From Bacillus sp. REN16 (GTDB taxonomy: Bacteria > Bacillota > Bacilli > Bacillales > Bacillaceae_L), in contig NZ_JAJFZK010000002.1 of the NCBI RefSeq assembly GCF_020731355.1, positions 248,001 through 312,000 of the forward strand: a stretch of DNA of 64,000 nucleotides, in the 5' to 3' direction. Position 1 is the first letter of the stretch, and the number at the start of each line of letters is the position of its first letter. A model generated the notes under the pieces. It worked only from the letters and a program-made list of their open reading frames with translations. It had not been told where the DNA came from and ran no database searches. This document shows positions 1 to 64,000 of this stretch, piece by piece. Made by a program: the position numbers and the translations under genes.

Positions 1-1561
1 ATACGAGCGTTGTTGGTTGATCCTTACTTTCAATAGCCAGACGCCATGCTGCTTGCACTTCATTTCCATCAGCAGGCCTGATTACCGAGAGATTTGGAAT
101 CGAACGTAATCCTGCAAGCTGTTCTACTGGTTCATGTGTTGGGCCATCCTCCCCTACCGCAATTGAATCATGGGTAAACACATAGGTGACAGGTGTATTC
201 ATTAGTGCAGATAAACGGATTGCAGGTTTTAAATAGTCGCTGAATACGAAGAAAGTTCCTCCGTATACTTTAACCCCACCATGCAAAGCCATTCCATTTA
301 ATGCAGCACCCATCGCAAATTCACGGACACCAAACCAAATATTTCGTCCTGCAAAGTTACTTGGAGTAAAATCATCTTCACTAGTAATAGTGGTTTTATT
401 GGAGCCAGCTAAGTCGGCACTACCACCAATAAAATATGGAACAGACTTTGCAATTCCATTTAATACTTTTCCTGAAGATGCTCGAGTTGCTATTGTATCA
501 ACACCTGGTGTAAATTCTGGCAGGCCTTGCTCCCATCCCTTAGGTAGTTCTCCTTTGATAGCCGCTGCTAGCTCGGCCGCAGCCTCAGGATATTTATCTT
601 TATATGTAGCAAATAATTCATTCCATATATTTTCTGCTGCTTTACCTGGTTCCAAAATCTTTGCGGCAAAATCATGATACACTTCTGTTGGAACTTCGAA
701 ATTCTCATAATCCCAATTATATGCCCTTTTTACTAATTGCATTTCTTCATCACCAAGTGGAGCACCATGTGCATCAGAAGAACCAGCTTTATTTGGTGAA
801 CCATAGCCAATTACTGTTTTAATTTCTATTAAGGTTGGTTGATTCACATTGTCTCTTGCTTCTTGAATTGCTTTACGAATGGCTGTTAAATCATTACCAT
901 CTTCAACTCGTAAAACCTGCCAGCCATATGCTTGGAAACGAGTTGCAGTGTTATCCGAGAAAGAGCGGTCTAAATCCCCATCTAAAGATATATCATTTGA
1001 ATCATATAAAACGATTAATTTCCCAAGATTCAAATGACCAGCTAATGATGCTGCTTCATGGGAAATCCCCTCCATTAAGTCCCCATCGCCAACAAGCGCA
1101 TATGTATAATGGTCAATTATTGAAAAAGTTTCTCTGTTATATTTTATCGCTAAAAAGCGTTCGGCCATAGCCATACCAACTGACATGGCAATCCCTTGTC
1201 CGAGGGGACCTGTTGTTGCTTCAACACCGTCCGTATGATGAACTTCGGGATGTCCCGGTGTTTTTGAACCAAATTGACGGAAATTCTTAAGGTCATCAAT
1301 CGTTACATTGTAACCAGAGAGGTGTAGAAGACTGTATAAGAGTGCAGAACCATGACCAGCAGATAAAACAAAGCGATCACGGTCAAACCATTTTGAATTT
1401 TTAGGATTATGCTTTAAAAAATCTGTCCATAGTACGTATGCCATTGGTGCTGCTCCCATAGGTAACCCGGGATGACCAGAGTTTGCTTTTTCAATCATAT
1501 CGATGGATAGTGTACGAATGGCATTAACAGATAATTGATCGACTGATACTGTACTTACCAT
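1..1561 (-). CDS. tkt: Transketolase, N-terminal 520 residues (runs off left edge)
   Basis: Reading from ATG at 1561 leftward, the frame is open to the window edge, giving about 520 of the usual 660-670 residues. The start has a good ribosome site (AGGGGGAAAAGAA). The N-terminus [19 protein letters not shown], the following [15 protein letters not shown] and the thiamine-diphosphate region [18 protein letters not shown] are classical transketolase. Transketolase moves two-carbon units between ketose and aldose phosphates in the cytosol, using xylulose-5-P, ribose-5-P and erythrose-4-P. It lies on the same strand as glpX, rpiB and dhaKL and would consume erythrose-4-P if that cluster makes it. 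Whether this is the housekeeping or a cluster-specific copy cannot be decided here. Confidence 0.96.
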
Positions 1562-1721
1562 TTCTTTTCCCCCTATATATTAATCGTATTGTCAAAACTT
1601 TTATAAGAAATTGGCTAGTAAATCCTATATTAGAGGGCTTTATAAGCAAAAAAATTGCCACCCCCTAAATTCTGAGGATAATTGAGGTTACCACACACCC
1701 AATTCCCAGAAAGGAAGTGAC

Positions 1722-2695
1722 AATTTGTACCCTCAAATTATAACCTATTTATTAACTTTTATAAAGTATCAAGAACAGGTGATTCGTACATTACTAACTC
1801 TCCTTGTGGGAAAGAGTATGTTTGAAAAACCTGCTGAAACTCCAGTAAATAAACCCTATCGAAAACTTCAGGTAGATGATCTTCCGATCATCGAACCATT
1901 GAAAAAACTTGATTACAAAACTCTTATTAAAGAGTATTTCAATGAACACGGTAAGTCTCTCAAACCTGTTCAAAGGCGATCTAATTCTAAGACTGTTGTA
2001 CCTAAATCAATGAATTGTTCTAAGTATGGTGCTCCGTCGGACTATCTTTATGCCAATAACGGAGATAAAGGTCAATTTCAGTGTAAGGTGTGTTCGTGTC
2101 TTTTCAGTGATAAAAATCGTTTTCAAAAGAGGCCATTTTAAAGTGTACTCATTGTTCAAAACCACTCGATAAAATCAAGGATAGAAAGACTTTTTCGTCT
2201 ACAAATGTAGAAACAACAACTGTTCCCGACCAATTCTGTGGTGAATAGATGAAGTGTTAGTAAAGATGAAAGAGATCCCAGAAGATCTTACTTTCGTAGA
2301 AGATGGAAATCCAATCTATTTTCTAGCTCAACACTTTTTCGCACAACATGACATTTCGGTTTGATGTGAAGCAAGTAATTGGTCTTACAAACGAAGACCC
2401 AGTTTCAACTGAATATAGACCTTTAAAACAGATAATCGAGAGACTTAATCGAACATTTAAAGGTAATTATCGCTCCACTCATGGCTTTGGCTCGCAACAA
2501 GGATCGGTTTCTTTTGTCACCTTGTTTGTGGCTTACTTTAACTTTCTAAGGCCACACGCAGCCTTAGAAGGTAAGGTTCCTGTCGTGAACCCAGAATTAG
2601 CAGGGCTTCCGACAATGCCGGCAGGTTGGACGAAACTAATTGAATTAGCCCAAAACTGGATTATAGAGCAGCAAACCGCCAAACTTTTTGTTTAG
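1722..2695 (+). pseudogene. Decayed DDE transposase (insertion sequence remnant)
   Basis: An N-terminal piece (1722-2141, TTG start after AGGAAGTGACAA) ends in a zinc-binding stretch with CSKYGAPSDYLYANN and CKVC. Further fragments (CTHCSKPLDKIKDRK near 2145) lie in another frame. The C-terminal piece (2348-2695) has IIERLNRTFKGNYRSTHGFG and YFNFLRPHAALEGKVP, typical of the third catalytic region of DDE transposases. The region of the first catalytic Asp is missing between about 2230 and 2270, and a frameshift lies near 2358. It cannot encode a working transposase. I cannot assign the IS family with confidence, and no clear terminal inverted repeats were found. It separates tkt from glpX. Confidence 0.85.
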
Positions 2696-2727
2696 CTGAG
2701 CCCCTTGAGACATCAGTAATCGGCGGA

Positions 2728-2864
2728 GCGAACTCTTGACAAACCGAATGGAGAAAAAGGTTAAAATTGGTAATGGTCAAGGGTTATTTGTCACGCCCAC
2801 TTTTGTTCCCTTCACCCTTGATACTTTTATCGCAACCTTTTTCGACTGTTTGTCAAGAGCGATT
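2728..2864. repeat. Long imperfect inverted repeat beside the IS remnant
   Basis: CGAACTCTTGACAAACCG and AAAAAGGTT on the left are mirrored by AACCTTTTTCGAC and TGTTTGTCAAGAGCG on the right. Inside, GGTCAAGGG pairs with CCCTTGAT. The whole forms an imperfect hairpin of about 137 bases directly after the transposase fragment. It may be part of the IS end or an independent palindromic element. Confidence 0.6.
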
Positions 2865-3189
2865 GCGGGGCCTTCAGACCTGACTATTGGAAAAAGTATA
2901 AACCCTAATGAATTTTCATAGAACTTTTGACACTACCATATTAATGAAAAGTAGCTGAATCTGTGCAATTGCTTTTAACCTTTTTGTACTAGTTATGAAA
3001 CAATTATTATGTTTTTTTCATATATGATTAGATTAACCTATACAACCCGATAATACGGAGTACACTGATATATGATCTAGACTTTTTTGAGAAGCACTGT
3101 TTATATAATAGCCAAAAATCTTACAATTTGATATGTACCATCAGACTGGAACCTTTTAGCTCTTTAAGAAATAAGGGTTGCCAAATACA
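2865..3189. other. Intergenic stretch without recognisable gene
   Basis: This A/T-rich stretch lies between the IS remnant and the end of glpX. I see no coding frame with a ribosome site, no clear terminator for glpX and no RNA gene. Confidence 0.5.
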
Positions 3190-4182
3190 TCAGTACATAT
3201 TAAAATGACTCGTTTCAATAAACTGGCTGTTCTTTACTTCTCCTCCTATAGCTAAAAAGGAATGGGTGAGCATCGTTTCCTTAATTTTACGAACTCCTTT
3301 TAAAAAAAGACCATCTGTTATACCAGTTGCTACAAAAAAGCAATAATCCGTTGTAACAATTTCATCTAGACTTAAAGCAACCCCTGGGTTCTTTATGCCC
3401 ATTTGCAAACACCGCTCAATTTCTTCTGTATTTTGCGGTACCAGCTTTGCTTGAAAATCTCCTCCCAGGCACTTCAGAGCTACGGCCGATATCACACCTT
3501 CAGGTGCACCACCGGTTCCAACCAACATATCAATTCTTAAATCGTCGATAGCTGTTGCTACCGCACCAGTAATATCAACATCTTGAAACAACCTTATTTT
3601 TCCTCCTACTTGGATGACTTGTTTAATTAAATTCTCATGGCGTGGACGGTCTTGGATCATAACTGTTATATCCTCAACTCTTTTCCCTTTGGCTTTTGCA
3701 ACAGCCTGAATATTTTCGGATATTGGTGCATTAATGTCAATTTTTCCTTTTGCTTCTGGGCCAACTGCTATTTTTTCCATATACATATCTGGTGCATGCA
3801 AAAGGCTACCACGCTTTGCCACTGCAAGAACTGAAAGTGAGTTCTCTTCACCATTGGACATCAGTGTAGTCCCTTCTACTGGGTCCACTGCGATATCTAT
3901 AGCAGGTCCCACTCCTTTACCAAGTTTCTCCCCAATATAAAGCATCGGTGCTTCATCCATTTCCCCTTCCCCAATGACCACAACAGCATCCATAAAAATT
4001 TGATTCATCAGCACTCGCATTGCTTGTGTCCCTGCATTATCAGCTTTCAGTTTACTCTTTCTTCCAATCCATGGATATGAAGCAAGAGCGGCTTTTTGAG
4101 TCACTTTTAAAAATTCACCAGTCAATTGTAGAATAGATAGCTCCTGTTTACCCTCAGTATTTGTCAGCATGTTCCCCTTCAA
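3190..4182 (-). CDS. glpX: Class II fructose-1,6-bisphosphatase (GlpX)
   Basis: The product has 330 residues, the usual length for GlpX. Family motifs are VVIGEGEMDEAPMLYIGE (about 68-85), DIAVDPVEGTT (about 95-105) and GTGGAPEGVISAVALKCLGG. The family removes the 1-phosphate of fructose-1,6-bisphosphate in a Mn-dependent reaction, and some members also act on sedoheptulose-1,7-bisphosphate. The start may be TTG at 4182 (after AGGAAGTGGG) or the ATG at 4170 (after GAAGGGGAAC). It follows dhaL with a hairpin between them, so it is partly or separately transcribed. Next to tkt and a probable erythrose-4-P route, a sedoheptulose or fructose bisphosphatase role in carbon rearrangement is plausible (inference). 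Confidence 0.95.
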   Translation of the reverse strand: MKGNMLTNTEGKQELSILQLTGEFLKVTQKAALASYPWIGRKSKLKADNAGTQAMRVLMNQIFMDAVVVIGEGEMDEAPMLYIGEKLGKGVGPAIDIAVDPVEGTTLMSNGEENSLSVLAVAKRGSLLHAPDMYMEKIAVGPEAKGKIDINAPISENIQAVAKAKGKRVEDITVMIQDRPRHENLIKQVIQVGGKIRLFQDVDITGAVATAIDDLRIDMLVGTGGAPEGVISAVALKCLGGDFQAKLVPQNTEEIERCLQMGIKNPGVALSLDEIVTTDYCFFVATGITDGLFLKGVRKIKETMLTHSFLAIGGEVKNSQFIETSHFNMY

Positions 4183-4239
4183 CCCACTTCCTTATAATAA
4201 TTTCCATTTAATTACATTTTCTTTCATTTCGGATAATTA

Positions 4240-4270
4240 ATAAACCTCCATCTACCATGGAGGTTCCGCT
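4240..4270 (-). terminator. Hairpin after dhaL
   Basis: On the minus strand AACCTCCAT and the mirrored ATGGAGGTT form a stem with a four-base loop followed by TTATTAA. It is a weak, possibly leaky terminator between dhaL and glpX. Confidence 0.5.
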
Positions 4271-4281
4271 ATTAAACTTGG

Positions 4282-4932
4282 TTATACTGCTTGAGCTGTT
4301 TTCATTGTTTTTAAAAATGTTTCAAGAATGAAGTAGGCTGAGGTTGCTCCTGGATCTTGTGTACCTAAGGACCGCTCACCTAATCTGCTAGACCTTCCGC
4401 GTTTTGATAGCATATCTTTCGTTGATTCCATCCCTGCCTTTGCCGCTGCAACCGCCTCAGTAAATATGTTCAAAATATCCCCCGTTTCTTCGTATTTAAC
4501 CTGAAACACTTCTAATGCAGGCTGAAGACTATCCACCATTGTTTTTTCCCCTATTTCTGCATTTCCTCGTTCCTTGATCCCTTCTATAAATGCAATCCAG
4601 AAATCTTTTATTTCCTGTTCCCCTATTTCTATTTTATTTTGGAAAACCTTTGCACCTCTTAGGAAACCGGTTGCATATAATGGACCAACCGATGATCCCA
4701 CCGCACTTAAAAAAGTTCTGCCTGTTGCGATACAAAGCTTACTACAATCGTTTTCTGCTGCAAGATCTGTTTTCAACTTTTTATTTACCGCTTGCCACCC
4801 TATGGACATGGTTACTCCGTGGTCTCCATCTCCTAGTTTACGGTCAAGCTCACTTAAGTAATCTTTTTGTTCTTCAATCATCTCTACGACGTTACTTAAA
4901 AATATCTTCCATTCTTCCGAAGTTAGCTTCAT
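4282..4932 (-). CDS. dhaL: DhaL-type kinase subunit (nucleotide-binding)
   Basis: The product has 216 residues from ATG at 4932, chosen because AAGGATGATTAAT precedes it. LDRKLGDGDHGVTMSIGW (about 27-44) is the Asp-rich Mg-ADP motif of DhaL, and GRSSRLGERSLGTQDPGA near the C-terminus is also conserved. DhaL carries the nucleotide used to phosphorylate the ketose bound covalently to DhaK. It starts 15 bases after dhaK. No DhaM phosphotransferase subunit is present, so the phosphoryl donor cannot be settled from this window. With the erythritol/threitol-type dehydrogenase nearby, an erythrulose kinase is as likely as a dihydroxyacetone kinase (inference). Confidence 0.9.
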   Translation of the reverse strand: MKLTSEEWKIFLSNVVEMIEEQKDYLSELDRKLGDGDHGVTMSIGWQAVNKKLKTDLAAENDCSKLCIATGRTFLSAVGSSVGPLYATGFLRGAKVFQNKIEIGEQEIKDFWIAFIEGIKERGNAEIGEKTMVDSLQPALEVFQVKYEETGDILNIFTEAVAAAKAGMESTKDMLSKRGRSSRLGERSLGTQDPGATSAYFILETFLKTMKTAQAV

Positions 4933-4947
4933 ATTAATCATCCTTCC

Positions 4948-5952
4948 TTAAATCTGAACGTACATTGGGCAATCTGCCGGGAAATCAATCAAATGTACCA
5001 ATTCGTCATCAACTTTAGTGAGCGTAACAGAGCAGCCTCCCATTTCAAGCGATGTACTGTAGTTACCTACATAGGAACGATAAATTCCAATCCCCTTTTC
5101 AGAGAGAATTTGCTCCACTCTTCTAAACATAATATATAGTTCCATTTGGGTAGTTGATCCAAGACCATTTACTAAGACTGCAACCTTCTCTCCTTTTTCT
5201 ATTGGCATATCTTCTAAAATATCATGGACTAGCCTTTCGGCAACTTCGTCAGCAGGCTTTATTACTCCCTTTTCAACACCTGGCTCTCCATGGTGTCCTA
5301 AACCGATTTCCATTTCGTTTTCTTCCAGTTCAAAGCTAGGTTTCCCAGTTTGCGGAAGCGAGCACGGTGTTAATCCTACTCCCATTGTACGGGTATTTTC
5401 GTTTGTCTTTGTTGCCACACGCACTACATCTTCTAAAGAATAGCCTTTCACTGCTGCAGCTCCCGCAACTTTTGTCACAAAGAACTCTCCTGCAATTCCT
5501 CGGCGTTTTTCTTTTTCATATTTTGGAGCGGAAGCCACATCATCTGTAACAACGATCGATTCTACGCGAATGCCCTCTTCTATGTCAGCAAGTTCTGCTG
5601 CCATACCAAAATTCATAATATCCCCAGCATAGTTACCCAAAATATATACAACCCCGGCCCCTTTATGCACTGCCTTCGTTGCTTCTAAAATCGGATCAGG
5701 TGGTGGAGAGGCAAAAATATTTCCAACTGCAACACCGTCTGCCATTCCGTTTCCTACATACCCCATAAAAGCAGGTTCATGACCAGAACCACCGCCAATG
5801 ACAATTCCTACCTTTCCTTCTGGGAGATCCCTCGCTGTCACAAGTGATCGTTCATTTCCTTCCAATCTTCGAACGTGATTTGGGTACGCTTTCAAATATC
5901 CGTCAATCATTTCCTCTACAACATTTACTGGATTATTAATCAACTTTTTCAT
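4948..5952 (-). CDS. dhaK: DhaK-type ketose kinase substrate-binding subunit
   Basis: The product has 334 residues, the normal DhaK length. Seen are IGGGSGHEPAFMGYVG near residue 55, the conserved ILGNYAGDIMNFGMA, and GLGHHGEPGVEKG near residue 218. The second His there is the one expected to hold the keto-substrate as a hemiaminal. The family phosphorylates dihydroxyacetone. Split or fused relatives in actinobacteria and rhizobia phosphorylate D- or L-erythrulose. The start is two bases after the rpiB stop, so rpiB-dhaK-dhaL are one transcript. The substrate is inferred from context only. Confidence 0.92.
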   Translation of the reverse strand: MKKLINNPVNVVEEMIDGYLKAYPNHVRRLEGNERSLVTARDLPEGKVGIVIGGGSGHEPAFMGYVGNGMADGVAVGNIFASPPPDPILEATKAVHKGAGVVYILGNYAGDIMNFGMAAELADIEEGIRVESIVVTDDVASAPKYEKEKRRGIAGEFFVTKVAGAAAVKGYSLEDVVRVATKTNENTRTMGVGLTPCSLPQTGKPSFELEENEMEIGLGHHGEPGVEKGVIKPADEVAERLVHDILEDMPIEKGEKVAVLVNGLGSTTQMELYIMFRRVEQILSEKGIGIYRSYVGNYSTSLEMGGCSVTLTKVDDELVHLIDFPADCPMYVQI

Positions 5953-5954
5953 AC

Positions 5955-6419
5955 TTAGACCTCCGCTCCATTAATAAACTCTTTTTCTTTATCGATAATT
6001 TGCTGAACTTTTCTTGCAGAATTTCCGCCTGGAAACTCCGAATCTAGGTATGTTTTTACGATTTGTTTTGCAAGTTGAAAACCGATTACTTGCGACCCCA
6101 TCGTTAAAACTTGCGCATTATTGCTTTTTTGGGCACGTTCAGCTGAATACGTATCATGGCAAAGTGCAGCACGGATTCCTGGAACCTTCCCCGCAGCTAT
6201 TGCAACGCCGATACCAGTTCCGCAAATTAGGATTCCACGATCTAATTTACTTTTAACAATATCCCCAGCGACCTTAAACGCCACCTCAGGATAATCCACC
6301 TCATTACAAGAGTCCTCGCAACCATAATCAACCACTTCATGCCCTAATTCTTCGATATAGTTCTTTAAACTATCCTTCATATCAAATGCATTATGATCGG
6401 AGCCTAGACCTATCCTCAT
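5955..6419 (-). CDS. rpiB: RpiB/LacAB-family sugar phosphate isomerase
   Basis: The product has 154 residues from ATG at 6419, preceded by AAAGGGTGTTTTATA. MRIGLGSDHNAFDMK, the Cys-containing LICGTGIGVAIAAGK and the HDTYSAERAQKSNNAQVL stretch identify the RpiB/LacAB fold. Members interconvert ribose-5-P and ribulose-5-P, allose phosphates, galactose-6-P or, in erythritol/threitol pathways (DerI, EryI), D-erythrulose-4-P and D-erythrose-4-P. Co-transcription with a DhaKL kinase and proximity to a polyol dehydrogenase favour the last reaction (inference). Its promoter region holds three A/T-rich boxes. Confidence 0.9.
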   Translation of the reverse strand: MRIGLGSDHNAFDMKDSLKNYIEELGHEVVDYGCEDSCNEVDYPEVAFKVAGDIVKSKLDRGILICGTGIGVAIAAGKVPGIRAALCHDTYSAERAQKSNNAQVLTMGSQVIGFQLAKQIVKTYLDSEFPGGNSARKVQQIIDKEKEFINGAEV

Positions 6420-6480
6420 TATAAAACACCCTTTACCCATTTTTATTTAATTTTTCTCTAAATATATCTTTCTATTATTT

Positions 6481-6566
6481 TTTCATTTATTTTTATTTTT
6501 GTCAATATCTTTTTGTTTATTTTTATTATATTTATCTTATTTTTTCATTTATTTTTATTTGTTATC
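6481..6566 (-). promoter_or_regulatory. Three A/T-rich operator boxes and promoter upstream of rpiB
   Basis: TTTATTTTTATT occurs three times (about 6486, 6514 and 6547), twice preceded by TTTCA. On the minus strand TTGACA (RC at 6499-6504) is followed by a spacer made of one box, so binding there should block RNA polymerase. The same box lies before the solute-binding gene and the second deoR gene, which suggests one DeoR-family repressor. Confidence 0.55.
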
Positions 6567-6646
6567 TAATAATTATGTTTGTTAATAAATTTTAAAAGCA
6601 TAGTTTGATTTTCTATACCGTTTTAAATTGATAAAATAACCCAAAA

Positions 6647-6676
6647 TAAAACCACTCTAAACATAGAGTGGTTTAT
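6647..6676 (-). terminator. Terminator after the polyol dehydrogenase
   Basis: On the minus strand AAACCACTCTA pairs with TAGAGTGGTTT, followed by TATTTT. It ends the transporter-dehydrogenase transcript and shows that rpiB-dhaKL has its own promoter. Confidence 0.8.
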
Positions 6677-6682
6677 AAGAAC

Positions 6683-7795
6683 TTAAGGGATCAAAATAAC
6701 CTTGAGTGAATCTTTCCCACTTTGCACCATTTCGAAACCAGCTTCAAATTCGTTAAGTGGCAATTTATGCGTAACCACTCCCTCAGTAGGGAAATCTCCA
6801 TTAGCAATCCCATCAATAACAATAGGGTAGCAGTAAGGTCCAAGGTGCGACCCAAGAACATCAAGTTCTTTTCTGTCACCTATGATGCTCCAGTCGACAG
6901 TTACAGGATCTTTGAAAACACTAAATTCTACGAATCTACCAAGTCTTCTAATTGCGGAAAGACCCTGCTGGACAGATGCCGGATGGCCAGTTGCTTCAAT
7001 ATACACATCACAGCCATAGCCATCAGTCATTTTTTTAATTTCGGAAACTACATCTACTTTCGATGGATTTAGTACAATATCCGCGCCAAATTTCTTTGCT
7101 AGTTCTAATCGTGAATCTACTAAATCTAAAACAACTAGCGTTCCTGCTCCTGCTTTTTTCGCAGCCCCTACCATTCCAAGCCCAAGGGTTCCCGCACCTG
7201 ATTGAACCACAAAATCACCTATTTGAATTTGTGCGCGTTGAACGGCGTGTAGAGAACATGCATATGGCTCAATTAAGATTGCTTCCTCAATTGGTAATTC
7301 TTTGGGTACCTTATAGTTGATTGCTTCCTTTGTGAATTTCATATATTCTGCCATTCCACCATTTACATTGTTTTGGAAGCCATAAAGATCATGTTTTTCA
7401 CATTGCCAATATTGACCCCTGTTACAAAAGCGACAATCCCAACATGGAACGATTTGCTCAGAAATCACACGATCCCCGATTTCGAAGCCTTTTACATTTG
7501 ACCCCATTTCCACAATATGGCCAATAAATTCATGGCCAGGAATTACAGGTGCTTTAATATATGCTGGCTGTGTTGCATCTCCCCAAAAGCTAGGAGCACC
7601 TCCATACGCCTTTACATCCCCAGCACAAATTCCACATGCTTCGACTTTAATGATGATTTCATCTTCGTTTGCTAATTTTGGCGTGTAAACTTCCTCAAAT
7701 CGATAGTCACTAGGTGCATAGGCTACAACCGCTTTCATTTTCTCAGGAACCTTAACCTTTTCATTATTTGCTGCTTCTTGGCTTACAATTGACAT
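6683..7795 (-). CDS. Zinc-dependent polyol dehydrogenase, erythritol/L-threitol type
   Basis: The product has 370 residues from ATG at 7795, behind AAGGAGGAATGACG. It is a medium-chain zinc alcohol dehydrogenase. GICAGDVKAYGG and GHEFIGHIVEMG give the catalytic-zinc region, CWDCRFCNRGQYWQC the structural zinc cysteines, and SGAGTLGLGMVGAA the NAD-binding fold. The stretches ISEQIVPCWDCRFC, TDGYGCDVYIEATGHP and FVEFSVFKDPVTVDWS match what I remember of erythritol/L-threitol dehydrogenase (EltD) and closely related polyol dehydrogenases. It would oxidise a C4 polyol to erythrulose. It ends the transporter operon. The exact stereochemistry of the substrate cannot be read from sequence. Confidence 0.8.
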   Translation of the reverse strand: MSIVSQEAANNEKVKVPEKMKAVVAYAPSDYRFEEVYTPKLANEDEIIIKVEACGICAGDVKAYGGAPSFWGDATQPAYIKAPVIPGHEFIGHIVEMGSNVKGFEIGDRVISEQIVPCWDCRFCNRGQYWQCEKHDLYGFQNNVNGGMAEYMKFTKEAINYKVPKELPIEEAILIEPYACSLHAVQRAQIQIGDFVVQSGAGTLGLGMVGAAKKAGAGTLVVLDLVDSRLELAKKFGADIVLNPSKVDVVSEIKKMTDGYGCDVYIEATGHPASVQQGLSAIRRLGRFVEFSVFKDPVTVDWSIIGDRKELDVLGSHLGPYCYPIVIDGIANGDFPTEGVVTHKLPLNEFEAGFEMVQSGKDSLKVILIP

Positions 7796-7826
7796 CGTCA
7801 TTCCTCCTTAAAAATTATCAAGATTT

Positions 7827-8948
7827 TCACTGAAGTTGAATGGCTTTTTCGATTCTTTCCCCCGTAACACTGTCGAATATGTGAATTCGATCTGGGTTAA
7901 ACAATAGATTAATAGGGTCTCCACTTTCAAAATAATAAATCTCATTAGATACAACGCTTAAAATATTGTCTTCTTCAATTCGAATATGGATTCGAACCTC
8001 TTCACCAAGGTTTTCAAACACATTTACCTTTGTTTGTAGAGTAAATGGTTCATTTCTAGCTGAGATGCTAATATCAGTTGGACGTATTCCAAAACGATAT
8101 TTTTCTCCTTCTTTTACATAAGGACAATATTTCTCAGGAACTTCAAATTTCAATAAATTATTTTCTGTTTTAAAGTAAGGAACACCACTTTCAACCAAAG
8201 AAATAACAGTAAAAATATTCATTGGCGGTTCGCCGATAAAACTTGCAACAAATTCATTGACGGGGTGGTTAAATACTTCAAGAGGTGTTCCAAATTGCTG
8301 AAGAACTCCCTCATTAATAATCGCAATCCGATCAGCTAACGCCATAGCTTCAAGCTGATCATGTGTAACAATTATTGTTGTACATTCAATTTCCGAATGA
8401 AGTTGTTTAATTTCCGTTCTCATCCTTTGGCGTACTTTTCCATCTAAATGAGACAGCGGTTCGTCTAACAGAAGCACTTCTGGTCGACGAATCAAAGCTC
8501 GCGCAATATTTACCCTTTGCTTCTGACCGCCTGATAGTGCACCTGGTTTCATATCTAGTAAATCCTCAATGTCTAGGAGCTTTGCAATCTTGTTGATTTC
8601 TTCCTTTACCTTTGCCGACGATACTTTTTTCGCTTTTAAATTAAAGCCAATGTTTTCATATACAGTAAGCGGAGGATACATCGCATAGTTTTCAAAGGCA
8701 AGACCAATATTACGATCCTTTGGATGCAAGTCATTGATTCTTCGATCTCCAATAATTATATCTCCGGATGTGATGTCCTCTAGTCCGGCAATCATTCGTA
8801 ATGTTGTTGATTTTCCACAACCTGATGGGCCAAGGAGAGCAACAAATTCTCCATCATTACATTTCAGGTTCAAGGATTTAACTGCATTAATGGGCTGTTT
8901 ATTTTTATAATAAGTTTTAAATACGTCTTTTATGATTAGTTCTCCCAT
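7827..8948 (-). CDS. ABC sugar importer ATPase (second of two)
   Basis: The product has 373 residues. ATG at 8948 lies inside the end of the preceding ATPase gene (13-base overlap) and has GGAGGGAACTGGT in front. Walker A is LLGPSGCGKST, the signature LSGGQKQRVNIARAL and Walker B VLLLDEPLSHLD. A C-terminal TOBE-type domain follows from about residue 240. It is an MsmX/UgpC-type ATPase that powers import through the two permeases upstream. Having two different ATPases in one operon resembles the GlpS/GlpT pair of rhizobial glycerol importers, which fits a polyol substrate (inference). Confidence 0.92.
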   Translation of the reverse strand: MGELIIKDVFKTYYKNKQPINAVKSLNLKCNDGEFVALLGPSGCGKSTTLRMIAGLEDITSGDIIIGDRRINDLHPKDRNIGLAFENYAMYPPLTVYENIGFNLKAKKVSSAKVKEEINKIAKLLDIEDLLDMKPGALSGGQKQRVNIARALIRRPEVLLLDEPLSHLDGKVRQRMRTEIKQLHSEIECTTIIVTHDQLEAMALADRIAIINEGVLQQFGTPLEVFNHPVNEFVASFIGEPPMNIFTVISLVESGVPYFKTENNLLKFEVPEKYCPYVKEGEKYRFGIRPTDISISARNEPFTLQTKVNVFENLGEEVRIHIRIEEDNILSVVSNEIYYFESGDPINLLFNPDRIHIFDSVTGERIEKAIQLQ

Positions 8949-10075
8949 ACCAGTTCCCTCCTTCCTGAATCTGACTGTTGCCATAGGATATTCCTGCCAT
9001 TTCCATCGAAGAAAATTGCATTATCCATTTGTAAAGTAACAAATAATTCTTGGTTCCGCTTAATCCCGATATCAGAAGAAACTAGTAAACGAATATAGAC
9101 GTTTTCCACCTCTATTGTTAAAATCGCTTTTGCACCCAAAGGTTCAAAGTTACTAACCTTCCCTATAATACTGCTGTCCGCCTTTTTTACAAAACTGTAT
9201 TCAATGTATTTAGGACGTAATCCAATGCGTAAATTGTTTATTCCAATTTTACGGAAAATCAATTGAATGTCTTTTGGAATCGAAAATTCATTGTTCAAAA
9301 AACGTGCTTTCATTTCCTCTTTTTTACTGACCAATTGTGCATGAAACATATTAATTTCTGGTTCACCAAATGCACTGGCTACAAATTCATTTGCAGGCTT
9401 ATAAAAAATCTCTTCAGGTGTCCCAATTTGTTCTATTTCCCCTTTATTGATGACAGCAATACGATCACCGAGACTTAGTGCTTCTAAATAGTCGTGAGTA
9501 ACGTAAATGGTTGTCGTATCAAGGTTTTTCTGCATATCTTTTAATTCAGCACGCATCTGATGCCTTAACTTCGCATCCAAGTGAGTAATTGGTTCATCCA
9601 TGAGAAACACTTCCGGACTTCGCACCAGTGCCCTCCCTAATCCAACACGTTGACGCTGACCATTGGACAGTTCTGCCGGATTCCGTTCAAGAAGCCAGTC
9701 GATTCTTAAGGTTTTCGCCACTCTCTTTACCTCTCTGTCAAGGACTTCTTTAGGCTGCCTGTATCTCGGGCTTCTTAATGGCGATGCGATGTTTTCATAT
9801 ACTGATAAATGCGGATAAAGGGCGTAGTCCTCAAACACCATAGCCACGTTACGATCCTCTGGTTCCACCGGGTCGATACACTTTCCATTCATATACACAT
9901 TTCCTGTATCTGGAATATGGATGCCGGCAATTATATTGAGTAATGTAGTTTTTCCAGCTCCAGCTGGTCCGAATAGGATAAAAAACTCTTTATCTTTTAC
10001 TTCGAAATTTATATTTTTTATAGCTATCTCATTTTTAAAGTGTTTAGATATATTTGTTACTTTAATATCTGCCAT
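8936..10075 (-). CDS. ABC sugar importer ATPase (first of two), atypical signature
   Basis: The product has 379 residues. Walker A is LFGPAGAGKTT, the ABC signature reads LSNGQRQRVGLGRAL with Asn for the usual second Gly, and Walker B is VFLMDEPITHLD. A TOBE-like C-terminal domain is present. It probably forms a heterodimer with the ATPase encoded next. The changed signature may make one of the two ATP sites less active, as in other asymmetric ABC pairs (inference). It starts 17 bases after the permease gene, so translation is likely coupled. Confidence 0.9.
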   Translation of the reverse strand: MADIKVTNISKHFKNEIAIKNINFEVKDKEFFILFGPAGAGKTTLLNIIAGIHIPDTGNVYMNGKCIDPVEPEDRNVAMVFEDYALYPHLSVYENIASPLRSPRYRQPKEVLDREVKRVAKTLRIDWLLERNPAELSNGQRQRVGLGRALVRSPEVFLMDEPITHLDAKLRHQMRAELKDMQKNLDTTTIYVTHDYLEALSLGDRIAVINKGEIEQIGTPEEIFYKPANEFVASAFGEPEINMFHAQLVSKKEEMKARFLNNEFSIPKDIQLIFRKIGINNLRIGLRPKYIEYSFVKKADSSIIGKVSNFEPLGAKAILTIEVENVYIRLLVSSDIGIKRNQELFVTLQMDNAIFFDGNGRNILWQQSDSGRRELVWEN

Positions 10076-10092
10076 CTTTATCCCCCTTTACT

Positions 10093-10911
10093 TTAACCTT
10101 TCACAGCTCCCATACTTAAACCACGAACAAGGTGCTTTTGTATGGATAGAGCTAGAATTATGATTGGTAATGATGAAATAATAACCGCGCCTGCCATCTG
10201 TCCGTAATGAACTGTATCAGATGACACATACTTTAGCATCGCAACAGTTGTTGTTGTCACTTCTTGGCCTGCTAAAAGAAGAGAGAATGTGAAATTATTC
10301 CAGACAAAGATAAAAGAAAGCAGAGATGCAGCCACTAGGCCTGGGCGGATTAGAGGAATAATCATTTTCATGAATACTTGCCACCATGAATATCCATCCA
10401 ATCTTGCGGCGTGCTCCATTTCAACAGAGATATCCTCAAAATAACCTCGTAAAATCCAGATCATTAATGGCAAGGAAATCAACTGGAAGATCCAGATCAA
10501 CCCGAAGTGAGTATCATACAAACCAATTTCCTGATAGATAAGAAAAATAGGTAGCACTACTAAAATTTCTGGTGCAAAACGGAAAGAAAGGAAAGTAAAC
10601 GCTAGAGAATCTCTACCCTTAAAATCAAATCTGGCAAGCGCATAGGCAGCTGGCACCCCAACAATAATGGAAAGAATGATGGCACCCACACTTACAATTA
10701 AATTATTTAGAAAATAACCGGCAAACTCTCCGTTAGAAAAGATAACACGGTAATTTTCCAATGTTGGACTAAAAATAAATGTTGTACTAAACATTTCACG
10801 GTCATGCTTGAAAGAAATAATCACAAGCCAAATGAGCGGAAATAGTGCAAAGATGGCATATAGAATCAAGCACAGATTGCGTAATAGTTCTACTAGTTTA
10901 TTCGTCTTCAC
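10093..10911 (-). CDS. ABC sugar importer permease (MalG-type)
   Basis: The product has 272 residues and several hydrophobic segments. The cytoplasmic EAA loop reads EHAARLDGYSWWQVFMKMI followed by PLIRPG, as in binding-protein-dependent permeases of the MalG group. The C-terminal LVRGLSMGAVKG is also typical. It pairs with the permease gene 15 bases upstream to form the membrane channel of the importer. Confidence 0.93.
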   Translation of the reverse strand: MKTNKLVELLRNLCLILYAIFALFPLIWLVIISFKHDREMFSTTFIFSPTLENYRVIFSNGEFAGYFLNNLIVSVGAIILSIIVGVPAAYALARFDFKGRDSLAFTFLSFRFAPEILVVLPIFLIYQEIGLYDTHFGLIWIFQLISLPLMIWILRGYFEDISVEMEHAARLDGYSWWQVFMKMIIPLIRPGLVAASLLSFIFVWNNFTFSLLLAGQEVTTTTVAMLKYVSSDTVHYGQMAGAVIISSLPIIILALSIQKHLVRGLSMGAVKG

Positions 10912-10926
10912 CGTCTGTTCCTCCTT

Positions 10927-11892
10927 TTATTTTCCAGATGCCCGCTTCTGTGTATGAGTCCAATATTTCACCATATAATGACTCATAATATAAACAAATA
11001 CATAAAGAATTAACATATAAGGAAGAGAGAATCCTAATTCTTTATAAGTAAATGCTTCCGTATAAGCGGTTAACGGTAAAGTCATTAATGTATCGCCAGG
11101 GCCGCCTCTTGTAAGGGCGAAGATAATATCAAACATTTGGAGTGACAACATCAAACGGAATAATACAGCAATAAGAAGCATTGGCATTATCATTGGTAAT
11201 GTAAGATTTTTAAACGTAAACCATGCTGAGCCCCCATCAATCATCGCTGATTCGAACGGTGCCTTTGGCAATGAACCTAAACCTGCTAACACAAGTAGAA
11301 TAACAAACGGAGTATAAACCCAGGCATCAATGACAAGAACGGTAAATAATGCGGTGCTCGGATCAGCTCCCCAAGTAAAATCGTTGATCCCAATGGCGCG
11401 CAGCCATTTACTTAAAATACCAACGGAATTATTAGTCATTAACTGCCAAACCAAAGTTGCAATAACTGGTGCGATAACTAGCGGGAAAATCAGTACAATT
11501 CTTAATGCTCTTGATAATTGATTATTTCTATTTAGTAACAGTGCAATACCCACACCCATTATAGTCTGAGTTATGGTCGCCAAGCCTGCGTATGCTAGCG
11601 TGACTCCTACACTATGCCAAAAACCTGAATCTTTGAACATATAAATATAATTTTCAAACCCAACAAAATCATATCCAGAATACTTAAAGGAATAGTTTGT
11701 AAAAGAATAATAAATTGCCATCCCAAATGGGATTAAAATACCGATAGTTAATAAGAAAGCCGGACTTAAAATAATATAAGGTCTTGCTTTTCTCATAAAA
11801 GGGACTTTTTTCCCTCTGCTAATAATCTCTTGTTCGGGAAGAGAGGATGATGATGACAACGACTGGTTTTTCGCTTTCGCTTCAGGCTGCAA
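10927..11892 (-). CDS. ABC sugar importer permease (MalF-type)
   Basis: The product has 321 residues from a TTG start at 11892, preceded by AAGGAGGAATCAAA. A soluble polar N-terminus of about 30 residues comes before the first membrane segment (ARPYIILSPAFLLTIGILI). The EAA loop is ESAMIDGGSAWFTFKNLTLP. It forms the heterodimeric membrane part with the MalG-type permease. A strong stem-loop in the 64-base gap to the binding-protein gene probably lowers permease expression relative to the binding protein. Confidence 0.92.
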   Translation of the reverse strand: MQPEAKAKNQSLSSSSSLPEQEIISRGKKVPFMRKARPYIILSPAFLLTIGILIPFGMAIYYSFTNYSFKYSGYDFVGFENYIYMFKDSGFWHSVGVTLAYAGLATITQTIMGVGIALLLNRNNQLSRALRIVLIFPLVIAPVIATLVWQLMTNNSVGILSKWLRAIGINDFTWGADPSTALFTVLVIDAWVYTPFVILLVLAGLGSLPKAPFESAMIDGGSAWFTFKNLTLPMIMPMLLIAVLFRLMLSLQMFDIIFALTRGGPGDTLMTLPLTAYTEAFTYKELGFSLPYMLILYVFVYIMSHYMVKYWTHTQKRASGK

Positions 11893-11910
11893 TTTGATTC
11901 CTCCTTTTTA

Positions 11911-11941
11911 AATACAACGGAGAGATCCTCTCCGTTGTATT
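11911..11941 (-). promoter_or_regulatory. Intercistronic stem-loop between binding-protein and permease genes
   Basis: AATACAACGGAGAG and its exact complement CTCTCCGTTGTATT face each other across a three-base loop. There is no U-run on the minus strand, only TTTAAAAAGG, so it looks like a 3'-stabilising or processing hairpin rather than a full terminator. Such hairpins commonly raise binding-protein levels. Confidence 0.7.
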
Positions 11942-11955
11942 ATCAAATCTTTTAC

Positions 11956-13377
11956 TTATTCAACTCTTAATCTCTCTACACGCTTATTGATATCATCTAC
12001 CAACGTATCCAATCTTTCCTGTGCATCTGCACCGTTAACAATATCTTGAAGTGCAGCTGCCCATTCAGTTGTTACATTAAAGAATTCTGGCTGTGGAGTA
12101 AATTTAATGGTTGAATTTTCAATAATTTGGTTAAATGTCTCTTCATATCCATCCGCTAAGCTAATGCGTTTCTTAAAGTCTTCATTATCCCAAACAGATT
12201 GACGAACCGGGTCAACCACATTAGCTTCAATTGCTCCCCAAGTCATATGCTCTTTTCCAGTAAAATATTGCATAAATAGCCATGCAGCATCTTTCTTCTT
12301 AGAACTACTGTTCATTGAAATTGACCATACCCACATATTTGCCCCTGGTTCGCCCCCTTCTACTGTAGTTGGTGGGAGTGTTACCGCAAGGTTACCTGCT
12401 TCTTCAGAGGAACCTTCTACATTGTAGAAAAGTGACCAGTTACTTGCATCATAAGCCATTGCTGATTTACCGGCAGCTAGATCTGTGGATACTTGATACC
12501 AAGTATAGTTGGACCAGTCTTTTGGACCACCCTTTTTAATCAATTCCACAAATTTTTCTGTTATTTCAACAGATTCTGAGCTATTAAGCTTAGAAACTAG
12601 TTTTCCATCTTCAATGACAAAGTCTTTTGCTCCGTGGTTAGAGAAAGATGTCATGTATCCGGGATGAATTGTTGCCCATGAACGTGTTCCACGAACACCA
12701 ACTCCGTAAGAACCTTCACCATTCCAACCTTCAAGTTTTTCAGCAACTTCAATTAGTTCATCCAATGTCTTTGGAGGAGCTTCAATTCCATTTTCTTCAA
12801 ATGCGCGTTTATTATAATGTAAGAGGTTAAGTTCAAATGCTAGTGGAACGGCCCAAAGGTTTCCTGTTCCAACCTCATGTCCTGGTACTAAATCCCAACG
12901 ATCCGCATTTAAAACACCTTCAAAAAAGTCGTTCACATCATAATCTGGGTTAGTACGGTTTTCATCTTCAATAAAGGAATCCAACTCCTGAATATATCCG
13001 GCGGGAGCATATTCCCATAATTGATATGAACCTGTCATAAATACATCTGGATTTCCATTTTCGGCGTTCAATGCAGTAGTTAGCTTATCAAAATAGCTTT
13101 CTTCCGGTGTAATTGAGTAGTTTACTTTAAGCCCAGTTAACTCTTCGAATTGTGGAAGCCTTTCCACAATTGCTTCTGCATACGGGTGTTGGTTTAACAT
13201 AACGTTCAATTCTTCCCCACTAAAGCGTTTCCAATCAAAGCCATCCAGTTCTTCTAATTCGGTTTTTTCAGGTTCGGCACTTTCACGAGCAGAAGAACGA
13301 TCTCCTCCTCCCCCTGAACAGGCTGTTACAAAGAGTAGCATTATTGCAACAATAGAAATCCAAAACTTTTTTACCAT
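11956..13377 (-). CDS. Sugar/polyol ABC transporter solute-binding lipoprotein
   Basis: The product has 473 residues with a lipoprotein signal: a lysine start, hydrophobic core IVAIMLLF and lipobox VTAC at about residues 17-20. An acidic linker follows. The body (ELNVMLNQHPYAEAIVERL, later GKSAMAYDASNWS) is a family 1 extracellular solute-binding protein. It is lipid-anchored outside the membrane and delivers the substrate to the permeases encoded next. It is the first gene of the transporter transcript, with AAAGGGGGATTAAA in front of ATG and a promoter with A/T-rich boxes. The substrate is probably a polyol or small sugar, judged from the dehydrogenase and kinases around it. Confidence 0.93.
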   Translation of the reverse strand: MVKKFWISIVAIMLLFVTACSGGGGDRSSARESAEPEKTELEELDGFDWKRFSGEELNVMLNQHPYAEAIVERLPQFEELTGLKVNYSITPEESYFDKLTTALNAENGNPDVFMTGSYQLWEYAPAGYIQELDSFIEDENRTNPDYDVNDFFEGVLNADRWDLVPGHEVGTGNLWAVPLAFELNLLHYNKRAFEENGIEAPPKTLDELIEVAEKLEGWNGEGSYGVGVRGTRSWATIHPGYMTSFSNHGAKDFVIEDGKLVSKLNSSESVEITEKFVELIKKGGPKDWSNYTWYQVSTDLAAGKSAMAYDASNWSLFYNVEGSSEEAGNLAVTLPPTTVEGGEPGANMWVWSISMNSSSKKKDAAWLFMQYFTGKEHMTWGAIEANVVDPVRQSVWDNEDFKKRISLADGYEETFNQIIENSTIKFTPQPEFFNVTTEWAAALQDIVNGADAQERLDTLVDDINKRVERLRVE

Positions 13378-13472
13378 TTTAATCCCCCTTTGTTATTAGT
13401 TTTTGCATTTTCTAGCTGACCCGAAAGAATATGATCTCCCGTTTCTCTTATTTTTAATTCTTTTGTGAATTT

Positions 13473-13512
13473 TGTCAATAGTTTTCATATATTTTTATTT
13501 ATTTTTATTTAT
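13473..13512 (-). promoter_or_regulatory. Promoter and A/T-rich operator box before the binding-protein gene
   Basis: On the minus strand TTGACA (RC at 13473-13478) can serve as -35 region. Immediately upstream lie two direct copies of ATTTTTATTT (13490-13512) preceded by TTTTCAT. This is the same box as before rpiB and the second deoR gene. The -10 (AAAAAT) is weak. Confidence 0.5.
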
Positions 13513-13523
13513 AAGTGAAATCA

Positions 13524-15020
13524 CTACTTATTTACCTTGCAGTTTTTGCTCTTTTCTAACAATTTTATAAAGGTTTTAAAAGCTTCTTCCCATTTCTCTG
13601 TTTTAAGCGGTTCAAACGTTTTTACATAAAATGACTTTTTCACAAGATCTCTACCGGCTTGTAAATCTTTTATTTTTCCTGTTGCAATCATTTGAACAAG
13701 AATATTCCCGATAGCAGTTGCCTCTTCTGGGCCGGCCCATACGGGCCGTGCTATGGCATTTGCTGTAAACTGGCATAACAGTTCATTTTTCACACCGCCA
13801 CCAACGATATGCAGTCCTTGATATCTTCTTCCTGTCAATACCTCAATATCATTTAGAACGAAGCGATACTTAAGCGCTAAGCTTTCGATAATGCATCGTA
13901 TAATTTGTCCCTTAGTTTTAGGTACAGGCTGATTAGTTTCTTGACAAAACTGTTGAATTTGCATTGGCATATTATTCGGATTTAAAAATACCTCATCGTC
14001 TGGGTCAACAAAGGCATAGAAAGGCTCCGCTTCAAGGGCTAATTTGGTCATTCCATTATAAGTTAAGTTAATTCCTTCCTTTTCCCAAGATTGTTTACAT
14101 TCCTGAATCAACCAAAGTCCCATGATGTTTTTCAAAAGACGGTAACTATTATAAACTCCTTTTTCATTCGTAAAATTCATTTTCAGGGCTTGCTCATTTA
14201 TTATAGGCTCCTCAAGCTCAGTCCCTAACAAAGACCATGTTCCACAACTTAAGTAGGCAAAGTCCTTTTCCATTATTGGGATAGCGGCAACAGCTGATGC
14301 TGTATCGTGTTCCCCTACAGCAATCACCTGTACCGGTTGAAGCTGAAGTTCACTACAAATAGCAGGGGTAAGCGTTCCAGCAATTGTTCCTGATTCTATC
14401 ACCTTTGGAAAGATATCAGTAGGTAACCCTAATCGTTCTACGATTGATGTCACCCACCGATTTTCAACGCTGTTATATAATTGCGTAGTTGATGTAATCG
14501 TCACTTCTGCTGTTTTCTTTCCCGTTAAAAAATAGCGAAGAATATCTGCGATTGGTAGAAATGTTAACGCTCTCTTTAGTGCGGTGCTGTTTGAACATTT
14601 CATTGCATATAGGTGGTATAAGCTGTTAACATTCATAAATTGTATGCCTGTCTGTCCGTAAATCTCCGACTTAGGAATAATCTCACATACCTTTTCCACC
14701 ATCCCAACCGATTGTTTGTCCCGATAGTGGTAAGGGTTACCAATTAATTCACCATTTTCATCTATCAGACCGAAGTCCAGTCCCCACGTATCAATCCCTA
14801 AGGTATGTATCTCATAACCTTTCTTCTTGGATTGCAGCAAGCCTTCTTTAATTTCATAAAACAACCTTAAAATATCCCAATAAAAGTGATCACCAAGTTT
14901 AACCGGATCATTGGGAAAACGATGAATTTCAAAGATTTCGAGTTTATCGTTCTTTAGTTCACCGACAATTGCCCTTCCACTGCTGGCACCTAAATCAAAT
15001 GCTAGATTTACCACTTTCAT
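13524..15020 (-). CDS. Rhamnulokinase-like FGGY carbohydrate kinase
   Basis: The product has 498 residues. The N-terminal NLAFDLGASSGRAIVGEL is the phosphate loop of the FGGY/ASKHA fold, TLGIDTWGLDFGLID and GNPYHYRD are characteristic of rhamnulokinase (RhaB), and AVGEHDTASAVAAIP and HIVGGGVKNELLCQFTA occur in the second domain. It phosphorylates a ketose or related sugar at the expense of ATP. No rhamnose isomerase is in view, so the substrate need not be rhamnulose. The class II aldolase encoded divergently could split its product. It lies just upstream of the transporter genes with a 146-base gap containing a promoter. Confidence 0.88.
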   Translation of the reverse strand: MKVVNLAFDLGASSGRAIVGELKNDKLEIFEIHRFPNDPVKLGDHFYWDILRLFYEIKEGLLQSKKKGYEIHTLGIDTWGLDFGLIDENGELIGNPYHYRDKQSVGMVEKVCEIIPKSEIYGQTGIQFMNVNSLYHLYAMKCSNSTALKRALTFLPIADILRYFLTGKKTAEVTITSTTQLYNSVENRWVTSIVERLGLPTDIFPKVIESGTIAGTLTPAICSELQLQPVQVIAVGEHDTASAVAAIPIMEKDFAYLSCGTWSLLGTELEEPIINEQALKMNFTNEKGVYNSYRLLKNIMGLWLIQECKQSWEKEGINLTYNGMTKLALEAEPFYAFVDPDDEVFLNPNNMPMQIQQFCQETNQPVPKTKGQIIRCIIESLALKYRFVLNDIEVLTGRRYQGLHIVGGGVKNELLCQFTANAIARPVWAGPEEATAIGNILVQMIATGKIKDLQAGRDLVKKSFYVKTFEPLKTEKWEEAFKTFIKLLEKSKNCKVNK

Positions 15021-15146
15021 CCCTACCTTTTAATTGTCTAAAACATTGGGAATCTTCCAACTTTTACAAAATAATAACTTACTTTTAACATTTTATCAAT
15101 AGTTTTATTACTTTTTATTAATAAAATAATTGTTTTTGGAATAATA

Positions 15147-15176
15147 TTGACAATAAACGTTAACAAACGGTAAAAT
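15147..15176 (+). promoter_or_regulatory. Sigma-A promoter of the deoR-aldolase operon
   Basis: TTGACA at 15147-15152 and TAAAAT at 15171-15176 are separated by 18 bases. The spacer contains AAACGTTAACA, a partial match to a catabolite-responsive element, so CcpA control is possible but unproven. Confidence 0.6.
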
Positions 15177-15226
15177 TCATTAATAGTAAAAAGATTCTTA
15201 CTTTTGTTGGAGAGGAGGATAAAAAT

Positions 15227-15985
15227 ATGCTTGTTGCCGAAAGACATGCGAAAATTCTTGAGGTTTTAGAAGAAAAGAATGCAGTTACGCTCGATGAATT
15301 TAAAAAAATCTTTTCAGTATCTGAGTCAACCTTAAGAAACGATTTAAGAACTTTAGAAGAATTGAATAAATTACACCGCTCCCATGGAGGTGCTCTAAAA
15401 ATTGTAAAAGATATAGAAGTTCCTTACTCTCAGCGTTCGCTATCCAACCATCAAGAGAAAGAGAGAATCGGAAGAGAAGCAGCGAAAAGAATTATTCCTT
15501 TTGAGACCGTTTATCTCGACGCGGGAACGACAATTATGGAGCTAGCAAAAAGTCTTCCATCTGATTTCGAGTTTAATGTCGTTACGTCAGCATTAAATAT
15601 TGCAACTATGTCAAGCAAAAATAGTAATATATCTGTTCATGTTACGGGTGGTTTGTTGCGCCCAACTCTACATGAACTAGTAGGTCCTAAATGTATCCAA
15701 TCTATAAAGGAAATAAGGGCACAAAAATTGTTTTTATGTGCTAGTGGACTTGACCTAGATCGGGGGGTTACAGAAAATCATATTTTCTCGGCAGAAGTAA
15801 AGAAAGCAATGATTGATTCTTCCGAACAAGTCATTTTACTTCTCGATTCTTCCAAAATTGGGAAATATTTCTTTACCAATCTTGCACCATTACAAAGAGT
15901 TGATGTACTAATTACCGACGTCAATATTCCAGAACATTATGATCGCAGTTTACAAGAGTTAGGAATAGAAGTCGTTAAAGTCTAA
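15227..15985 (+). CDS. DeoR-family transcriptional regulator
   Basis: The product has 252 residues. The N-terminal helix-turn-helix is ERHAKILEVLEEKNAVTLDE through SESTLRNDLRTLEE, and RSHGGALKI follows as in all DeoR proteins. The C-terminal sensor domain has YLDAGTTIMELAKSLP, VTGGLLRPTLHELVG and LLLDSSKIGKYFF. Such regulators bind sugar phosphates and usually repress their own operons. It is first in an operon with the aldolase, the FGGY kinase and the phosphatase, and is divergent from the rhamnulokinase-like gene. It has a strong ribosome site (GGAGAGGAGG). Confidence 0.92.
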   Translation: MLVAERHAKILEVLEEKNAVTLDEFKKIFSVSESTLRNDLRTLEELNKLHRSHGGALKIVKDIEVPYSQRSLSNHQEKERIGREAAKRIIPFETVYLDAGTTIMELAKSLPSDFEFNVVTSALNIATMSSKNSNISVHVTGGLLRPTLHELVGPKCIQSIKEIRAQKLFLCASGLDLDRGVTENHIFSAEVKKAMIDSSEQVILLLDSSKIGKYFFTNLAPLQRVDVLITDVNIPEHYDRSLQELGIEVVKV

Positions 15986-16003
15986 CATTTTAGGAGGATG
16001 AAG

Positions 16004-16675
16004 ATGAAGTATGTGCTCGATAGTAGATTAGCAAGAGACTTACAATATTATAGTAAAAAAGTAGTTAGAAATAATTTAGTGGTTGGTCCCGGGGGAAACA
16101 ATAGTGTAAGAGATGATGAAATCATGTGGATTTCACCAAGCGGGTTCGCACTAGATGATATCTCAAATGAGCAATGGGTTCCTGTCAATATTACAAGTGG
16201 TGAAATATTAAGTTCATTGAAGCCTTCTTCAGAACTTTCAATGCACTTAGAAATATACAGACAACGTCAAGATGTTCTTTCGATTGTCCACACCCACCCG
16301 CCGATTACGATTGGAATAATAAGTACAGAACACAATATAATTCCACCGATGTTTCCGGATTTTGTTGCACTTGTTGGCGATGTTCCATTTATTGATTACG
16401 TAGTTCCATGTTCTGATGAATTAGCTGAAGCAGTCATTGAGGTCTTGAAGGATCCAACCTACAATGCACTCTATTTGAAAAACCACGGACTAATCACTGT
16501 TGGAACAAATATTAAACAGGCATATTACCGTACCGAGATTATTGAAGATGCGGCAAGGGTATTTTGGGTAAGTAAAACTGTTGGAGTACCACAAATTCTA
16601 TCTAAACAAGAACAGAATAAAATCTTAAACTTAGAAGCTGAACAATACCGACAAAAGCTATTGGATCGGAGCTGA
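16004..16675 (+). CDS. Class II aldolase/epimerase (FucA/AraD family)
   Basis: The product has 223 residues from the ATG at 16004, chosen because AGGAGG ends six bases before it. PSSELSMHLEIY carries the catalytic Glu, VHTHPP two zinc His and LKNHG the third. GPGGNNSVRDDEIMW is the phosphate-binding start of the fold. Family members split L-fuculose-1-P or L-rhamnulose-1-P, or epimerise L-ribulose-5-P. The partner kinase gene follows six bases later. Cleavage would give dihydroxyacetone phosphate and an aldehyde. The substrate is not determinable from sequence. Confidence 0.9.
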   Translation: MKYVLDSRLARDLQYYSKKVVRNNLVVGPGGNNSVRDDEIMWISPSGFALDDISNEQWVPVNITSGEILSSLKPSSELSMHLEIYRQRQDVLSIVHTHPPITIGIISTEHNIIPPMFPDFVALVGDVPFIDYVVPCSDELAEAVIEVLKDPTYNALYLKNHGLITVGTNIKQAYYRTEIIEDAARVFWVSKTVGVPQILSKQEQNKILNLEAEQYRQKLLDRS

Positions 16676-16680
16676 TCCCC

Positions 16681-18129
16681 TTGAAGCAAAAAGATGTCAT
16701 TTTTATTGGAATAGATATTGGAACACAAGGAGTCCGTGTTTTAGCCATAAATGAACATGGAGAACTACTAGCCAGTGACCAACACCAGTTTTCATTTCTT
16801 CATCAGGATTTGCAGCAAGAACAATCACCATCGCATTGGTGGTCTTGTACAATCTCTTCCTTACAAAAAGTTGCAAACAAATTAAGGAAAGTGATTACGA
16901 TGAAACAAGTAATTGCCATATCGGTTACCTCTACCTCGGGAACAGTAATCCCGGTTAACAAAAACTATGAACCGATTGGCCCTGCACTTATGTATAGTGA
17001 TAAACGTTCCTATCATGAAGCTGAGCACTGCAAAGAAGCATCTCGTTCGTTAAGTCTTGAGGATTATACACCGTTTAATACCTCATATGGCTTACCAAAA
17101 ATACTTTGGTTTATAAAGAAGTTTCCTGAAAAGGTAGGTGAGATTAACCTTTGGTGCCATCCAACAGACTATATTATTGGGAAACTTACAAATAATTGGG
17201 GCATAACCGACTACACAAATGCACTAAAAACAGGCTATCATTTAGAGAAGGAAAAATGGCCATCCTATCTCTTCAATACACTGATGCTACCCCATTCTTG
17301 GTTTCCGGAAGTTGTCCATTCAGGGAAAATCGTCGGATATATTTCCGATGAAGTCGCAGAACTTATAGGTTTTTCCGCTAAGGTTAAAGTTACTGCTGGG
17401 ATCACAGATGGGTGTGCTTCACAAATTGCATCCGGGGCGCTAAGTCCCGGTGATTGGAATACAACTATTGGAACTACTTTGGTGATTAAAGGGGTTACCA
17501 TAAAAAAGATAAATGACCCTCTTGGAAGAATTTATAACCATAAACATCCTAAAGGCTTTTGGATGCCTGGCGGTGCAAGTAATACAGGTGCAGATTGGGT
17601 ATCAAGAAATTACGAATCAAAGGAGCTTGGTGAACTAACAAAACAGGCAGAGGGACTAATCCCTACATCAATCCAATCTTACCCATTGCAGCAAAAAGGA
17701 GAACGTTTTCCATTTATCGCAAAACAAGCAGTTGGGTTCGATTCAAGGAATGGAGGAAGAGCTGAGTTATTTGCTGCTCGAATGGAAGGTGTTTCCTATA
17801 TTGAACGACTCTCTTATGAAATGATTGAAAGGTTTGGAACAGAAATTAAATCTATTTTTACAGCAGGTGGCGCCAGCAAAAGTGATGTTTGGTTAACAAT
17901 CCGTGCCAATGTTATGCAAAAACCTATTTACAAAATGAAGCATATGGAGGGGGCGGTTGGCTCTGCGATTATTGCTGCTTCTGAAACTTATTACGAGGAC
18001 ATTGAGCAGGCCGGCAAACAAATGCTCCAGCTAGAAAAAACAGTTGAACCGGGCCGGTTTAAGACAGAATACGAAGAAAACTATCACAACTTTGTTGAGA
18101 TGTTAAAAACAAGAGGATATCTCACATAA
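16681..18129 (+). CDS. FGGY-family carbohydrate kinase (xylulokinase-like)
   Basis: The product has 482 residues from a TTG start. IFIGIDIGTQGVRVLAI is the phosphate loop, ISVTSTSGTVIPVNKNYEPI and CHPTDYIIGKLTNNWGITDY belong to the first domain, AGITDGCASQIASGALSPGD to the hinge, and IFTAGGASKSDVWLTIRANV to the second domain. It phosphorylates a sugar or polyol with ATP. It lies between the aldolase and a histidine phosphatase in one operon. Together with the rhamnulokinase-like enzyme this region has two different FGGY kinases, so two substrates or two stereoisomers may be used. Confidence 0.9.
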   Translation: MKQKDVIFIGIDIGTQGVRVLAINEHGELLASDQHQFSFLHQDLQQEQSPSHWWSCTISSLQKVANKLRKVITMKQVIAISVTSTSGTVIPVNKNYEPIGPALMYSDKRSYHEAEHCKEASRSLSLEDYTPFNTSYGLPKILWFIKKFPEKVGEINLWCHPTDYIIGKLTNNWGITDYTNALKTGYHLEKEKWPSYLFNTLMLPHSWFPEVVHSGKIVGYISDEVAELIGFSAKVKVTAGITDGCASQIASGALSPGDWNTTIGTTLVIKGVTIKKINDPLGRIYNHKHPKGFWMPGGASNTGADWVSRNYESKELGELTKQAEGLIPTSIQSYPLQQKGERFPFIAKQAVGFDSRNGGRAELFAARMEGVSYIERLSYEMIERFGTEIKSIFTAGGASKSDVWLTIRANVMQKPIYKMKHMEGAVGSAIIAASETYYEDIEQAGKQMLQLEKTVEPGRFKTEYEENYHNFVEMLKTRGYLT

Positions 18130-18143
18130 AGAAAGGAGCAAAA

Positions 18144-18764
18144 ATGACAAAGTTTTTTATTCTCCGTCACGGTGAAACAGAATGGAACCACAACAATAAC
18201 CGTTATTGTGGAAGAACGGATATCTCTTTGTCCGATATTGGGGTCAAACAAGCTCAAGCAGCTGCTAAAAGCCTAAATGGAGTTTTGTTTGACTGCATAA
18301 TTACATCCCCGTTAAAACGGGCTAAAGATACAGCTTCCATAATCAAAAACGAGCTTTCATTCAAAAATGAGATAACAACTGATAAGCGGCTTGTGGAAAT
18401 TGACTTTGGAAAATGGGAAGGCCTTACTAAGCAAAAGATTGAAAATCAATATGCAGAAAGTTGGACACAGTGGCTTAAAGACCCTACGCTTGTAAATGCC
18501 GGAGAGATTGGCGAGACAGCGAGCAGTGTTTACGATCGCGCAATATCTTTTTATCAGGATTTAAGCTTAAAGCAACCAAACTCAACAATTTTAGTGGTTG
18601 CCCATAATACATTCAATCGATTCTTTATTACTGGCACACTTGGAATTCCATTTAACCAATACCGCAAATTTATTCAAAGCAATACTGGGATCTCTATATT
18701 AGAGTGGAATAAAAAGGATGAAATACAATGGCATCAACTAAACGCAATGATGCACCTTCTTTAA
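18144..18764 (+). CDS. Histidine phosphatase (phosphoglycerate mutase superfamily)
   Basis: The product has 206 residues. FFILRHGETEWNHNNN is the RHG catalytic motif with the phosphate-accepting His, TSPLKRAKDTASII and VEIDFGKWEGLT follow, and VVAHNTFNRFF contains the second catalytic His. The size and the GRTDISLSDIG region fit broad phosphatases or alpha-ribazole phosphatase-like members rather than true mutases. It is last in the sugar operon, 14 bases after the kinase, and may remove excess sugar phosphates. Its precise substrate is unknown. Confidence 0.88.
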   Translation: MTKFFILRHGETEWNHNNNRYCGRTDISLSDIGVKQAQAAAKSLNGVLFDCIITSPLKRAKDTASIIKNELSFKNEITTDKRLVEIDFGKWEGLTKQKIENQYAESWTQWLKDPTLVNAGEIGETASSVYDRAISFYQDLSLKQPNSTILVVAHNTFNRFFITGTLGIPFNQYRKFIQSNTGISILEWNKKDEIQWHQLNAMMHLL

Positions 18765-18798
18765 GACCTAGCACTTGCCAGGTCTTCTCCTTTTTTTT
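18763..18798 (+). terminator. Terminator of the deoR-aldolase-kinase operon
   Basis: AAGACCT and AGGTCTT form a stem around CACTTGC, overlapping the stop codon and followed by TCTCC and eight T residues. Confidence 0.75.
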
Positions 18799-18915
18799 AT
18801 AAAATAACAATGGTGTCTCCTCAACCACCATTTAATCTAATTATCATCTGATATTGCATAATAACATTTCAAATTTCCAAGAATGTTGTTTCCTTTTTTA
18901 TTTAAATTGAATATA

Positions 18916-18976
18916 TTTTCATTTTTTTTTATTTATTTTTATTTTGCTTTATGTTTTTAAAATATTGTTATATAAT
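18916..18976 (+). promoter_or_regulatory. A/T-rich operator boxes and promoter before the second deoR
   Basis: TTTTCAT is followed by two direct copies of TTTATTTTTATT-like sequence (18926-18946). A TATAAT -10 is at 18971-18976, with a poor -35 in the box region. The same boxes precede rpiB and the binding-protein gene, suggesting that the downstream DeoR protein regulates itself and both of those units. Confidence 0.5.
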
Positions 18977-19056
18977 TAACTGGATTAATCGTAAAATTGA
19001 CTTTTTGAATACAGGTTTATATAAGTCAGTCAAATTATTAAGTTTAGGTGATAATT

Positions 19057-19848
19057 ATGAAAAAGATGTTTGCCCTTGAAAGGCGTCAAGCTATTTTAGA
19101 AAAACTTAAGATACAAAATCGGGTAACTATAAAAGAATTATCTGAGGAAATTCAAGTATCAGAAGCTACTTTACGAACTGATTTAAGTAAAATGGAAGAA
19201 GATGGTCTCCTCCAACGAACACATGGAGGAGCTGTTTTAATCAATCCATTAGAAATCGAAACAAGCTTTTCCAGTCGGGAAAAAAGAAATAAAGATGAAA
19301 AACTTGCTATTGCCATAGAGGCCTCTAAACATATTAGCAATGGCCAATGTATTATGCTTGATGCAAGTTCCACTGCACTTGAACTTGCTCGAATTCTAAG
19401 GGACACCAGTTTAAGGATTACTGTAGTCACCAGCGGTATCAACACAGCTCTGGAACTAAATGATCACCCTGATATTACTGTTATTTTACTAGGTGGTATT
19501 GTAAAAAGAGGTTCTTATTCCTTAGAAGGTAGTCTAGGAATTAATATACTTAAACAAATTCATATTGATATAATGTTTACCTCTGCAAATGGCTTTTCTT
19601 TTGAAACAGGACTTACTGACTTTAGCGTATATGAGGTAGAATTAAAAAAAGCAATGGTACATTCCTCAAACAAAGTGGTTGCCTTATTGGATCATACAAA
19701 AATACACAAACAATCCATTGCCTCCTTTGCTTCAACAGATCAAATTGATTTGATTATCACGGATTATATAGCGAATGATGAACTAATTCGAAAACTTGGG
19801 AAAGTGGATATCGATGTCTTTTTTGTCTCCTCTACTAAAGAAAATTAA
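19057..19848 (+). CDS. DeoR-family transcriptional regulator (second)
   Basis: The product has 263 residues from ATG at 19057, chosen for AGGTGATAATT just before it. The helix-turn-helix covers ERRQAILEKL through SEATLRTDLSKMEEDG and is followed by RTHGGAVLI. The sensor domain has LDASSTALELARIL and LLGGIVKRGSYSLEG. It stands alone between two terminators. Since its own promoter carries the boxes also found before rpiB-dhaKL and the transporter operon, it is the better candidate regulator of the erythrulose-type pathway (inference). Confidence 0.92.
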   Translation: MKKMFALERRQAILEKLKIQNRVTIKELSEEIQVSEATLRTDLSKMEEDGLLQRTHGGAVLINPLEIETSFSSREKRNKDEKLAIAIEASKHISNGQCIMLDASSTALELARILRDTSLRITVVTSGINTALELNDHPDITVILLGGIVKRGSYSLEGSLGINILKQIHIDIMFTSANGFSFETGLTDFSVYEVELKKAMVHSSNKVVALLDHTKIHKQSIASFASTDQIDLIITDYIANDELIRKLGKVDIDVFFVSSTKEN

Positions 19849-19869
19849 TAAATATAAAATGTAACTAAT

Positions 19870-19903
19870 GGACTTATTCCTTTAGGATCTAAGTCCTTTT
19901 TTC
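19870..19903 (+). terminator. Terminator of the second deoR
   Basis: GGACTTA pairs with TAAGTCC across a 13-base loop, followed by six T residues. Confidence 0.7.
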
Positions 19904-20050
19904 TTCGAAATATTGCCTAACCTAAGATCTTTATTACTCAAAATAAAATGGATTTGGAAACTATGCATTTTAGGTGTAAGATGACACGCTTTTAGAAAGA
20001 TATTGGCACGAGCAAATCGCTATATCGACTAACTCACGTCCAAGTGTAGA

Positions 20051-20644
20051 TTATTCACTTGGGACTTCTCTCGCTTCAGCAATAAAATTCTTATTTACCT
20101 TTTTCAAAATAAGAAGCCAGAAATTCTTTTGACTTTCCTCCACCTGTTTCGCATTCCTCCCCTTCACCAACTCCGCACAAATACTTACCGCAATTTCCTC
20201 AGCCCCATCCGCAAAGATATCTACGCCAACCGGGGAATGAATCCAATCGGGGACTTCTTCCGGATACAGCAACCGCTTTGTTCTTCTTCTTGGAACGAGG
20301 ATACCGAGATAATGAATTGATTTTGTAACAAGATGCTTCAATATTGCTTGGTCCCACTGAAAATTATGTGTCATGATTAAAATAAAACTTGATGGAGGTA
20401 TCTCATGTTGTTAAATGTAAACATGGGGATGTTCATGAATATATTGGTCAGCAGTGGGGAATTTTTCAGGATTGCATCTTTGGGTTCTTGGATCGATTAG
20501 GATAATTGAAAAATCTAGCTTTGCTGCTAGTTCCACAACTGGTTCGACATCAGGACCTGCACCAAATATATAAAGGTGTTCCTTCGGTTTATACAATATT
20601 CTTTTTCGCAAGTTCAACAATGAACCTAATTTCTTCACCTTCAA
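20051..20644 (-). pseudogene. Broken XdhC/CoxI-type molybdenum hydroxylase accessory gene
   Basis: Two fragments are recognisable. One (20411-20644) has EHLYIFGAGPDVEPVVELA and IILIDPRTQRCNPEKFPTAD. The other (20051-20374) has MTHNFQWDQAILKHL and YLGILVPRRRTKRL with SPVGVDIFADGAEEIAVSI. Together they make most of an XdhC protein, which inserts sulfurated molybdenum cofactor into xanthine dehydrogenase. A stop and frame change separate them near 20380-20410. The front end is joined by deletion to the truncated FAD subunit gene. The gene is not functional as read. Confidence 0.85.
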
Positions 20645-21062
20645 CTCCTGCGAGCTTCACCTTTGAATCTGATAATAAAAGAGGTAATATGCCTTCCCGA
20701 TATTTGAGTTGACTGAAGAGATTGCCTCCAATTGTAATTTTATTTCTTGATGTATGGTCTGCAACATGTTTCACTGTTTCGCCTAATAACGGAAAAAAAC
20801 TAGACACCGTAATTTTGTTTAAGCTAACTGCTGCACCTATGACTAGTTCATCGCCTTGCATTTCAAGAACTCCACATTCTGGTATGCTTTTAATATCAAT
20901 AATGGCATCTTTCTGGAGTGCGTTGATTCGGGCAAATGTAATAAATTCCGTACCACCGCTAATAAACATGGCTTTTTGTCCACGCTCAGTTACATCTTGG
21001 TATACCTTTAATGCGTCAGTAATTGATGATGGTTTATAATATTCAAAGTCAAATGGGATCAT
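20589..21062 (-). pseudogene. Truncated xanthine dehydrogenase FAD-binding subunit
   Basis: Starting at ATG 21062 (after GGGAGGGCTTGAA), about 157 residues remain of a subunit that normally has about 280. FISGGTEFITFARINALQKD and TSRNKITIGGNLFSQLKYRE are the FAD-binding motifs of the CoxM/XdhB family. The frame then runs out where the XdhC fragment begins, so an internal deletion has removed the C-terminal domain and the start of xdhC. It overlaps the end of the molybdenum subunit by an ATGA junction, showing the former operon order. Confidence 0.85.
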
Positions 21063-23403
21063 TTCAAGCCCTCCCTTTTTGTCTGCCAAATGAATTCTGG
21101 TGTGAGGGGCAATTGGTTTAACTCGACCTTTGCCGCATTCGACAAAGCATTTGCAAGTGCGGCTGGAACAGAGATTACACCATATTCACCGATCCCACGT
21201 GCACCATAAGGTCCATCGGCTGCAGGAGACTCGATAAAATCGACTAAATATTCAACAGGTTGCTCACCAAACCGCAGCATTTTATACGTTCGAAGCTGCG
21301 GATTCTGGACAATGCCTTGGTCATTAAAAATAAAGCTTTCACTGCTAGCGAAGCTTAATCCTAGATACATGCCACTTCTCATTTGCTGGGTTGCCATGGC
21401 TGGATTAATGATGGTTCCGCCATCAAGTACGGTAACAGCTTTTATTATTTTATATGAGTAATCCCTTGTATCCCACTCAACTTCAACTGCCTGAGCCCCA
21501 ATTGACCACCAAGGACCCGGTTTTCCAAAGCCGGTTTCTTTATCGATCGGGGTTAAGTGTCTTTGGACATACCTTCCATGACCAACTATTTGACCTTCAA
21601 CAGTATGTCCATTTGGGAATTTATAGCCTATTGCTAAATCCTCAATTTTAACTCCGTATTCCGGATTTGGCTTTAAGTAAACGCGACCACCCCCCACCTC
21701 TAAATCTTCAACTGTACATTGCATGGCGATTGATGCAGTTGTTTTTAATTGGGCAATGACATCATCAGCAGCTGAAATGACAGCACGACCGGCTAAGAAT
21801 GTTGTACTGCTGGCTACTGTCCTCCATTGGTGTGGGTCGTATTGAGTGTTTACCTCCATTGTCACATGAATTTTATTTATATCCATTTTTAACTTCTCTG
21901 CTAAAATTTGAGCTAATGTTGTTTTTGTACCCTGCCCCAATTCAATTGCAGCACAATTCAAGTTCACACTTCCATCTGGTTCAAATGTAATGATGGCACC
22001 AGATTGTGCATTAGTCGCGGTGGTTGTTGTTTTCCAAAACAAACTAATTCACTTCGTAACTACTTTATTTTTTCCACTTTCGACTATTTGTCCTTTATTC
22101 CATTGGATCAATTCCTTCGCACGATCCAAACATTTTTGTGAATCTCCAATATTATTGGCTGTAACCACTGCCTGAGTTGGTGAGGTGTCACCTGGTTTTA
22201 TCGCATTGATCATTCGTAATTCAGTTGGTTCCATGTTTAATTTTTTCGCTAGTTGATCCATTGTCCGTTCCACTGCAAAAGTCAGTTCTGGATGCCCATA
22301 ACCACGGAATGATGTAGCAAATGGATGATTTGTATACATACAATATGAATCACACCAAACATTTGGGACATGGTATGGCCCAGTGCAATCAAGCGCCGCC
22401 GCTCTCGTTACTCTAGCAGCTTGATCGGAATAAGCACCGGAATCTATCAAATAGGTATATTGGCCTGCGATGAGTTTTCCTTGTTTATCTACTCCAAGAG
22501 CGACCGTTGCTTCTATCCCAATATGACAAGGGGCTGTTATTAAATCCTCTTCCCGTTCAAAATCCAAATTCACATTTTACCTCCAACGGCTTTGGAGGCT
22601 AAATAAGCGAGTGGCTCCAACTGGACTGTCCCCTTGCCACCGAACGCACCACCTACCATCGGGGTATGCACAATTACATTTTCAACCTCAACATTAAAAA
22701 ATTGGTTCAACACTTTTTTTATTGTATAGGGGGATTGAGTTGTTGAATGAACAATAACTTTTCCAACAGGATTGATTTCCACTCTTGCACAACGAGTTTC
22801 TAATGCAGCATGGTCAGATAGGTTAAATGAATAGGTAGCCTTAATCGTTTCCGCACATTGCTACCATGTAGATATAAAGTCTCCTTTACGGATTTTAATA
22901 TGGCTTCCTATATTCGTGCCTGAGACTGGATACACATTACTGATTAACTTTTTATATTGCCCTGCATGTTCATGAACGAGAGTATTTTGATTTTGGAAGG
23001 CTTCCCTAACAGAATTGACCACCGGTAATGGTTCATATTCAACCTTAACTAATGTAGTAGCCTTCTTCGCCTGATGTTCATGGTCGGCCACAATAATCGC
23101 AATTGGTTCACCATAATATCTCACCTTTTCAAATGCCAGAGGCGGTCTGTCCGCTAATATTGGACCAATATGATAGGGAAACATTTCTCCTGTAATAATC
23201 GCACGTACCCCAGTCACCTTCCACGCTTCGGCTGTATCAATGGATTTTATGTTGGCATGTGCATACTCACTTTTGACTAATTTTGCATGTAACATTCCTG
23301 GTGCTGCAAAATCCCCAAGATATCGTACCGTACCAGCTGCTTTTTCCACCGTATCAATTCGTTGTATAGGTTTTCCAATCGAGTGCCGAACGTTTTTTTC
23401 CAT
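21059..23403 (-). pseudogene. Xanthine dehydrogenase molybdenum-binding subunit with stops and a frameshift
   Basis: Homology runs almost full length, about 780 residues, from MEKNVRHSIGKPIQRID to LPLTPEFIWQTKREG. It is interrupted by an in-frame TAG at 22861-22863, a frameshift near 22570 (after SKAVGGK) and a stop at 22049. Recognisable motifs are MVGGAFGGKGTVQLEP, TSFRGYGHPELTFAVE and AADGPYGARGIGEYGV near the C-terminus. The intact enzyme would oxidise purines with FAD and iron-sulfur partners. No 2Fe-2S subunit gene is present. The locus is decaying. Confidence 0.9.
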
Positions 23404-23423
23404 GGTTGCACCTCCATTAATTT

Positions 23424-23612
23424 TTAGTGTGCCACAATAATCATTGTGTCCTGGTCAACCTCATGGGCTGAAGCATCCAATGTTTTTTCCAATGTAGAAC
23501 TTGTTTTTTGGAGAGCTTCTGCATCTTTTGCTAAAAATACAGGGGCACCACCAGCTAGGACATTTTCAAGTTTTGTCGTAATAATGGCGATAATTTTTGT
23601 TGGTTGTTCCAT
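23424..23612 (-). CDS. Small protein, probable YIEGIA-associated capping subunit
   Basis: The product has 62 residues: MEQPTKIIAIITTKLENVL, then GGAPVFLAKDAEALQKTSS and a C-terminal QDTMIIVAH. It has no membrane segment. I recognise it as the small partner that usually accompanies YIEGIA membrane proteins in spore formers (described in databases as a capping complex subunit), but from memory only. It is 16 bases downstream of another small gene and 278 bases after the YIEGIA gene, on the same strand. Molecular function is unknown. Confidence 0.6.
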   Translation of the reverse strand: MEQPTKIIAIITTKLENVLAGGAPVFLAKDAEALQKTSSTLEKTLDASAHEVDQDTMIIVAH

Positions 23613-23628
23613 TCTTATATCTCCTCAA

Positions 23629-23847
23629 TTATTGTTTTCCTTTATCCGATTGACGTGGAAGACGAATTGCACTATCCAGAACTGGTACATGCTTAAGCAC
23701 TTCTTTTATTTGAGTAAATTCCTTTTCCCTTGGTAAAAAAAATAACGCGATTCCCCCATCTTCCATATCGCGTTTTGAAAGTGGTATGAAGTCTGGCTCT
23801 CCGGAATCCAGATAGGAACCTAGTACATTGGCAATATGGTGGAGCAT
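23629..23847 (-). CDS. Small conserved hypothetical protein beside the YIEGIA gene
   Basis: The product has 72 residues from ATG at 23847 and ends in RLPRQSDKGKQ. The frame is open further upstream to the stop of the YIEGIA gene, reading SIVTLSHLGQSQA before the Met. The true start may therefore be an unusual codon such as ATT near 23886, or the gene may once have begun there. GGIALFFLPREKEFTQIKEVL is the most conserved-looking stretch. It sits between the YIEGIA gene and the capping-subunit gene. Function unknown. Confidence 0.55.
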   Translation of the reverse strand: MLHHIANVLGSYLDSGEPDFIPLSKRDMEDGGIALFFLPREKEFTQIKEVLKHVPVLDSAIRLPRQSDKGKQ

Positions 23848-23889
23848 TGCCTGACTTTGTCCCAGATGTGAAAGGGTTACAATACTATT

Positions 23890-24507
23890 TTAATTTTTCG
23901 GAGTAATGATGGCTCCAACCGCCTTTTCCTGAATGACTTTTCTGCTTTCCTGCAATCCAACGTTCTTAATATGTATATCTCCTACATAAAGGTTTGGCCC
24001 TTCAAAACGGATCTCCCCTTCTGAAATATCAGCCATCTCTGTCAGCATCTTTCCTTTAATTCTTGTTCGAACAAGAAAAACGAGGACGATACCAACAATA
24101 ATTCCTAACCAAATCTTATAGACTGCAACTAATGTGGAGATAAGGGCTGCGAACATGACGATGTAATTGCGTCCCTCAAATGCTTGCGCCATCCCTTCTA
24201 TGAAAACTTCCCCCCTTTTCACTAACTCTTTAAAATCATTTTTTTCAAGTGTTTCTCTTTCCATCTTTCGTACTTCCCGAAACTGTGTGGCTGCTAGGCT
24301 CAAGAATGTAACTGCCGCCCAATCCGATTCCAGTACGGAAGGAACGGCCACGGCGCCAATAAATGCCGCAATAAATCCAAATGAAAGATGTATGATTCTC
24401 CCTGTTGGGTAGGTTGGGTATTGTCTAAAATCGGTACGCATTAAGATAAACCGGGCGACAAAGCCTAACAAGATCCCAACAACGACTGGCCATAAGTACT
24501 TATCCAT
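23890..24507 (-). CDS. YIEGIA-type integral membrane protein
   Basis: The product has 205 residues. Hydrophobic segments include YLWPVVVGILLGFVARFIL at the N-terminus, IHLSFGFIAAFIGAVAVPS, and a pair near 120-150 (IVMFAALISTLVAVYKIW, IIVGIVLVFLV). RGEVFIEGMAQAFEGRNY contains the family's YIEGIA-like motif (here FIEGMA). The soluble C-terminal part holds GPNLYVGDIHIKNVGLQE. It belongs to a family restricted, as far as I know, to endospore formers, and lies directly after the spoVA-2mob operon. Function unknown; the genomic link suggests the spore membrane. Confidence 0.7.
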   Translation of the reverse strand: MDKYLWPVVVGILLGFVARFILMRTDFRQYPTYPTGRIIHLSFGFIAAFIGAVAVPSVLESDWAAVTFLSLAATQFREVRKMERETLEKNDFKELVKRGEVFIEGMAQAFEGRNYIVMFAALISTLVAVYKIWLGIIVGIVLVFLVRTRIKGKMLTEMADISEGEIRFEGPNLYVGDIHIKNVGLQESRKVIQEKAVGAIITPKN

Positions 24508-24601
24508 TTTAAGTAACCCCCAAAGTTCAATTACTAATTGTTAAAATTAGGATATAGACGTTTTTAGAGTCTTCAATCAACTATAAATTTATGATGGTAA
24601 A

Positions 24602-24636
24602 GAAAAAAACCAAATCCTTTTGTTTAGGACTCGGTT
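24602..24636 (-). terminator. Terminator of the spoVA-2mob operon
   Basis: On the minus strand AACCGAGTCCT pairs imperfectly with AGGATTTGGTT, followed by seven T residues. It directly follows the DUF421 gene stop. Confidence 0.8.
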
Positions 24637-24638
24637 CA

Positions 24639-25499
24639 TTAGTTCTGTAAAAACGGTGTCACTTTATTTAGTGCTTCTTGAAGCTTCACACTGTTTTTCT
24701 GATACATTTCTTTTGCGGACTCGTTATTTGTTTGCAAGGCAAATAATTCTAAATCCGCCTGACATTTTTTGATTGTGGCAAGAAGTAATGGTTTTTCCTG
24801 TGGCGATGGAACTTTGATTTTGTCATCATATAGATCGACCGTCAGTTGTCCATATGTATCTACTTGCCCTAAGAACACATTTTCAATGCTGACACCAATT
24901 TTATCAAGTTCCGTTTCAAGCCACTGCTGACTGTTTCCAGATGAAGACAATGGTTCATGCATGATTTCTCCGTCCATAATAACCGTTTGCGATTCTTTTA
25001 TGGGGGCTACCGCAAGATTTAGGACTTTCGCGGTGATTGGTTGATTTTCTTTTTTTAATAATACACTTAAGGTTCCGGTTGTCTCCAATACGGCGAACTC
25101 AACATCTGCTACCTGAAAGACATTCTTATCCCGCAGTTTGGCTAATAATTCATCAATTGTATATTTTTCTTTCTTTAAGTTATCCTCCATGATCTTTCCA
25201 TCCTGAATGAAGACCGTTCCTTTTCCTTCCGCAAAATCCCTTATCGTTTTACTTTTTAGGGAAACCAAACCTGCGATAAATGGAACAGCAAACCAGATGC
25301 CCATTCCTATTAATCCATGGGCGATACTTTTATCCAAACCGGTAGCAACCTCCGCGGCAATACTCCCGATTGTGATTCCATTAATATATTCGAAAAAGGA
25401 AAGTTGAGATATTTGCTTTTTTCCTAACCATTTCGTTAATAAAAACAATACGATAAGTAACACGAGTGACCGTACGGCAATACTTAACCAATCTGGCAT
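24639..25499 (-). CDS. DUF421 membrane protein with DUF1657-like tail (2Duf)
   Basis: The product has 286 residues from ATG at 25499, after AAGGAGCTATTAAC. Three hydrophobic segments lie in the first 85 residues. Then comes the DUF421 soluble part (EGKGTVFIQDGKIMEDNL, KLRDKNVFQVADVEFAVLE), and the end (KCQADLELFALQTNNESA to ALNKVTPFLQN) is DUF1657-like. This DUF421-DUF1657 fusion is the seventh gene of the spoVA-2mob operon. Work on Bacillus subtilis identifies it as the main contributor to raised spore heat resistance. It probably sits in the spore inner membrane. Confidence 0.88.
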   Translation of the reverse strand: MPDWLSIAVRSLVLLIVLFLLTKWLGKKQISQLSFFEYINGITIGSIAAEVATGLDKSIAHGLIGMGIWFAVPFIAGLVSLKSKTIRDFAEGKGTVFIQDGKIMEDNLKKEKYTIDELLAKLRDKNVFQVADVEFAVLETTGTLSVLLKKENQPITAKVLNLAVAPIKESQTVIMDGEIMHEPLSSSGNSQQWLETELDKIGVSIENVFLGQVDTYGQLTVDLYDDKIKVPSPQEKPLLLATIKKCQADLELFALQTNNESAKEMYQKNSVKLQEALNKVTPFLQN

Positions 25500-25522
25500 G
25501 TTAATAGCTCCTTGCAAAAAAT

Positions 25523-25729
25523 TTAAAAACCTTTATATTGATATTCCTCCCGCTCAATTTCGCCTACACGAATTTTCAGATCATTCAAGATTTCATCCAT
25601 AACCAGCATCGTTTCATGAAAAGTTTGTTTTGCCTTTGTGTCTTGCGTTCGTAATGCTAGGCTTGATAAACTGGCTTCAATACTTTTTATACTTGAAAGA
25701 CATTGTTTCACCTGAGAACCGACTGTCAT
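25523..25729 (-). CDS. DUF1657 small protein
   Basis: The product has 68 residues, all helical in appearance. MTVGSQVKQCLSSIKSIEAS and LALRTQDTKAKQTFHETML match the repeated pattern of DUF1657 proteins (QVKQ..SS.KS..ASL..LA..T....AK). It is gene six of the spoVA-2mob order and lies 23 bases before the DUF421 gene. A second DUF1657 gene opens the operon. Function unknown; found in spore formers and associated with spore-specific membrane complexes. Confidence 0.85.
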   Translation of the reverse strand: MTVGSQVKQCLSSIKSIEASLSSLALRTQDTKAKQTFHETMLVMDEILNDLKIRVGEIEREEYQYKGF

Positions 25730-25742
25730 CTTACATTCTCCT

Positions 25743-26093
25743 TTATCCTTTCGGTTTAAAAATTAAAGCTCCAATCATCCCAAAAATAATAGCGGCCGAT
25801 ATACCAGCACTTGTCACTTCAAACATTCCAGTTACCACCCCAACGAGGCCATGCTTTTCCGCTTCAGCCATTGCTCCATGAAACAGGGAATTGCCAAAAC
25901 TAGTAATCGGAACTGTTGCCCCGGCACCCGCAAAATCAATGAACGGTTCGTATAAACCAAACGCATCCAAAAGTGCTCCAAGTACGACAAATGTACTTAA
26001 TGTATGTGCGGGAGTGAGCTTAAATACATCGAACATGATTTGACCAATCACACATATGAGTCCACCTATGACAAAAGCCCAAAAGAATATCAT
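25743..26093 (-). CDS. spoVAE: Stage V sporulation protein AE (SpoVAEb)
   Basis: The product has 116 residues with at least three membrane segments, for example [19 protein letters not shown]. The motifs [20 protein letters not shown] and [20 protein letters not shown] are typical of SpoVAE/SpoVAC membrane proteins. With SpoVAC and SpoVAD it forms the channel for dipicolinic acid uptake into the forespore and release on germination. It overlaps the end of spoVAD by four bases (ATGA). Confidence 0.93.
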
Positions 26094-27109
26094 GACTGCT
26101 CCCCACTTTCATTTTCAATTGATACCGCATGTGCAATACAGGGAATTGATTCATTTTGCTGAAACGTAAGCGGAGAAAGTAAGGCACCCGTCGCAACGAC
26201 TAAGACCCGATTTAATTCCCCTTTTTTCATGCGATTTAAGATATGTCCATAAACAACTGTTGCCGAACAACCTGCACCACTTGCACCCGAAAGAACTGGC
26301 TGCCCTTCTCGATAAATGAGTAGTCCGCAATCCTGAAAGTTTTCTTCCTTAATCGGGGTACCATGCTTTTTAAATAAATCGAGAGATACCTCTCGACCGA
26401 TATGGCCGAGATCCCCAGTTACAATGAGATCATAATAGGAGGGATCGACGTTTCGTTCCTTTAAATGGGCTTCGATTGTATCCACAGCAGCAGGGGCCAT
26501 TGCTCCCCCCATATTAAATGGGTCGGTCAACCCCATATCTACAATTTTCCCAATGGTTGCTGATGTCACTCGCGGGCCTGTGCCTGTCGGACTGAGTAAG
26601 GCTACACCCGCACCTGTGACCGTCCATTGTGCGGTCGGCGGTTTTTGACCCCCATATTCAGTTGGATAGCGAAATTGCTTTTCAACAGCTGCATTATGAC
26701 TAGATGCCCCTGTTAAAATATATTTTCCACCGTTATAATTCACCAAAAAGGCTGATAGCGCCAGTCCTTCCATTGAGGTTGAACAAGCCCCGAATAAGCC
26801 AAGGTATGGGCTGCCCAGTGTTCTAGTCGCAAAGCTTGTAGGGGTGATCTGATTAATAAGATCGCCACCAAGGAAAAACTGAATCTGATCCTTTTGCAGA
26901 TTGGCTTTTTCGATCGCCTTTTGACAAGCTTCCTCTAACATGACTTGATGGGCTTTTTCAAACGAATCTTGATTAAGCCAGATTTCACCATGAATTAAGT
27001 CAAAGTCCTGAGGAATATTTCCCTTTGCTTCAAATGGTCCAACAACGGTTCCAGTTGAAATAATGACAGGCTTTTGATCGAATATCCATGTTCGATGACC
27101 AGTCAGCAT
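26090..27109 (-). CDS. spoVAD: Stage V sporulation protein AD (SpoVAD)
   Basis: The product has 339 residues from ATG at 27109, overlapping the spoVAC stop by one base. It has the thiolase-like fold of Spo[22 protein letters not shown] and [19 protein letters not shown], plus [18 protein letters not shown] near the C-terminus. SpoVAD binds dipicolinic acid on the outer side of the spore inner membrane. Length and motifs are intact. Confidence 0.94.
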
Positions 27110-27588
27110 TACAGTCCCCCCCATGTGATAAAAATGGTCTTAATAATGGCGATTACAAAGGCCGAAAACACCCCAAAAAGAATAACGGAGCCTGCCAATT
27201 TAAACATATTTCCACCGACTCCCAGTACAAAACCCTCTGTACGATGTTCGATTGCTGCGGAGATTACAGCATTTCCAAACCCTGTCACTGGAACGGCAGA
27301 ACCCGCACCTGCAAATTGAGCAATCCGATCGTAAACACCAAATCCTGTTAATAACATGGAAATGAAAATTAAGGTTGCAACCGTCGGATTTCCCGCTGTT
27401 TGATCCGTAAAATCGAAAAAATATATGTAAAAAGTCTGTATCGCCTGTCCGATTAGGCATATCAATCCACCCGTAAGAAATGCTTTGATACAATTTTTAA
27501 ATAAGGGTCGTTTTGTCTCTCGTTGATTTTGAAATTCTTGATATTCTTGTTGAACTGGGGTTAACTTTTTCTTTTTTTTATCTGCCAT
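27109..27588 (-). CDS. spoVAC: Stage V sporulation protein AC (SpoVAC)
   Basis: The product has 159 residues. A positively charged start (MADKKKKKLTPVQQEYQEF) is followed by membrane segments such as CIKAFLTGGLICLIGQAI and ATLIFISMLLTGFGVYDRI. The FAGAGSAVPVTGFGNAVISA motif is shared with SpoVAE. SpoVAC proteins form a mechanosensitive channel for dipicolinic acid in the spore inner membrane. It is gene three of the operon. Confidence 0.94.
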   Translation of the reverse strand: MADKKKKKLTPVQQEYQEFQNQRETKRPLFKNCIKAFLTGGLICLIGQAIQTFYIYFFDFTDQTAGNPTVATLIFISMLLTGFGVYDRIAQFAGAGSAVPVTGFGNAVISAAIEHRTEGFVLGVGGNMFKLAGSVILFGVFSAFVIAIIKTIFITWGGL

Positions 27589-27606
27589 ATGCCTGCCCTC
27601 ACTAAC

Positions 27607-28068
27607 TTATGCTTCCTCTTTCATTAGACTTTTGATATTCCCTATTTCTTTCTTAAGTCCTTTTTCCCCAGTCTTCCCATTCTCAAGATTTTTCTCCAAT
27701 ATATCCAATTCAAGAAAAATCTTTTGATCGGTTGAAACTTGGATCTTGTATTCAGGAAATTCCTTTTTCAATGCCTTTTTCACATTCTTTTCTATGGTCT
27801 TCAGTTGCAATCTATCGATTTGTGGCACCATTATGGCAACAAGGAGTTCTTGATCCGTATTCACTCCTCGAACTCCGGAAACATCATCTCTTTTGATAAT
27901 GAGCTCCTTAGCCTGATTCGCAATGGATTGACTCGTTGTTTTTTTCGCACTTATTTTGGTTATTGAGGTGCTTTGATTTTGAACAGAATCCATTTTCTCC
28001 TTGCAGCCTGTTAATAATCCGCAAACTATAAATATAAAAACACCACATCGAAATAAATACTTCCTCAT
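27607..28068 (-). CDS. YhcN/YlaJ-family sporulation lipoprotein
   Basis: The product has 153 residues if started at the ATG at 28068. Ribosome sites are weak and ATG 28083 is also possible. RKYLFRCGVFIFIVCGLLTG ends in a lipobox LTGC with the lipid-bearing Cys. The mature part has ANQAKELIIKRDDVSGVRGV and FPEYKIQVSTDQKIFLELD, as in YhcN/YlaJ proteins. These are lipid-anchored proteins of the spore inner membrane. This is gene two of the spoVA-2mob order. Confidence 0.88.
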   Translation of the reverse strand: MRKYLFRCGVFIFIVCGLLTGCKEKMDSVQNQSTSITKISAKKTTSQSIANQAKELIIKRDDVSGVRGVNTDQELLVAIMVPQIDRLQLKTIEKNVKKALKKEFPEYKIQVSTDQKIFLELDILEKNLENGKTGEKGLKKEIGNIKSLMKEEA

Positions 28069-28142
28069 ATCAATCAATCCCATCCCTATAACGTTCCAAT
28101 TGGAGAAAAGGTTGGTATGATTAACCAACCTTATACTTTGAA

Positions 28143-28349
28143 TTATTCTTGTTGATATTGTGGTTCTTCCGCATCTAACTCCTGCAAACGCGGGTTGAGA
28201 CTGTCTACGATTGTTTGAGTTTGTTGTGCAGCATTTTGATAAAGTTGTTTCGCTTGTTGATTTTGTGTTTGAAGTGAAAATTGTTCAAGGCTAGCTTGAG
28301 CGCTTTTCAATCCCGAAATTGTTTGTTTGACCTGACTCTTTACCGTCAT
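28143..28349 (-). CDS. DUF1657 small protein (operon leader)
   Basis: The product has 68 residues. MTVKSQVKQTISGLKSAQAS, then SLQTQNQQAKQLYQNAAQQ, align with the other DUF1657 gene at 25523. A helical, Gln-rich protein with no membrane segment. It is the first gene of the seven-gene spoVA-2mob type operon and has AAAAGGTGAGGGATTTTT before its ATG. The upstream 100 bases are A/T-rich, and I could not recognise a convincing sigma-G promoter. Confidence 0.85.
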   Translation of the reverse strand: MTVKSQVKQTISGLKSAQASLEQFSLQTQNQQAKQLYQNAAQQTQTIVDSLNPRLQELDAEEPQYQQE

Positions 28350-28436
28350 AAAAATCCCTCACCTTTTTTAATTTTTCCTAAGCATTTATAGAATTAGTAA
28401 AAGGGACAGATTATATTAAACCATTTTTTTACAAAT

Positions 28437-28470
28437 AAAAAGATCCAAGTCATTTATAAGACTTGGATCA
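28437..28470 (-). terminator. Terminator of the Gmad2 lipoprotein gene
   Basis: GATCCAAGTC and GACTTGGATC form a perfect ten-base stem, with five T residues after it on the minus strand. Confidence 0.88.
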
Positions 28471-28479
28471 GATATTTTT

Positions 28480-29001
28480 CTATTTATTTGCAAGAGGAAT
28501 TGTTAAAACATCTTCTTTTGAGCCATCTTTTGCGGAATAAACGAATAGTTCAACTCGAATTTCATTTTTAGGTTGTGCGATTAATGTTTTATCAATCAGG
28601 ATTTCAAAGTCTCCCCAAGAAGGTGCACCCACGGTTTGATAGTTGTCTTCAAGAAGTTTCTCATCACCATCATAAACAGCATAGTCAAAAACACCTTCGA
28701 AAACCTGTGCTTTACCAGTAATTACGATTTGGTTATCCGATTCAGATATTTTTACATCTTTAAAAATTTTATTTTGATATACCTTTTCTTCATTTGTTGG
28801 CGTTACTTCATCATCCGTATTTTGCTCAGTTTCATCGACTTCTTTATTTTCTTCCTCCTGAGCAGTATTATCTTGATTATTTTCGACATGATCCTCAGCT
28901 GGCTCATTCTGTTTAGGCTGATTGGATTCATCGTTTGAGTTACATGAGGCTAGGACACTGGCGATACTTAATATGGCTATAAAGGTAATGATTTTTTTCA
29001 T
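28480..29001 (-). CDS. Lipoprotein with Gmad2 immunoglobulin-like domain
   Basis: The product has 173 residues. MKKIITFIAILSIASVLASC carries a lipoprotein signal with the Cys at 20. A very acidic Glu/Asn/Gln-rich linker runs to about residue 72. The C-terminal 100 residues (FKDVKISESDNQIVITGKAQ, FDYAVYDGDEKLLE, SWGDFEILIDKTL) look like the Gmad2 domain known from spore germination proteins and sporulation lipoproteins. It lies directly upstream of the spoVA-2mob operon but has its own terminator. A spore-envelope role is inferred. Confidence 0.8.
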   Translation of the reverse strand: MKKIITFIAILSIASVLASCNSNDESNQPKQNEPAEDHVENNQDNTAQEEENKEVDETEQNTDDEVTPTNEEKVYQNKIFKDVKISESDNQIVITGKAQVFEGVFDYAVYDGDEKLLEDNYQTVGAPSWGDFEILIDKTLIAQPKNEIRVELFVYSAKDGSKEDVLTIPLANK

Positions 29002-29164
29002 TAGAAATCCTCTCCCTTACAAAATTATCATTCTTTATTATTCTGTATCATTTGAGGAAAAAAATACCTATTCGCAGATGAAGTGGTATTAAAAATTGTC
29101 CATAATGTTAAATGAATTGCATATATATAAGACATGTCCAATCAAACGGGAGAGTCCTTATTTT

Positions 29165-29761
29165 ATGCCATTTTTTATGAAAGCAGTCGCAATCCTTGTA
29201 GGTAGTATAGCAATCGCAATGGGGATCAATCTATTTTTAATACCAAATAAAGTTTTAGATGGCGGGATAATAGGGTTAGGTTTAATTATTAGCTATCTAT
29301 TTCATACAAATGCAGGGTTCACGATCATGGTATTGAGTATTCCTATCTTTACTATTTCTTGGTTTAAATATCGTTCCTACTTTTTTAACAGCTTGCACGG
29401 TATGCTTCTATCTTCGTTTTTTATTGATCTTTTTCACAACTTAAGCCAAGTTCATTTCCATCTTTCCCCCATTCTAAGCTCGTATGTTGGTGGGACCTTG
29501 ATTGGTTTTGGTATTGGGTTTATGCTTCGCTTTGAAACAAGCACAGGTGGGACGGATTTATTGGCGCAGTTCCTTTCGGAAATTATTAAACTGAATGTGG
29601 GGATCATCATTCTTATCATCGATGTTTTTGTCATTTGTCTTGGGGGATTATTTGTTTCTAGTGAAACCTTCTTTCTTTCGGCAATAACCATTTTAGCAGG
29701 TGGAATCACAACTAGCCTTTGCACGTGGAATTTTACAAGTACTCATTATACCCACTCTTAA
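29165..29761 (+). CDS. YitT-family membrane protein lacking the C-terminal domain
   Basis: The product has 198 residues from the Met at 29165; an earlier Met at 29096 has no ribosome site. At least five membrane segments are visible. AVAILVGSIAIAMGINLFLI and NKVLDGGIIGLGLIISYLF are the typical first part of YitT/DUF161 proteins, and FGIGFMLRFETSTGGTDLLA is the second conserved block. Usual family members have about 280 residues with a soluble DUF2179 domain. That domain is absent here, as in shorter spore-former paralogues. Function unknown. It is divergent from the Gmad2 lipoprotein gene. Confidence 0.85.
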   Translation: MPFFMKAVAILVGSIAIAMGINLFLIPNKVLDGGIIGLGLIISYLFHTNAGFTIMVLSIPIFTISWFKYRSYFFNSLHGMLLSSFFIDLFHNLSQVHFHLSPILSSYVGGTLIGFGIGFMLRFETSTGGTDLLAQFLSEIIKLNVGIIILIIDVFVICLGGLFVSSETFFLSAITILAGGITTSLCTWNFTSTHYTHS

Positions 29762-29859
29762 TTAATTTATATTAGCAATAAATACAATTATATTAAAAGA
29801 GGAATCAGGCAAAATATATATCGTTGTCATTACAACACGAAAATGCAGGAGGCGGTATT

Positions 29860-30075
29860 ATGGCAAGCCAAATTGATACAAATAAATTAAAACAGGCAGA
29901 AGCTCAAGCATCAATTGCAAAAGATATGATTACATCCGCAATCGAACAGTCAGCAGCAAACCAAATTTTAGCGAAAGAAGCTTTAAAATCAGCTTCACAG
30001 GAGATCGCTCAAGTTCAAACAATTTTAAGCCAGGCCCAATCTACACTTCAAACACAATCAACAGAGGAATCTTAA
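29860..30075 (+). CDS. Small Ala/Gln-rich helical protein
   Basis: The product has 71 residues from ATG at 29860, which has GCAGGAGGCGGTATT in front. The sequence (KLKQAEAQASIAKDMITSAI, AKEALKSASQEIAQVQTIL) is a nearly uninterrupted amphipathic helix rich in Ala, Gln and Ser. It resembles DUF1657 proteins in composition but I cannot assign it. It is followed by a strong terminator. Its position beside the spore cluster suggests sporulation expression (inference). Confidence 0.7.
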   Translation: MASQIDTNKLKQAEAQASIAKDMITSAIEQSAANQILAKEALKSASQEIAQVQTILSQAQSTLQTQSTEES

Positions 30076-30079
30076 TTTT

Positions 30080-30113
30080 AAAGGTCCCCTTTTTATATAG
30101 AAAGGGGACCTTT
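30080..30113. terminator. Bidirectional terminator
   Basis: AAAGGTCCCCTTT and AAAGGGGACCTTT form a 13-base stem with a short A/T loop. It lies between the convergent small-protein and histidine-kinase genes. Confidence 0.88.
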
Positions 30114-30131
30114 ACCGTATACAAGGGGTAT

Positions 30132-31712
30132 TCATTTTTCAGTGCACTTAATCTGTTTAGATAAAGGTGTCGGTTCTACTTGTTGAGCAGCTCTGAACAT
30201 ATCACTTGCAGGATTTCTAAATGTAATCAAAAAGGTAGTCCCTTGATTTAACTGACTGTTAACCGTAATTGTACCCTTATGGTTTTGAATGATCTTGTAG
30301 CTCACCATCAGCCCTAAACCATTCCCATCCTGCTTCGTTGTAAAAAACGGCTCTCCTAGTTTTTTCACCTGGTCTGCGTCCATTCCTACACCATCATCCT
30401 TTATTGAGATTAATATCGTTTGTGGTGTCATTTCAATCAAAATATCTATTTTACCTCCGTATGGCATAGCCTCAATAGAATTTTTCATTAAATTTAAAAA
30501 TACCTGTTTTAATTGATTTTTTTCACCAGAAATCACAATTTCTCCCGCCGGAGAATGATAGTCAAAATGAATATTCTTTAAAATGGCTTCGGGTTCAAGA
30601 AACTTAATGACATCTCTTAACATGCTAGTTAGATTGCAATTGCTAAAGTAAATCTGATGTGGCCTAGCAAAAACCATAAATTCACTCACAATGAAGTTAA
30701 TGCGATCTATTTCATCAAGTATGGTATGGATATACTGTGCTTCCACGCCTCTTTCATTCAATAGCTGGACAAATCCTCGGATAGTAGTCAGGGGATTTCG
30801 AATCTCATGAGCGATGCCAGCTGCCAATTCACCAACCATCGCAAGCTTCTCAGTTTTGCGTAAAACCTCTTCTGTATTCCTCTTTTCCGTAATATCATAT
30901 TGAATGGATATATGCTTATACCGTTCTCCATTTGCATCAACAAACGGTATAATAATAGTATCTAACCAATATTTAGTTCCATCCTTTGCTTGATTAAGAA
31001 TGTCCCCTTTCCAAACCTCTCCAGCTTGGATGGTCTCCCATATTTCACCGAAAAAGCTGTGCGGATGAAAGTGAGAAGAATAAATTTCATGCTTTTTCCC
31101 TACTAATTCTTCTCTTGTATACTGATATAAATGACAAAAATGATCATTTGCATATAATATTCGATCTTCATGATTGGTCACTGCAAAAATAGTTGCTTCA
31201 TTTAAGACCCTTTGCAAATCTGCAAGCTCTCTTAAGGTCATTTTCAAATCCTCTTTTGACTCATCTAATGCCGTCTTCGTAAATGACCATTCTTCACTGT
31301 ATATCCTACATAACGTTTGAATGATATGCTGGTACGATTTCTCAATCCGTTTCATCACTTCAAAAAAGCACTGGTTGGAAATTCTCTGGTGCAATAATTC
31401 ATGTTCAAGAATATCCATAATTGAACTTCGAGTCAGGTAAACGAATTCAATAGATTGTTCCAAGGAAGCTTGAGAGTTAATTAGCGTAAAACCAAAGACC
31501 TCCACATAGGCGATTAAGTTCTTTTCACTTTCTTCCCGTTGGTTAATTACATATTCTCCAATATGGTTGAATAAATTGTCATCTGTAGCCTTGCGAAATA
31601 TTAACTCGTTAAACTGAATGTTTTCACTTTCAGTTTGTGCCATTATCTTTTGGTAACTAACCCCACTTAACTCTTTTATCTGCTTGCCGATACATTCAAT
31701 TTGTTGCTTCAT
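30132..31712 (-). CDS. Cytoplasmic PAS-domain sensor histidine kinase
   Basis: The product has 526 residues from ATG at 31712, after GGGGGATACG. The N-terminal 160 residues are helical and look like an RsbR/sporulation-kinase sensor domain. A PAS domain with PAC motif follows (about 175-285; DGTKYWLDTIIIPFVDANGE). Then come the dimerisation/phosphorylation helix (MVGELAAGIAHEIRNPLTTI, His at about 307) and the ATPase domain (NLMKNSIEAM, DDGVGMD, GNGLGLMVSYKII). No membrane segment is seen. The arrangement fits KinA/KinE-like kinases feeding the sporulation phosphorelay, but no response regulator is adjacent. Confidence 0.9.
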   Translation of the reverse strand: MKQQIECIGKQIKELSGVSYQKIMAQTESENIQFNELIFRKATDDNLFNHIGEYVINQREESEKNLIAYVEVFGFTLINSQASLEQSIEFVYLTRSSIMDILEHELLHQRISNQCFFEVMKRIEKSYQHIIQTLCRIYSEEWSFTKTALDESKEDLKMTLRELADLQRVLNEATIFAVTNHEDRILYANDHFCHLYQYTREELVGKKHEIYSSHFHPHSFFGEIWETIQAGEVWKGDILNQAKDGTKYWLDTIIIPFVDANGERYKHISIQYDITEKRNTEEVLRKTEKLAMVGELAAGIAHEIRNPLTTIRGFVQLLNERGVEAQYIHTILDEIDRINFIVSEFMVFARPHQIYFSNCNLTSMLRDVIKFLEPEAILKNIHFDYHSPAGEIVISGEKNQLKQVFLNLMKNSIEAMPYGGKIDILIEMTPQTILISIKDDGVGMDADQVKKLGEPFFTTKQDGNGLGLMVSYKIIQNHKGTITVNSQLNQGTTFLITFRNPASDMFRAAQQVEPTPLSKQIKCTEK

Positions 31713-31799
31713 CGTATCCCCCACAAAGTAGTTATAATTATCTAGTAATTAGACAATTATCGGCAAATACCTTTATTTTTTCCGGGTTTTTTTGAGGTT

Positions 31800-33005
31800 T
31801 TACTTTTGTGTAAGTGCTCCTGTCACATACCGATTACGTCCAGCACCAACACCTGCTATTGTCATCAATATTGTAACCACACTAAATATGATTAATGGCG
31901 TTAACCATGAAAGTGTAAAATCGAATAAAAAGCCAACTAAAGTTGGACCTATGGCAGCTAATAAATATCCGATGGACTGTGCCATTCCTGATAAATTTGC
32001 GGCTTGTCTTGAGTCTTTTGTTCGTAATCCAATCATGGTAAGTGCCAAGCTAATACTAGCACCTTGAGCTGCTCCAATACAGATAATGGATAAGATAAGA
32101 AGTCCGTTTGTTTGCACAAATATAAGCCCCATTACCCCAGCAAAGTATACAAGTCCAATTATACATACCATCAACTTTTGGTTTTTTAAACGGTTGGCAA
32201 TAACAGGTGCTATAAATGTTGTAGGTAGCCCAACTAATTGCATTAACGAAACCATCCAGCCCGCCATCGATAACTGCATTCCATGACTTTCTAAGATTTC
32301 CGGCAACCACGCTACTGTACAATAGAATAAAAAGGATTGTAATCCCATAAATAAAGTTACTTGCCAGGCAATTGATGACCTCCACATGGCTCTGTTTGAG
32401 GATTGAGCACTAGATGAGGCTGATGGTTTAAAGTTATTTCGTAATTGAGGTAACCACATAATCATAGCGACAACCGAAAGTACTACCCAAAAAGCCAATG
32501 CCCATCTCCAGCCAAAGGATTGACCTTTAACTAATGGGATACTAACTCCTGATCCGATTGCAGCGAAGGTATTCATGGCTGTTGTATAAATACTTGTGAT
32601 GATTCCAACTTTTAGTGGGAAATGAAGCTTTACAATACTTGGGATGAGAACGTTCCCAATGGCGACGCCAACTCCTATAAGTAAAGTACCTAAAAAGAGC
32701 GTCGATGTATATCCTACTGACCTTGTAATAATGCCTATACACAAGACCATTAATCCTAGAAAAATAGTAAGCTCATTTCCTATACTTTGTCCGATTTTAG
32801 GTGCAAGTATGGAAAGGATTGCAAAGGAGATTAAGGGAAGTGTTGTGATAAAACCCGCTATCCCATTCGAAATGCCTAAATCAGTACGAATTAAATCGAT
32901 AATTGGCCCAACTGATGTGATGGCTGGGCGCAAATTAAAAGCTACGAAAATAATCCCGATAATAAGGAACACATTAGAGGTGTTCTTCATTTTATTAGAA
33001 TCCAT
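31800..33005 (-). CDS. MFS transporter, CynX/NimT type
   Basis: The product has 401 residues from ATG at 33005, behind GAGAGGTGTGTT. About twelve hydrophobic segments are visible. FVAFNLRPAITSVGPIIDLI is the hallmark N-terminal motif of the CynX/NimT (cyanate/2-nitroimidazole) group, and GIAGFITTLPLISFAILSIL is also typical. The substrate cannot be predicted; relatives export or import small anions or drugs. It is transcribed away from the sugar cluster that follows, so a functional link is doubtful. Confidence 0.9.
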   Translation of the reverse strand: MDSNKMKNTSNVFLIIGIIFVAFNLRPAITSVGPIIDLIRTDLGISNGIAGFITTLPLISFAILSILAPKIGQSIGNELTIFLGLMVLCIGIITRSVGYTSTLFLGTLLIGVGVAIGNVLIPSIVKLHFPLKVGIITSIYTTAMNTFAAIGSGVSIPLVKGQSFGWRWALAFWVVLSVVAMIMWLPQLRNNFKPSASSSAQSSNRAMWRSSIAWQVTLFMGLQSFLFYCTVAWLPEILESHGMQLSMAGWMVSLMQLVGLPTTFIAPVIANRLKNQKLMVCIIGLVYFAGVMGLIFVQTNGLLILSIICIGAAQGASISLALTMIGLRTKDSRQAANLSGMAQSIGYLLAAIGPTLVGFLFDFTLSWLTPLIIFSVVTILMTIAGVGAGRNRYVTGALTQK

Positions 33006-33196
33006 AACACACCTCTCCATTTCTATATATATTTCTGTTAAACAGATGTGGACGCTAGAAGAAGGATCGTTTCTTAACTATTAGTCAGCCCTAAATCATC
33101 ATATCCTTATTTTTGAAATATGAAAACCACTTTAACCGTTTCATTTTACTAAATAGCTCTTATCATTTTCCTTAATGTCAGATTTTCAAACATACA

Positions 33197-33274
33197 AAAA
33201 TAGCAAAATAGTATACCTTTTAATTAAATCCTTTATTTTTATTTTTAATCATACATCATACAATGTAATCAAAT
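33197..33274 (+). promoter_or_regulatory. Putative AraC-controlled promoter of the TIM-barrel gene
   Basis: The 19-mer AAAATAGCAAAATAGTATA (33197-33215) recurs identically at 34915-34933. ATGTAATCAAAT (33263-33274) recurs at 34981-34992. In both places the two words start 66 bases apart. TACAAT at 33259-33264 fits a -10 box with no good -35, as expected of an activated promoter. Confidence 0.6.
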
Positions 33275-33303
33275 GAGAAATGATTTGGAAAGGAGGGAGC
33301 AGT

Positions 33304-34059
33304 ATGGGAAAGATTCCAGTAGCAGTACAAATGTATACATTGCGTGAGGAGAGTCAGAAGAATTTTTTTGAAACATTAAAAAAGGTAGCAGAATTAGGAT
33401 TTGATGGTGTAGAACTTGCGGGGTATGGTGGTAATTCAGTATTAGAAGTTAAGGAAATGCTAAGTAAGCTAGGCCTTAAGGCAGCTGGCAATCATGTTCC
33501 ATTAGAAGATTTACAACATCATTTAATTAGGGTTATTAAAGACCAAAAAATACTAGAAAATCAATATATCGTTTGTCCGTTTCTCTTTCCACATCAACGA
33601 GGAGAGGAAGATTATAAGGAACTGGTTTCTTTACTAAACAAGGCTGGTGAAGTCTGCAATCGCGAAGGTATTACACTTTGCTACCACAATCATGACTTCG
33701 AGTTAGAATTATTATCTGACGGAAGAACGGCACTTGACACCATTTTTATGGAAACAAACCCTGAGTATGTGAAGGCCGAGTTTGATGTGTATTGGTTAAC
33801 CAAAGCATCTAAGGATCCAGTCGAGTGGTTGAAACGATATAAGCACCGCACACCGCTTGTTCACCTAAAGGACATGACATTGGATGATGAAAAGTTCTTT
33901 GCTGAGCTTGGAACGGGTGGCGTAAATCTTGAAGGGGTTTTAAATCTAGGTGAGGAAAACAATGTACAGTGGTGGATTGTTGAACAAGATGTATGCCTAC
34001 AAGATCCATTTGAAAGTATTAAAATAAGCATTGACTATTTGAAAAAGATGAATTCCTAA
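33304..34059 (+). CDS. Sugar phosphate isomerase/epimerase (AP endonuclease 2 fold)
   Basis: The product has 251 residues from ATG at 33304, after GGAAAGGAGGGAGCAGT. It is a TIM barrel of the xylose-isomerase-like family. VAQ at the start is replaced here by VAVQMYTLREESQKNFFETL, GFDGVELAGYGG follows, then YHNHDFELELL with metal His/Glu, KAEFDVYWLTKASKDP, and HLKDM near the end. Relatives include inosose dehydratase, hydroxypyruvate isomerase and enzymes of 3-keto-sugar pathways. It is probably co-regulated with the two Gfo/Idh genes by the AraC protein encoded between. Exact reaction unknown. Confidence 0.87.
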   Translation: MGKIPVAVQMYTLREESQKNFFETLKKVAELGFDGVELAGYGGNSVLEVKEMLSKLGLKAAGNHVPLEDLQHHLIRVIKDQKILENQYIVCPFLFPHQRGEEDYKELVSLLNKAGEVCNREGITLCYHNHDFELELLSDGRTALDTIFMETNPEYVKAEFDVYWLTKASKDPVEWLKRYKHRTPLVHLKDMTLDDEKFFAELGTGGVNLEGVLNLGEENNVQWWIVEQDVCLQDPFESIKISIDYLKKMNS

Positions 34060-34071
34060 TCATACATACAA

Positions 34072-34109
34072 ACCCAAGAATGAATTTGTTATACCATTTC
34101 TTGGGTTTT
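34072..34109. terminator. Terminator between convergent TIM-barrel and araC genes
   Basis: ACCCAAGAA pairs with TTCTTGGGT, followed by TTTG. The loop is A/T-rich. Confidence 0.65.
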
Positions 34110-34115
34110 GCTATT

Positions 34116-34892
34116 TCATCCTTCCAACCGCCGATATACCCCAGGTGAAACCCCGTATTTCTTTTTAAATACTTTGTGAAAATATGGATAGCTTCCAAAT
34201 CCGCATTCCTCGGCTATTTGTTCGAGTTTTATGGTGGTGTACTTCATGCGCTCTATCGCTGAATTCAAGCGAACTTCCTGCGCATATTCAATCATCGTTT
34301 TTCCAACACTTTCTTTAAAAAGATGAACAGACCTAGAAACACTAAGTCGAACATGTTCAGCAACTTCTTCTACCTTAATGGCTGTTGTCGCATGTTCTTC
34401 GATGTAACGCATCATCCTCGTTACCTTATATGGATAAGGATGACTTGGTACTGTTTCGTTCATCGTTTGTTCCATCGTGAGGCAGAGTGCCCTTAACAAA
34501 TAATCAATTAGTTCATCATTTTGGCTTGATTGCGGCCTTCGTTTCGCCACAATCATTTGATTCCATAATGAAAGGAGTTTTCCATCAAGATCGATTTGGT
34601 ACATGTTTTGTTTGGGTGTACGGCACCACCACTCGTCAACCCAGTCTCCCTGACAAGCGATGTGATAATCTCCGCTTTTTTTTCCCTCCTGCACAAAAAT
34701 TTCGTAATAATCCCCTGGTTTTAAAAGTAAGAGATTCCCTTTTATTTGTTCCATTCTTTGACCTTTTACGACGACTACGCAGCTTCCTTCTGTTTGCAGC
34801 CGAAAAAGATAAGCGGGAAACCCTTCTTTATGTACAGAATGATAGCCATTCATATGATACGAATACCCACAAAAGAAAATGTTTGTTTCCAC
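34116..34892 (-). CDS. AraC-family transcriptional regulator
   Basis: The product has 258 residues from a GTG start at 34892, with AATAGGAG ten bases before it. The N-terminal cupin-like sensor has LKPGDYYEIFVQEGKKSGDY. The C-terminal 100 residues carry two helix-turn-helix motifs: VEEVAEHVRLSVSRSVHLF, and the signature EQIAEECGFGSYPYFHKVFK with YGVSPGVYRR. It is divergent from the first Gfo/Idh gene and convergent with the TIM-barrel gene. Identical upstream words at both of those promoters are probable binding sites. It is likely an activator responding to a sugar. Confidence 0.92.
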   Translation of the reverse strand: METNIFFCGYSYHMNGYHSVHKEGFPAYLFRLQTEGSCVVVVKGQRMEQIKGNLLLLKPGDYYEIFVQEGKKSGDYHIACQGDWVDEWWCRTPKQNMYQIDLDGKLLSLWNQMIVAKRRPQSSQNDELIDYLLRALCLTMEQTMNETVPSHPYPYKVTRMMRYIEEHATTAIKVEEVAEHVRLSVSRSVHLFKESVGKTMIEYAQEVRLNSAIERMKYTTIKLEQIAEECGFGSYPYFHKVFKKKYGVSPGVYRRLEG

Positions 34893-34914
34893 AGCGGCGT
34901 TCTCCTATTCTTAC

Positions 34915-34992
34915 AAAATAGCAAAATAGTATATATTTTTATCATATCATCTATGTTGCTTAAATAGTAGATACGGTATGATGTAATCAAAT
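34915..34992 (+). promoter_or_regulatory. Putative AraC-controlled promoter of the Gfo/Idh operon
   Basis: It carries the same 19-mer (34915-34933) and 12-mer (34981-34992) as the promoter at 33197, with identical spacing. TATGAT at 34977-34982 aligns exactly with TACAAT in the other promoter as the -10 box. The site lies between the divergent araC and Gfo/Idh genes and could serve both. Confidence 0.6.
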
Positions 34993-35018
34993 AGATAATG
35001 GTCTTAGGAGTGATTTTT

Positions 35019-36050
35019 ATGAAAAAACTCAAAGTTGCAGTTATAGGTTGTGGTAGTATTGCTCAGCATCGCCATTTACCAGAATACAAAGCAAATCAGC
35101 ATGTAGAAATCGTTGCTGTTTGTGATATTAATGAAGAACGTGCAAAGGAAATGGCAGAAAAATATGGAGCAAAACCGTATACAAGCTATGAAGAATTAGT
35201 TAAGGATGCTAAGGTTGATATCGTAAGCGTTTGCACTCCGAACTATCTTCATGCTCCCGTCACCATTGCGGCATTAAATGCAGGGGCACACGTTCTCTGT
35301 GAAAAACCAATGGCCACCTCTAGCGAAGAAGCAAAAGCCATGATTGAAACAGCTACTATTACCGGAAAAAAACTGATGATTGCTCATAATCAACGTTTTG
35401 TTCCTTCTCATCAAAAAGCACGTCAGTTCATTGAAAATGGTGAGCTCGGGAAAATATTTAGCTTCCGTACAGCATTTGGTCATGGTGGCCCTGAGGGTTG
35501 GAGTATTGACGGAAAAGATAGTTGGTTTTTCGAAAAGGAGAAAGCATTTGTAGGTGCAATGGGTGACCTTGGTGTTCATAAAACAGATTTACTTCGATAT
35601 ATATTAGGAGAAGAATTCATTGAGGTTGCTGCTTTTGTGGAAAGCAATGCAAAGGACTTCTCAAATGTAGATGACAATGCAGTTTGTATTTTAAAAACAG
35701 AAAATGGCATTGTGGGGACATTAGCTGCAAGCTGGGGATACAGAAAAGAGGATAACTCAACGATTATATATGGTGAGAAAGCTGTTATGCGTTTAGAGGA
35801 TGACCCAACCTACTCAATGGTTGTTCAGTATGCTACAGGTGAGGTTGCCAAGTACGAACTTGGAAAGATTCAATCTAACGAAGATGGCGGACAAAATACC
35901 TCTCGTGTTATTGACCATTTTATTAATTCCATCCTACACGACCAAGTGCCTCCTGTGCCAGGTGAAGAAGGAATGAAGTCGTTACAAGTAATTTTGGCGG
36001 CACTTGCATCAAGTGAAACCAAGCAGATCGTTAAAATCAGTGAACTATAA
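35019..36050 (+). CDS. Gfo/Idh/MocA-family oxidoreductase (first)
   Basis: The product has 343 residues from ATG at 35019, after TTAGGAGTGATTTTT. KVAVIGCGSIAQHRHLPEY is the NAD(P)-binding GxGxxA loop, HVLCEKPMATS contains the EKP motif with the catalytic Lys, and GDLGVHKTDLLRYILG matches the H..D(L)..  substrate motif of the family. Such enzymes oxidise one hydroxyl of inositols, glucosides or related sugars. It forms an operon with a second Gfo/Idh gene 13 bases on and a TIM-barrel gene. The substrate is unknown. Confidence 0.92.
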   Translation: MKKLKVAVIGCGSIAQHRHLPEYKANQHVEIVAVCDINEERAKEMAEKYGAKPYTSYEELVKDAKVDIVSVCTPNYLHAPVTIAALNAGAHVLCEKPMATSSEEAKAMIETATITGKKLMIAHNQRFVPSHQKARQFIENGELGKIFSFRTAFGHGGPEGWSIDGKDSWFFEKEKAFVGAMGDLGVHKTDLLRYILGEEFIEVAAFVESNAKDFSNVDDNAVCILKTENGIVGTLAASWGYRKEDNSTIIYGEKAVMRLEDDPTYSMVVQYATGEVAKYELGKIQSNEDGGQNTSRVIDHFINSILHDQVPPVPGEEGMKSLQVILAALASSETKQIVKISEL

Positions 36051-36063
36051 GAGGTGAAAGTTA

Positions 36064-37083
36064 ATGGAAAAACTTCGCATCGGAATCATTGGCGCGGGTG
36101 GCATTGCACAGCATCGACATCTTCCCGCTTTTCAAAAATTAAGTGACCTTTGTGAAATACAAGCAATCTGTGATGTGAATATGAAGCGTGCGCAAGAAGT
36201 TGCAGATACGTATAACATCCCTATTGTTCATAAAGAGTACCAGGACATTTTTTCTGAAGTCGATGCTGTTTGCATTTGCACACCAAATAAGTTTCATGCT
36301 GAAATTGCCATTGCAGCATCTGAAGCTGGATTACATGTTTTTTGTGAAAAGCCAATGGCACTTACTGCCGAGGAATGTGAGGCAATGATTTCTGCAAGTA
36401 ATAAAGCAGGCAAAGTCCTCTCCGTTGCGTATCATTACCGTTTCACTAGAGAGGCTCAGGCAGCCAAAAAGGTTATGGGTGAAGTAGGAGTTCCAATAGT
36501 CGTTCGGGTTAGGGCACTCCGTCAACGTAAAATACCAAGCTGGGGTGTTTTTACAAATAAGGAGCTCCAAGGTGGCGGCAGTCTGATTGACTGGGGATGT
36601 CATTTCCTTGATTTGGCTCTTTGGCTGATTGGAAACCCAACGGAAACAGAAGTATCTGGCTCCGTCTATAACCACCTAAGTAAAAAGCCGAACCAGGTCA
36701 ATGAATGGGGAATATTTGACCATAATACATTTGAGGTCGATGATCATGTATCAGCCTACATCAAGTTTGAGAATGGAACATCCATGCTTTTTGAAACCTC
36801 ATGGGCTGCTAATATCAAAAAAGACGATGAACATATCAGTATTTCTGGAGTCGATGGTGGCTTGAGTGTGTTTCCGTTTGAATTGTATACAACACAGAAC
36901 GGAATGCTCTTAAACAGTACCACTCCATGGCTACCTGGTGAGGAGAAGCCTGACCTCCCACAAGCTCGAAATTTCATTGAAGCATGCTTAGGCCAAGCCG
37001 AATTGGTTGTAAAGCCAGAAGAAGCGCTTCAGGTGTCAAGAATCATTGATCAAATCTATGAAACTGGAGGAACTTTATCATGA
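36064..37083 (+). CDS. Gfo/Idh/MocA-family oxidoreductase (second)
   Basis: The product has 339 residues. IGIIGAGGIAQHRHLPAFQK is the nucleotide-binding loop, HVFCEKPMALTAEECEAMI the EKP motif, and GGSLIDWGCHFLDLALWLIG the substrate motif. It shares its opening with the first Gfo/Idh protein (both read IAQHRHLP), so they may be diverged duplicates acting on two steps of one pathway, for example oxidation and later re-reduction. Its stop overlaps the next start (ATGA). Confidence 0.92.
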   Translation: MEKLRIGIIGAGGIAQHRHLPAFQKLSDLCEIQAICDVNMKRAQEVADTYNIPIVHKEYQDIFSEVDAVCICTPNKFHAEIAIAASEAGLHVFCEKPMALTAEECEAMISASNKAGKVLSVAYHYRFTREAQAAKKVMGEVGVPIVVRVRALRQRKIPSWGVFTNKELQGGGSLIDWGCHFLDLALWLIGNPTETEVSGSVYNHLSKKPNQVNEWGIFDHNTFEVDDHVSAYIKFENGTSMLFETSWAANIKKDDEHISISGVDGGLSVFPFELYTTQNGMLLNSTTPWLPGEEKPDLPQARNFIEACLGQAELVVKPEEALQVSRIIDQIYETGGTLS

Positions 37084-38048
37084 AATTAGGAGTATTCACG
37101 GTTTTATTTGCTGAAAAATCGTTTGAAGAAATGCTTGATACAGTAAAGGCAGCTGGCCTTCATGCAGTAGAAATTGGAACTGGTGGCTATCCAGGCAACA
37201 AGCACTGTGATTTAGATGGGTTACTAGAAAATGAAGATGCACGAAACGAATACTTGAACAAAGTACAGGAACGTGACTTGATGATCAGTGCCTTTAGCTG
37301 CCACGGTAATCCTATTTCACCTGACGGGAACTTTGCCAAAGAATCTCAAGAGACACTTTTAAAAACAATTAAACTAGCCTCCCTAATGAATGTGCCAGTG
37401 GTCAACTGCTTTTCTGGAACGGCTGGGGACCATGAGGGGGCCAAATATCCGAACTGGCCAGTTACGGCATGGCCGAATGAATACAGCGACGTATTAAAGT
37501 GGCAATGGGAGGAAAAACTCATTCCGTATTGGAAGGAAGTTGGAGAATACGCGAAAGACCATAACGTAAAAATCGGCTTAGAACTTCACGGTGGCTTTTT
37601 GGTACATACACCATATACCTTACTTAAACTTCGCGAGGAAACGTGCGATGCTATCGGTGCCAATCTAGACCCAAGTCACTTATGGTGGCAAGGAATTGAT
37701 CCAGTCGCAGCGATTAAAATTCTTGCAAAAGAAAATGCGATTCATCATTTCCACGCCAAAGACACTTATATCGACCAAGATAATGTCAATATGTATGGGC
37801 TAACCGACATGCAGCCATATGGCGAGGTGCGCACACGTGCTTGGACGTTCCGCTCAGTTGGATGCGGACACAGTCTACAGGAATGGTCTGATATGATGAG
37901 TGCACTCCGCACCTATGGTTATGACTACGTGATCAGTATTGAACACGAAGACCCAATTATGTCTATCGACGAAGGATTTAGCCGCGCCGTCACCAATCTA
38001 AAATCAGTATTAATTGAACAGCCAGTTTCAAACATGTGGTGGGTATAA
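37080..38048 (+). CDS. Sugar phosphate isomerase/epimerase (AP endonuclease 2 fold), longer type
   Basis: The product has 322 residues, overlapping the previous gene by four bases. MKLGVFTVLFAEKSFEEML, GLHAVEIGTGGYPGNKHCD, KIGLELHGGFLVHTPYTLL, GANLDPSHLWWQGIDPVAAI, HHFHAKDTYID and VISIEHEDPIMS give the metal-binding residues of the TIM barrel (Glu, Asp, His, Glu). This longer subgroup is usually found beside Gfo/Idh enzymes. By analogy with 3-keto-glycoside pathways it may isomerise or eliminate from a keto-sugar made by its neighbours (inference). Confidence 0.88.
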   Translation: MKLGVFTVLFAEKSFEEMLDTVKAAGLHAVEIGTGGYPGNKHCDLDGLLENEDARNEYLNKVQERDLMISAFSCHGNPISPDGNFAKESQETLLKTIKLASLMNVPVVNCFSGTAGDHEGAKYPNWPVTAWPNEYSDVLKWQWEEKLIPYWKEVGEYAKDHNVKIGLELHGGFLVHTPYTLLKLREETCDAIGANLDPSHLWWQGIDPVAAIKILAKENAIHHFHAKDTYIDQDNVNMYGLTDMQPYGEVRTRAWTFRSVGCGHSLQEWSDMMSALRTYGYDYVISIEHEDPIMSIDEGFSRAVTNLKSVLIEQPVSNMWWV

Positions 38049-38116
38049 TAAATAGTAATAGGTTGCCGTTGAAATGAACATTTTTGTGTGAGGATTTTAC
38101 TTCCTTTCCAAACATT

Positions 38117-38149
38117 AAAAAGCTGACTCACCTCGGGAGTCAGCTTTTT
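38117..38149. terminator. Bidirectional terminator between the Gfo/Idh operon and the MocR gene
   Basis: AAAAAGCTGACTC and GAGTCAGCTTTTT form a 13-base stem around ACCTCGG. Confidence 0.92.
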
Positions 38150-38162
38150 ATGCTCATTCTTT

Positions 38163-39593
38163 CTAAACATTGTTCAGTGCACTTGCAAATCTTCTGATCC
38201 CTTCATGAATGTTTTTCTCATTTTCCCTTGCAAATGTAAATCTCACAAAATTCTTTTTTGAACCCATGGTGGAACCAGGAACATAAATAACGCCCCGCTT
38301 TATTGATTCTTCCAAAAGTTGTATTTCATTAAAATCCTTCTTAATTTTACACCAGATATGAATGCCGCCTTCAGGGAAATGGAAATCAGCTTGGTCTCCA
38401 AAATACTCTGATAGACTGGCAACAATTTGATCTCTTCGACTTTTTAATTGTCCAACCAAGTTTTTTATATGTGAGTCAAATTCGTCTGATTCTAGAAAAT
38501 CATTAGCAATCCATTGGGTGAAACTAGCATGTCCAAAATCAATTTGTTGCTTAGCATCTGATAATCTTTCAATAACAGGTGTTGGGCCGATAATCCAGCC
38601 AATTCGTAAACCCGAAGCAACAATCTTGGACAATGAACTAATATATAGGACATTACCGTGGACATCCATAGATTTTAAGGAAGAGATTTGTTCGCCTGTA
38701 AAAGATGTTAAGCTGTAAGGATCATCTTCGACAACCGGTATTCCATATTCAGATGAAATCTCCAGGATCCTCTTTCTTCTATGTTCATTTAATAATTGTC
38801 CTGTCGGATTTTGAAAGATTGGATTGAGAAATATCATTTTTATCCGATGCTTTTTGTATAAAGAAACGAGATTCTCTGGGTCTATACCATCCTTGTCTAT
38901 TGGTAGTAAATATGTTCTAAGACCCGCTGATTTAAAGATAGGAAGACTGTAATGATAAGATGGCTCTTCTATCGCAATTGCATCACCTGGCTTTAGTAAG
39001 CATTGTACAATTAAATGTAAAGCCTGTTGGGCACCAGATGTGATAAGTATGGAGCCCGGGCTACTCTCTATTCTTCTGGAATCCCTAACATGTTTTGAGA
39101 TTGTTTCTCTTAATATTTTATTCCCTTGGGGGTGGTCGTACCCAATACTCCCAATATAAGATCTTGTAGATGTAATATTCCGTAAGGCTTCCATCGGAAA
39201 AAGATCTTCTGACAATTCTCCGCTCGCCAAATTAATCAGATTATGTTCTTCTGTTTCTTTACGAATTTTTTGCATAACGGGCAAGTTTGGTAAAAAAGTG
39301 CCTGCTTCTATATATCGATTCCAACTAGGGACTCTTTTTTTGGTAATTCCCCATATATCTCGACTTATCTTCGTACCGCTTCCACGGTTTCTCTCAATAA
39401 GCCCATTCGATTCTAACTCATCATATGCAGCTACAACGGTACTTCTATTGATATTTAATTCTTTTGCTAAATATCTTTCGGATGGCAAAGGTTTATCCGG
39501 AGGAAAAGTACCATCTGCTATCCCATTTTCAATATATTCCGCAAGTTGTTTATAGATTGCTTTTTTTGCTTGCCTATCAGGTCTCCAGTCCAT
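38163..39593 (-). CDS. MocR-type regulator (GntR helix-turn-helix fused to aminotransferase domain)
   Basis: The product has 476 residues. The N-terminal winged helix reads PPDKPLPSERYLAKELNINR then STVVAAYDELESNGLIERN. From about residue 115 a fold type I aminotransferase domain follows, with ITSGAQQALHLIVQCLLKPG, PIFQNPTGQLLNEHRRKRIL and YISSLSKIVASGLRIGWI carrying the pyridoxal-phosphate Lys. MocR proteins sense pyridoxal phosphate or amino compounds and often control a neighbouring gene. No obvious target is divergent here, apart from the small membrane protein on the same strand upstream. Confidence 0.92.
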   Translation of the reverse strand: MDWRPDRQAKKAIYKQLAEYIENGIADGTFPPDKPLPSERYLAKELNINRSTVVAAYDELESNGLIERNRGSGTKISRDIWGITKKRVPSWNRYIEAGTFLPNLPVMQKIRKETEEHNLINLASGELSEDLFPMEALRNITSTRSYIGSIGYDHPQGNKILRETISKHVRDSRRIESSPGSILITSGAQQALHLIVQCLLKPGDAIAIEEPSYHYSLPIFKSAGLRTYLLPIDKDGIDPENLVSLYKKHRIKMIFLNPIFQNPTGQLLNEHRRKRILEISSEYGIPVVEDDPYSLTSFTGEQISSLKSMDVHGNVLYISSLSKIVASGLRIGWIIGPTPVIERLSDAKQQIDFGHASFTQWIANDFLESDEFDSHIKNLVGQLKSRRDQIVASLSEYFGDQADFHFPEGGIHIWCKIKKDFNEIQLLEESIKRGVIYVPGSTMGSKKNFVRFTFARENEKNIHEGIRRFASALNNV

Positions 39594-39655
39594 ATCTTAA
39601 CATTCCTTAAAGTTTATATATTTAAGATACACAATTACAAGATCAGACATTCCAA

Positions 39656-39847
39656 TTACCATCTTATGATGTATATAGCTAGCGCAATAACAGATAAAAG
39701 AATAATGACAACATAGATTAGAGTTAAATTAGTGGTGTTCTTTTTAGTCGCGCTACTATAGTTCGAATCACCTTTTCCAGCTATTAGAAGCGTCCCAATT
39801 AGCGAAATAATTCCAATGATAACAATTAAAATCATTAATATTTTCAT
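39656..39847 (-). CDS. Small membrane protein, two transmembrane segments
   Basis: The product has 63 residues from ATG at 39847, with GAGGTGTACA before it. ILMILIVIIGIISLIGTLLI and LIYVVIILLSVIALAIYII are two membrane spans joined by a polar loop rich in Ser, Thr and Lys. No family is recognised. Confidence 0.65.
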   Translation of the reverse strand: MKILMILIVIIGIISLIGTLLIAGKGDSNYSSATKKNTTNLTLIYVVIILLSVIALAIYIIRW

Positions 39848-40284
39848 TGTACACCTCACAGTAGTTTTGTTTGCCTAGTACATTATATCCTTGCAATTTG
39901 GGAGCCTTTTTTAAAAAATATTCCCAAATAAATTAATTATAAAGCTAGGATCCATTCAAATCGCCATCCACTTTTCCAACTTTTAAACCATCCATTTAAT
40001 CAAATAAAAATAAGCGAAGATTTTCCGGTTATATTTAGAATAGAACAAGATTGAGAGCATATAAAGGAAGGTTTTCCGGTTATGCATTTAAAAATCCCCC
40101 ATTTGGGAAATTTTTCAGATAGTAGACGGAATTCCTCCATCTATTTAAGCCTTTTTTCATGATCGTTACTATTTAAGCGAAATTTTTCCCTCTATTTATC
40201 AACTCGGGTACTTTACCTTATCGTCCAACCGATAAGTACTGCCCCTTCTAAACCAAGATATTGAAAATACAATCAGGAAAATAG
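39848..40284. other. Intergenic region with decayed short repeats
   Basis: No gene is seen. TTTTCCGGTTAT occurs twice (about 40020 and 40072), and CTATTTA occurs three times at uneven 23-28 base spacing (40141, 40169, 40192). It looks like a degenerate version of the word arrays found elsewhere in this window. Confidence 0.4.
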
Positions 40285-40331
40285 AAAAAACGATTCCAAA
40301 TAGGTATACTCCCATTGGAATCGCTTCTTTT
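40285..40331 (-). terminator. Terminator of the thioesterase gene
   Basis: On the minus strand GCGATTCCAAT pairs with ATTTGGAATCGT across a loop, followed by six T residues. Confidence 0.82.
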
Positions 40332-40362
40332 TATAGCAGCTTCATTTCATATATAGACAATC

Positions 40363-40842
40363 TTATTTAGCAAATGTAGATGGCATCACGACTGCAACTA
40401 CCTCCCCGCGTGCGCAAAGTGTATCCCCAGCAAATACCTCTGTTTCCACTTTCCATTTCTTCGGATGGATTTCTGTAACTTTACCAATTGCTTTTAATGG
40501 TACATTTTGTGGTGTAGGTTTGATAAAATCTACCGATAACGATGCCGTTACAAACCTAGGTGGCTCCGAACCATCCCCAACCTTATGTCCATTTTTACGG
40601 TGCAGGGCCAATGAAGCAGAACCTGTTCCATGACAATCAATTAACGATGCGATTAATCCCCCATAAACAAAGCCTGGAATGGCAATATGTTCTGGTTTAG
40701 GCTTGTAAATGGTTACTGTATCATCGCCCTGCCAGCCAGTTCGAAAATGATGGCCATCCTCATTTAACCTGCCACAGCCATAGCACCACGCAAAATCATC
40801 TGGATATTCATCTTGAATTGCTTGTAAAACGGTCTCTTCCAT
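40363..40842 (-). CDS. PaaI-type hotdog thioesterase
   Basis: The product has 159 residues from ATG at 40842, behind AAAGGGGGAATTTG. CYGCGRLNEDGHHFRTGW opens the domain and VYGGLIASLIDCHGTGSAS contains the catalytic region of the hotdog fold (HGG-like, with Asp). SLSVDFIKPTPQNVPLKAIG is the typical beta-sheet core. The family hydrolyses acyl-CoA thioesters in the cytosol. It lies 74 bases downstream of the acyl-CoA synthetase gene on the same strand, so the pair may control the same acyl-CoA pool. Confidence 0.85.
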   Translation of the reverse strand: MEETVLQAIQDEYPDDFAWCYGCGRLNEDGHHFRTGWQGDDTVTIYKPKPEHIAIPGFVYGGLIASLIDCHGTGSASLALHRKNGHKVGDGSEPPRFVTASLSVDFIKPTPQNVPLKAIGKVTEIHPKKWKVETEVFAGDTLCARGEVVAVVMPSTFAK

Positions 40843-40916
40843 CAAATTCCCCCTTTTTACTTAATTATAGCTTAGTGAAAAGAAGTAATGGAGGTAATTT
40901 ATTGCATCAAACAGAC

Positions 40917-42434
40917 TCACGTAGCGCTTTTTGAACCTCCGACATGCCGAAGTTGACGTTTAAGGATTTTACCGCTGGCGTTTCGGGGCAATTCGTCCAC
41001 GAACTCTACCCTTTTTGGTACCTTGTAGTTGGCTAAATTATTCCGGACATGCTGAAGGATCTCCTCTTCTGACACTGGGGCTTTGATGACAACGTAGGCA
41101 GTGACAGCCTCGATCCACTTTTCATCTGGAATGCCGACAACAGCAACTTCAGAGACTTGGGGCAATTCATAGATACAGTCCTCTATCTGGCGGGAAGCCA
41201 CCAGCACACCGCCAGTGTTGATGACATCTTTTACCCGATCGATTACTTCGATGTATCCATTCTCATCCTGTCTCACGAGATCTCCAGAGTGGAACCAGCC
41301 ATCAGCGAACGCCTTAGCTGTGGCTTCACTTTTGTTCCAGTAGCCTAGACATAGCTGTGGAGAACGGTACACAATTTCACCGAGTTCCCCTGCGGGCACA
41401 CAATTACCTTCATCATCCACGACGCGCGCCTCGACGAAAAGCATGGGTCTTCCTGCGGAACCAGGATGGTCCGCATGCTCCTCAGGACGCAGGACCGTAC
41501 AGGCTGGTCCCATCTCGGACTGCCCGAACACATTGTAGAAACCGAGCTTTGGCAGACACTTCTGCAGTCGTTCGAGGATTGGCCCAGGCATGATTGAAGC
41601 TCCATAGTAGGCCTTCCGAAGATTCCCGAGATCCCGGGATGTCAGGTCAGAGTGATTCGCGATTGAAACCCAAACAGTGGGAGCAGCAAAGAACGACGTG
41701 ATTGTGTCCTTTTCTATAGTTTCAAGCACAGCACCTGCCTCAGGAGCAGGAAGTACCTTGTTCCAGCCTCCCACCAACAGTGCCGGCAGCATGAACACAT
41801 GCATCTGCGCAGAGTGGTAGAGGGGCAGACAGTGAAGTGCACGATCTGACTCCTTAATGTCCAGATCATGGATACAACTCATGTAATGGTGCATTAGAGC
41901 ACGGTGCGTCATAATTGCCCCCTTTGGATCTGAAGTAGTGCCCGAAGTGTAAAGTAACTGAGCGACATCATCGTCCTCCACATCAAACTCATCATCTTCC
42001 AAGGGACGGCTGTCGCTGCTGACAGCCCACTCGAGGATTTCGTCCTCAAATCTTAGTACCTGCCGATGGCTATTCGACTTAGTCTGAGAGATTGCATTGG
42101 CAAGGTCTCGGTCCGCAATTACAAATGTAGGATCGGAATCTCCGAGAATGTAGTCGAGCTCCCCGGCTCTAAGCTGGAAGTTCACTGGAACATGGATGGC
42201 ACCTATGCGTGTTGTGGCTAGAAATAGCAAGATGTACAGATCGGAGTTTTTACCGTAGGCTGCAACTCTTTCTCCCTGCTTCACTCCCTGCTCACGCAGT
42301 TTACGCGCAATACTTGTTACCGCCATGTCAAGTTCACGATAGCTCCACTCCCTATCGTTAAACACAACGGCAGTATGATGTGGGACCCGTGCGGCCGTAC
42401 GACGGACAGCCTCAGCTATGGTGTTTATTCTCAT
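40917..42434 (-). CDS. AMP-dependent acyl-CoA synthetase (fadD-like)
   Basis: The product has 505 residues from ATG at 42434, which has GAAAGGACTGAGATTAAT before it. The AMP-binding motif is LLYTSGTTSDPKGAIMTHRA, followed by YNVFGQSEMGPACTV, GWFHSGDLVRQDENGYIEVI and the C-terminal PRNASGKILKRQLR with the catalytic Lys. It activates a carboxylic acid to acyl-CoA via acyl-AMP. The gene is visibly richer in G+C than its neighbours (39 of 60 bases at 41461-41520, against 21 of 60 at 40441-40500), suggesting recent acquisition. The acid substrate is unknown. Confidence 0.92.
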   Translation of the reverse strand: MRINTIAEAVRRTAARVPHHTAVVFNDREWSYRELDMAVTSIARKLREQGVKQGERVAAYGKNSDLYILLFLATTRIGAIHVPVNFQLRAGELDYILGDSDPTFVIADRDLANAISQTKSNSHRQVLRFEDEILEWAVSSDSRPLEDDEFDVEDDDVAQLLYTSGTTSDPKGAIMTHRALMHHYMSCIHDLDIKESDRALHCLPLYHSAQMHVFMLPALLVGGWNKVLPAPEAGAVLETIEKDTITSFFAAPTVWVSIANHSDLTSRDLGNLRKAYYGASIMPGPILERLQKCLPKLGFYNVFGQSEMGPACTVLRPEEHADHPGSAGRPMLFVEARVVDDEGNCVPAGELGEIVYRSPQLCLGYWNKSEATAKAFADGWFHSGDLVRQDENGYIEVIDRVKDVINTGGVLVASRQIEDCIYELPQVSEVAVVGIPDEKWIEAVTAYVVIKAPVSEEEILQHVRNNLANYKVPKRVEFVDELPRNASGKILKRQLRHVGGSKSAT

Positions 42435-42651
42435 ATTAATCTCAGTCCTTTCACGTCTAGTTTTTTTACACAGTCTAGAAATAGTTAATATTCTAAAAAT
42501 ATAGAATACTTTACCTGAATATAAGCCTACTCCTACTAAGCTGTCAATACATTTGTAAAGCGTTTTCATATATATTTATACTTATTTAAAAGAATATAAT
42601 ATAATAAATATAGGAATGTTTGTTCTGCGAATTGAGAGGTGGGGCTGATAA

Positions 42652-43059
42652 TTGAAAAAGTGGGAAGCATCTTATGTTGCGGGAATTATTGATGGAGAAG
42701 GAAGTATTTCATTAACGAGAATGCATGAGAAGGAACACCGAAGACCTTGTATCTCTATTGCATCAACCGACATAGAACTCCTGATTTACATTCAAAAACT
42801 AACTGGAGGGGTTATAAATAATAAAAGGAATTACAAGCCAGACAGGCACAAAGATTCCTATACCCTTACAATAAAGAAAAAGGATGATGTTTTCTATACC
42901 TTAGGTAAGATTACACCCTTTTTAAGAGTAGATAGAAAAAGAAACCGTAGTATTTGGATTCTTGAAAACTATGATAAGGTTACTCCTCGAAATGGAAAAT
43001 ATAGTCCGGAATTATTACAGAAGAAAATGACATTCGAAGATTACTTTTTTGAAATGTAA
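42652..43059 (+). CDS. Free-standing LAGLIDADG homing endonuclease
   Basis: The product has 135 residues from a TTG start at 42652, after GAGAGGTGGGGCTGATAA. YVAGIIDGEGSISLTRMH (about 8-25) is one LAGLIDADG helix with its acidic metal ligand. There is no second copy, so it should work as a homodimer on a near-palindromic site. GGVINNKRNYKPDRHKDSY and LRVDRKRNRSIWILENY fit the DNA-binding sheet. It converges on the ssrA gene, separated only by a shared terminator, and lies outside the ssrA group I intron on the opposite strand. It may mobilise that intron (inference). The frame is intact. Confidence 0.88.
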   Translation: MKKWEASYVAGIIDGEGSISLTRMHEKEHRRPCISIASTDIELLIYIQKLTGGVINNKRNYKPDRHKDSYTLTIKKKDDVFYTLGKITPFLRVDRKRNRSIWILENYDKVTPRNGKYSPELLQKKMTFEDYFFEM

Positions 43060-43092
43060 AACGGACCCACCATATTCGGTGAGTCCGTGTTT
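43060..43092. terminator. Bidirectional terminator between the endonuclease gene and ssrA
   Basis: ACGGAC-CACC and GGTG-GTCCGT form a stem around ATATTC, with T-rich tails on both sides. It lies 32 bases after the ssrA CCA end. Confidence 0.88.
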
Positions 43093-43123
43093 ATTTCGTA
43101 TTTAACCACCAAGTATATGTATT

Positions 43124-43764
43124 TGGTGGAGACGGTGGGACGTGCTCTTCCATGCTTTCGTCATGGCACTGACTATATCTTGAACCTGTAATTATCAGGT
43201 CCCCCGGCGTATTATGCGAAATATAATTTGTACCTGGTCAGGTAGGATTTCGCATCCTAGTACTACCATCATGATGGCAGCCTATAAGTCGATACACGGC
43301 TGTTAGATTGCTCTACATACCGCTCGGCATTGCCTTATCGCCAATTAAGTGCGACTTAGGTTTCACCGATAAAGCCGGATTATCACTTATGTGTTACCAC
43401 ATAAGGCGACTAATTACTAATCGAACCCACGTCCAAAGATATTGGCACTTAAGCTTCTACGAGTGTAGTCGATATATTAGCGATTCGCTAACTTTTCAGC
43501 CTATCGACAGGCTTCCAAGCAGCTAGTCTGGTTGTTCTCTTCCTTTGTCCTCAGACGGCGAACTCCGGCGTAGCCCACTTAAAGTGAGTCCCTGATCCTA
43601 CCACATGGGCGATGGAGGGAGGAACCGCTATAGACTGTTATTAAGCAGCTAAAGCGAAGTTGTTGTTTTCTTTGCCAGTTATAGGCGTTGACGTTTTAAC
43701 GAGGCCGATCCCCTCGACTCGCAACTTAAGCTCAAACTACCCCTGTCGAATCCGTAGCGTCCCC
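43124..43764 (-). ncRNA. ssrA: tmRNA gene interrupted by a group I intron
   Basis: Exon 1 is 43764-43420 (345 nt) and exon 2 is 43140-43124 (17 nt, encoded CCA), giving a 362-nt mature RNA. The 5' GGGGACG pairs with CGTCTCC before ACCA as acceptor stem. GGATTCGACAGGGG follows at the 5' end, as in other tmRNAs. The tag frame at 43676-43644 reads GKENNNFALAA and ends in TAATAA. The T-arm GTGGG-TTCGATT-CCCAC is complete only after removal of the intron. tmRNA with SmpB rescues stalled ribosomes and tags the nascent protein for proteolysis. smpB lies just upstream on the same strand. The gene would be non-functional without splicing. Confidence 0.96.
43141..43419 (-). ncRNA. Group I self-splicing intron in the tmRNA T-loop
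   Basis: The 279-nt insert begins after exon TTCGAT and ends in G before exon TCCCAC. P1 can be drawn: exon CGAU plus intron UAG pairs with UUAGUCG around UAA, with the required U-G pair at the 5' splice site. P2 is CTTATGTG-GTAA-CACATAAG. The S-element AAGATATAGTC, 22-32 nt from the AGTGCC near the 3' end, can pair as P7 with GACTTATA in the upstream R-like segment. The last base is G as expected. No reading frame is inside, so any mobility must come from elsewhere. Confidence 0.93.
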
Positions 43765-43864
43765 ATTTTAAAATGATAATGATGAACTTAATCACCAGTT
43801 ATCTGGGTGTTTCGGATGAAGTGTTTAGCTCTTGTTGACTATTCAATTGTCAACTACATGTCTT

Positions 43865-43892
43865 ATTATAGCACATGCATTTACAATTTCAA
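43865..43892 (-). promoter_or_regulatory. Sigma-A promoter of ssrA
   Basis: On the minus strand TTGAAA (43892-43887) and TATAAT (43870-43865) are 16 bases apart, about 100 bases before the mature tmRNA 5' end and downstream of smpB. A leader removed by RNase P is expected. Confidence 0.75.
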
Positions 43893-43910
43893 TTGTAAAT
43901 TATTGTAAGA

Positions 43911-44378
43911 CTACATTTTTTGGCGTTCACGGAATGCGCGTTCGATATCACGTTTTGCTTCTTTTTTCTTGAGATCTTCACGTTTGTCATACTTTTTCTT
44001 CCCTTTACCGAGACCTAATAAAAGCTTAGCATAGCCATTTTTCAAATAAATCTTAATTGGAACAAGTGCATAGCCTTCTTCTTTTGTTAAACCAATTAGC
44101 TTGTTGATTTCTTTTTTATGAAGAAGCAGCTTACGTGTTCGAAGTGGATCATGATTATATCGGTTACCTTGCTCATAAGGGCTAATATGCAGGTTATAGA
44201 GAAACATTTCACCGTTATGAACACGTGCATAGGAATCCTTCAGGTTCGCACGGCCATTGCGAAGGGATTTGATTTCAGTCCCTTGAAGCACGATCCCTGT
44301 TTCATAGGTTTCTTCGATAAAATAATCATGATTTGCTTTCTTGTTTTGTGCAATTACCTTGCCTATACCTTTTGGCAT
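43911..44378 (-). CDS. smpB: SsrA-binding protein SmpB
   Basis: The product has 155 residues. [40 protein letters not shown] and [19 protein letters not shown] are the conserved OB-fold of SmpB, and the basic tail [20 protein letters not shown] enters the ribosomal mRNA channel. SmpB binds the tRNA-like part of tmRNA and is needed for charging and ribosome entry. The ssrA promoter lies directly downstream. SmpB would have to act on spliced tmRNA. Confidence 0.97.
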
Positions 44379-44445
44379 ATGATTTCCCCCTTAAGACGGT
44401 ACCTTATATTTTAGCAAATATTGGACAACATCACAAGGTGAAGGC

Positions 44446-45243
44446 TTATTGATTACAAGGTAAACTTGCTTCTTGATTACTCTTTACAAACCAAGAAATG
44501 ATGGTCGTGCTATCTCTTACGTTTAACGTTTGTATTTTCCCTAACAATGATTCAACCGCACACTCATTTGATCCATCTTGGAATTCTTTTTGTATTTTTT
44601 CCGGGTGATCATAAGGTAAACCTGGACACTCAAGTAAACCGTCTGTCGTTAAAAATAAATGGTTCAACCCTTTCCGTTGTTCCTTCCGTCCAGTAGTAAA
44701 ACAAGGGACAGGCAAATCAAAGGTATTCACTTCACCAATCCATTCAAAAAAATGGCGTTGATTGACTTGATATTGTCCGAGTTTCGCTAACTCTGGATGG
44801 AATAAGTAAAAGGAACAATCACCTACCGAAAACCACCAAATAAATTTATCTTTTCTAAGAACAATGAGGCAAGAGGTGGATCCGTTTACTTTCTGGCACG
44901 AAGTTAGAAATTCATGGTTCTGAAAAATTTGTAGGATTGTTTCGTCAATATGCTTAAAGGTTTCTTCGATTGAATCTGATAACAAGATTTTTATTGAACT
45001 TTTTCTGTTTGTGAATTCCTGTATAATCAATTCTGCACTCTCAGATGTTTGATGTGCATCAAGGAGAATCACGAACTCCCAATCCTCTTGTTCATTTTGC
45101 CAAATTAGACAACCATCCTCATTTTTCGTTTGACCCGCTGCTGAGTTTCCACCTAACCTTCCTATGATTATGTTTCCTCGTTTTTCAACAGATAATGTAT
45201 CAATAAAATGATTCTGTGAGCCTACCCAATTGAAATCATTCAT
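44446..45243 (-). CDS. PP2C-like protein phosphatase
   Basis: The product has 265 residues. GRLGGNSAAGQTKNEDGCL and FVILLDAHQTSESAELII hold the metal-binding Asp residues, and WWFSVGDCSFYLFHPELA and LFLTTDGLLECPG the later PP2C motifs. The first motifs differ from the canonical RxxNED and DGHGG (here KNEDG and DAHQT), so this is a divergent branch and metal coordination may be altered. It overlaps the end of the HIT-protein gene by eight bases. A Ser/Thr phosphatase role is likely but the partner is unknown. Confidence 0.75.
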   Translation of the reverse strand: MNDFNWVGSQNHFIDTLSVEKRGNIIIGRLGGNSAAGQTKNEDGCLIWQNEQEDWEFVILLDAHQTSESAELIIQEFTNRKSSIKILLSDSIEETFKHIDETILQIFQNHEFLTSCQKVNGSTSCLIVLRKDKFIWWFSVGDCSFYLFHPELAKLGQYQVNQRHFFEWIGEVNTFDLPVPCFTTGRKEQRKGLNHLFLTTDGLLECPGLPYDHPEKIQKEFQDGSNECAVESLLGKIQTLNVRDSTTIISWFVKSNQEASLPCNQ

Positions 45244-45688
45244 GGCTGGTTTTCTCCAAGGCTTCTTTCAGTCTTCTACTAACCTTAACAATCTGTTCAT
45301 TGTTTCCCATTGGGGCTTCTGGCCAATCATACAAAGCACCGGGTCCCCAAAACTCCTTTGGTGTGTTTGGATAACGTGGGACAATATGCATGTGAAGATG
45401 GTTAACTGCATTTCCTGAAACGAGTGAATAAATATGTTCTGCTTTTTCCGAATCCTTTAAGGCTTTACTCACTCTTGCCATAATCATGCCGAATGCCTTT
45501 GCTTCCTCCATTGTCATATCAGCAAGACCTGGTGCATGTCTTTTTAAATCAATCATAATATGACCTAGGTAACTATCTTCACCATTATGGTCAATGTGCC
45601 CAACATAGACGTACGCATCTTCATAAATTGTCTCTCCTGCTGTTTGAATCAATCCGTTTTGTTTTTTACAAATAAAGCAATCTTCCAT
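45236..45688 (-). CDS. HIT-family nucleotide-binding protein
   Basis: The product has 150 residues. MEDCFICKKQNGLIQ at the start and NHLHMHIVPRYP near residue 100 (the His-x-His-x-His triad) define the family. SYLGHIMIDLKRHAPGLADM belongs to the fold. HIT proteins hydrolyse or transfer nucleotidyl groups of dinucleoside or adenylated substrates. It has a good ribosome site (GGGGGGAAATGAG) and is co-transcribed with the PP2C gene. No specific substrate can be given. Confidence 0.88.
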   Translation of the reverse strand: MEDCFICKKQNGLIQTAGETIYEDAYVYVGHIDHNGEDSYLGHIMIDLKRHAPGLADMTMEEAKAFGMIMARVSKALKDSEKAEHIYSLVSGNAVNHLHMHIVPRYPNTPKEFWGPGALYDWPEAPMGNNEQIVKVSRRLKEALEKTSHE

Positions 45689-45758
45689 CTCATTTCCCCC
45701 CTCGTAATTTCACACAAGTATATAACATCATGTCCATAATTGGAATAATTTTCATGTA

Positions 45759-45788
45759 CAAAAAAAGATCCAGCACAACTGCTGAATC
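45759..45788 (-). terminator. Terminator of the ldh-FNT unit
   Basis: On the minus strand GATTCAGCA pairs with TGCTGGATC, followed by seven T residues. Confidence 0.85.
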
Positions 45789-45798
45789 CTCGGCTTCA

Positions 45799-46572
45799 CT
45801 AAATATTCGCTTTATTAGCATAGAAATACATCCATGCCATGAATCCGCCACCACCAATTAAGTTTCCTATGGTGACTGGGATTAAATTGTAGATGACTCC
45901 GTTTATTGTGACAGAATCAGGGTGATTCATTACAAATGATAGTGCGAATGTACACATATTCGCTATGCTGTGTTCATATCCGGAGATAAAAAAGCAAAAT
46001 ACTAGTAACATCATAATAAAGATTTTTGGTCCATCCCCACTCATCCCCATCGGCAGGAAAAAGGCGAGACACACGAGCCAATTACAAAGGAGCCCCCTAA
46101 AAAACAATTGTGAAATGGGCAGTTGTGTTTTATTTTTAGCTACCGTTAATAAAAATTCATTAATAGCCTCACCTTCGAACAAACCAGTCATGAAAATTAA
46201 AAACGCAAAGAAGATGGCACCAATTATATTACCAACATAACTATAAAGCCACATTTGGCCAACTACGTTCCACTTCATTTTTTTGATCAGTGCAGCATAT
46301 GTATAATAAAAGGTGTCTCCTGTAAATAAGTCTCCTCCACCATATGCAATAAGGACAATTGCCGCACCGAATGTAATGGCAGCAATGGGAATTGCAACTG
46401 GTGATTGTAATTCAAAAAAGAAATTACCAGTTCGAAAGGCCACGATTACACCAAATCCAATAAACATACTGGCTAACACAGCCCGCAAAAAATAGATGAA
46501 CCTGCTTTTTATAAATGTGTCACGACGAGAAAGTGCTAGTTTTTCAATACTTGATAATAGGTTTACTTCCAT
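45799..46572 (-). CDS. Formate/nitrite transporter family channel
   Basis: The product has 257 residues if started at the ATG at 46572, which has AAGGTGGAATCT in front; ATG 46590 is also possible. About six membrane spans are present. ALIAYGGGDLFTGDTFY-like sequence (IVLIAYGGGDLFTGDTFYYT), FRGLLCNWLVCLAFFLP and ISGYEHSIANMCTFAL with the central His match the FNT family. These channels pass formate, nitrite, lactate or acetate. It lies 21 bases after ldh on the same strand, so lactate or formate export during fermentation is the likely role (inference). Confidence 0.88.
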   Translation of the reverse strand: MEVNLLSSIEKLALSRRDTFIKSRFIYFLRAVLASMFIGFGVIVAFRTGNFFFELQSPVAIPIAAITFGAAIVLIAYGGGDLFTGDTFYYTYAALIKKMKWNVVGQMWLYSYVGNIIGAIFFAFLIFMTGLFEGEAINEFLLTVAKNKTQLPISQLFFRGLLCNWLVCLAFFLPMGMSGDGPKIFIMMLLVFCFFISGYEHSIANMCTFALSFVMNHPDSVTINGVIYNLIPVTIGNLIGGGGFMAWMYFYANKANI

Positions 46573-46593
46573 AGATTCCACCTTGCTCATGCC

Positions 46594-47595
<1,002 letters not shown>

Positions 47596-47630
47596 TTAGT
47601 ATTTGTTCCTTTTCATAGACTATTCTAGAA

Positions 47631-47662
47631 AAAAAGCACCCCACATAAGTGGAGCACCTTCA
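47631..47662 (-). terminator. Terminator of rnr
   Basis: On the minus strand GGTGCTCCAC pairs with GTGGGGTGC across TTAT, followed by seven T residues. The stem starts within a few bases of the rnr stop. Confidence 0.85.
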
Positions 47663-47663
47663 A

Positions 47664-50006
47664 TTATTTTCTCTTCTTACGTTTCTTACTTTTCTGCGGT
47701 GGTACGTTATCAAACTTCTTCTTTTTCTTACGCGGTTTGCGTGTAGACCATTCACCATCGTTTTTATTGTCTTGTTTCTTTTTATCATCATCTGGCTTGC
47801 GACGGCTGCTTCTTTTTTCAGACCTAATGATTTTTGGCTGTTCCTTCGAAAGCTTGCGGCGGCTGCCTTTCATACCAACTACTTCAAAGTCAACGGAGCG
47901 TTCGTCTTTATTAACATTGATAACACGAACCGTAATTTCATCTCCAATACGGAAGATATTACCCGTCCGTTCACCAATCATCGCATAGCTTCTTTCATCA
48001 TAGCGGTAGTAATCATCTGTGAGATAGCTTACGTGAACAAGTCCTTCAATTGTGTTTGGCAGCTCAACAAACATCCCGAAATTTGTCACAGAGCTAATGA
48101 TGCCATCGTATTCTTCGCCGATTTTATCCATCATGTACTCTGCTTTTTTCATGCTGTCTGTTTCACGTTCAGCTTCAACTGCACGACGTTCCATGTTTGA
48201 GGAATGCTCTGCAATTTCAGGGAGCATTTCCTTCCATTTATCCTGGGTTGTATTATCAAGCTTACCTAAGATTAAATAGGTACGAATTAATCGATGGACG
48301 ATTAAGTCTGGATAACGTCTAATTGGTGATGTGAAATGTGTATAGAAATCAGTTGATAAACCGAAGTGCCCGACACTTTCAGGATCATACTTTGCCTGTT
48401 TCATTGAGCGCAACATAACGGTGGAAACAACCATTTCCTCTGGTTTTCCTTGTACAGCTTCAATAACTTCCTGCAACGCTCGAGGGTGAATTGAATTTCC
48501 AGCTCCTCTTACAAGATAGCCAAAGTTCGTAATGAACTCTAAGAAACGTCTAAGCTTTTCTTCATTCGGGTCCTCATGAATCCGGTAAATAAACGGAACG
48601 TTCATCCAGTGAAAATGCTCTGCAACCGTTTCGTTTGCAAGCAGCATAAATTCTTCGATTAACCGCTCACCAACAGATCGCTCACGTAAGACGACATCAT
48701 AAGGTGCACCTTCATCATCAACAAGAACCTTTGCCTCTTTAAAATCAAAATCAATCGCACCGCGCTTCATTCGTTTTTCTCGAAGAATTGCAGCAAGTAT
48801 TTCCATATCTTCAAACATCGGAACAAGTGGTTCATAGCGTGTACGCAGTTCCTCGTCTTTCTCAACAAGAATGCTGTTCACATCTGCATAGGTCATTCGT
48901 TCTGTTGTTTTGATCACACTTTGAAAAATGTCATGCTTAACAACGGCACCGTTCCCGTCTACTTCCATCTCGCAAGATAAGGTTAATCGGTCTACCTTTG
49001 GATTCAAGGAACAAATTCCATTCGATAAGCGATGCGGAATCATCGGAATCACGCGGTCAACAAGATAAATACTCGTGCCGCGGTCACTTGCTTCCTTATC
49101 AATAGGTGATCCTTCTGTTACATAGTGAGTTACGTCTGCAATATGTACGCCAAGCTTGTAGTTCCCATTTTCAAGCTTCGTAACCGTTACAGCGTCATCT
49201 AAATCCTTTGCGTCGGCTCCATCAATCGTTACGATGACTTCATTGCGAAGATCACGGCGATTTTCAAGATCTTTTGGATCAATTGAATCAGGAGTTTTAT
49301 TTGCCTGATCTAATACGTCTCTTGGAAATTCCTGTGGAAGCCCGTGTTTATGAATAACAGAAAGAATATCGATTCCAGGGTCATTTTTATGACCTAAAAT
49401 CTCGACAACTTCTCCTTCTGCACTCATCCGCCCTTCTGGATATGTAACAAGCTTTACGACAACCTTATGTCCTTCAATCGCACCATTTGACGCCTGTTTC
49501 GGAATAAAGATGTCATTAGCAATCTTTTTATCATCTGGAATGACAAATCCAAAGCTTTTGCTTTCGGTATAGGTACCTACAATTGTTTTTATGCCATGTT
49601 CAATAATCCGGACGACTGTACCTTCCTTACGTTGACCAGCAGATTCTGAGCTAATCCGAACAAGGACTGTGTCCCCATGCATCGCATTTTTCAATTCTGT
49701 CGGCGGAATAAACACATCATCCATTGTTTTATCTTCAGGGACGACAAATGCAAAGCCCTTTGCATGCCCAGTAACGGTCCCGCGGACTAGGTTCATTTTT
49801 TCCGGAAGGCCGTATCGATTGCTGCGAGTTCGGACGACCAACCCCTGTTCTTCCATTACCACAAGGGCTTTGACAAAATCCTTAAAATCCTCTGAGCCTG
49901 AGATGCCAAAGGCTTCCTCAAGTTCCTGAACAGTAAGGGGCTTGTAAGCTTCTTCCTTCATAAAGTCTAATAATTTATTAATATGATCTTGGATTTCTTG
50001 TTCCAT
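47664..50006 (-). CDS. rnr: Ribonuclease R
   Basis: The product has 780 residues from ATG at 50006, behind GGGAGGAAAAATT. There is an N-terminal helix-turn-helix, then cold-shock domains and the RNB catalytic domain with [20 protein letters not shown] (catalytic Asp cluster). An S1 domain follows near 630-710 ([20 protein letters not shown]), then a very basic Lys/Arg tail. RNase R degrades structured RNA 3' to 5'. In other bacteria it works with SmpB-tmRNA to destroy non-stop mRNA, matching its neighbourhood here. Confidence 0.97.
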
Positions 50007-50020
50007 AATTTTTCCTCCCG

Positions 50021-50761
50021 TTACCAATCTAACTGCTCTAAAAATAAAAACACATCTTCATGCAGCTGGTCACGTTCTTTATCTAGGGTGATGACATGTC
50101 CTGATTCCTCATACCATTTGATCTTTTTAAAATCATTTTCAACGGCTTCATATATAATATTCGCACTTTCAGGATTTATCATTTGGTCATGACGAGCCTG
50201 TGCAACAAAAGTCGGGGAATAAATCATATCGACATTGTCACGTACCTCCGCGATTAAGTTCTGAAGTGCTTTTAACGTATTCATCGGGGTTTTCTTGAAT
50301 TCTTCGATTTCCTGTTCAATTTGTTCAGGCGATTTCCCTTCGAAGCGCTTGTATTCGCGTGCATATTCAACAACGCCCTCATACATAACCTCTTCACTTT
50401 TAAGATGCATTGGCGCGCACATGGTCACAATCCCATTTATAGGTACAGTGTAACCCAATTTTAGGGAAAATACCCCACCAAGAGACAATCCTGCCACTGC
50501 GATTTTATCGTAACCTTTATTTTTTAAAAATTGATAGGCGTTCATCACGTCCTCCCACCAATCTTCAGGGCCCGTATGGACTAATTCTTCCGGTGGAACA
50601 CCGTGGCCTTTGTAGATCGGTGCATGACAAGTATAGCCATTTTTCTCAAGGAATCTACCTAACATTCGTACGTCCGCTGAATTTCCGGTGAAACCATGCA
50701 GTAATAATACTGCTTTTTCTCCTCCTTCAAAAAAGAAAGGCTGAGGTAATTTGATCTTCAT
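50021..50761 (-). CDS. Carboxylesterase (YvaK/Est30 type)
   Basis: The product has 246 residues. [20 protein letters not shown] gives the oxyanion region, [15 protein letters not shown] the nucleophile Ser in [21 protein letters not shown] the Asp and [17 protein letters not shown] the His. It is an alpha/beta-hydrolase that cleaves short-chain acyl esters, as Est30 of Geobacillus. The gene order secG-est-rnr is conserved in Bacillus. It ends 14 bases before rnr. Physiological substrate unknown. Confidence 0.94.
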
Positions 50762-50850
50762 TATGTATAACTCCTTTATGATGTCTTATGTTTACTTTGC
50801 ACGTTTTTTCGCTATTCTACTATCGTACCGGAAATACCGTTTTGGGTGCA

Positions 50851-50882
50851 ATAAAAAAGGCTAGACATCAACCTGTCTAACC
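50851..50882 (-). terminator. Terminator of secG
   Basis: On the minus strand GGTTAGACA pairs with TGTCTAGCC, followed by TTTTTTATT. Confidence 0.82.
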
Positions 50883-50899
50883 CACCTTTTAAATAGATT

Positions 50900-51148
50900 T
50901 TATAATTCAAAATACGATACAGCAACTGTAAGAACAAAGAATAATACCGCTAGGACCACTGTGACACGATGTAAAACTGCGTCAAGGCCACGAGCTTTTT
51001 GTTTTCCGAATAATTGCTCGGCACCACCAGAGATAGCCCCAGATAAACCTGCGCTTTTACCAGATTGTAATAAAACAACTACAATTAAGCCAATACATAC
51101 GATAACTAATAATGTAACAAGAACTCCATGCAACATATAAAACGACAC
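50900..51148 (-). CDS. secG: Preprotein translocase subunit SecG
   Basis: The product has 82 residues with two membrane spans ([19 protein letters not shown] and [19 protein letters not shown]). The conserved loop between them reads [19 protein letters not shown]. SecG is the small accessory subunit of the SecYEG translocon. It has AGGAGGTGTCGTTTT before its ATG and a terminator after it. Confidence 0.96.
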
Positions 51149-51321
51149 CTCCTGAACAAGAACGCATATGACGGTAAGTTAAATGTACCATAAAAATACC
51201 ATGTGGACAATACTGCATTTTCTGACTTTAGATATTTTGTTCAATTGAGAAGTAATAATTGGTTTTGAGCACTTGACTGGGATGAACCGGAAGACTTTTA
51301 ATAAAGCGCGAATATGGGTTT

Positions 51322-51413
51322 GTCCGATATATTAAGATTTTGGTCCGATAAATTTCGATCTATGTCCGATATCTAGCAAACAATGTCCGATATAATCAAA
51401 TATTTGTCCGATA
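51322..51413. repeat. Five TGTCCGATAT-type words spaced about 21 bp apart
   Basis: GTCCGATA occurs at 51322, 51343, 51364, 51384 and 51406, giving spacings of 21, 21, 20 and 22. The sequence between words is A/T-rich and not conserved. The remainder of 51149-51520 shows no gene. Confidence 0.8.
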
Positions 51414-51520
51414 TCCTAAAAACGCATTGGATACCTGAACTTTTTCCATTGATTCACTTTATGATTTGCCTTTGAAAGGTCCATATTAAAGGGTGACTAC
51501 CCTGAAAGGAATGATGATTA

Positions 51521-51640
51521 ATGGTCAATTTGGATTTTGATGCGTTTGTAAAAGAGCAGAAAAAGCACAAACCGATTTATTTAGGCGAAAATACACAGCA
51601 GGATAAGCAAAAGAAGCAGCAGACGAAGAAAGGGAAGTAG
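51521..51640 (+). CDS. Small Lys/Gln-rich protein, 39 residues
   Basis: ATG at 51521 lies ten bases after AAAGGA, and the frame reads MVNLDFDAFVKEQKKHKPIY then LGENTQQDKQKKQQTKKGK and TAG. The C-terminal half is strongly basic and hydrophilic. It ends exactly where the 20-bp array begins. I recognise no family. The codon use looks natural, but a peptide this short could be chance. Confidence 0.5.
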   Translation: MVNLDFDAFVKEQKKHKPIYLGENTQQDKQKKQQTKKGK

Positions 51641-52276
51641 GTTTTGCGTTTTCATGCGTGGATTTGCATCTTCGCCACGGGATTTGCATCTTCGCACACG
51701 GATTTGCACCTTCGCCACGGGATTTGCACCTTCGCCACGGGATTTGCATCTTCGCCACGGGATTTGCATCTTCACACGCGGATTTGCATCTTCGCCACGG
51801 GATTTGCATCTTCGCCACGGGATTTGCATCTTCGTTCGCTGATTTGCATCTTCGCCACGGGATTTGCACCTTCGTTCGCTGATTTGCATCTTCGCCACGG
51901 GATTTGCACCTTCGCCACGGGATTTGCATCTTCGTCACGGGATTTGCATCTTCGCACACGGATTTGCAACTTCGCCACGGGATTTGCACCTTCGCCACGG
52001 GATTTGCATCTTCGCCACGGGATTTGCATCTTCACACGCGGATTTGCATCTTCGCCACGGGATTTGCATCTTCGCCACGGGATTTGCATCTTCACCACAG
52101 GATTTGCATCTTCGCCACGGGATTTGCATCTTCGTTCGCCGATTTGCATCTTCGCCACAGGGATTTGCATCTTCGCCACGGGATTTGCACCTTCACACGC
52201 GGATTTGCATCTTCGCATGCAGATTTGCGTCTACACTAAGTTTTTTGCGTACGATAATAAAAATTTGCATTATACG
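51641..52276. repeat. 20-bp tandem array, about 32 units
   Basis: The consensus unit is GATTTGCATCTTCGCCACGG. From 51661 to 52140 the 20-bp register is exact for 24 units. One 21-bp unit at 52141-52161 shifts it by one, and units then continue at 52162, 52182, 52202 and 52222. GATTTGCA and the following CTTC hardly vary, while the last six bases vary (CCACGG, ACACGG, ACGCG, TTCGCT, CCACAG). The edge units (51641, 52222, 52242, 52262) are degenerate. Because 20 is not a multiple of three and the unit lacks stops, several frames on both strands are open by chance. Confidence 0.95.
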
Positions 52277-52310
52277 AAAAAACGACAAGCGCCAGCGCTT
52301 GTCGTTTTCC
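52277..52310. terminator. Terminator of eno
   Basis: AAAACGACAAGCGC and GCGCTTGTCGTTTT form a perfect stem with a two-base loop, 11 bases after the eno stop. It works in both directions by sequence. Confidence 0.93.
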
Positions 52311-52320
52311 TTTTATCTAA

Positions 52321-53640
<1,320 letters not shown>

Positions 53641-53642
53641 TT

Positions 53643-53812
53643 ATTTTATCCCGCATTAACTGGCATTAAGACCGCATTTCATGGGGATCAACTGCCAGTA
53701 AAAGCCCGATTTAATGAATAAAGACTAAGAACGCCATGTCCTATGGCATCGTCTTTGTGACCCACATCGTATGGGCCTCAACTAACATTCAGCGGGGCCC
53801 CACTGAATGAAG
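53643..53812 (-). repeat. Multi-hairpin intergenic element between gpmI and eno
   Basis: Four stems are visible: ACTGGCA/TGCCAGT (53658-53699), AAGAC-GCCAT/ATGGC-GTCTT (53721-53755), GACCCAC/TATGGGCC (53758-53777) and CATTCAGCGGGG/CCCCACTGAATG (53786-53810). No reading frame is present. The type resembles intergenic repeats I associate with Bacillaceae genomes. It may affect processing or stability of the operon mRNA. Confidence 0.6.
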
Positions 53813-53814
53813 TT

Positions 53815-56110
<2,296 letters not shown>

Positions 56111-56138
56111 TCACCATCCCTTTCGAATAGAAAAGTGC

Positions 56139-56242
56139 AAGGCGCCTGCCTATCGGCGACAAGCATAAGACGAGCGCTGGGAGAAGGTGCATTTTACCTT
56201 CCGAAGCGATTGGCTTATGACCTCGAGCCGATGGCGCCTGGA
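56139..56242 (-). repeat. Long branched hairpin element between pgk and tpiA
   Basis: Nested complementary segments are GGCGCCT/GGCGCC (56141, 56233), ATCGGC/GCCGAT (56152, 56227), CATAAG/CTTATG (56164, 56214) and GAAGGT/ACCTTC (56183, 56196). They form an imperfect stem of about 100 bases. A small stem GGTGC/GCACC follows at 56253-56269. No reading frame is seen. It looks like an inserted intergenic repeat of Bacillaceae type. Confidence 0.6.
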
Positions 56243-56274
56243 ACTAGACATTGGTGCAAGTTAGCACCAAAATT

Positions 56275-57459
56275 TTATTTATCGTTAAGTAATTCGACTC
56301 CTGGAAGCTCTTTACCTTCCATGAATTCTAAAGATGCTCCGCCACCAGTTGAGATATGGCTCATTTTATCAGCAAGACCGAATTTTTCAACTGCAGCAGC
56401 AGAGTCACCGCCACCGATGATTGAGTATGTGTCAGGTGAATCAGCTAGAGCTTGTGCAACGGCTTTAGTTCCATTTGCAAAAGCATCTAATTCAAACACA
56501 CCCATAGGTCCGTTCCAAATGACGAGCTTAGACTTCGAAATTACATCACTATAAATCTCAGCTGTCTTTGGTCCGATATCAAGCGCTTCCCAATCACTTG
56601 GAATTTCATTGATCGGAACGATTTTAATGTTAGCATCATTTGAGAAGTCGTCTGCTACTCTTACATCAACAGGCATATAGAAGTTAACACCTTTTTCTTT
56701 TGCTTTGTTCATGAATTCGCTAGCTAAGTCAATTTTGTCGGCCTCTAGTAGAGATTTACCAATTTCATGACCTTGTGCTTTTACGAATGTATAAGCAAGA
56801 CCTCCACCAATGATCAAGTTATCTACCTTATCTAATAGGTTTTCGATGACACCGATTTTATCCTTAACCTTTGCTCCACCGATAATCGCTGTGAAAGGAC
56901 GTTCTGGATTTGAAAGTGCTTTGCCTAATACTTCGATTTCTTTTTCCATTAAGAATCCTGCAACTGCTGGCAAGTGTTCAGCGATACCAGCTGTTGAAGC
57001 ATGTGCACGGTGCGCAGCTCCAAAAGCATCATTTACATAAACATCAGCTAGTGCAGCAAATTGTTTTGCAAGCTCTGGATCATTTTTCTCTTCACCTGGG
57101 TAGAAACGAACGTTTTCTATTAAAAGAACATCGCCTTCGTTCATTTCTGAAATAGCTTGTTCAACCTCTGGACCGTAAGCTTCATTTGTTTTGCGAACTT
57201 CGATTCCTAAGTGCTCGCCTAGTCGTTTGGCAACTGGATCTAAGCGAAGCTCATCTACGGCTTTACCTTTTGGACGACCAAGGTGGCTCGCTAAAATGAC
57301 CTTTGCCCCTTCATTACGAAGGTACTCGATTGTTGGTAAGGCTGCACGAATACGAGTTTCGTCAGTAACCTGACCATCCTGCATCGGAACATTAAAATCG
57401 ACGCGACAGAAAACTCGCTTGCCTTTCACATCAATATCTCTTACTGATTTCTTATTCAT
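56275..57459 (-). CDS. pgk: Phosphoglycerate kinase
   Basis: The product has 394 residues. [20 protein letters not shown] is the N-terminal substrate domain signature, [10 protein letters not shown] follows, [19 protein letters not shown] and [20 protein letters not shown] lie in the nucleotide domain, and [16 protein letters not shown] near the end. It makes ATP from 1,3-bisphosphoglycerate. A hairpin upstream separates it from gapA, as in Bacillus where the operon mRNA is partly terminated or processed there. Confidence 0.98.
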
Positions 57460-57524
57460 TGGGAAGGCCTCCGTTCTATGTAATTAGTTCAAGCTTACCG
57501 ACCACTTTAGGACGGTGGTAAACA

Positions 57525-57556
57525 TCAAAAAGGGAAGGGAACAATCCCTCCCCTTC
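57525..57556 (-). terminator. Hairpin between gapA and pgk
   Basis: On the minus strand AAGGGGAGGGA pairs with TCCCTTCCCTT across a four-base loop, followed by TTTGATG. It is a strong stem with a short U-run, so partial termination or 3' stabilisation of the cggR-gapA message is likely. Confidence 0.7.
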
Positions 57557-57648
57557 GCAAGTTCTATTATAGTGAATGTTACTTAGGTTTCCAAGAACAC
57601 CGTGTTTTACTGTTTGACCAATGTGTTACACTAATCAAAATTGTAAAA

Positions 57649-59725
<2,077 letters not shown>

Positions 59726-59762
59726 TTTTTTCATTTCCCCTTTTTACCATAAGGGACTGCTT

Positions 59763-59792
59763 TTGTCCCGGTGTGACATATTATGTCCCGCT
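59763..59792 (-). promoter_or_regulatory. CggR operator
   Basis: Two CGGGAC repeats (minus strand, 59790-59785 and 59770-59765) start 20 bases apart with TGTCA between, between the cggR gene and the upstream A/T-rich promoter region. This matches the tandem CGGGAC arrangement known for CggR in B. subtilis. Confidence 0.85.
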
Positions 59793-59873
59793 TACAGTAA
59801 AAAAAAACAACTCATAAAAATATAATATCGCCAGCTACATTTATAATAGTAACAATACTTTTATAATAAATCA

Positions 59874-59906
59874 ATAAATAAACTGCCTATTTTTTTAGGC
59901 AGTTTA
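59874..59906 (-). terminator. Terminator of the rpoN-glutaredoxin unit
   Basis: AAACTGCCTA and TAGGCAGTTT form a ten-base stem with an A-rich loop, then ATTTATT on the minus strand. Confidence 0.82.
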
Positions 59907-59918
59907 GGTAAAACGCTA

Positions 59919-60170
59919 TCATTTTTCTATATTCCTCAAGTACTCTTGGATCGTCTCTTTATGGATAATCCCGTACTCCACTTCGTTTCCATCAATTTCG
60001 ATAACCGGAATCATGATTTGATATTTTTCGAGAAGTTCATCATCCTTGTAAATATCTACTTCGTGAAGATCTAAAGGGTAATCCTCGCTTAGTTCTTCTA
60101 TCATTTTTTTCGCTTTTATACAAAGAGAGCAATTTTCCTTTGAATACATGGTTACTTGGATACGATTCAA
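59919..60170 (-). CDS. Glutaredoxin-family thiol protein
   Basis: The product has 83 residues. VTMYSKENCSLCIKAKKMIE has a CxxC (CSLC) redox motif at about 14-17, and MIPVIEIDGNEVEYG contains the cis-Pro and glutathione/thiol-binding turn of the thioredoxin fold. It lies 17 bases after rpoN on the same strand. A role in thiol-disulfide exchange is likely; the partner is unknown. Confidence 0.9.
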   Translation of the reverse strand: MNRIQVTMYSKENCSLCIKAKKMIEELSEDYPLDLHEVDIYKDDELLEKYQIMIPVIEIDGNEVEYGIIHKETIQEYLRNIEK

Positions 60171-60187
60171 CTTGTCGCACTTCCATT

Positions 60188-61498
60188 CTACTTGTTATAC
60201 CGTTTTCGTTTTGTTGAGGACGGTATGTTTAATTGGTCACGGTATTTTGCGATTGTTCGTCTCGATACAAGAATACCATGTTCCTCTTCAAGTATACTGA
60301 CAATTTCCTGGTCTGACAAAGGCTTTTGTTTATTTTCCACATCAATCATCTGTTTCATTATATTTCTTACTTGTGTTGAGGATGTGTCGACTTCCCCTGT
60401 TGTTTGGATATTTCGGCTGAAAAAATATTTCATTTCAAAAATCCCAAATGGCGTTTGCACAAATTTATCCTTAACTGCTCGGCTAACGGTTGATTCATGA
60501 ATTTCAAGAACATCCGCAACCTCACTCATAATCAGCGGTTTTAAATGAGCCGGTCCCTTTATAAAAAAATCCAGTTGCCGGTTAATAATTTCATTCATCA
60601 CATTTTTTAATGTCAATTTTCGTTGTTCCAGGCTTCTCATAATCCATTGGCATTGGTCCACTTTTTCCTGAAGATAAGACTTTGTTTGGGAATCCTTCTC
60701 CTCTAAAAAATGCTGGTAATATTGGATGTTCAACGAAACCTTCGGAAGGTATGAGTCTTGCATGCTCATTGTGACTGCTCCGTCTTCAACCTGAATATCG
60801 AAGTCAGGAACAATGTACTGTGATTCCCCGCCTTGAAAGACAGCACCTGGTCTTGGTTGAAGCGTTTGGATATAGTCAAATACTTGTTGAATATCAAAAA
60901 GCTTTACATTTAGTTCTTTCGCGATTTCCTTCCAGGACTTCTCAGCAAATCGTTCAAAATGGTCCTGCACGATGATTTCAGCTAATCCATTTCGGTTCGG
61001 GAGTGCCTTCAATTGCAGGCACAAACATTCCTGTAAAGACCTTGCACCTACCCCAATCGGATCTAAACCTTGAATAAAGTAAATCGCATTCTCAACGGTT
61101 TCTATATCGACATTCAGATCCTTTGCAATTTCTTCTTCCGGAAAATACAAGTAGCCATTCGTATCAAGCAGCTGGATAATGTACTCAATCGTCCGTTTTC
61201 TCGTTTTGCACATTTTTGTATAAGAAAGCTGAGTTAGCAAATGCTCATATAAGGTTGTTTCTTTTTGGCCAATATAATCAATTGGGTTGGTATACGTATC
61301 TTTTGTCACCTTCGTTTTTTTAGGTCGTTCAAAATCTGCTGATTTAACTTCAATTAGGGGATTTTCTAATGTTTGCTCTTCTAGAAATTTAGTCAAATCC
61401 AAAGTGGAGTATTGTAAAAGTGTGATAGCCTGCGTTAATTCCTTTGTCATGACCAGCTTTAAAGATTGCTGTTGGAAAAGTCCCGTTTGCATATTCAC
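60188..61498 (-). CDS. rpoN: RNA polymerase sigma-54 factor
   Basis: The product has about 436 residues. The GTG at 61498 is chosen because AAGGGGG lies nine bases before it; ATG 61492 is the alternative. Region I is Gln/Leu-rich (QQQSLKLVMTKELTQAITLL), the central core-binding domain has GLDPIGVGARSLQECLCLQL, and the C-terminal RpoN box reads VSRRTIAKYRDQLNIPSS. A helix-turn-helix with EIHESTVSRAVKDKFVQTP precedes it. In Bacillus this factor (SigL) directs levanase, amino-acid and acetoin genes with AAA+ activators. Confidence 0.97.
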   Translation of the reverse strand: MNMQTGLFQQQSLKLVMTKELTQAITLLQYSTLDLTKFLEEQTLENPLIEVKSADFERPKKTKVTKDTYTNPIDYIGQKETTLYEHLLTQLSYTKMCKTRKRTIEYIIQLLDTNGYLYFPEEEIAKDLNVDIETVENAIYFIQGLDPIGVGARSLQECLCLQLKALPNRNGLAEIIVQDHFERFAEKSWKEIAKELNVKLFDIQQVFDYIQTLQPRPGAVFQGGESQYIVPDFDIQVEDGAVTMSMQDSYLPKVSLNIQYYQHFLEEKDSQTKSYLQEKVDQCQWIMRSLEQRKLTLKNVMNEIINRQLDFFIKGPAHLKPLIMSEVADVLEIHESTVSRAVKDKFVQTPFGIFEMKYFFSRNIQTTGEVDTSSTQVRNIMKQMIDVENKQKPLSDQEIVSILEEEHGILVSRRTIAKYRDQLNIPSSTKRKRYNK

Positions 61499-61695
61499 CC
61501 AAGGGTTCCCCCTTTCCATTAAATTGTTCACCTGAAAATGGAAGCGGTTACTTTTTGTTCATCATTTTGAAAACCTTGTTCGGCAGAAGTTATATGTTTT
61601 ATTTTATCTTACTTCTATCGTATCGAAAAAGTTAAATTTTAGCACGCATTTTTATACATTTTTTGAAAGAATCTACCTTAAAGAGGTGATTATTG

Positions 61696-61872
61696 TTGAA
61701 AAAGAATGAAATCATGTACACCGGTCCTATTACTGGAACATTGGACGAAGCAAAAAAGAGTAAAAATAACGAAGAGTTTGCATCGGAGTTTGATCCCATC
61801 CAAACGATGTGGGCTGTGAATCCGGTTGACGAAGATGTGTATGATGGAACATTGGGGTATAAGGATAACTAA
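61696..61872 (+). CDS. Small acidic hypothetical protein
   Basis: A TTG at 61696 stands seven bases after AGAGGTG. The 58-residue product begins MKKNEIMYTGPITGTLDEA and ends DEDVYDGTLGYKDN. It is acidic, with no membrane segment. A strong terminator follows at once, supporting it as a real gene. No family is recognised. It is divergent from rpoN. Confidence 0.75.
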   Translation: MKKNEIMYTGPITGTLDEAKKSKNNEEFASEFDPIQTMWAVNPVDEDVYDGTLGYKDN

Positions 61873-61878
61873 AGGCAG

Positions 61879-61920
61879 AAGTGGTATATCGGCAGGGCTG
61901 CGGTATACCACTTTTTGTTT
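61879..61920 (+). terminator. Terminator of the small acidic protein gene
   Basis: AAGTGGTATA and TATACCACTT form a ten-base stem around a G/C-rich loop, followed by TTTGTTT. Confidence 0.88.
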
Positions 61921-61956
61921 GATTGGAATAGAATGGGCGCTAAATGGGGGTATCTT

Positions 61957-62745
61957 ATGGCTATTTGAAGGTTTTTCCAATAGTCTTTTTATATAATGAG
62001 CTTATGATATAGGTTTTTCCTTTTCCATCCAATAGTGTAATCATATATGCGGTATATGCCATGGCTTTTTCAAGATTTATCCAATAGTCTTTTTATATAA
62101 TAGGCTTATGATATAGGTTTTTCCTTTTCCATCCAATAGTGTAATCATATACGTGGTATATGCCATGGCTTTTTCAAGATTTATCCAATAGTCCTTTCAT
62201 ATAATGGGATTATGATATCAGTTTTTCCATTTCTATCCAATAGTGTAATCATATATGCGGTATAGCCATGGCTTTTTCAAGATTTATCCAATAGTCTTTT
62301 TATATAATAGGCTTATGATATAGGTTTTTCCATTTCCATCCAATTGTGTAATCATATACGTGGTATTTGCCATGGCTTTTTCAAGATTTATCCAATAGTC
62401 TTTTTATATAATAGGCTTATGATATAGGTTTTTCCATTTCCATCCAATTGTGTAATCATATACGTGGTATTTGCCATGGCTTTTTCAAGATTTATCCAAT
62501 AGTGCTTTCATATAATGGGCTTATTATATAGGTTTTTCCTTTTCCATCCAATAGTGTAATCATATACGTGGTATATGCCATGGCTTTTTCAAGATTTATC
62601 CAATAGTGCTTTCATATAATGGGCTTATTATATAGGTTTTTCCTTTTCCATCCAATAGTGTAATCATATACGTGGTATATGCCATGGCTTTTTCAAGATT
62701 TATCCAGTAGTGCTTTCATATCCAAGGTTTATGCAATGGCCTTTT
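61957..62745. repeat. Tandem array of 104-bp units made of two diverged 52-bp halves
   Basis: ATGGCT-type anchors lie at 61957, 62061, 62165, 62268, 62372, 62476, 62580 and 62684, spacings 104, 104, 103, 104, 104, 104, 104. Inside each unit CCAATAG occurs twice, 52 bases apart (for example 62081, 62133, 62185), each time after TTTTTC and an A/T-rich stretch. The first and last units are more diverged. There is no convincing coding frame. The array fills the gap between the small acidic protein gene and tRNA-Arg. Confidence 0.95.
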
Positions 62746-62866
62746 CCGCTTTTTTCCTAAAACATGAACAAATTTATCGTCATGGTTCACAGAATATAAG
62801 TTTACAATTTCCACATAACTTTGGGCATCAATCATAAAACTTTAGCGCTAACCTAAAATTAAATTC

Positions 62867-62895
62867 TTGCATTCATATAGGTTGTATCCTATAAT
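62867..62895 (+). promoter_or_regulatory. Promoter of tRNA-Arg
   Basis: TTGCAT at 62867-62872 and TATAAT at 62890-62895 are separated by exactly 17 bases, 26 bases before the tRNA. Confidence 0.88.
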
Positions 62896-62921
62896 GATGA
62901 GTGCAGTTTACATATAAACAT

Positions 62922-62993
62922 GCCCTCGTAGTGTAGTGGATAGCACAAGAGATTCCGGTTCTCTTATCGTGGGTTCGAATCCTGCCGAGGGCG
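62922..62993 (+). tRNA. tRNA-Arg (anticodon CCG)
   Basis: The acceptor stem is GCCCTCG/CGAGGGC with discriminator G. The anticodon stem AGAGA/TCTCT encloses the loop TTCCGGT with CCG at the anticodon. The T-arm contains GGTTCGAATCC. It has 72 bases and no encoded CCA. B. subtilis also has a single tRNA-Arg near clpP. Confidence 0.96.
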
Positions 62994-63001
62994 CTACATG
63001 G

Positions 63002-63036
63002 AAACCCGTTTCTACCAAAATAGAAACGGGTTTTTT
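63002..63036 (+). terminator. Terminator of tRNA-Arg
   Basis: AAACCCGTTTCTA and TAGAAACGGGTTT form a 13-base stem, with a run of T residues. Confidence 0.93.
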
Positions 63037-63208
63037 CTATATCGAAAACACTAGAACCGTGCCCCTGTTTCTTCCTGCTCAAAAGATATATGTTTAAATC
63101 TCCCCAAATCGGGTAAGATGGATTACGTATGAAATTTTGTTTTTTTCCGTTCCTAAAAAGGTATGGGATAAACGTTTGTAGAATAGTATAAGTTAGTAAA
63201 GCGAAATG

Positions 63209-63238
63209 TTTGACCTTTACTGACCTTAATTGTATGAT
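63209..63238 (+). promoter_or_regulatory. CtsR operator overlapping the clpP promoter
   Basis: TTTGACC-TTT-ACTGACC (63209-63225) is the heptad direct repeat recognised by CtsR, with two mismatches in the second half. TTGACC (63210-63215) inside it is the -35 box and TATGAT (63233-63238) the -10, 17 bases apart. CtsR binding would block clpP until heat or protein stress. Confidence 0.85.
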
Positions 63239-63283
63239 GTAAATACATATCAAGTTTTTATTTTGATTGAAGGAGGAAGTTAA

Positions 63284-63877
63284 ATGAATTTAATCCCTAC
63301 AGTTATTGAGCAAACAAACCGTGGAGAGCGCGCCTATGACATCTACTCACGTTTATTAAAAGACCGTATTATCATGCTTGGAAGTGCGATTGACGATAAT
63401 GTTGCAAACTCAATCGTATCTCAGTTATTGTTTTTAGCAGCTGAGGATCCTGAGAAAGATATATCTTTATACATCAACAGCCCAGGTGGTTCCATTACAG
63501 CTGGTATGGCGATCTATGATACTATGCAATTCATCAAGCCAAAAGTTTCTACTATTTGTATCGGCATGGCTGCATCAATGGGTGCTTTCTTACTTGCTGC
63601 TGGTGAAAAAGGCAAGCGTTTTGCGCTTCCAAACAGTGAAGTAATGATTCACCAACCACTTGGTGGTGCACAAGGGCAAGCAACTGAAATTGAAATCGCA
63701 GCTAAACGTATTCTTTTCCTACGTGAAAAGCTAAACCAAATTTTATCAGAGCGAACTGGCCAACCTTTGGAAGTTCTTCAAAGAGATACAGACCGCGATA
63801 ACTTTATGACAGCTGAAAGAGCAATGGAATACGGATTAATCGACAAAGTCATGTATCCACAAGACAACGCTAAATAA
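63284..63877 (+). CDS. clpP: ATP-dependent Clp protease proteolytic subunit
   Basis: The product has 197 residues. [20 protein letters not shown] is the usual start, [20 protein letters not shown] carries the catalytic Ser and [20 protein letters not shown] the catalytic His; the Asp lies in the C-terminal part near DRDNFM. It forms the 14-subunit chamber used by ClpX, ClpC and ClpE. It has AAGGAGGAAGTTAA before ATG. ClpXP also degrades proteins tagged by tmRNA, linking it to ssrA in this window. Confidence 0.98.
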
Positions 63878-63884
63878 GACTACA

Positions 63885-63919
63885 AAAAATCCTCTCACTT
63901 TTGTCGTGAGAGGATTTTA
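63885..63919. terminator. Bidirectional terminator between clpP and crh
   Basis: AAAATCCTCTCAC and GTGAGAGGATTTT form a 13-base stem with a short loop, and both flanks are A/T-rich. Confidence 0.92.
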
Positions 63920-64000
63920 TTATGCTTCTTTTTGTACAAATTCAGCTAATGCTTCAACTGCAGCTTCTTCATCATGTCCTTCTGCAATTAAGGTAACTGT
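63920..64000 (-). CDS. crh: HPr-like protein, probably Crh (C-terminal 26 residues)
   Basis: The stop is at 63920-63922 and the gene runs off the right edge. The visible end reads TVTLIAEGHDEEAAVEALAE then FVQKEA. VTLIA-G-DE and the VQ-E end resemble Crh more than HPr. The gene order near clpP in Bacillus also places crh here. Crh, phosphorylated on Ser-46, is a CcpA cofactor in catabolite repression. The phosphorylation site is outside the window, so HPr cannot be fully excluded. Confidence 0.8.
   Translation of the reverse strand, partial: TVTLIAEGHDEEAAVEALAEFVQKEA

Follow-up and report, generated by a model that had tools for sequence, protein, structure and literature searches.

The window, the 64,000-nucleotide stretch of Bacillus sp. 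REN16 DNA analysed here, carries on its minus strand the tmRNA gene ssrA (43764-43124), whose T-loop is interrupted by a group I intron. Exon 1 (43420..43764; 345 nt; an RF00023 match) runs from the 5′ strand of the acceptor stem into the T-loop; its 3′ end reads ...GGACGTGGGTTCGAT, with ...GGGTTCGAT as the T-loop portion that closes it. Exon 2 (43124..43140; TCCCACCGTCTCCACCA) supplies the 3′ strands of the T-stem and of the acceptor stem, plus the CCA end. The splice sites given in the original prediction were correct: when the exons are joined they form an RNA of 362 nt in which the acceptor stem is rebuilt and the T-arm is intact (GTGGG-TTCGATT-CCCAC). The 3′ end of the spliced (intronless) form is GGACGTGGGTTCGATTCCCACCGTCTCCACCA. 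A counterpart of exon 1 was present in all 149 relatives searched. The tag reading frame (43641..43676, minus strand; GGC AAA GAA AAC AAC AAC TTC GCT TTA GCT GCT TAA), read directly, encodes the tag (A)GKENNNFALAA.

Upstream of ssrA, and on the same strand, lie a promoter-like site recognised by its match to the consensus (43865..43892; TTGAAA-16-TATAAT, 11 of 12 positions, with a TG before the -10 region) and smpB (43911..44378), which codes for the 155-aa partner protein of tmRNA (Pfam SmpB, 213.6 bits). Downstream of ssrA there is a terminator-like stem-loop (43053..43088, minus strand; 12 bp, a loop of 4 and a T-rich tail). As would be anticipated with an intron-containing form, ARAGORN does not call the tmRNA. 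The original prediction had named a second, intact ssrA elsewhere in the genome as a finding that would refute it; no other RF00023 match above the cut-off was found genome-wide, the remaining matches lying far under it and being mostly tRNA-sized. This ssrA is the only tmRNA gene of the genome and is probably functional, splicing of the intron being needed to restore the T-arm and the acceptor stem, and this forms part of the reading of the locus proposed below.

Fold and class of the intron

The intron (43141..43419, minus strand; 279 nt; ends TAGTAATTAG...GAGCACG) is inserted between T-loop nucleotides 6 and 7 (TTCGAT/T). The original prediction had suggested checking the minus strand against the Rfam models for tmRNA and for group I introns. 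The tmRNA model, RF00023, matched with 162.7 bits (cut-off 47, E 6e-66), whereas RF00028 (Intron_gpI) reached 38.0 bits (E 1e-7), under its cut-off of 50. Since this score is below the cut-off, the intron fold was tested by comparison across relatives, using 56 distinct introns, a hand-drawn fold of 72 pairs (P1-P9, including the P3/P7 pseudoknot and P7.1/P7.2) and 500 shuffles. Among these introns, 96.5% of the cells were paired. Two-sided changes were seen at 41 of the 72 pairs, compared with 19.4 ± 2.0 in the shuffles, and the covariation score was 0.243, compared with 0.130; on no measure was the observed value reached in any of the 500 shuffles. Sliding the partners by 1-3 columns made pairing fall to 32-37%. 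CG/UA/AU exchanges were plentiful in P2 and P3, while P1 and P7 were nearly invariant. The group I fold, with its P3/P7 pseudoknot, is supported by strong covariation despite the sub-threshold Rfam score, and the 279-nt T-loop intron initially predicted stands on both the Rfam matches and this covariation. The hallmarks singled out at that time were all present, namely a U(-1).G pair in P1, the S-element (AAGATATAGTC, 43181-43171) and an omega G at 43141. P3 is formed by 43379-43374 paired with 43208-43203. Six-frame translation revealed no ORF of note within the intron.

An intron at the identical site was found in 43 of the 149 genomes of a sample taken at the level of the order; the junction TTCGAT/T was seen in the window and in 42 sampled relatives. 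The other 106 were intronless, with a contiguous tmRNA among the matches listed to their end, and at least 15 genera held both intron-bearing and intronless species. Introns of this class have been reported, as the original prediction had suspected: a survey published in 2025 lists 883 unique intron-form tmRNAs, predominantly from Bacillota and mostly interrupted at T-loop position 7 (PMC11915505), a form known from Clostridium botulinum (Williams 2002, as cited in PMC11915505 and PMC2729099). Like the position-7 introns, that of the window lies in the tmRNA gene after the sixth nucleotide of the T-loop, belongs to the same size class (their average is 293 bp), has the U(-1).G pair and the terminal G, comes from a member of the Bacillota and has no internal homing endonuclease gene (HEG), as is usual for them. 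It is an ordinary new member of the published class, differing from the known ones in sequence only. Self-splicing with exogenous guanosine, reported for the C. botulinum tmRNA intron (PMC2729099), may be presumed for that of REN16. The original prediction held that this case and its regulation merit attention; no sign of regulation was found, and the same intron occurs in the 43 genomes mentioned above. The dependence of ribosome rescue on GTP and RNA folding would be ordinary group I biochemistry. The informative part of the locus is the adjacent free-standing LAGLIDADG endonuclease gene, which had been overlooked.

The free-standing LAGLIDADG gene downstream of ssrA

This HEG (42652..43059, plus strand; 135 aa) is convergent with ssrA, begins with a TTG codon preceded by a ribosome-binding-like sequence (AGGTGGGG), and has its stop codon 64 bp beyond the CCA 3′ end of the tmRNA, so that the terminator-like stem-loop lies between the two genes. 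Its product matched Pfam LAGLIDADG_3 above the cut-off (25.2 bits) and contains a single LAGLIDADG motif with an acidic catalytic residue, YVAGIIDGEGS; in the alignment, D14 and G17 were invariant and E16 was replaced by D only. The AF2 model (pLDDT 91) gave I-CvuI, I-CreI and I-MsoI as its best Foldseek folds, and a profile built from 12 relatives of the HEG matched I-MsoI. The protein is therefore predicted to have a LAGLIDADG fold (alpha-beta-beta-alpha-beta-beta-alpha) of the I-CreI/I-MsoI type. I-CreI, I-MsoI and I-CvuI act as homodimers, and the near-palindromic sequences that they cleave lie at the insertion points of group I introns. The HEG product shares with them the single motif, the size (about 135-160 aa) and the fold; it differs in sequence (16-22% identity in the fold matches), in its gene target and in being free-standing, the other three being intron-encoded. 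The HEG is under purifying selection (median Ka/Ks 0.14 over 14 pairs). NCBIfam has no model for it. PHROGs places the family in phrog_5046, named 'HNH endonuclease', a name repeated in some phage annotations and contradicted by the LAGLIDADG sequence and the predicted fold.

LAGLIDADG genes have been reported inside just 36 of the 883 published tmRNA introns (4.1%), either in P7.1 or after P9, and free-standing copies are not mentioned in that survey (PMC11915505). Unlike those intron-borne genes, the HEG of the window lies outside both the intron and ssrA, past exon 2 and the terminator, in convergent orientation. No free-standing HEG clade dedicated to ssrA and linked to HEG-less introns was found in the open-access literature searched. 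The ssrA-dedicated free-standing HEG thus appears to be new, and the intron itself ordinary.

Distribution of the endonuclease gene in Bacillota and viruses

The HEG or a remnant of it was present in 25 of the 43 intron-bearing genomes and in three of the 106 intronless ones (as the genomes are not independent samples, Fisher values overstate the significance). The three intronless exceptions were a decayed copy (genome G002), a fragment (G036) and a 34% identical homologue located elsewhere (G129). In the remaining 18 intron-bearing genomes no HEG was detectable; the intron therefore persists without it, which would also be expected from a homing cycle. A scan of the genomes of 84,980 species by the HEG sequence alone returned 80 named loci, nearly all with titles of Bacillaceae-type organisms. 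An ssrA lay within the fetched stretch at 69 of these, always convergent with the HEG; where the HEG was both intact and adjacent (44 copies), a median of 44 bp (range 27-602) separated the two genes. Nearly all intact HEGs were convergent with, and ~30-150 bp from, an intron-bearing ssrA; the genomes of HEG loci without a nearby ssrA mostly had an intron-bearing ssrA elsewhere. Within the sampled Bacillota, 55 of 79 intron-bearing cases had an intact HEG frame, compared with none of the eight in which the ssrA T-loop was uninterrupted (L149, L171, L173, L175, G002, G036, G335 and G284).

HEG copies far from ssrA were considered as a possible second niche and rejected. In genome G007, the interval between ssrA and the HEG proved to be a 42 kb Tn7-like transposon, which displaced the HEG; the same probably applies in other genomes. 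The element encodes a fused TnsA-TnsB, TnsC and a pair of TniQ proteins, is bounded by inverted copies of TGAGACTTCAACC and begins a short way past ssrA (contig 12, about 15-57.6 kb; L214-L216). Many more Bacillaceae loci have comparable TG...CATA ends behind ssrA, which suggests that ssrA serves as an attachment site.

Some loci showed individual features. In Metabacillus niabensis (L171), a complete intronless gene whose T-stem is different has taken the place of the former ssrA; downstream lie the 3′ portion of the earlier intron, the earlier exon 2 and an HEG remnant, a fossil of intron loss. The copy of the tmRNA 3′ end seen there stems from the replaced gene and not from insertion of the HEG. 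The tmRNA intron of Bacillus sp. Marseille-Q3570 (L124) measures 430 nt instead of about 280, the extra ~150 nt being located in an extension of P5, and the HEG downstream is intact. Contig 12 of genome G169 carries the HEG twice, at 50762 and 56969 (a distance of about 6 kb); one copy is decayed and the other intact beside an intron-bearing ssrA.

Viral relatives of the HEG were found by protein sequence alone. Those that retain the motif T-x-RNG[KR]Y amount to about 16 distinct loci, including one in an annotated phage (Sphingobium phage Lacusarx, L219), and all lay at tmRNA genes; those of L225 and L247 were recognised by reading the T-arm and the 3′ end rather than by Rfam. For the 76 viral loci lacking the motif, ARAGORN detected no tmRNA, nor did Rfam in the about 35 checked. 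The HEG is located antisense in the P7.2 loop of a T-loop intron in L177, L179, L188 and L226, and after P9 of such an intron in L247, that is, in the layout of the LAGLIDADG genes published within tmRNA introns (PMC11915505). It abuts the CCA end of an intron-bearing tmRNA in L187, and of intronless tmRNAs in L185 and L186. In L181, L183, L184, L219, L222 and L225 it lies within or beside permuted tmRNAs. In L182 the HEG is downstream of a complete tmRNA and is followed by a second copy of the tmRNA 3′ end that starts in the T-loop. At L181 and L182 an intact HEG adjoins an intronless, canonical T-loop; hence either the intron is not the sole protection, or the enzyme does not target exactly the T-loop. 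In the HEG tree the free-standing Bacillales copies formed one supported group (100/97) with three loci of other Bacillota families (L207-L209) nearby, while the intron-borne and permuted phage forms mostly fell in a separate group, the deeper branches being weak.

Three further ideas were discarded. Restriction of the HEG to introns everywhere is true of the sampled Bacillota and false in viruses. Altered T-loops as a form of immunity to the HEG, suggested by several intronless viral tmRNAs that have a non-TTCGA loop and adjoin intact HEGs, were dropped, since the Rfam alpha_tmRNA consensus is also without TTCGA; such loops are the alpha-type norm and therefore no evidence of immunity. The third was that HEG insertion generally leaves a second tmRNA 3′ end behind, which was seen in L182 only. 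Two viral contigs are worth recording. In Gordonia phage WilliamBoone (L220), gene 22 is a more distant homologue of the HEG that overlaps a tRNA-Ser gene within a cluster of tRNAs, a hint that a sister group may be directed against the T-arms of tRNAs. Contig L187 (IMG/VR 3300044846_004645) combines a GOLLD RNA with the HEG and with a tmRNA whose T-loop is interrupted by a group I intron (96 bits).

Proposed collaborative homing and its alternatives

The nearest precedents for such a pair are phage systems, for example that of cyanophage psbA, where a free-standing endonuclease, F-CphI, accompanies an ORF-less group I intron (PMC3984707, PMC6083498). In both cases a group I intron without an HEG of its own has a free-standing endonuclease as its genetically linked partner, as collaborative homing requires, and in the pair of the window the target is presumed to be at the intron insertion site. 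The window differs in that its pair is on a bacterial chromosome and in a structural RNA gene, and in that the enzyme is of the LAGLIDADG type instead of having the F-CphI fold. Moreover, its intron and HEG are only about 0.1 kb apart and can therefore be co-converted, which distinguishes them from the F-CphI pair. We propose, with a probability of roughly 0.7, that the intron and the free-standing HEG, a member of a clade dedicated to tmRNA, are partners in collaborative homing. A homodimeric HEG product would cut uninterrupted ssrA at or near the T-loop, while the intron in the host's own ssrA would block the target site; repair from the intron-bearing ssrA would then copy the intron, exon 2 and the HEG together, about 0.75 kb. 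After fixation the HEG would decay and the intron would stay, because its imprecise loss kills tmRNA. Splicing in REN16, cleavage activity, the exact target site and joint co-conversion are inferred. An insertion site that is also the target, protected in the intron-bearing allele, would agree with the lack of any intact HEG beside an uninterrupted ssrA among the eight Bacillota cases and with the clade members inside the intron, the viral loci L181 and L182 being exceptions. Collaborative homing would explain the linkage, the convergent placement outside the transcript, the missing HEG-only states in Bacillota, the post-fixation decay of the HEG and the existence of intron-borne cousins. Somewhat less firmly, we favour the more general view that a LAGLIDADG clade dedicated to the tmRNA T-loop, found in chromosomes and phages, spreads HEG-less introns by collaborative homing; an HEG family almost exclusive to the tmRNA genes of bacteria and phages probably explains the spread of these introns.

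The HEG could instead target the 3′ end of ssrA, or the DNA downstream, and home by itself, the intron being a linked passenger irrelevant to the enzyme. The position of the Bacillota HEG, outside the intron and past the terminator, would suit this, as would the viral members that adjoin intronless or permuted tmRNAs. We consider it unlikely, since the HEG is nearly absent from the intronless relatives (three of 106, none of them intact) and is not intact in any of the eight cases with uninterrupted ssrA, and since other members of the clade reside inside the intron and the duplication in L182 has its boundary in the T-loop.

Common descent alone, with intron and HEG vertically inherited from one Bacillaceae ancestor, could be the whole reason for their co-occurrence. 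SmpB distances did correlate with those of the intron (r 0.51) and of the HEG (r 0.58). However, HEG and intron distances correlated with one another (r 0.69, 45 loci), and the partial correlation given SmpB was still 0.56 (permutation p 0.001, indicative only as the genomes are not independent). In addition, the intron of Virgibacillus halotolerans is 85% identical to that of the window, whereas exon 1 is only 70% identical. Intact HEGs accompany intron-bearing ssrA genes in three other Bacillota families (L207-L209; the intron of L209 was identified by eye) and on phage contig L187. Given also the genera in which intron-bearing and intronless species coexist, inheritance alone appears improbable.

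A role of the protein as a maturase aiding the splicing of the tmRNA intron has a parallel in the group I LAGLIDADG maturases, such as that of the Thermotoga neapolitana 23S case (reviewed in PMC3984707), and would agree with the purifying selection on the HEG. Such a role is very improbable because 18 of the 43 intron-bearing relatives have no HEG; further, clade members accompany intronless tmRNAs, and the related intron of C. botulinum self-splices in vitro without protein (PMC2729099). That splicing is a device useful to the host, gating the supply of tmRNA by temperature, GTP or Mg, is scarcely credible: all tmRNA does pass through splicing, ssrA being single-copy, but the intron is patchy among close relatives, no aptamer or regulatory family appeared in the Rfam-searched stretch, and the intron is associated with a selfish endonuclease.

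Introns in tmRNA genes are widespread and nearly all lack an endonuclease, so that their mobility has so far had no mechanism; a free-standing HEG clade tied to ssrA would supply one that can be tested with purified protein. If collaborative homing holds, the pair would be the first of its kind in a bacterial chromosome. It would explain why introns restricted to a single loop of a single RNA gene have spread to 21 phyla even though 96% lack an endonuclease, and would provide a clean chromosomal model for the teaming up of a free endonuclease with a ribozyme. As the same clade has both free-standing and intron-borne members, it also offers a model of how endonucleases enter introns. The locus also illustrates how selfish DNA could cut and rewrite, time and again, a gene central to ribosome rescue in Bacillaceae.

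The REN16 genome is itself unusually rich in introns, with seven further group I intron matches (C2:227606, C45:207312-209234 and C5:3811-6401). These adjoin the genes for thymidylate synthase, flagellin (three matches) and ribonucleotide reductase (three matches); one LAGLIDADG ORF is located near the flagellin introns, and one of the three ribonucleotide reductase matches has a LAGLIDADG ORF.
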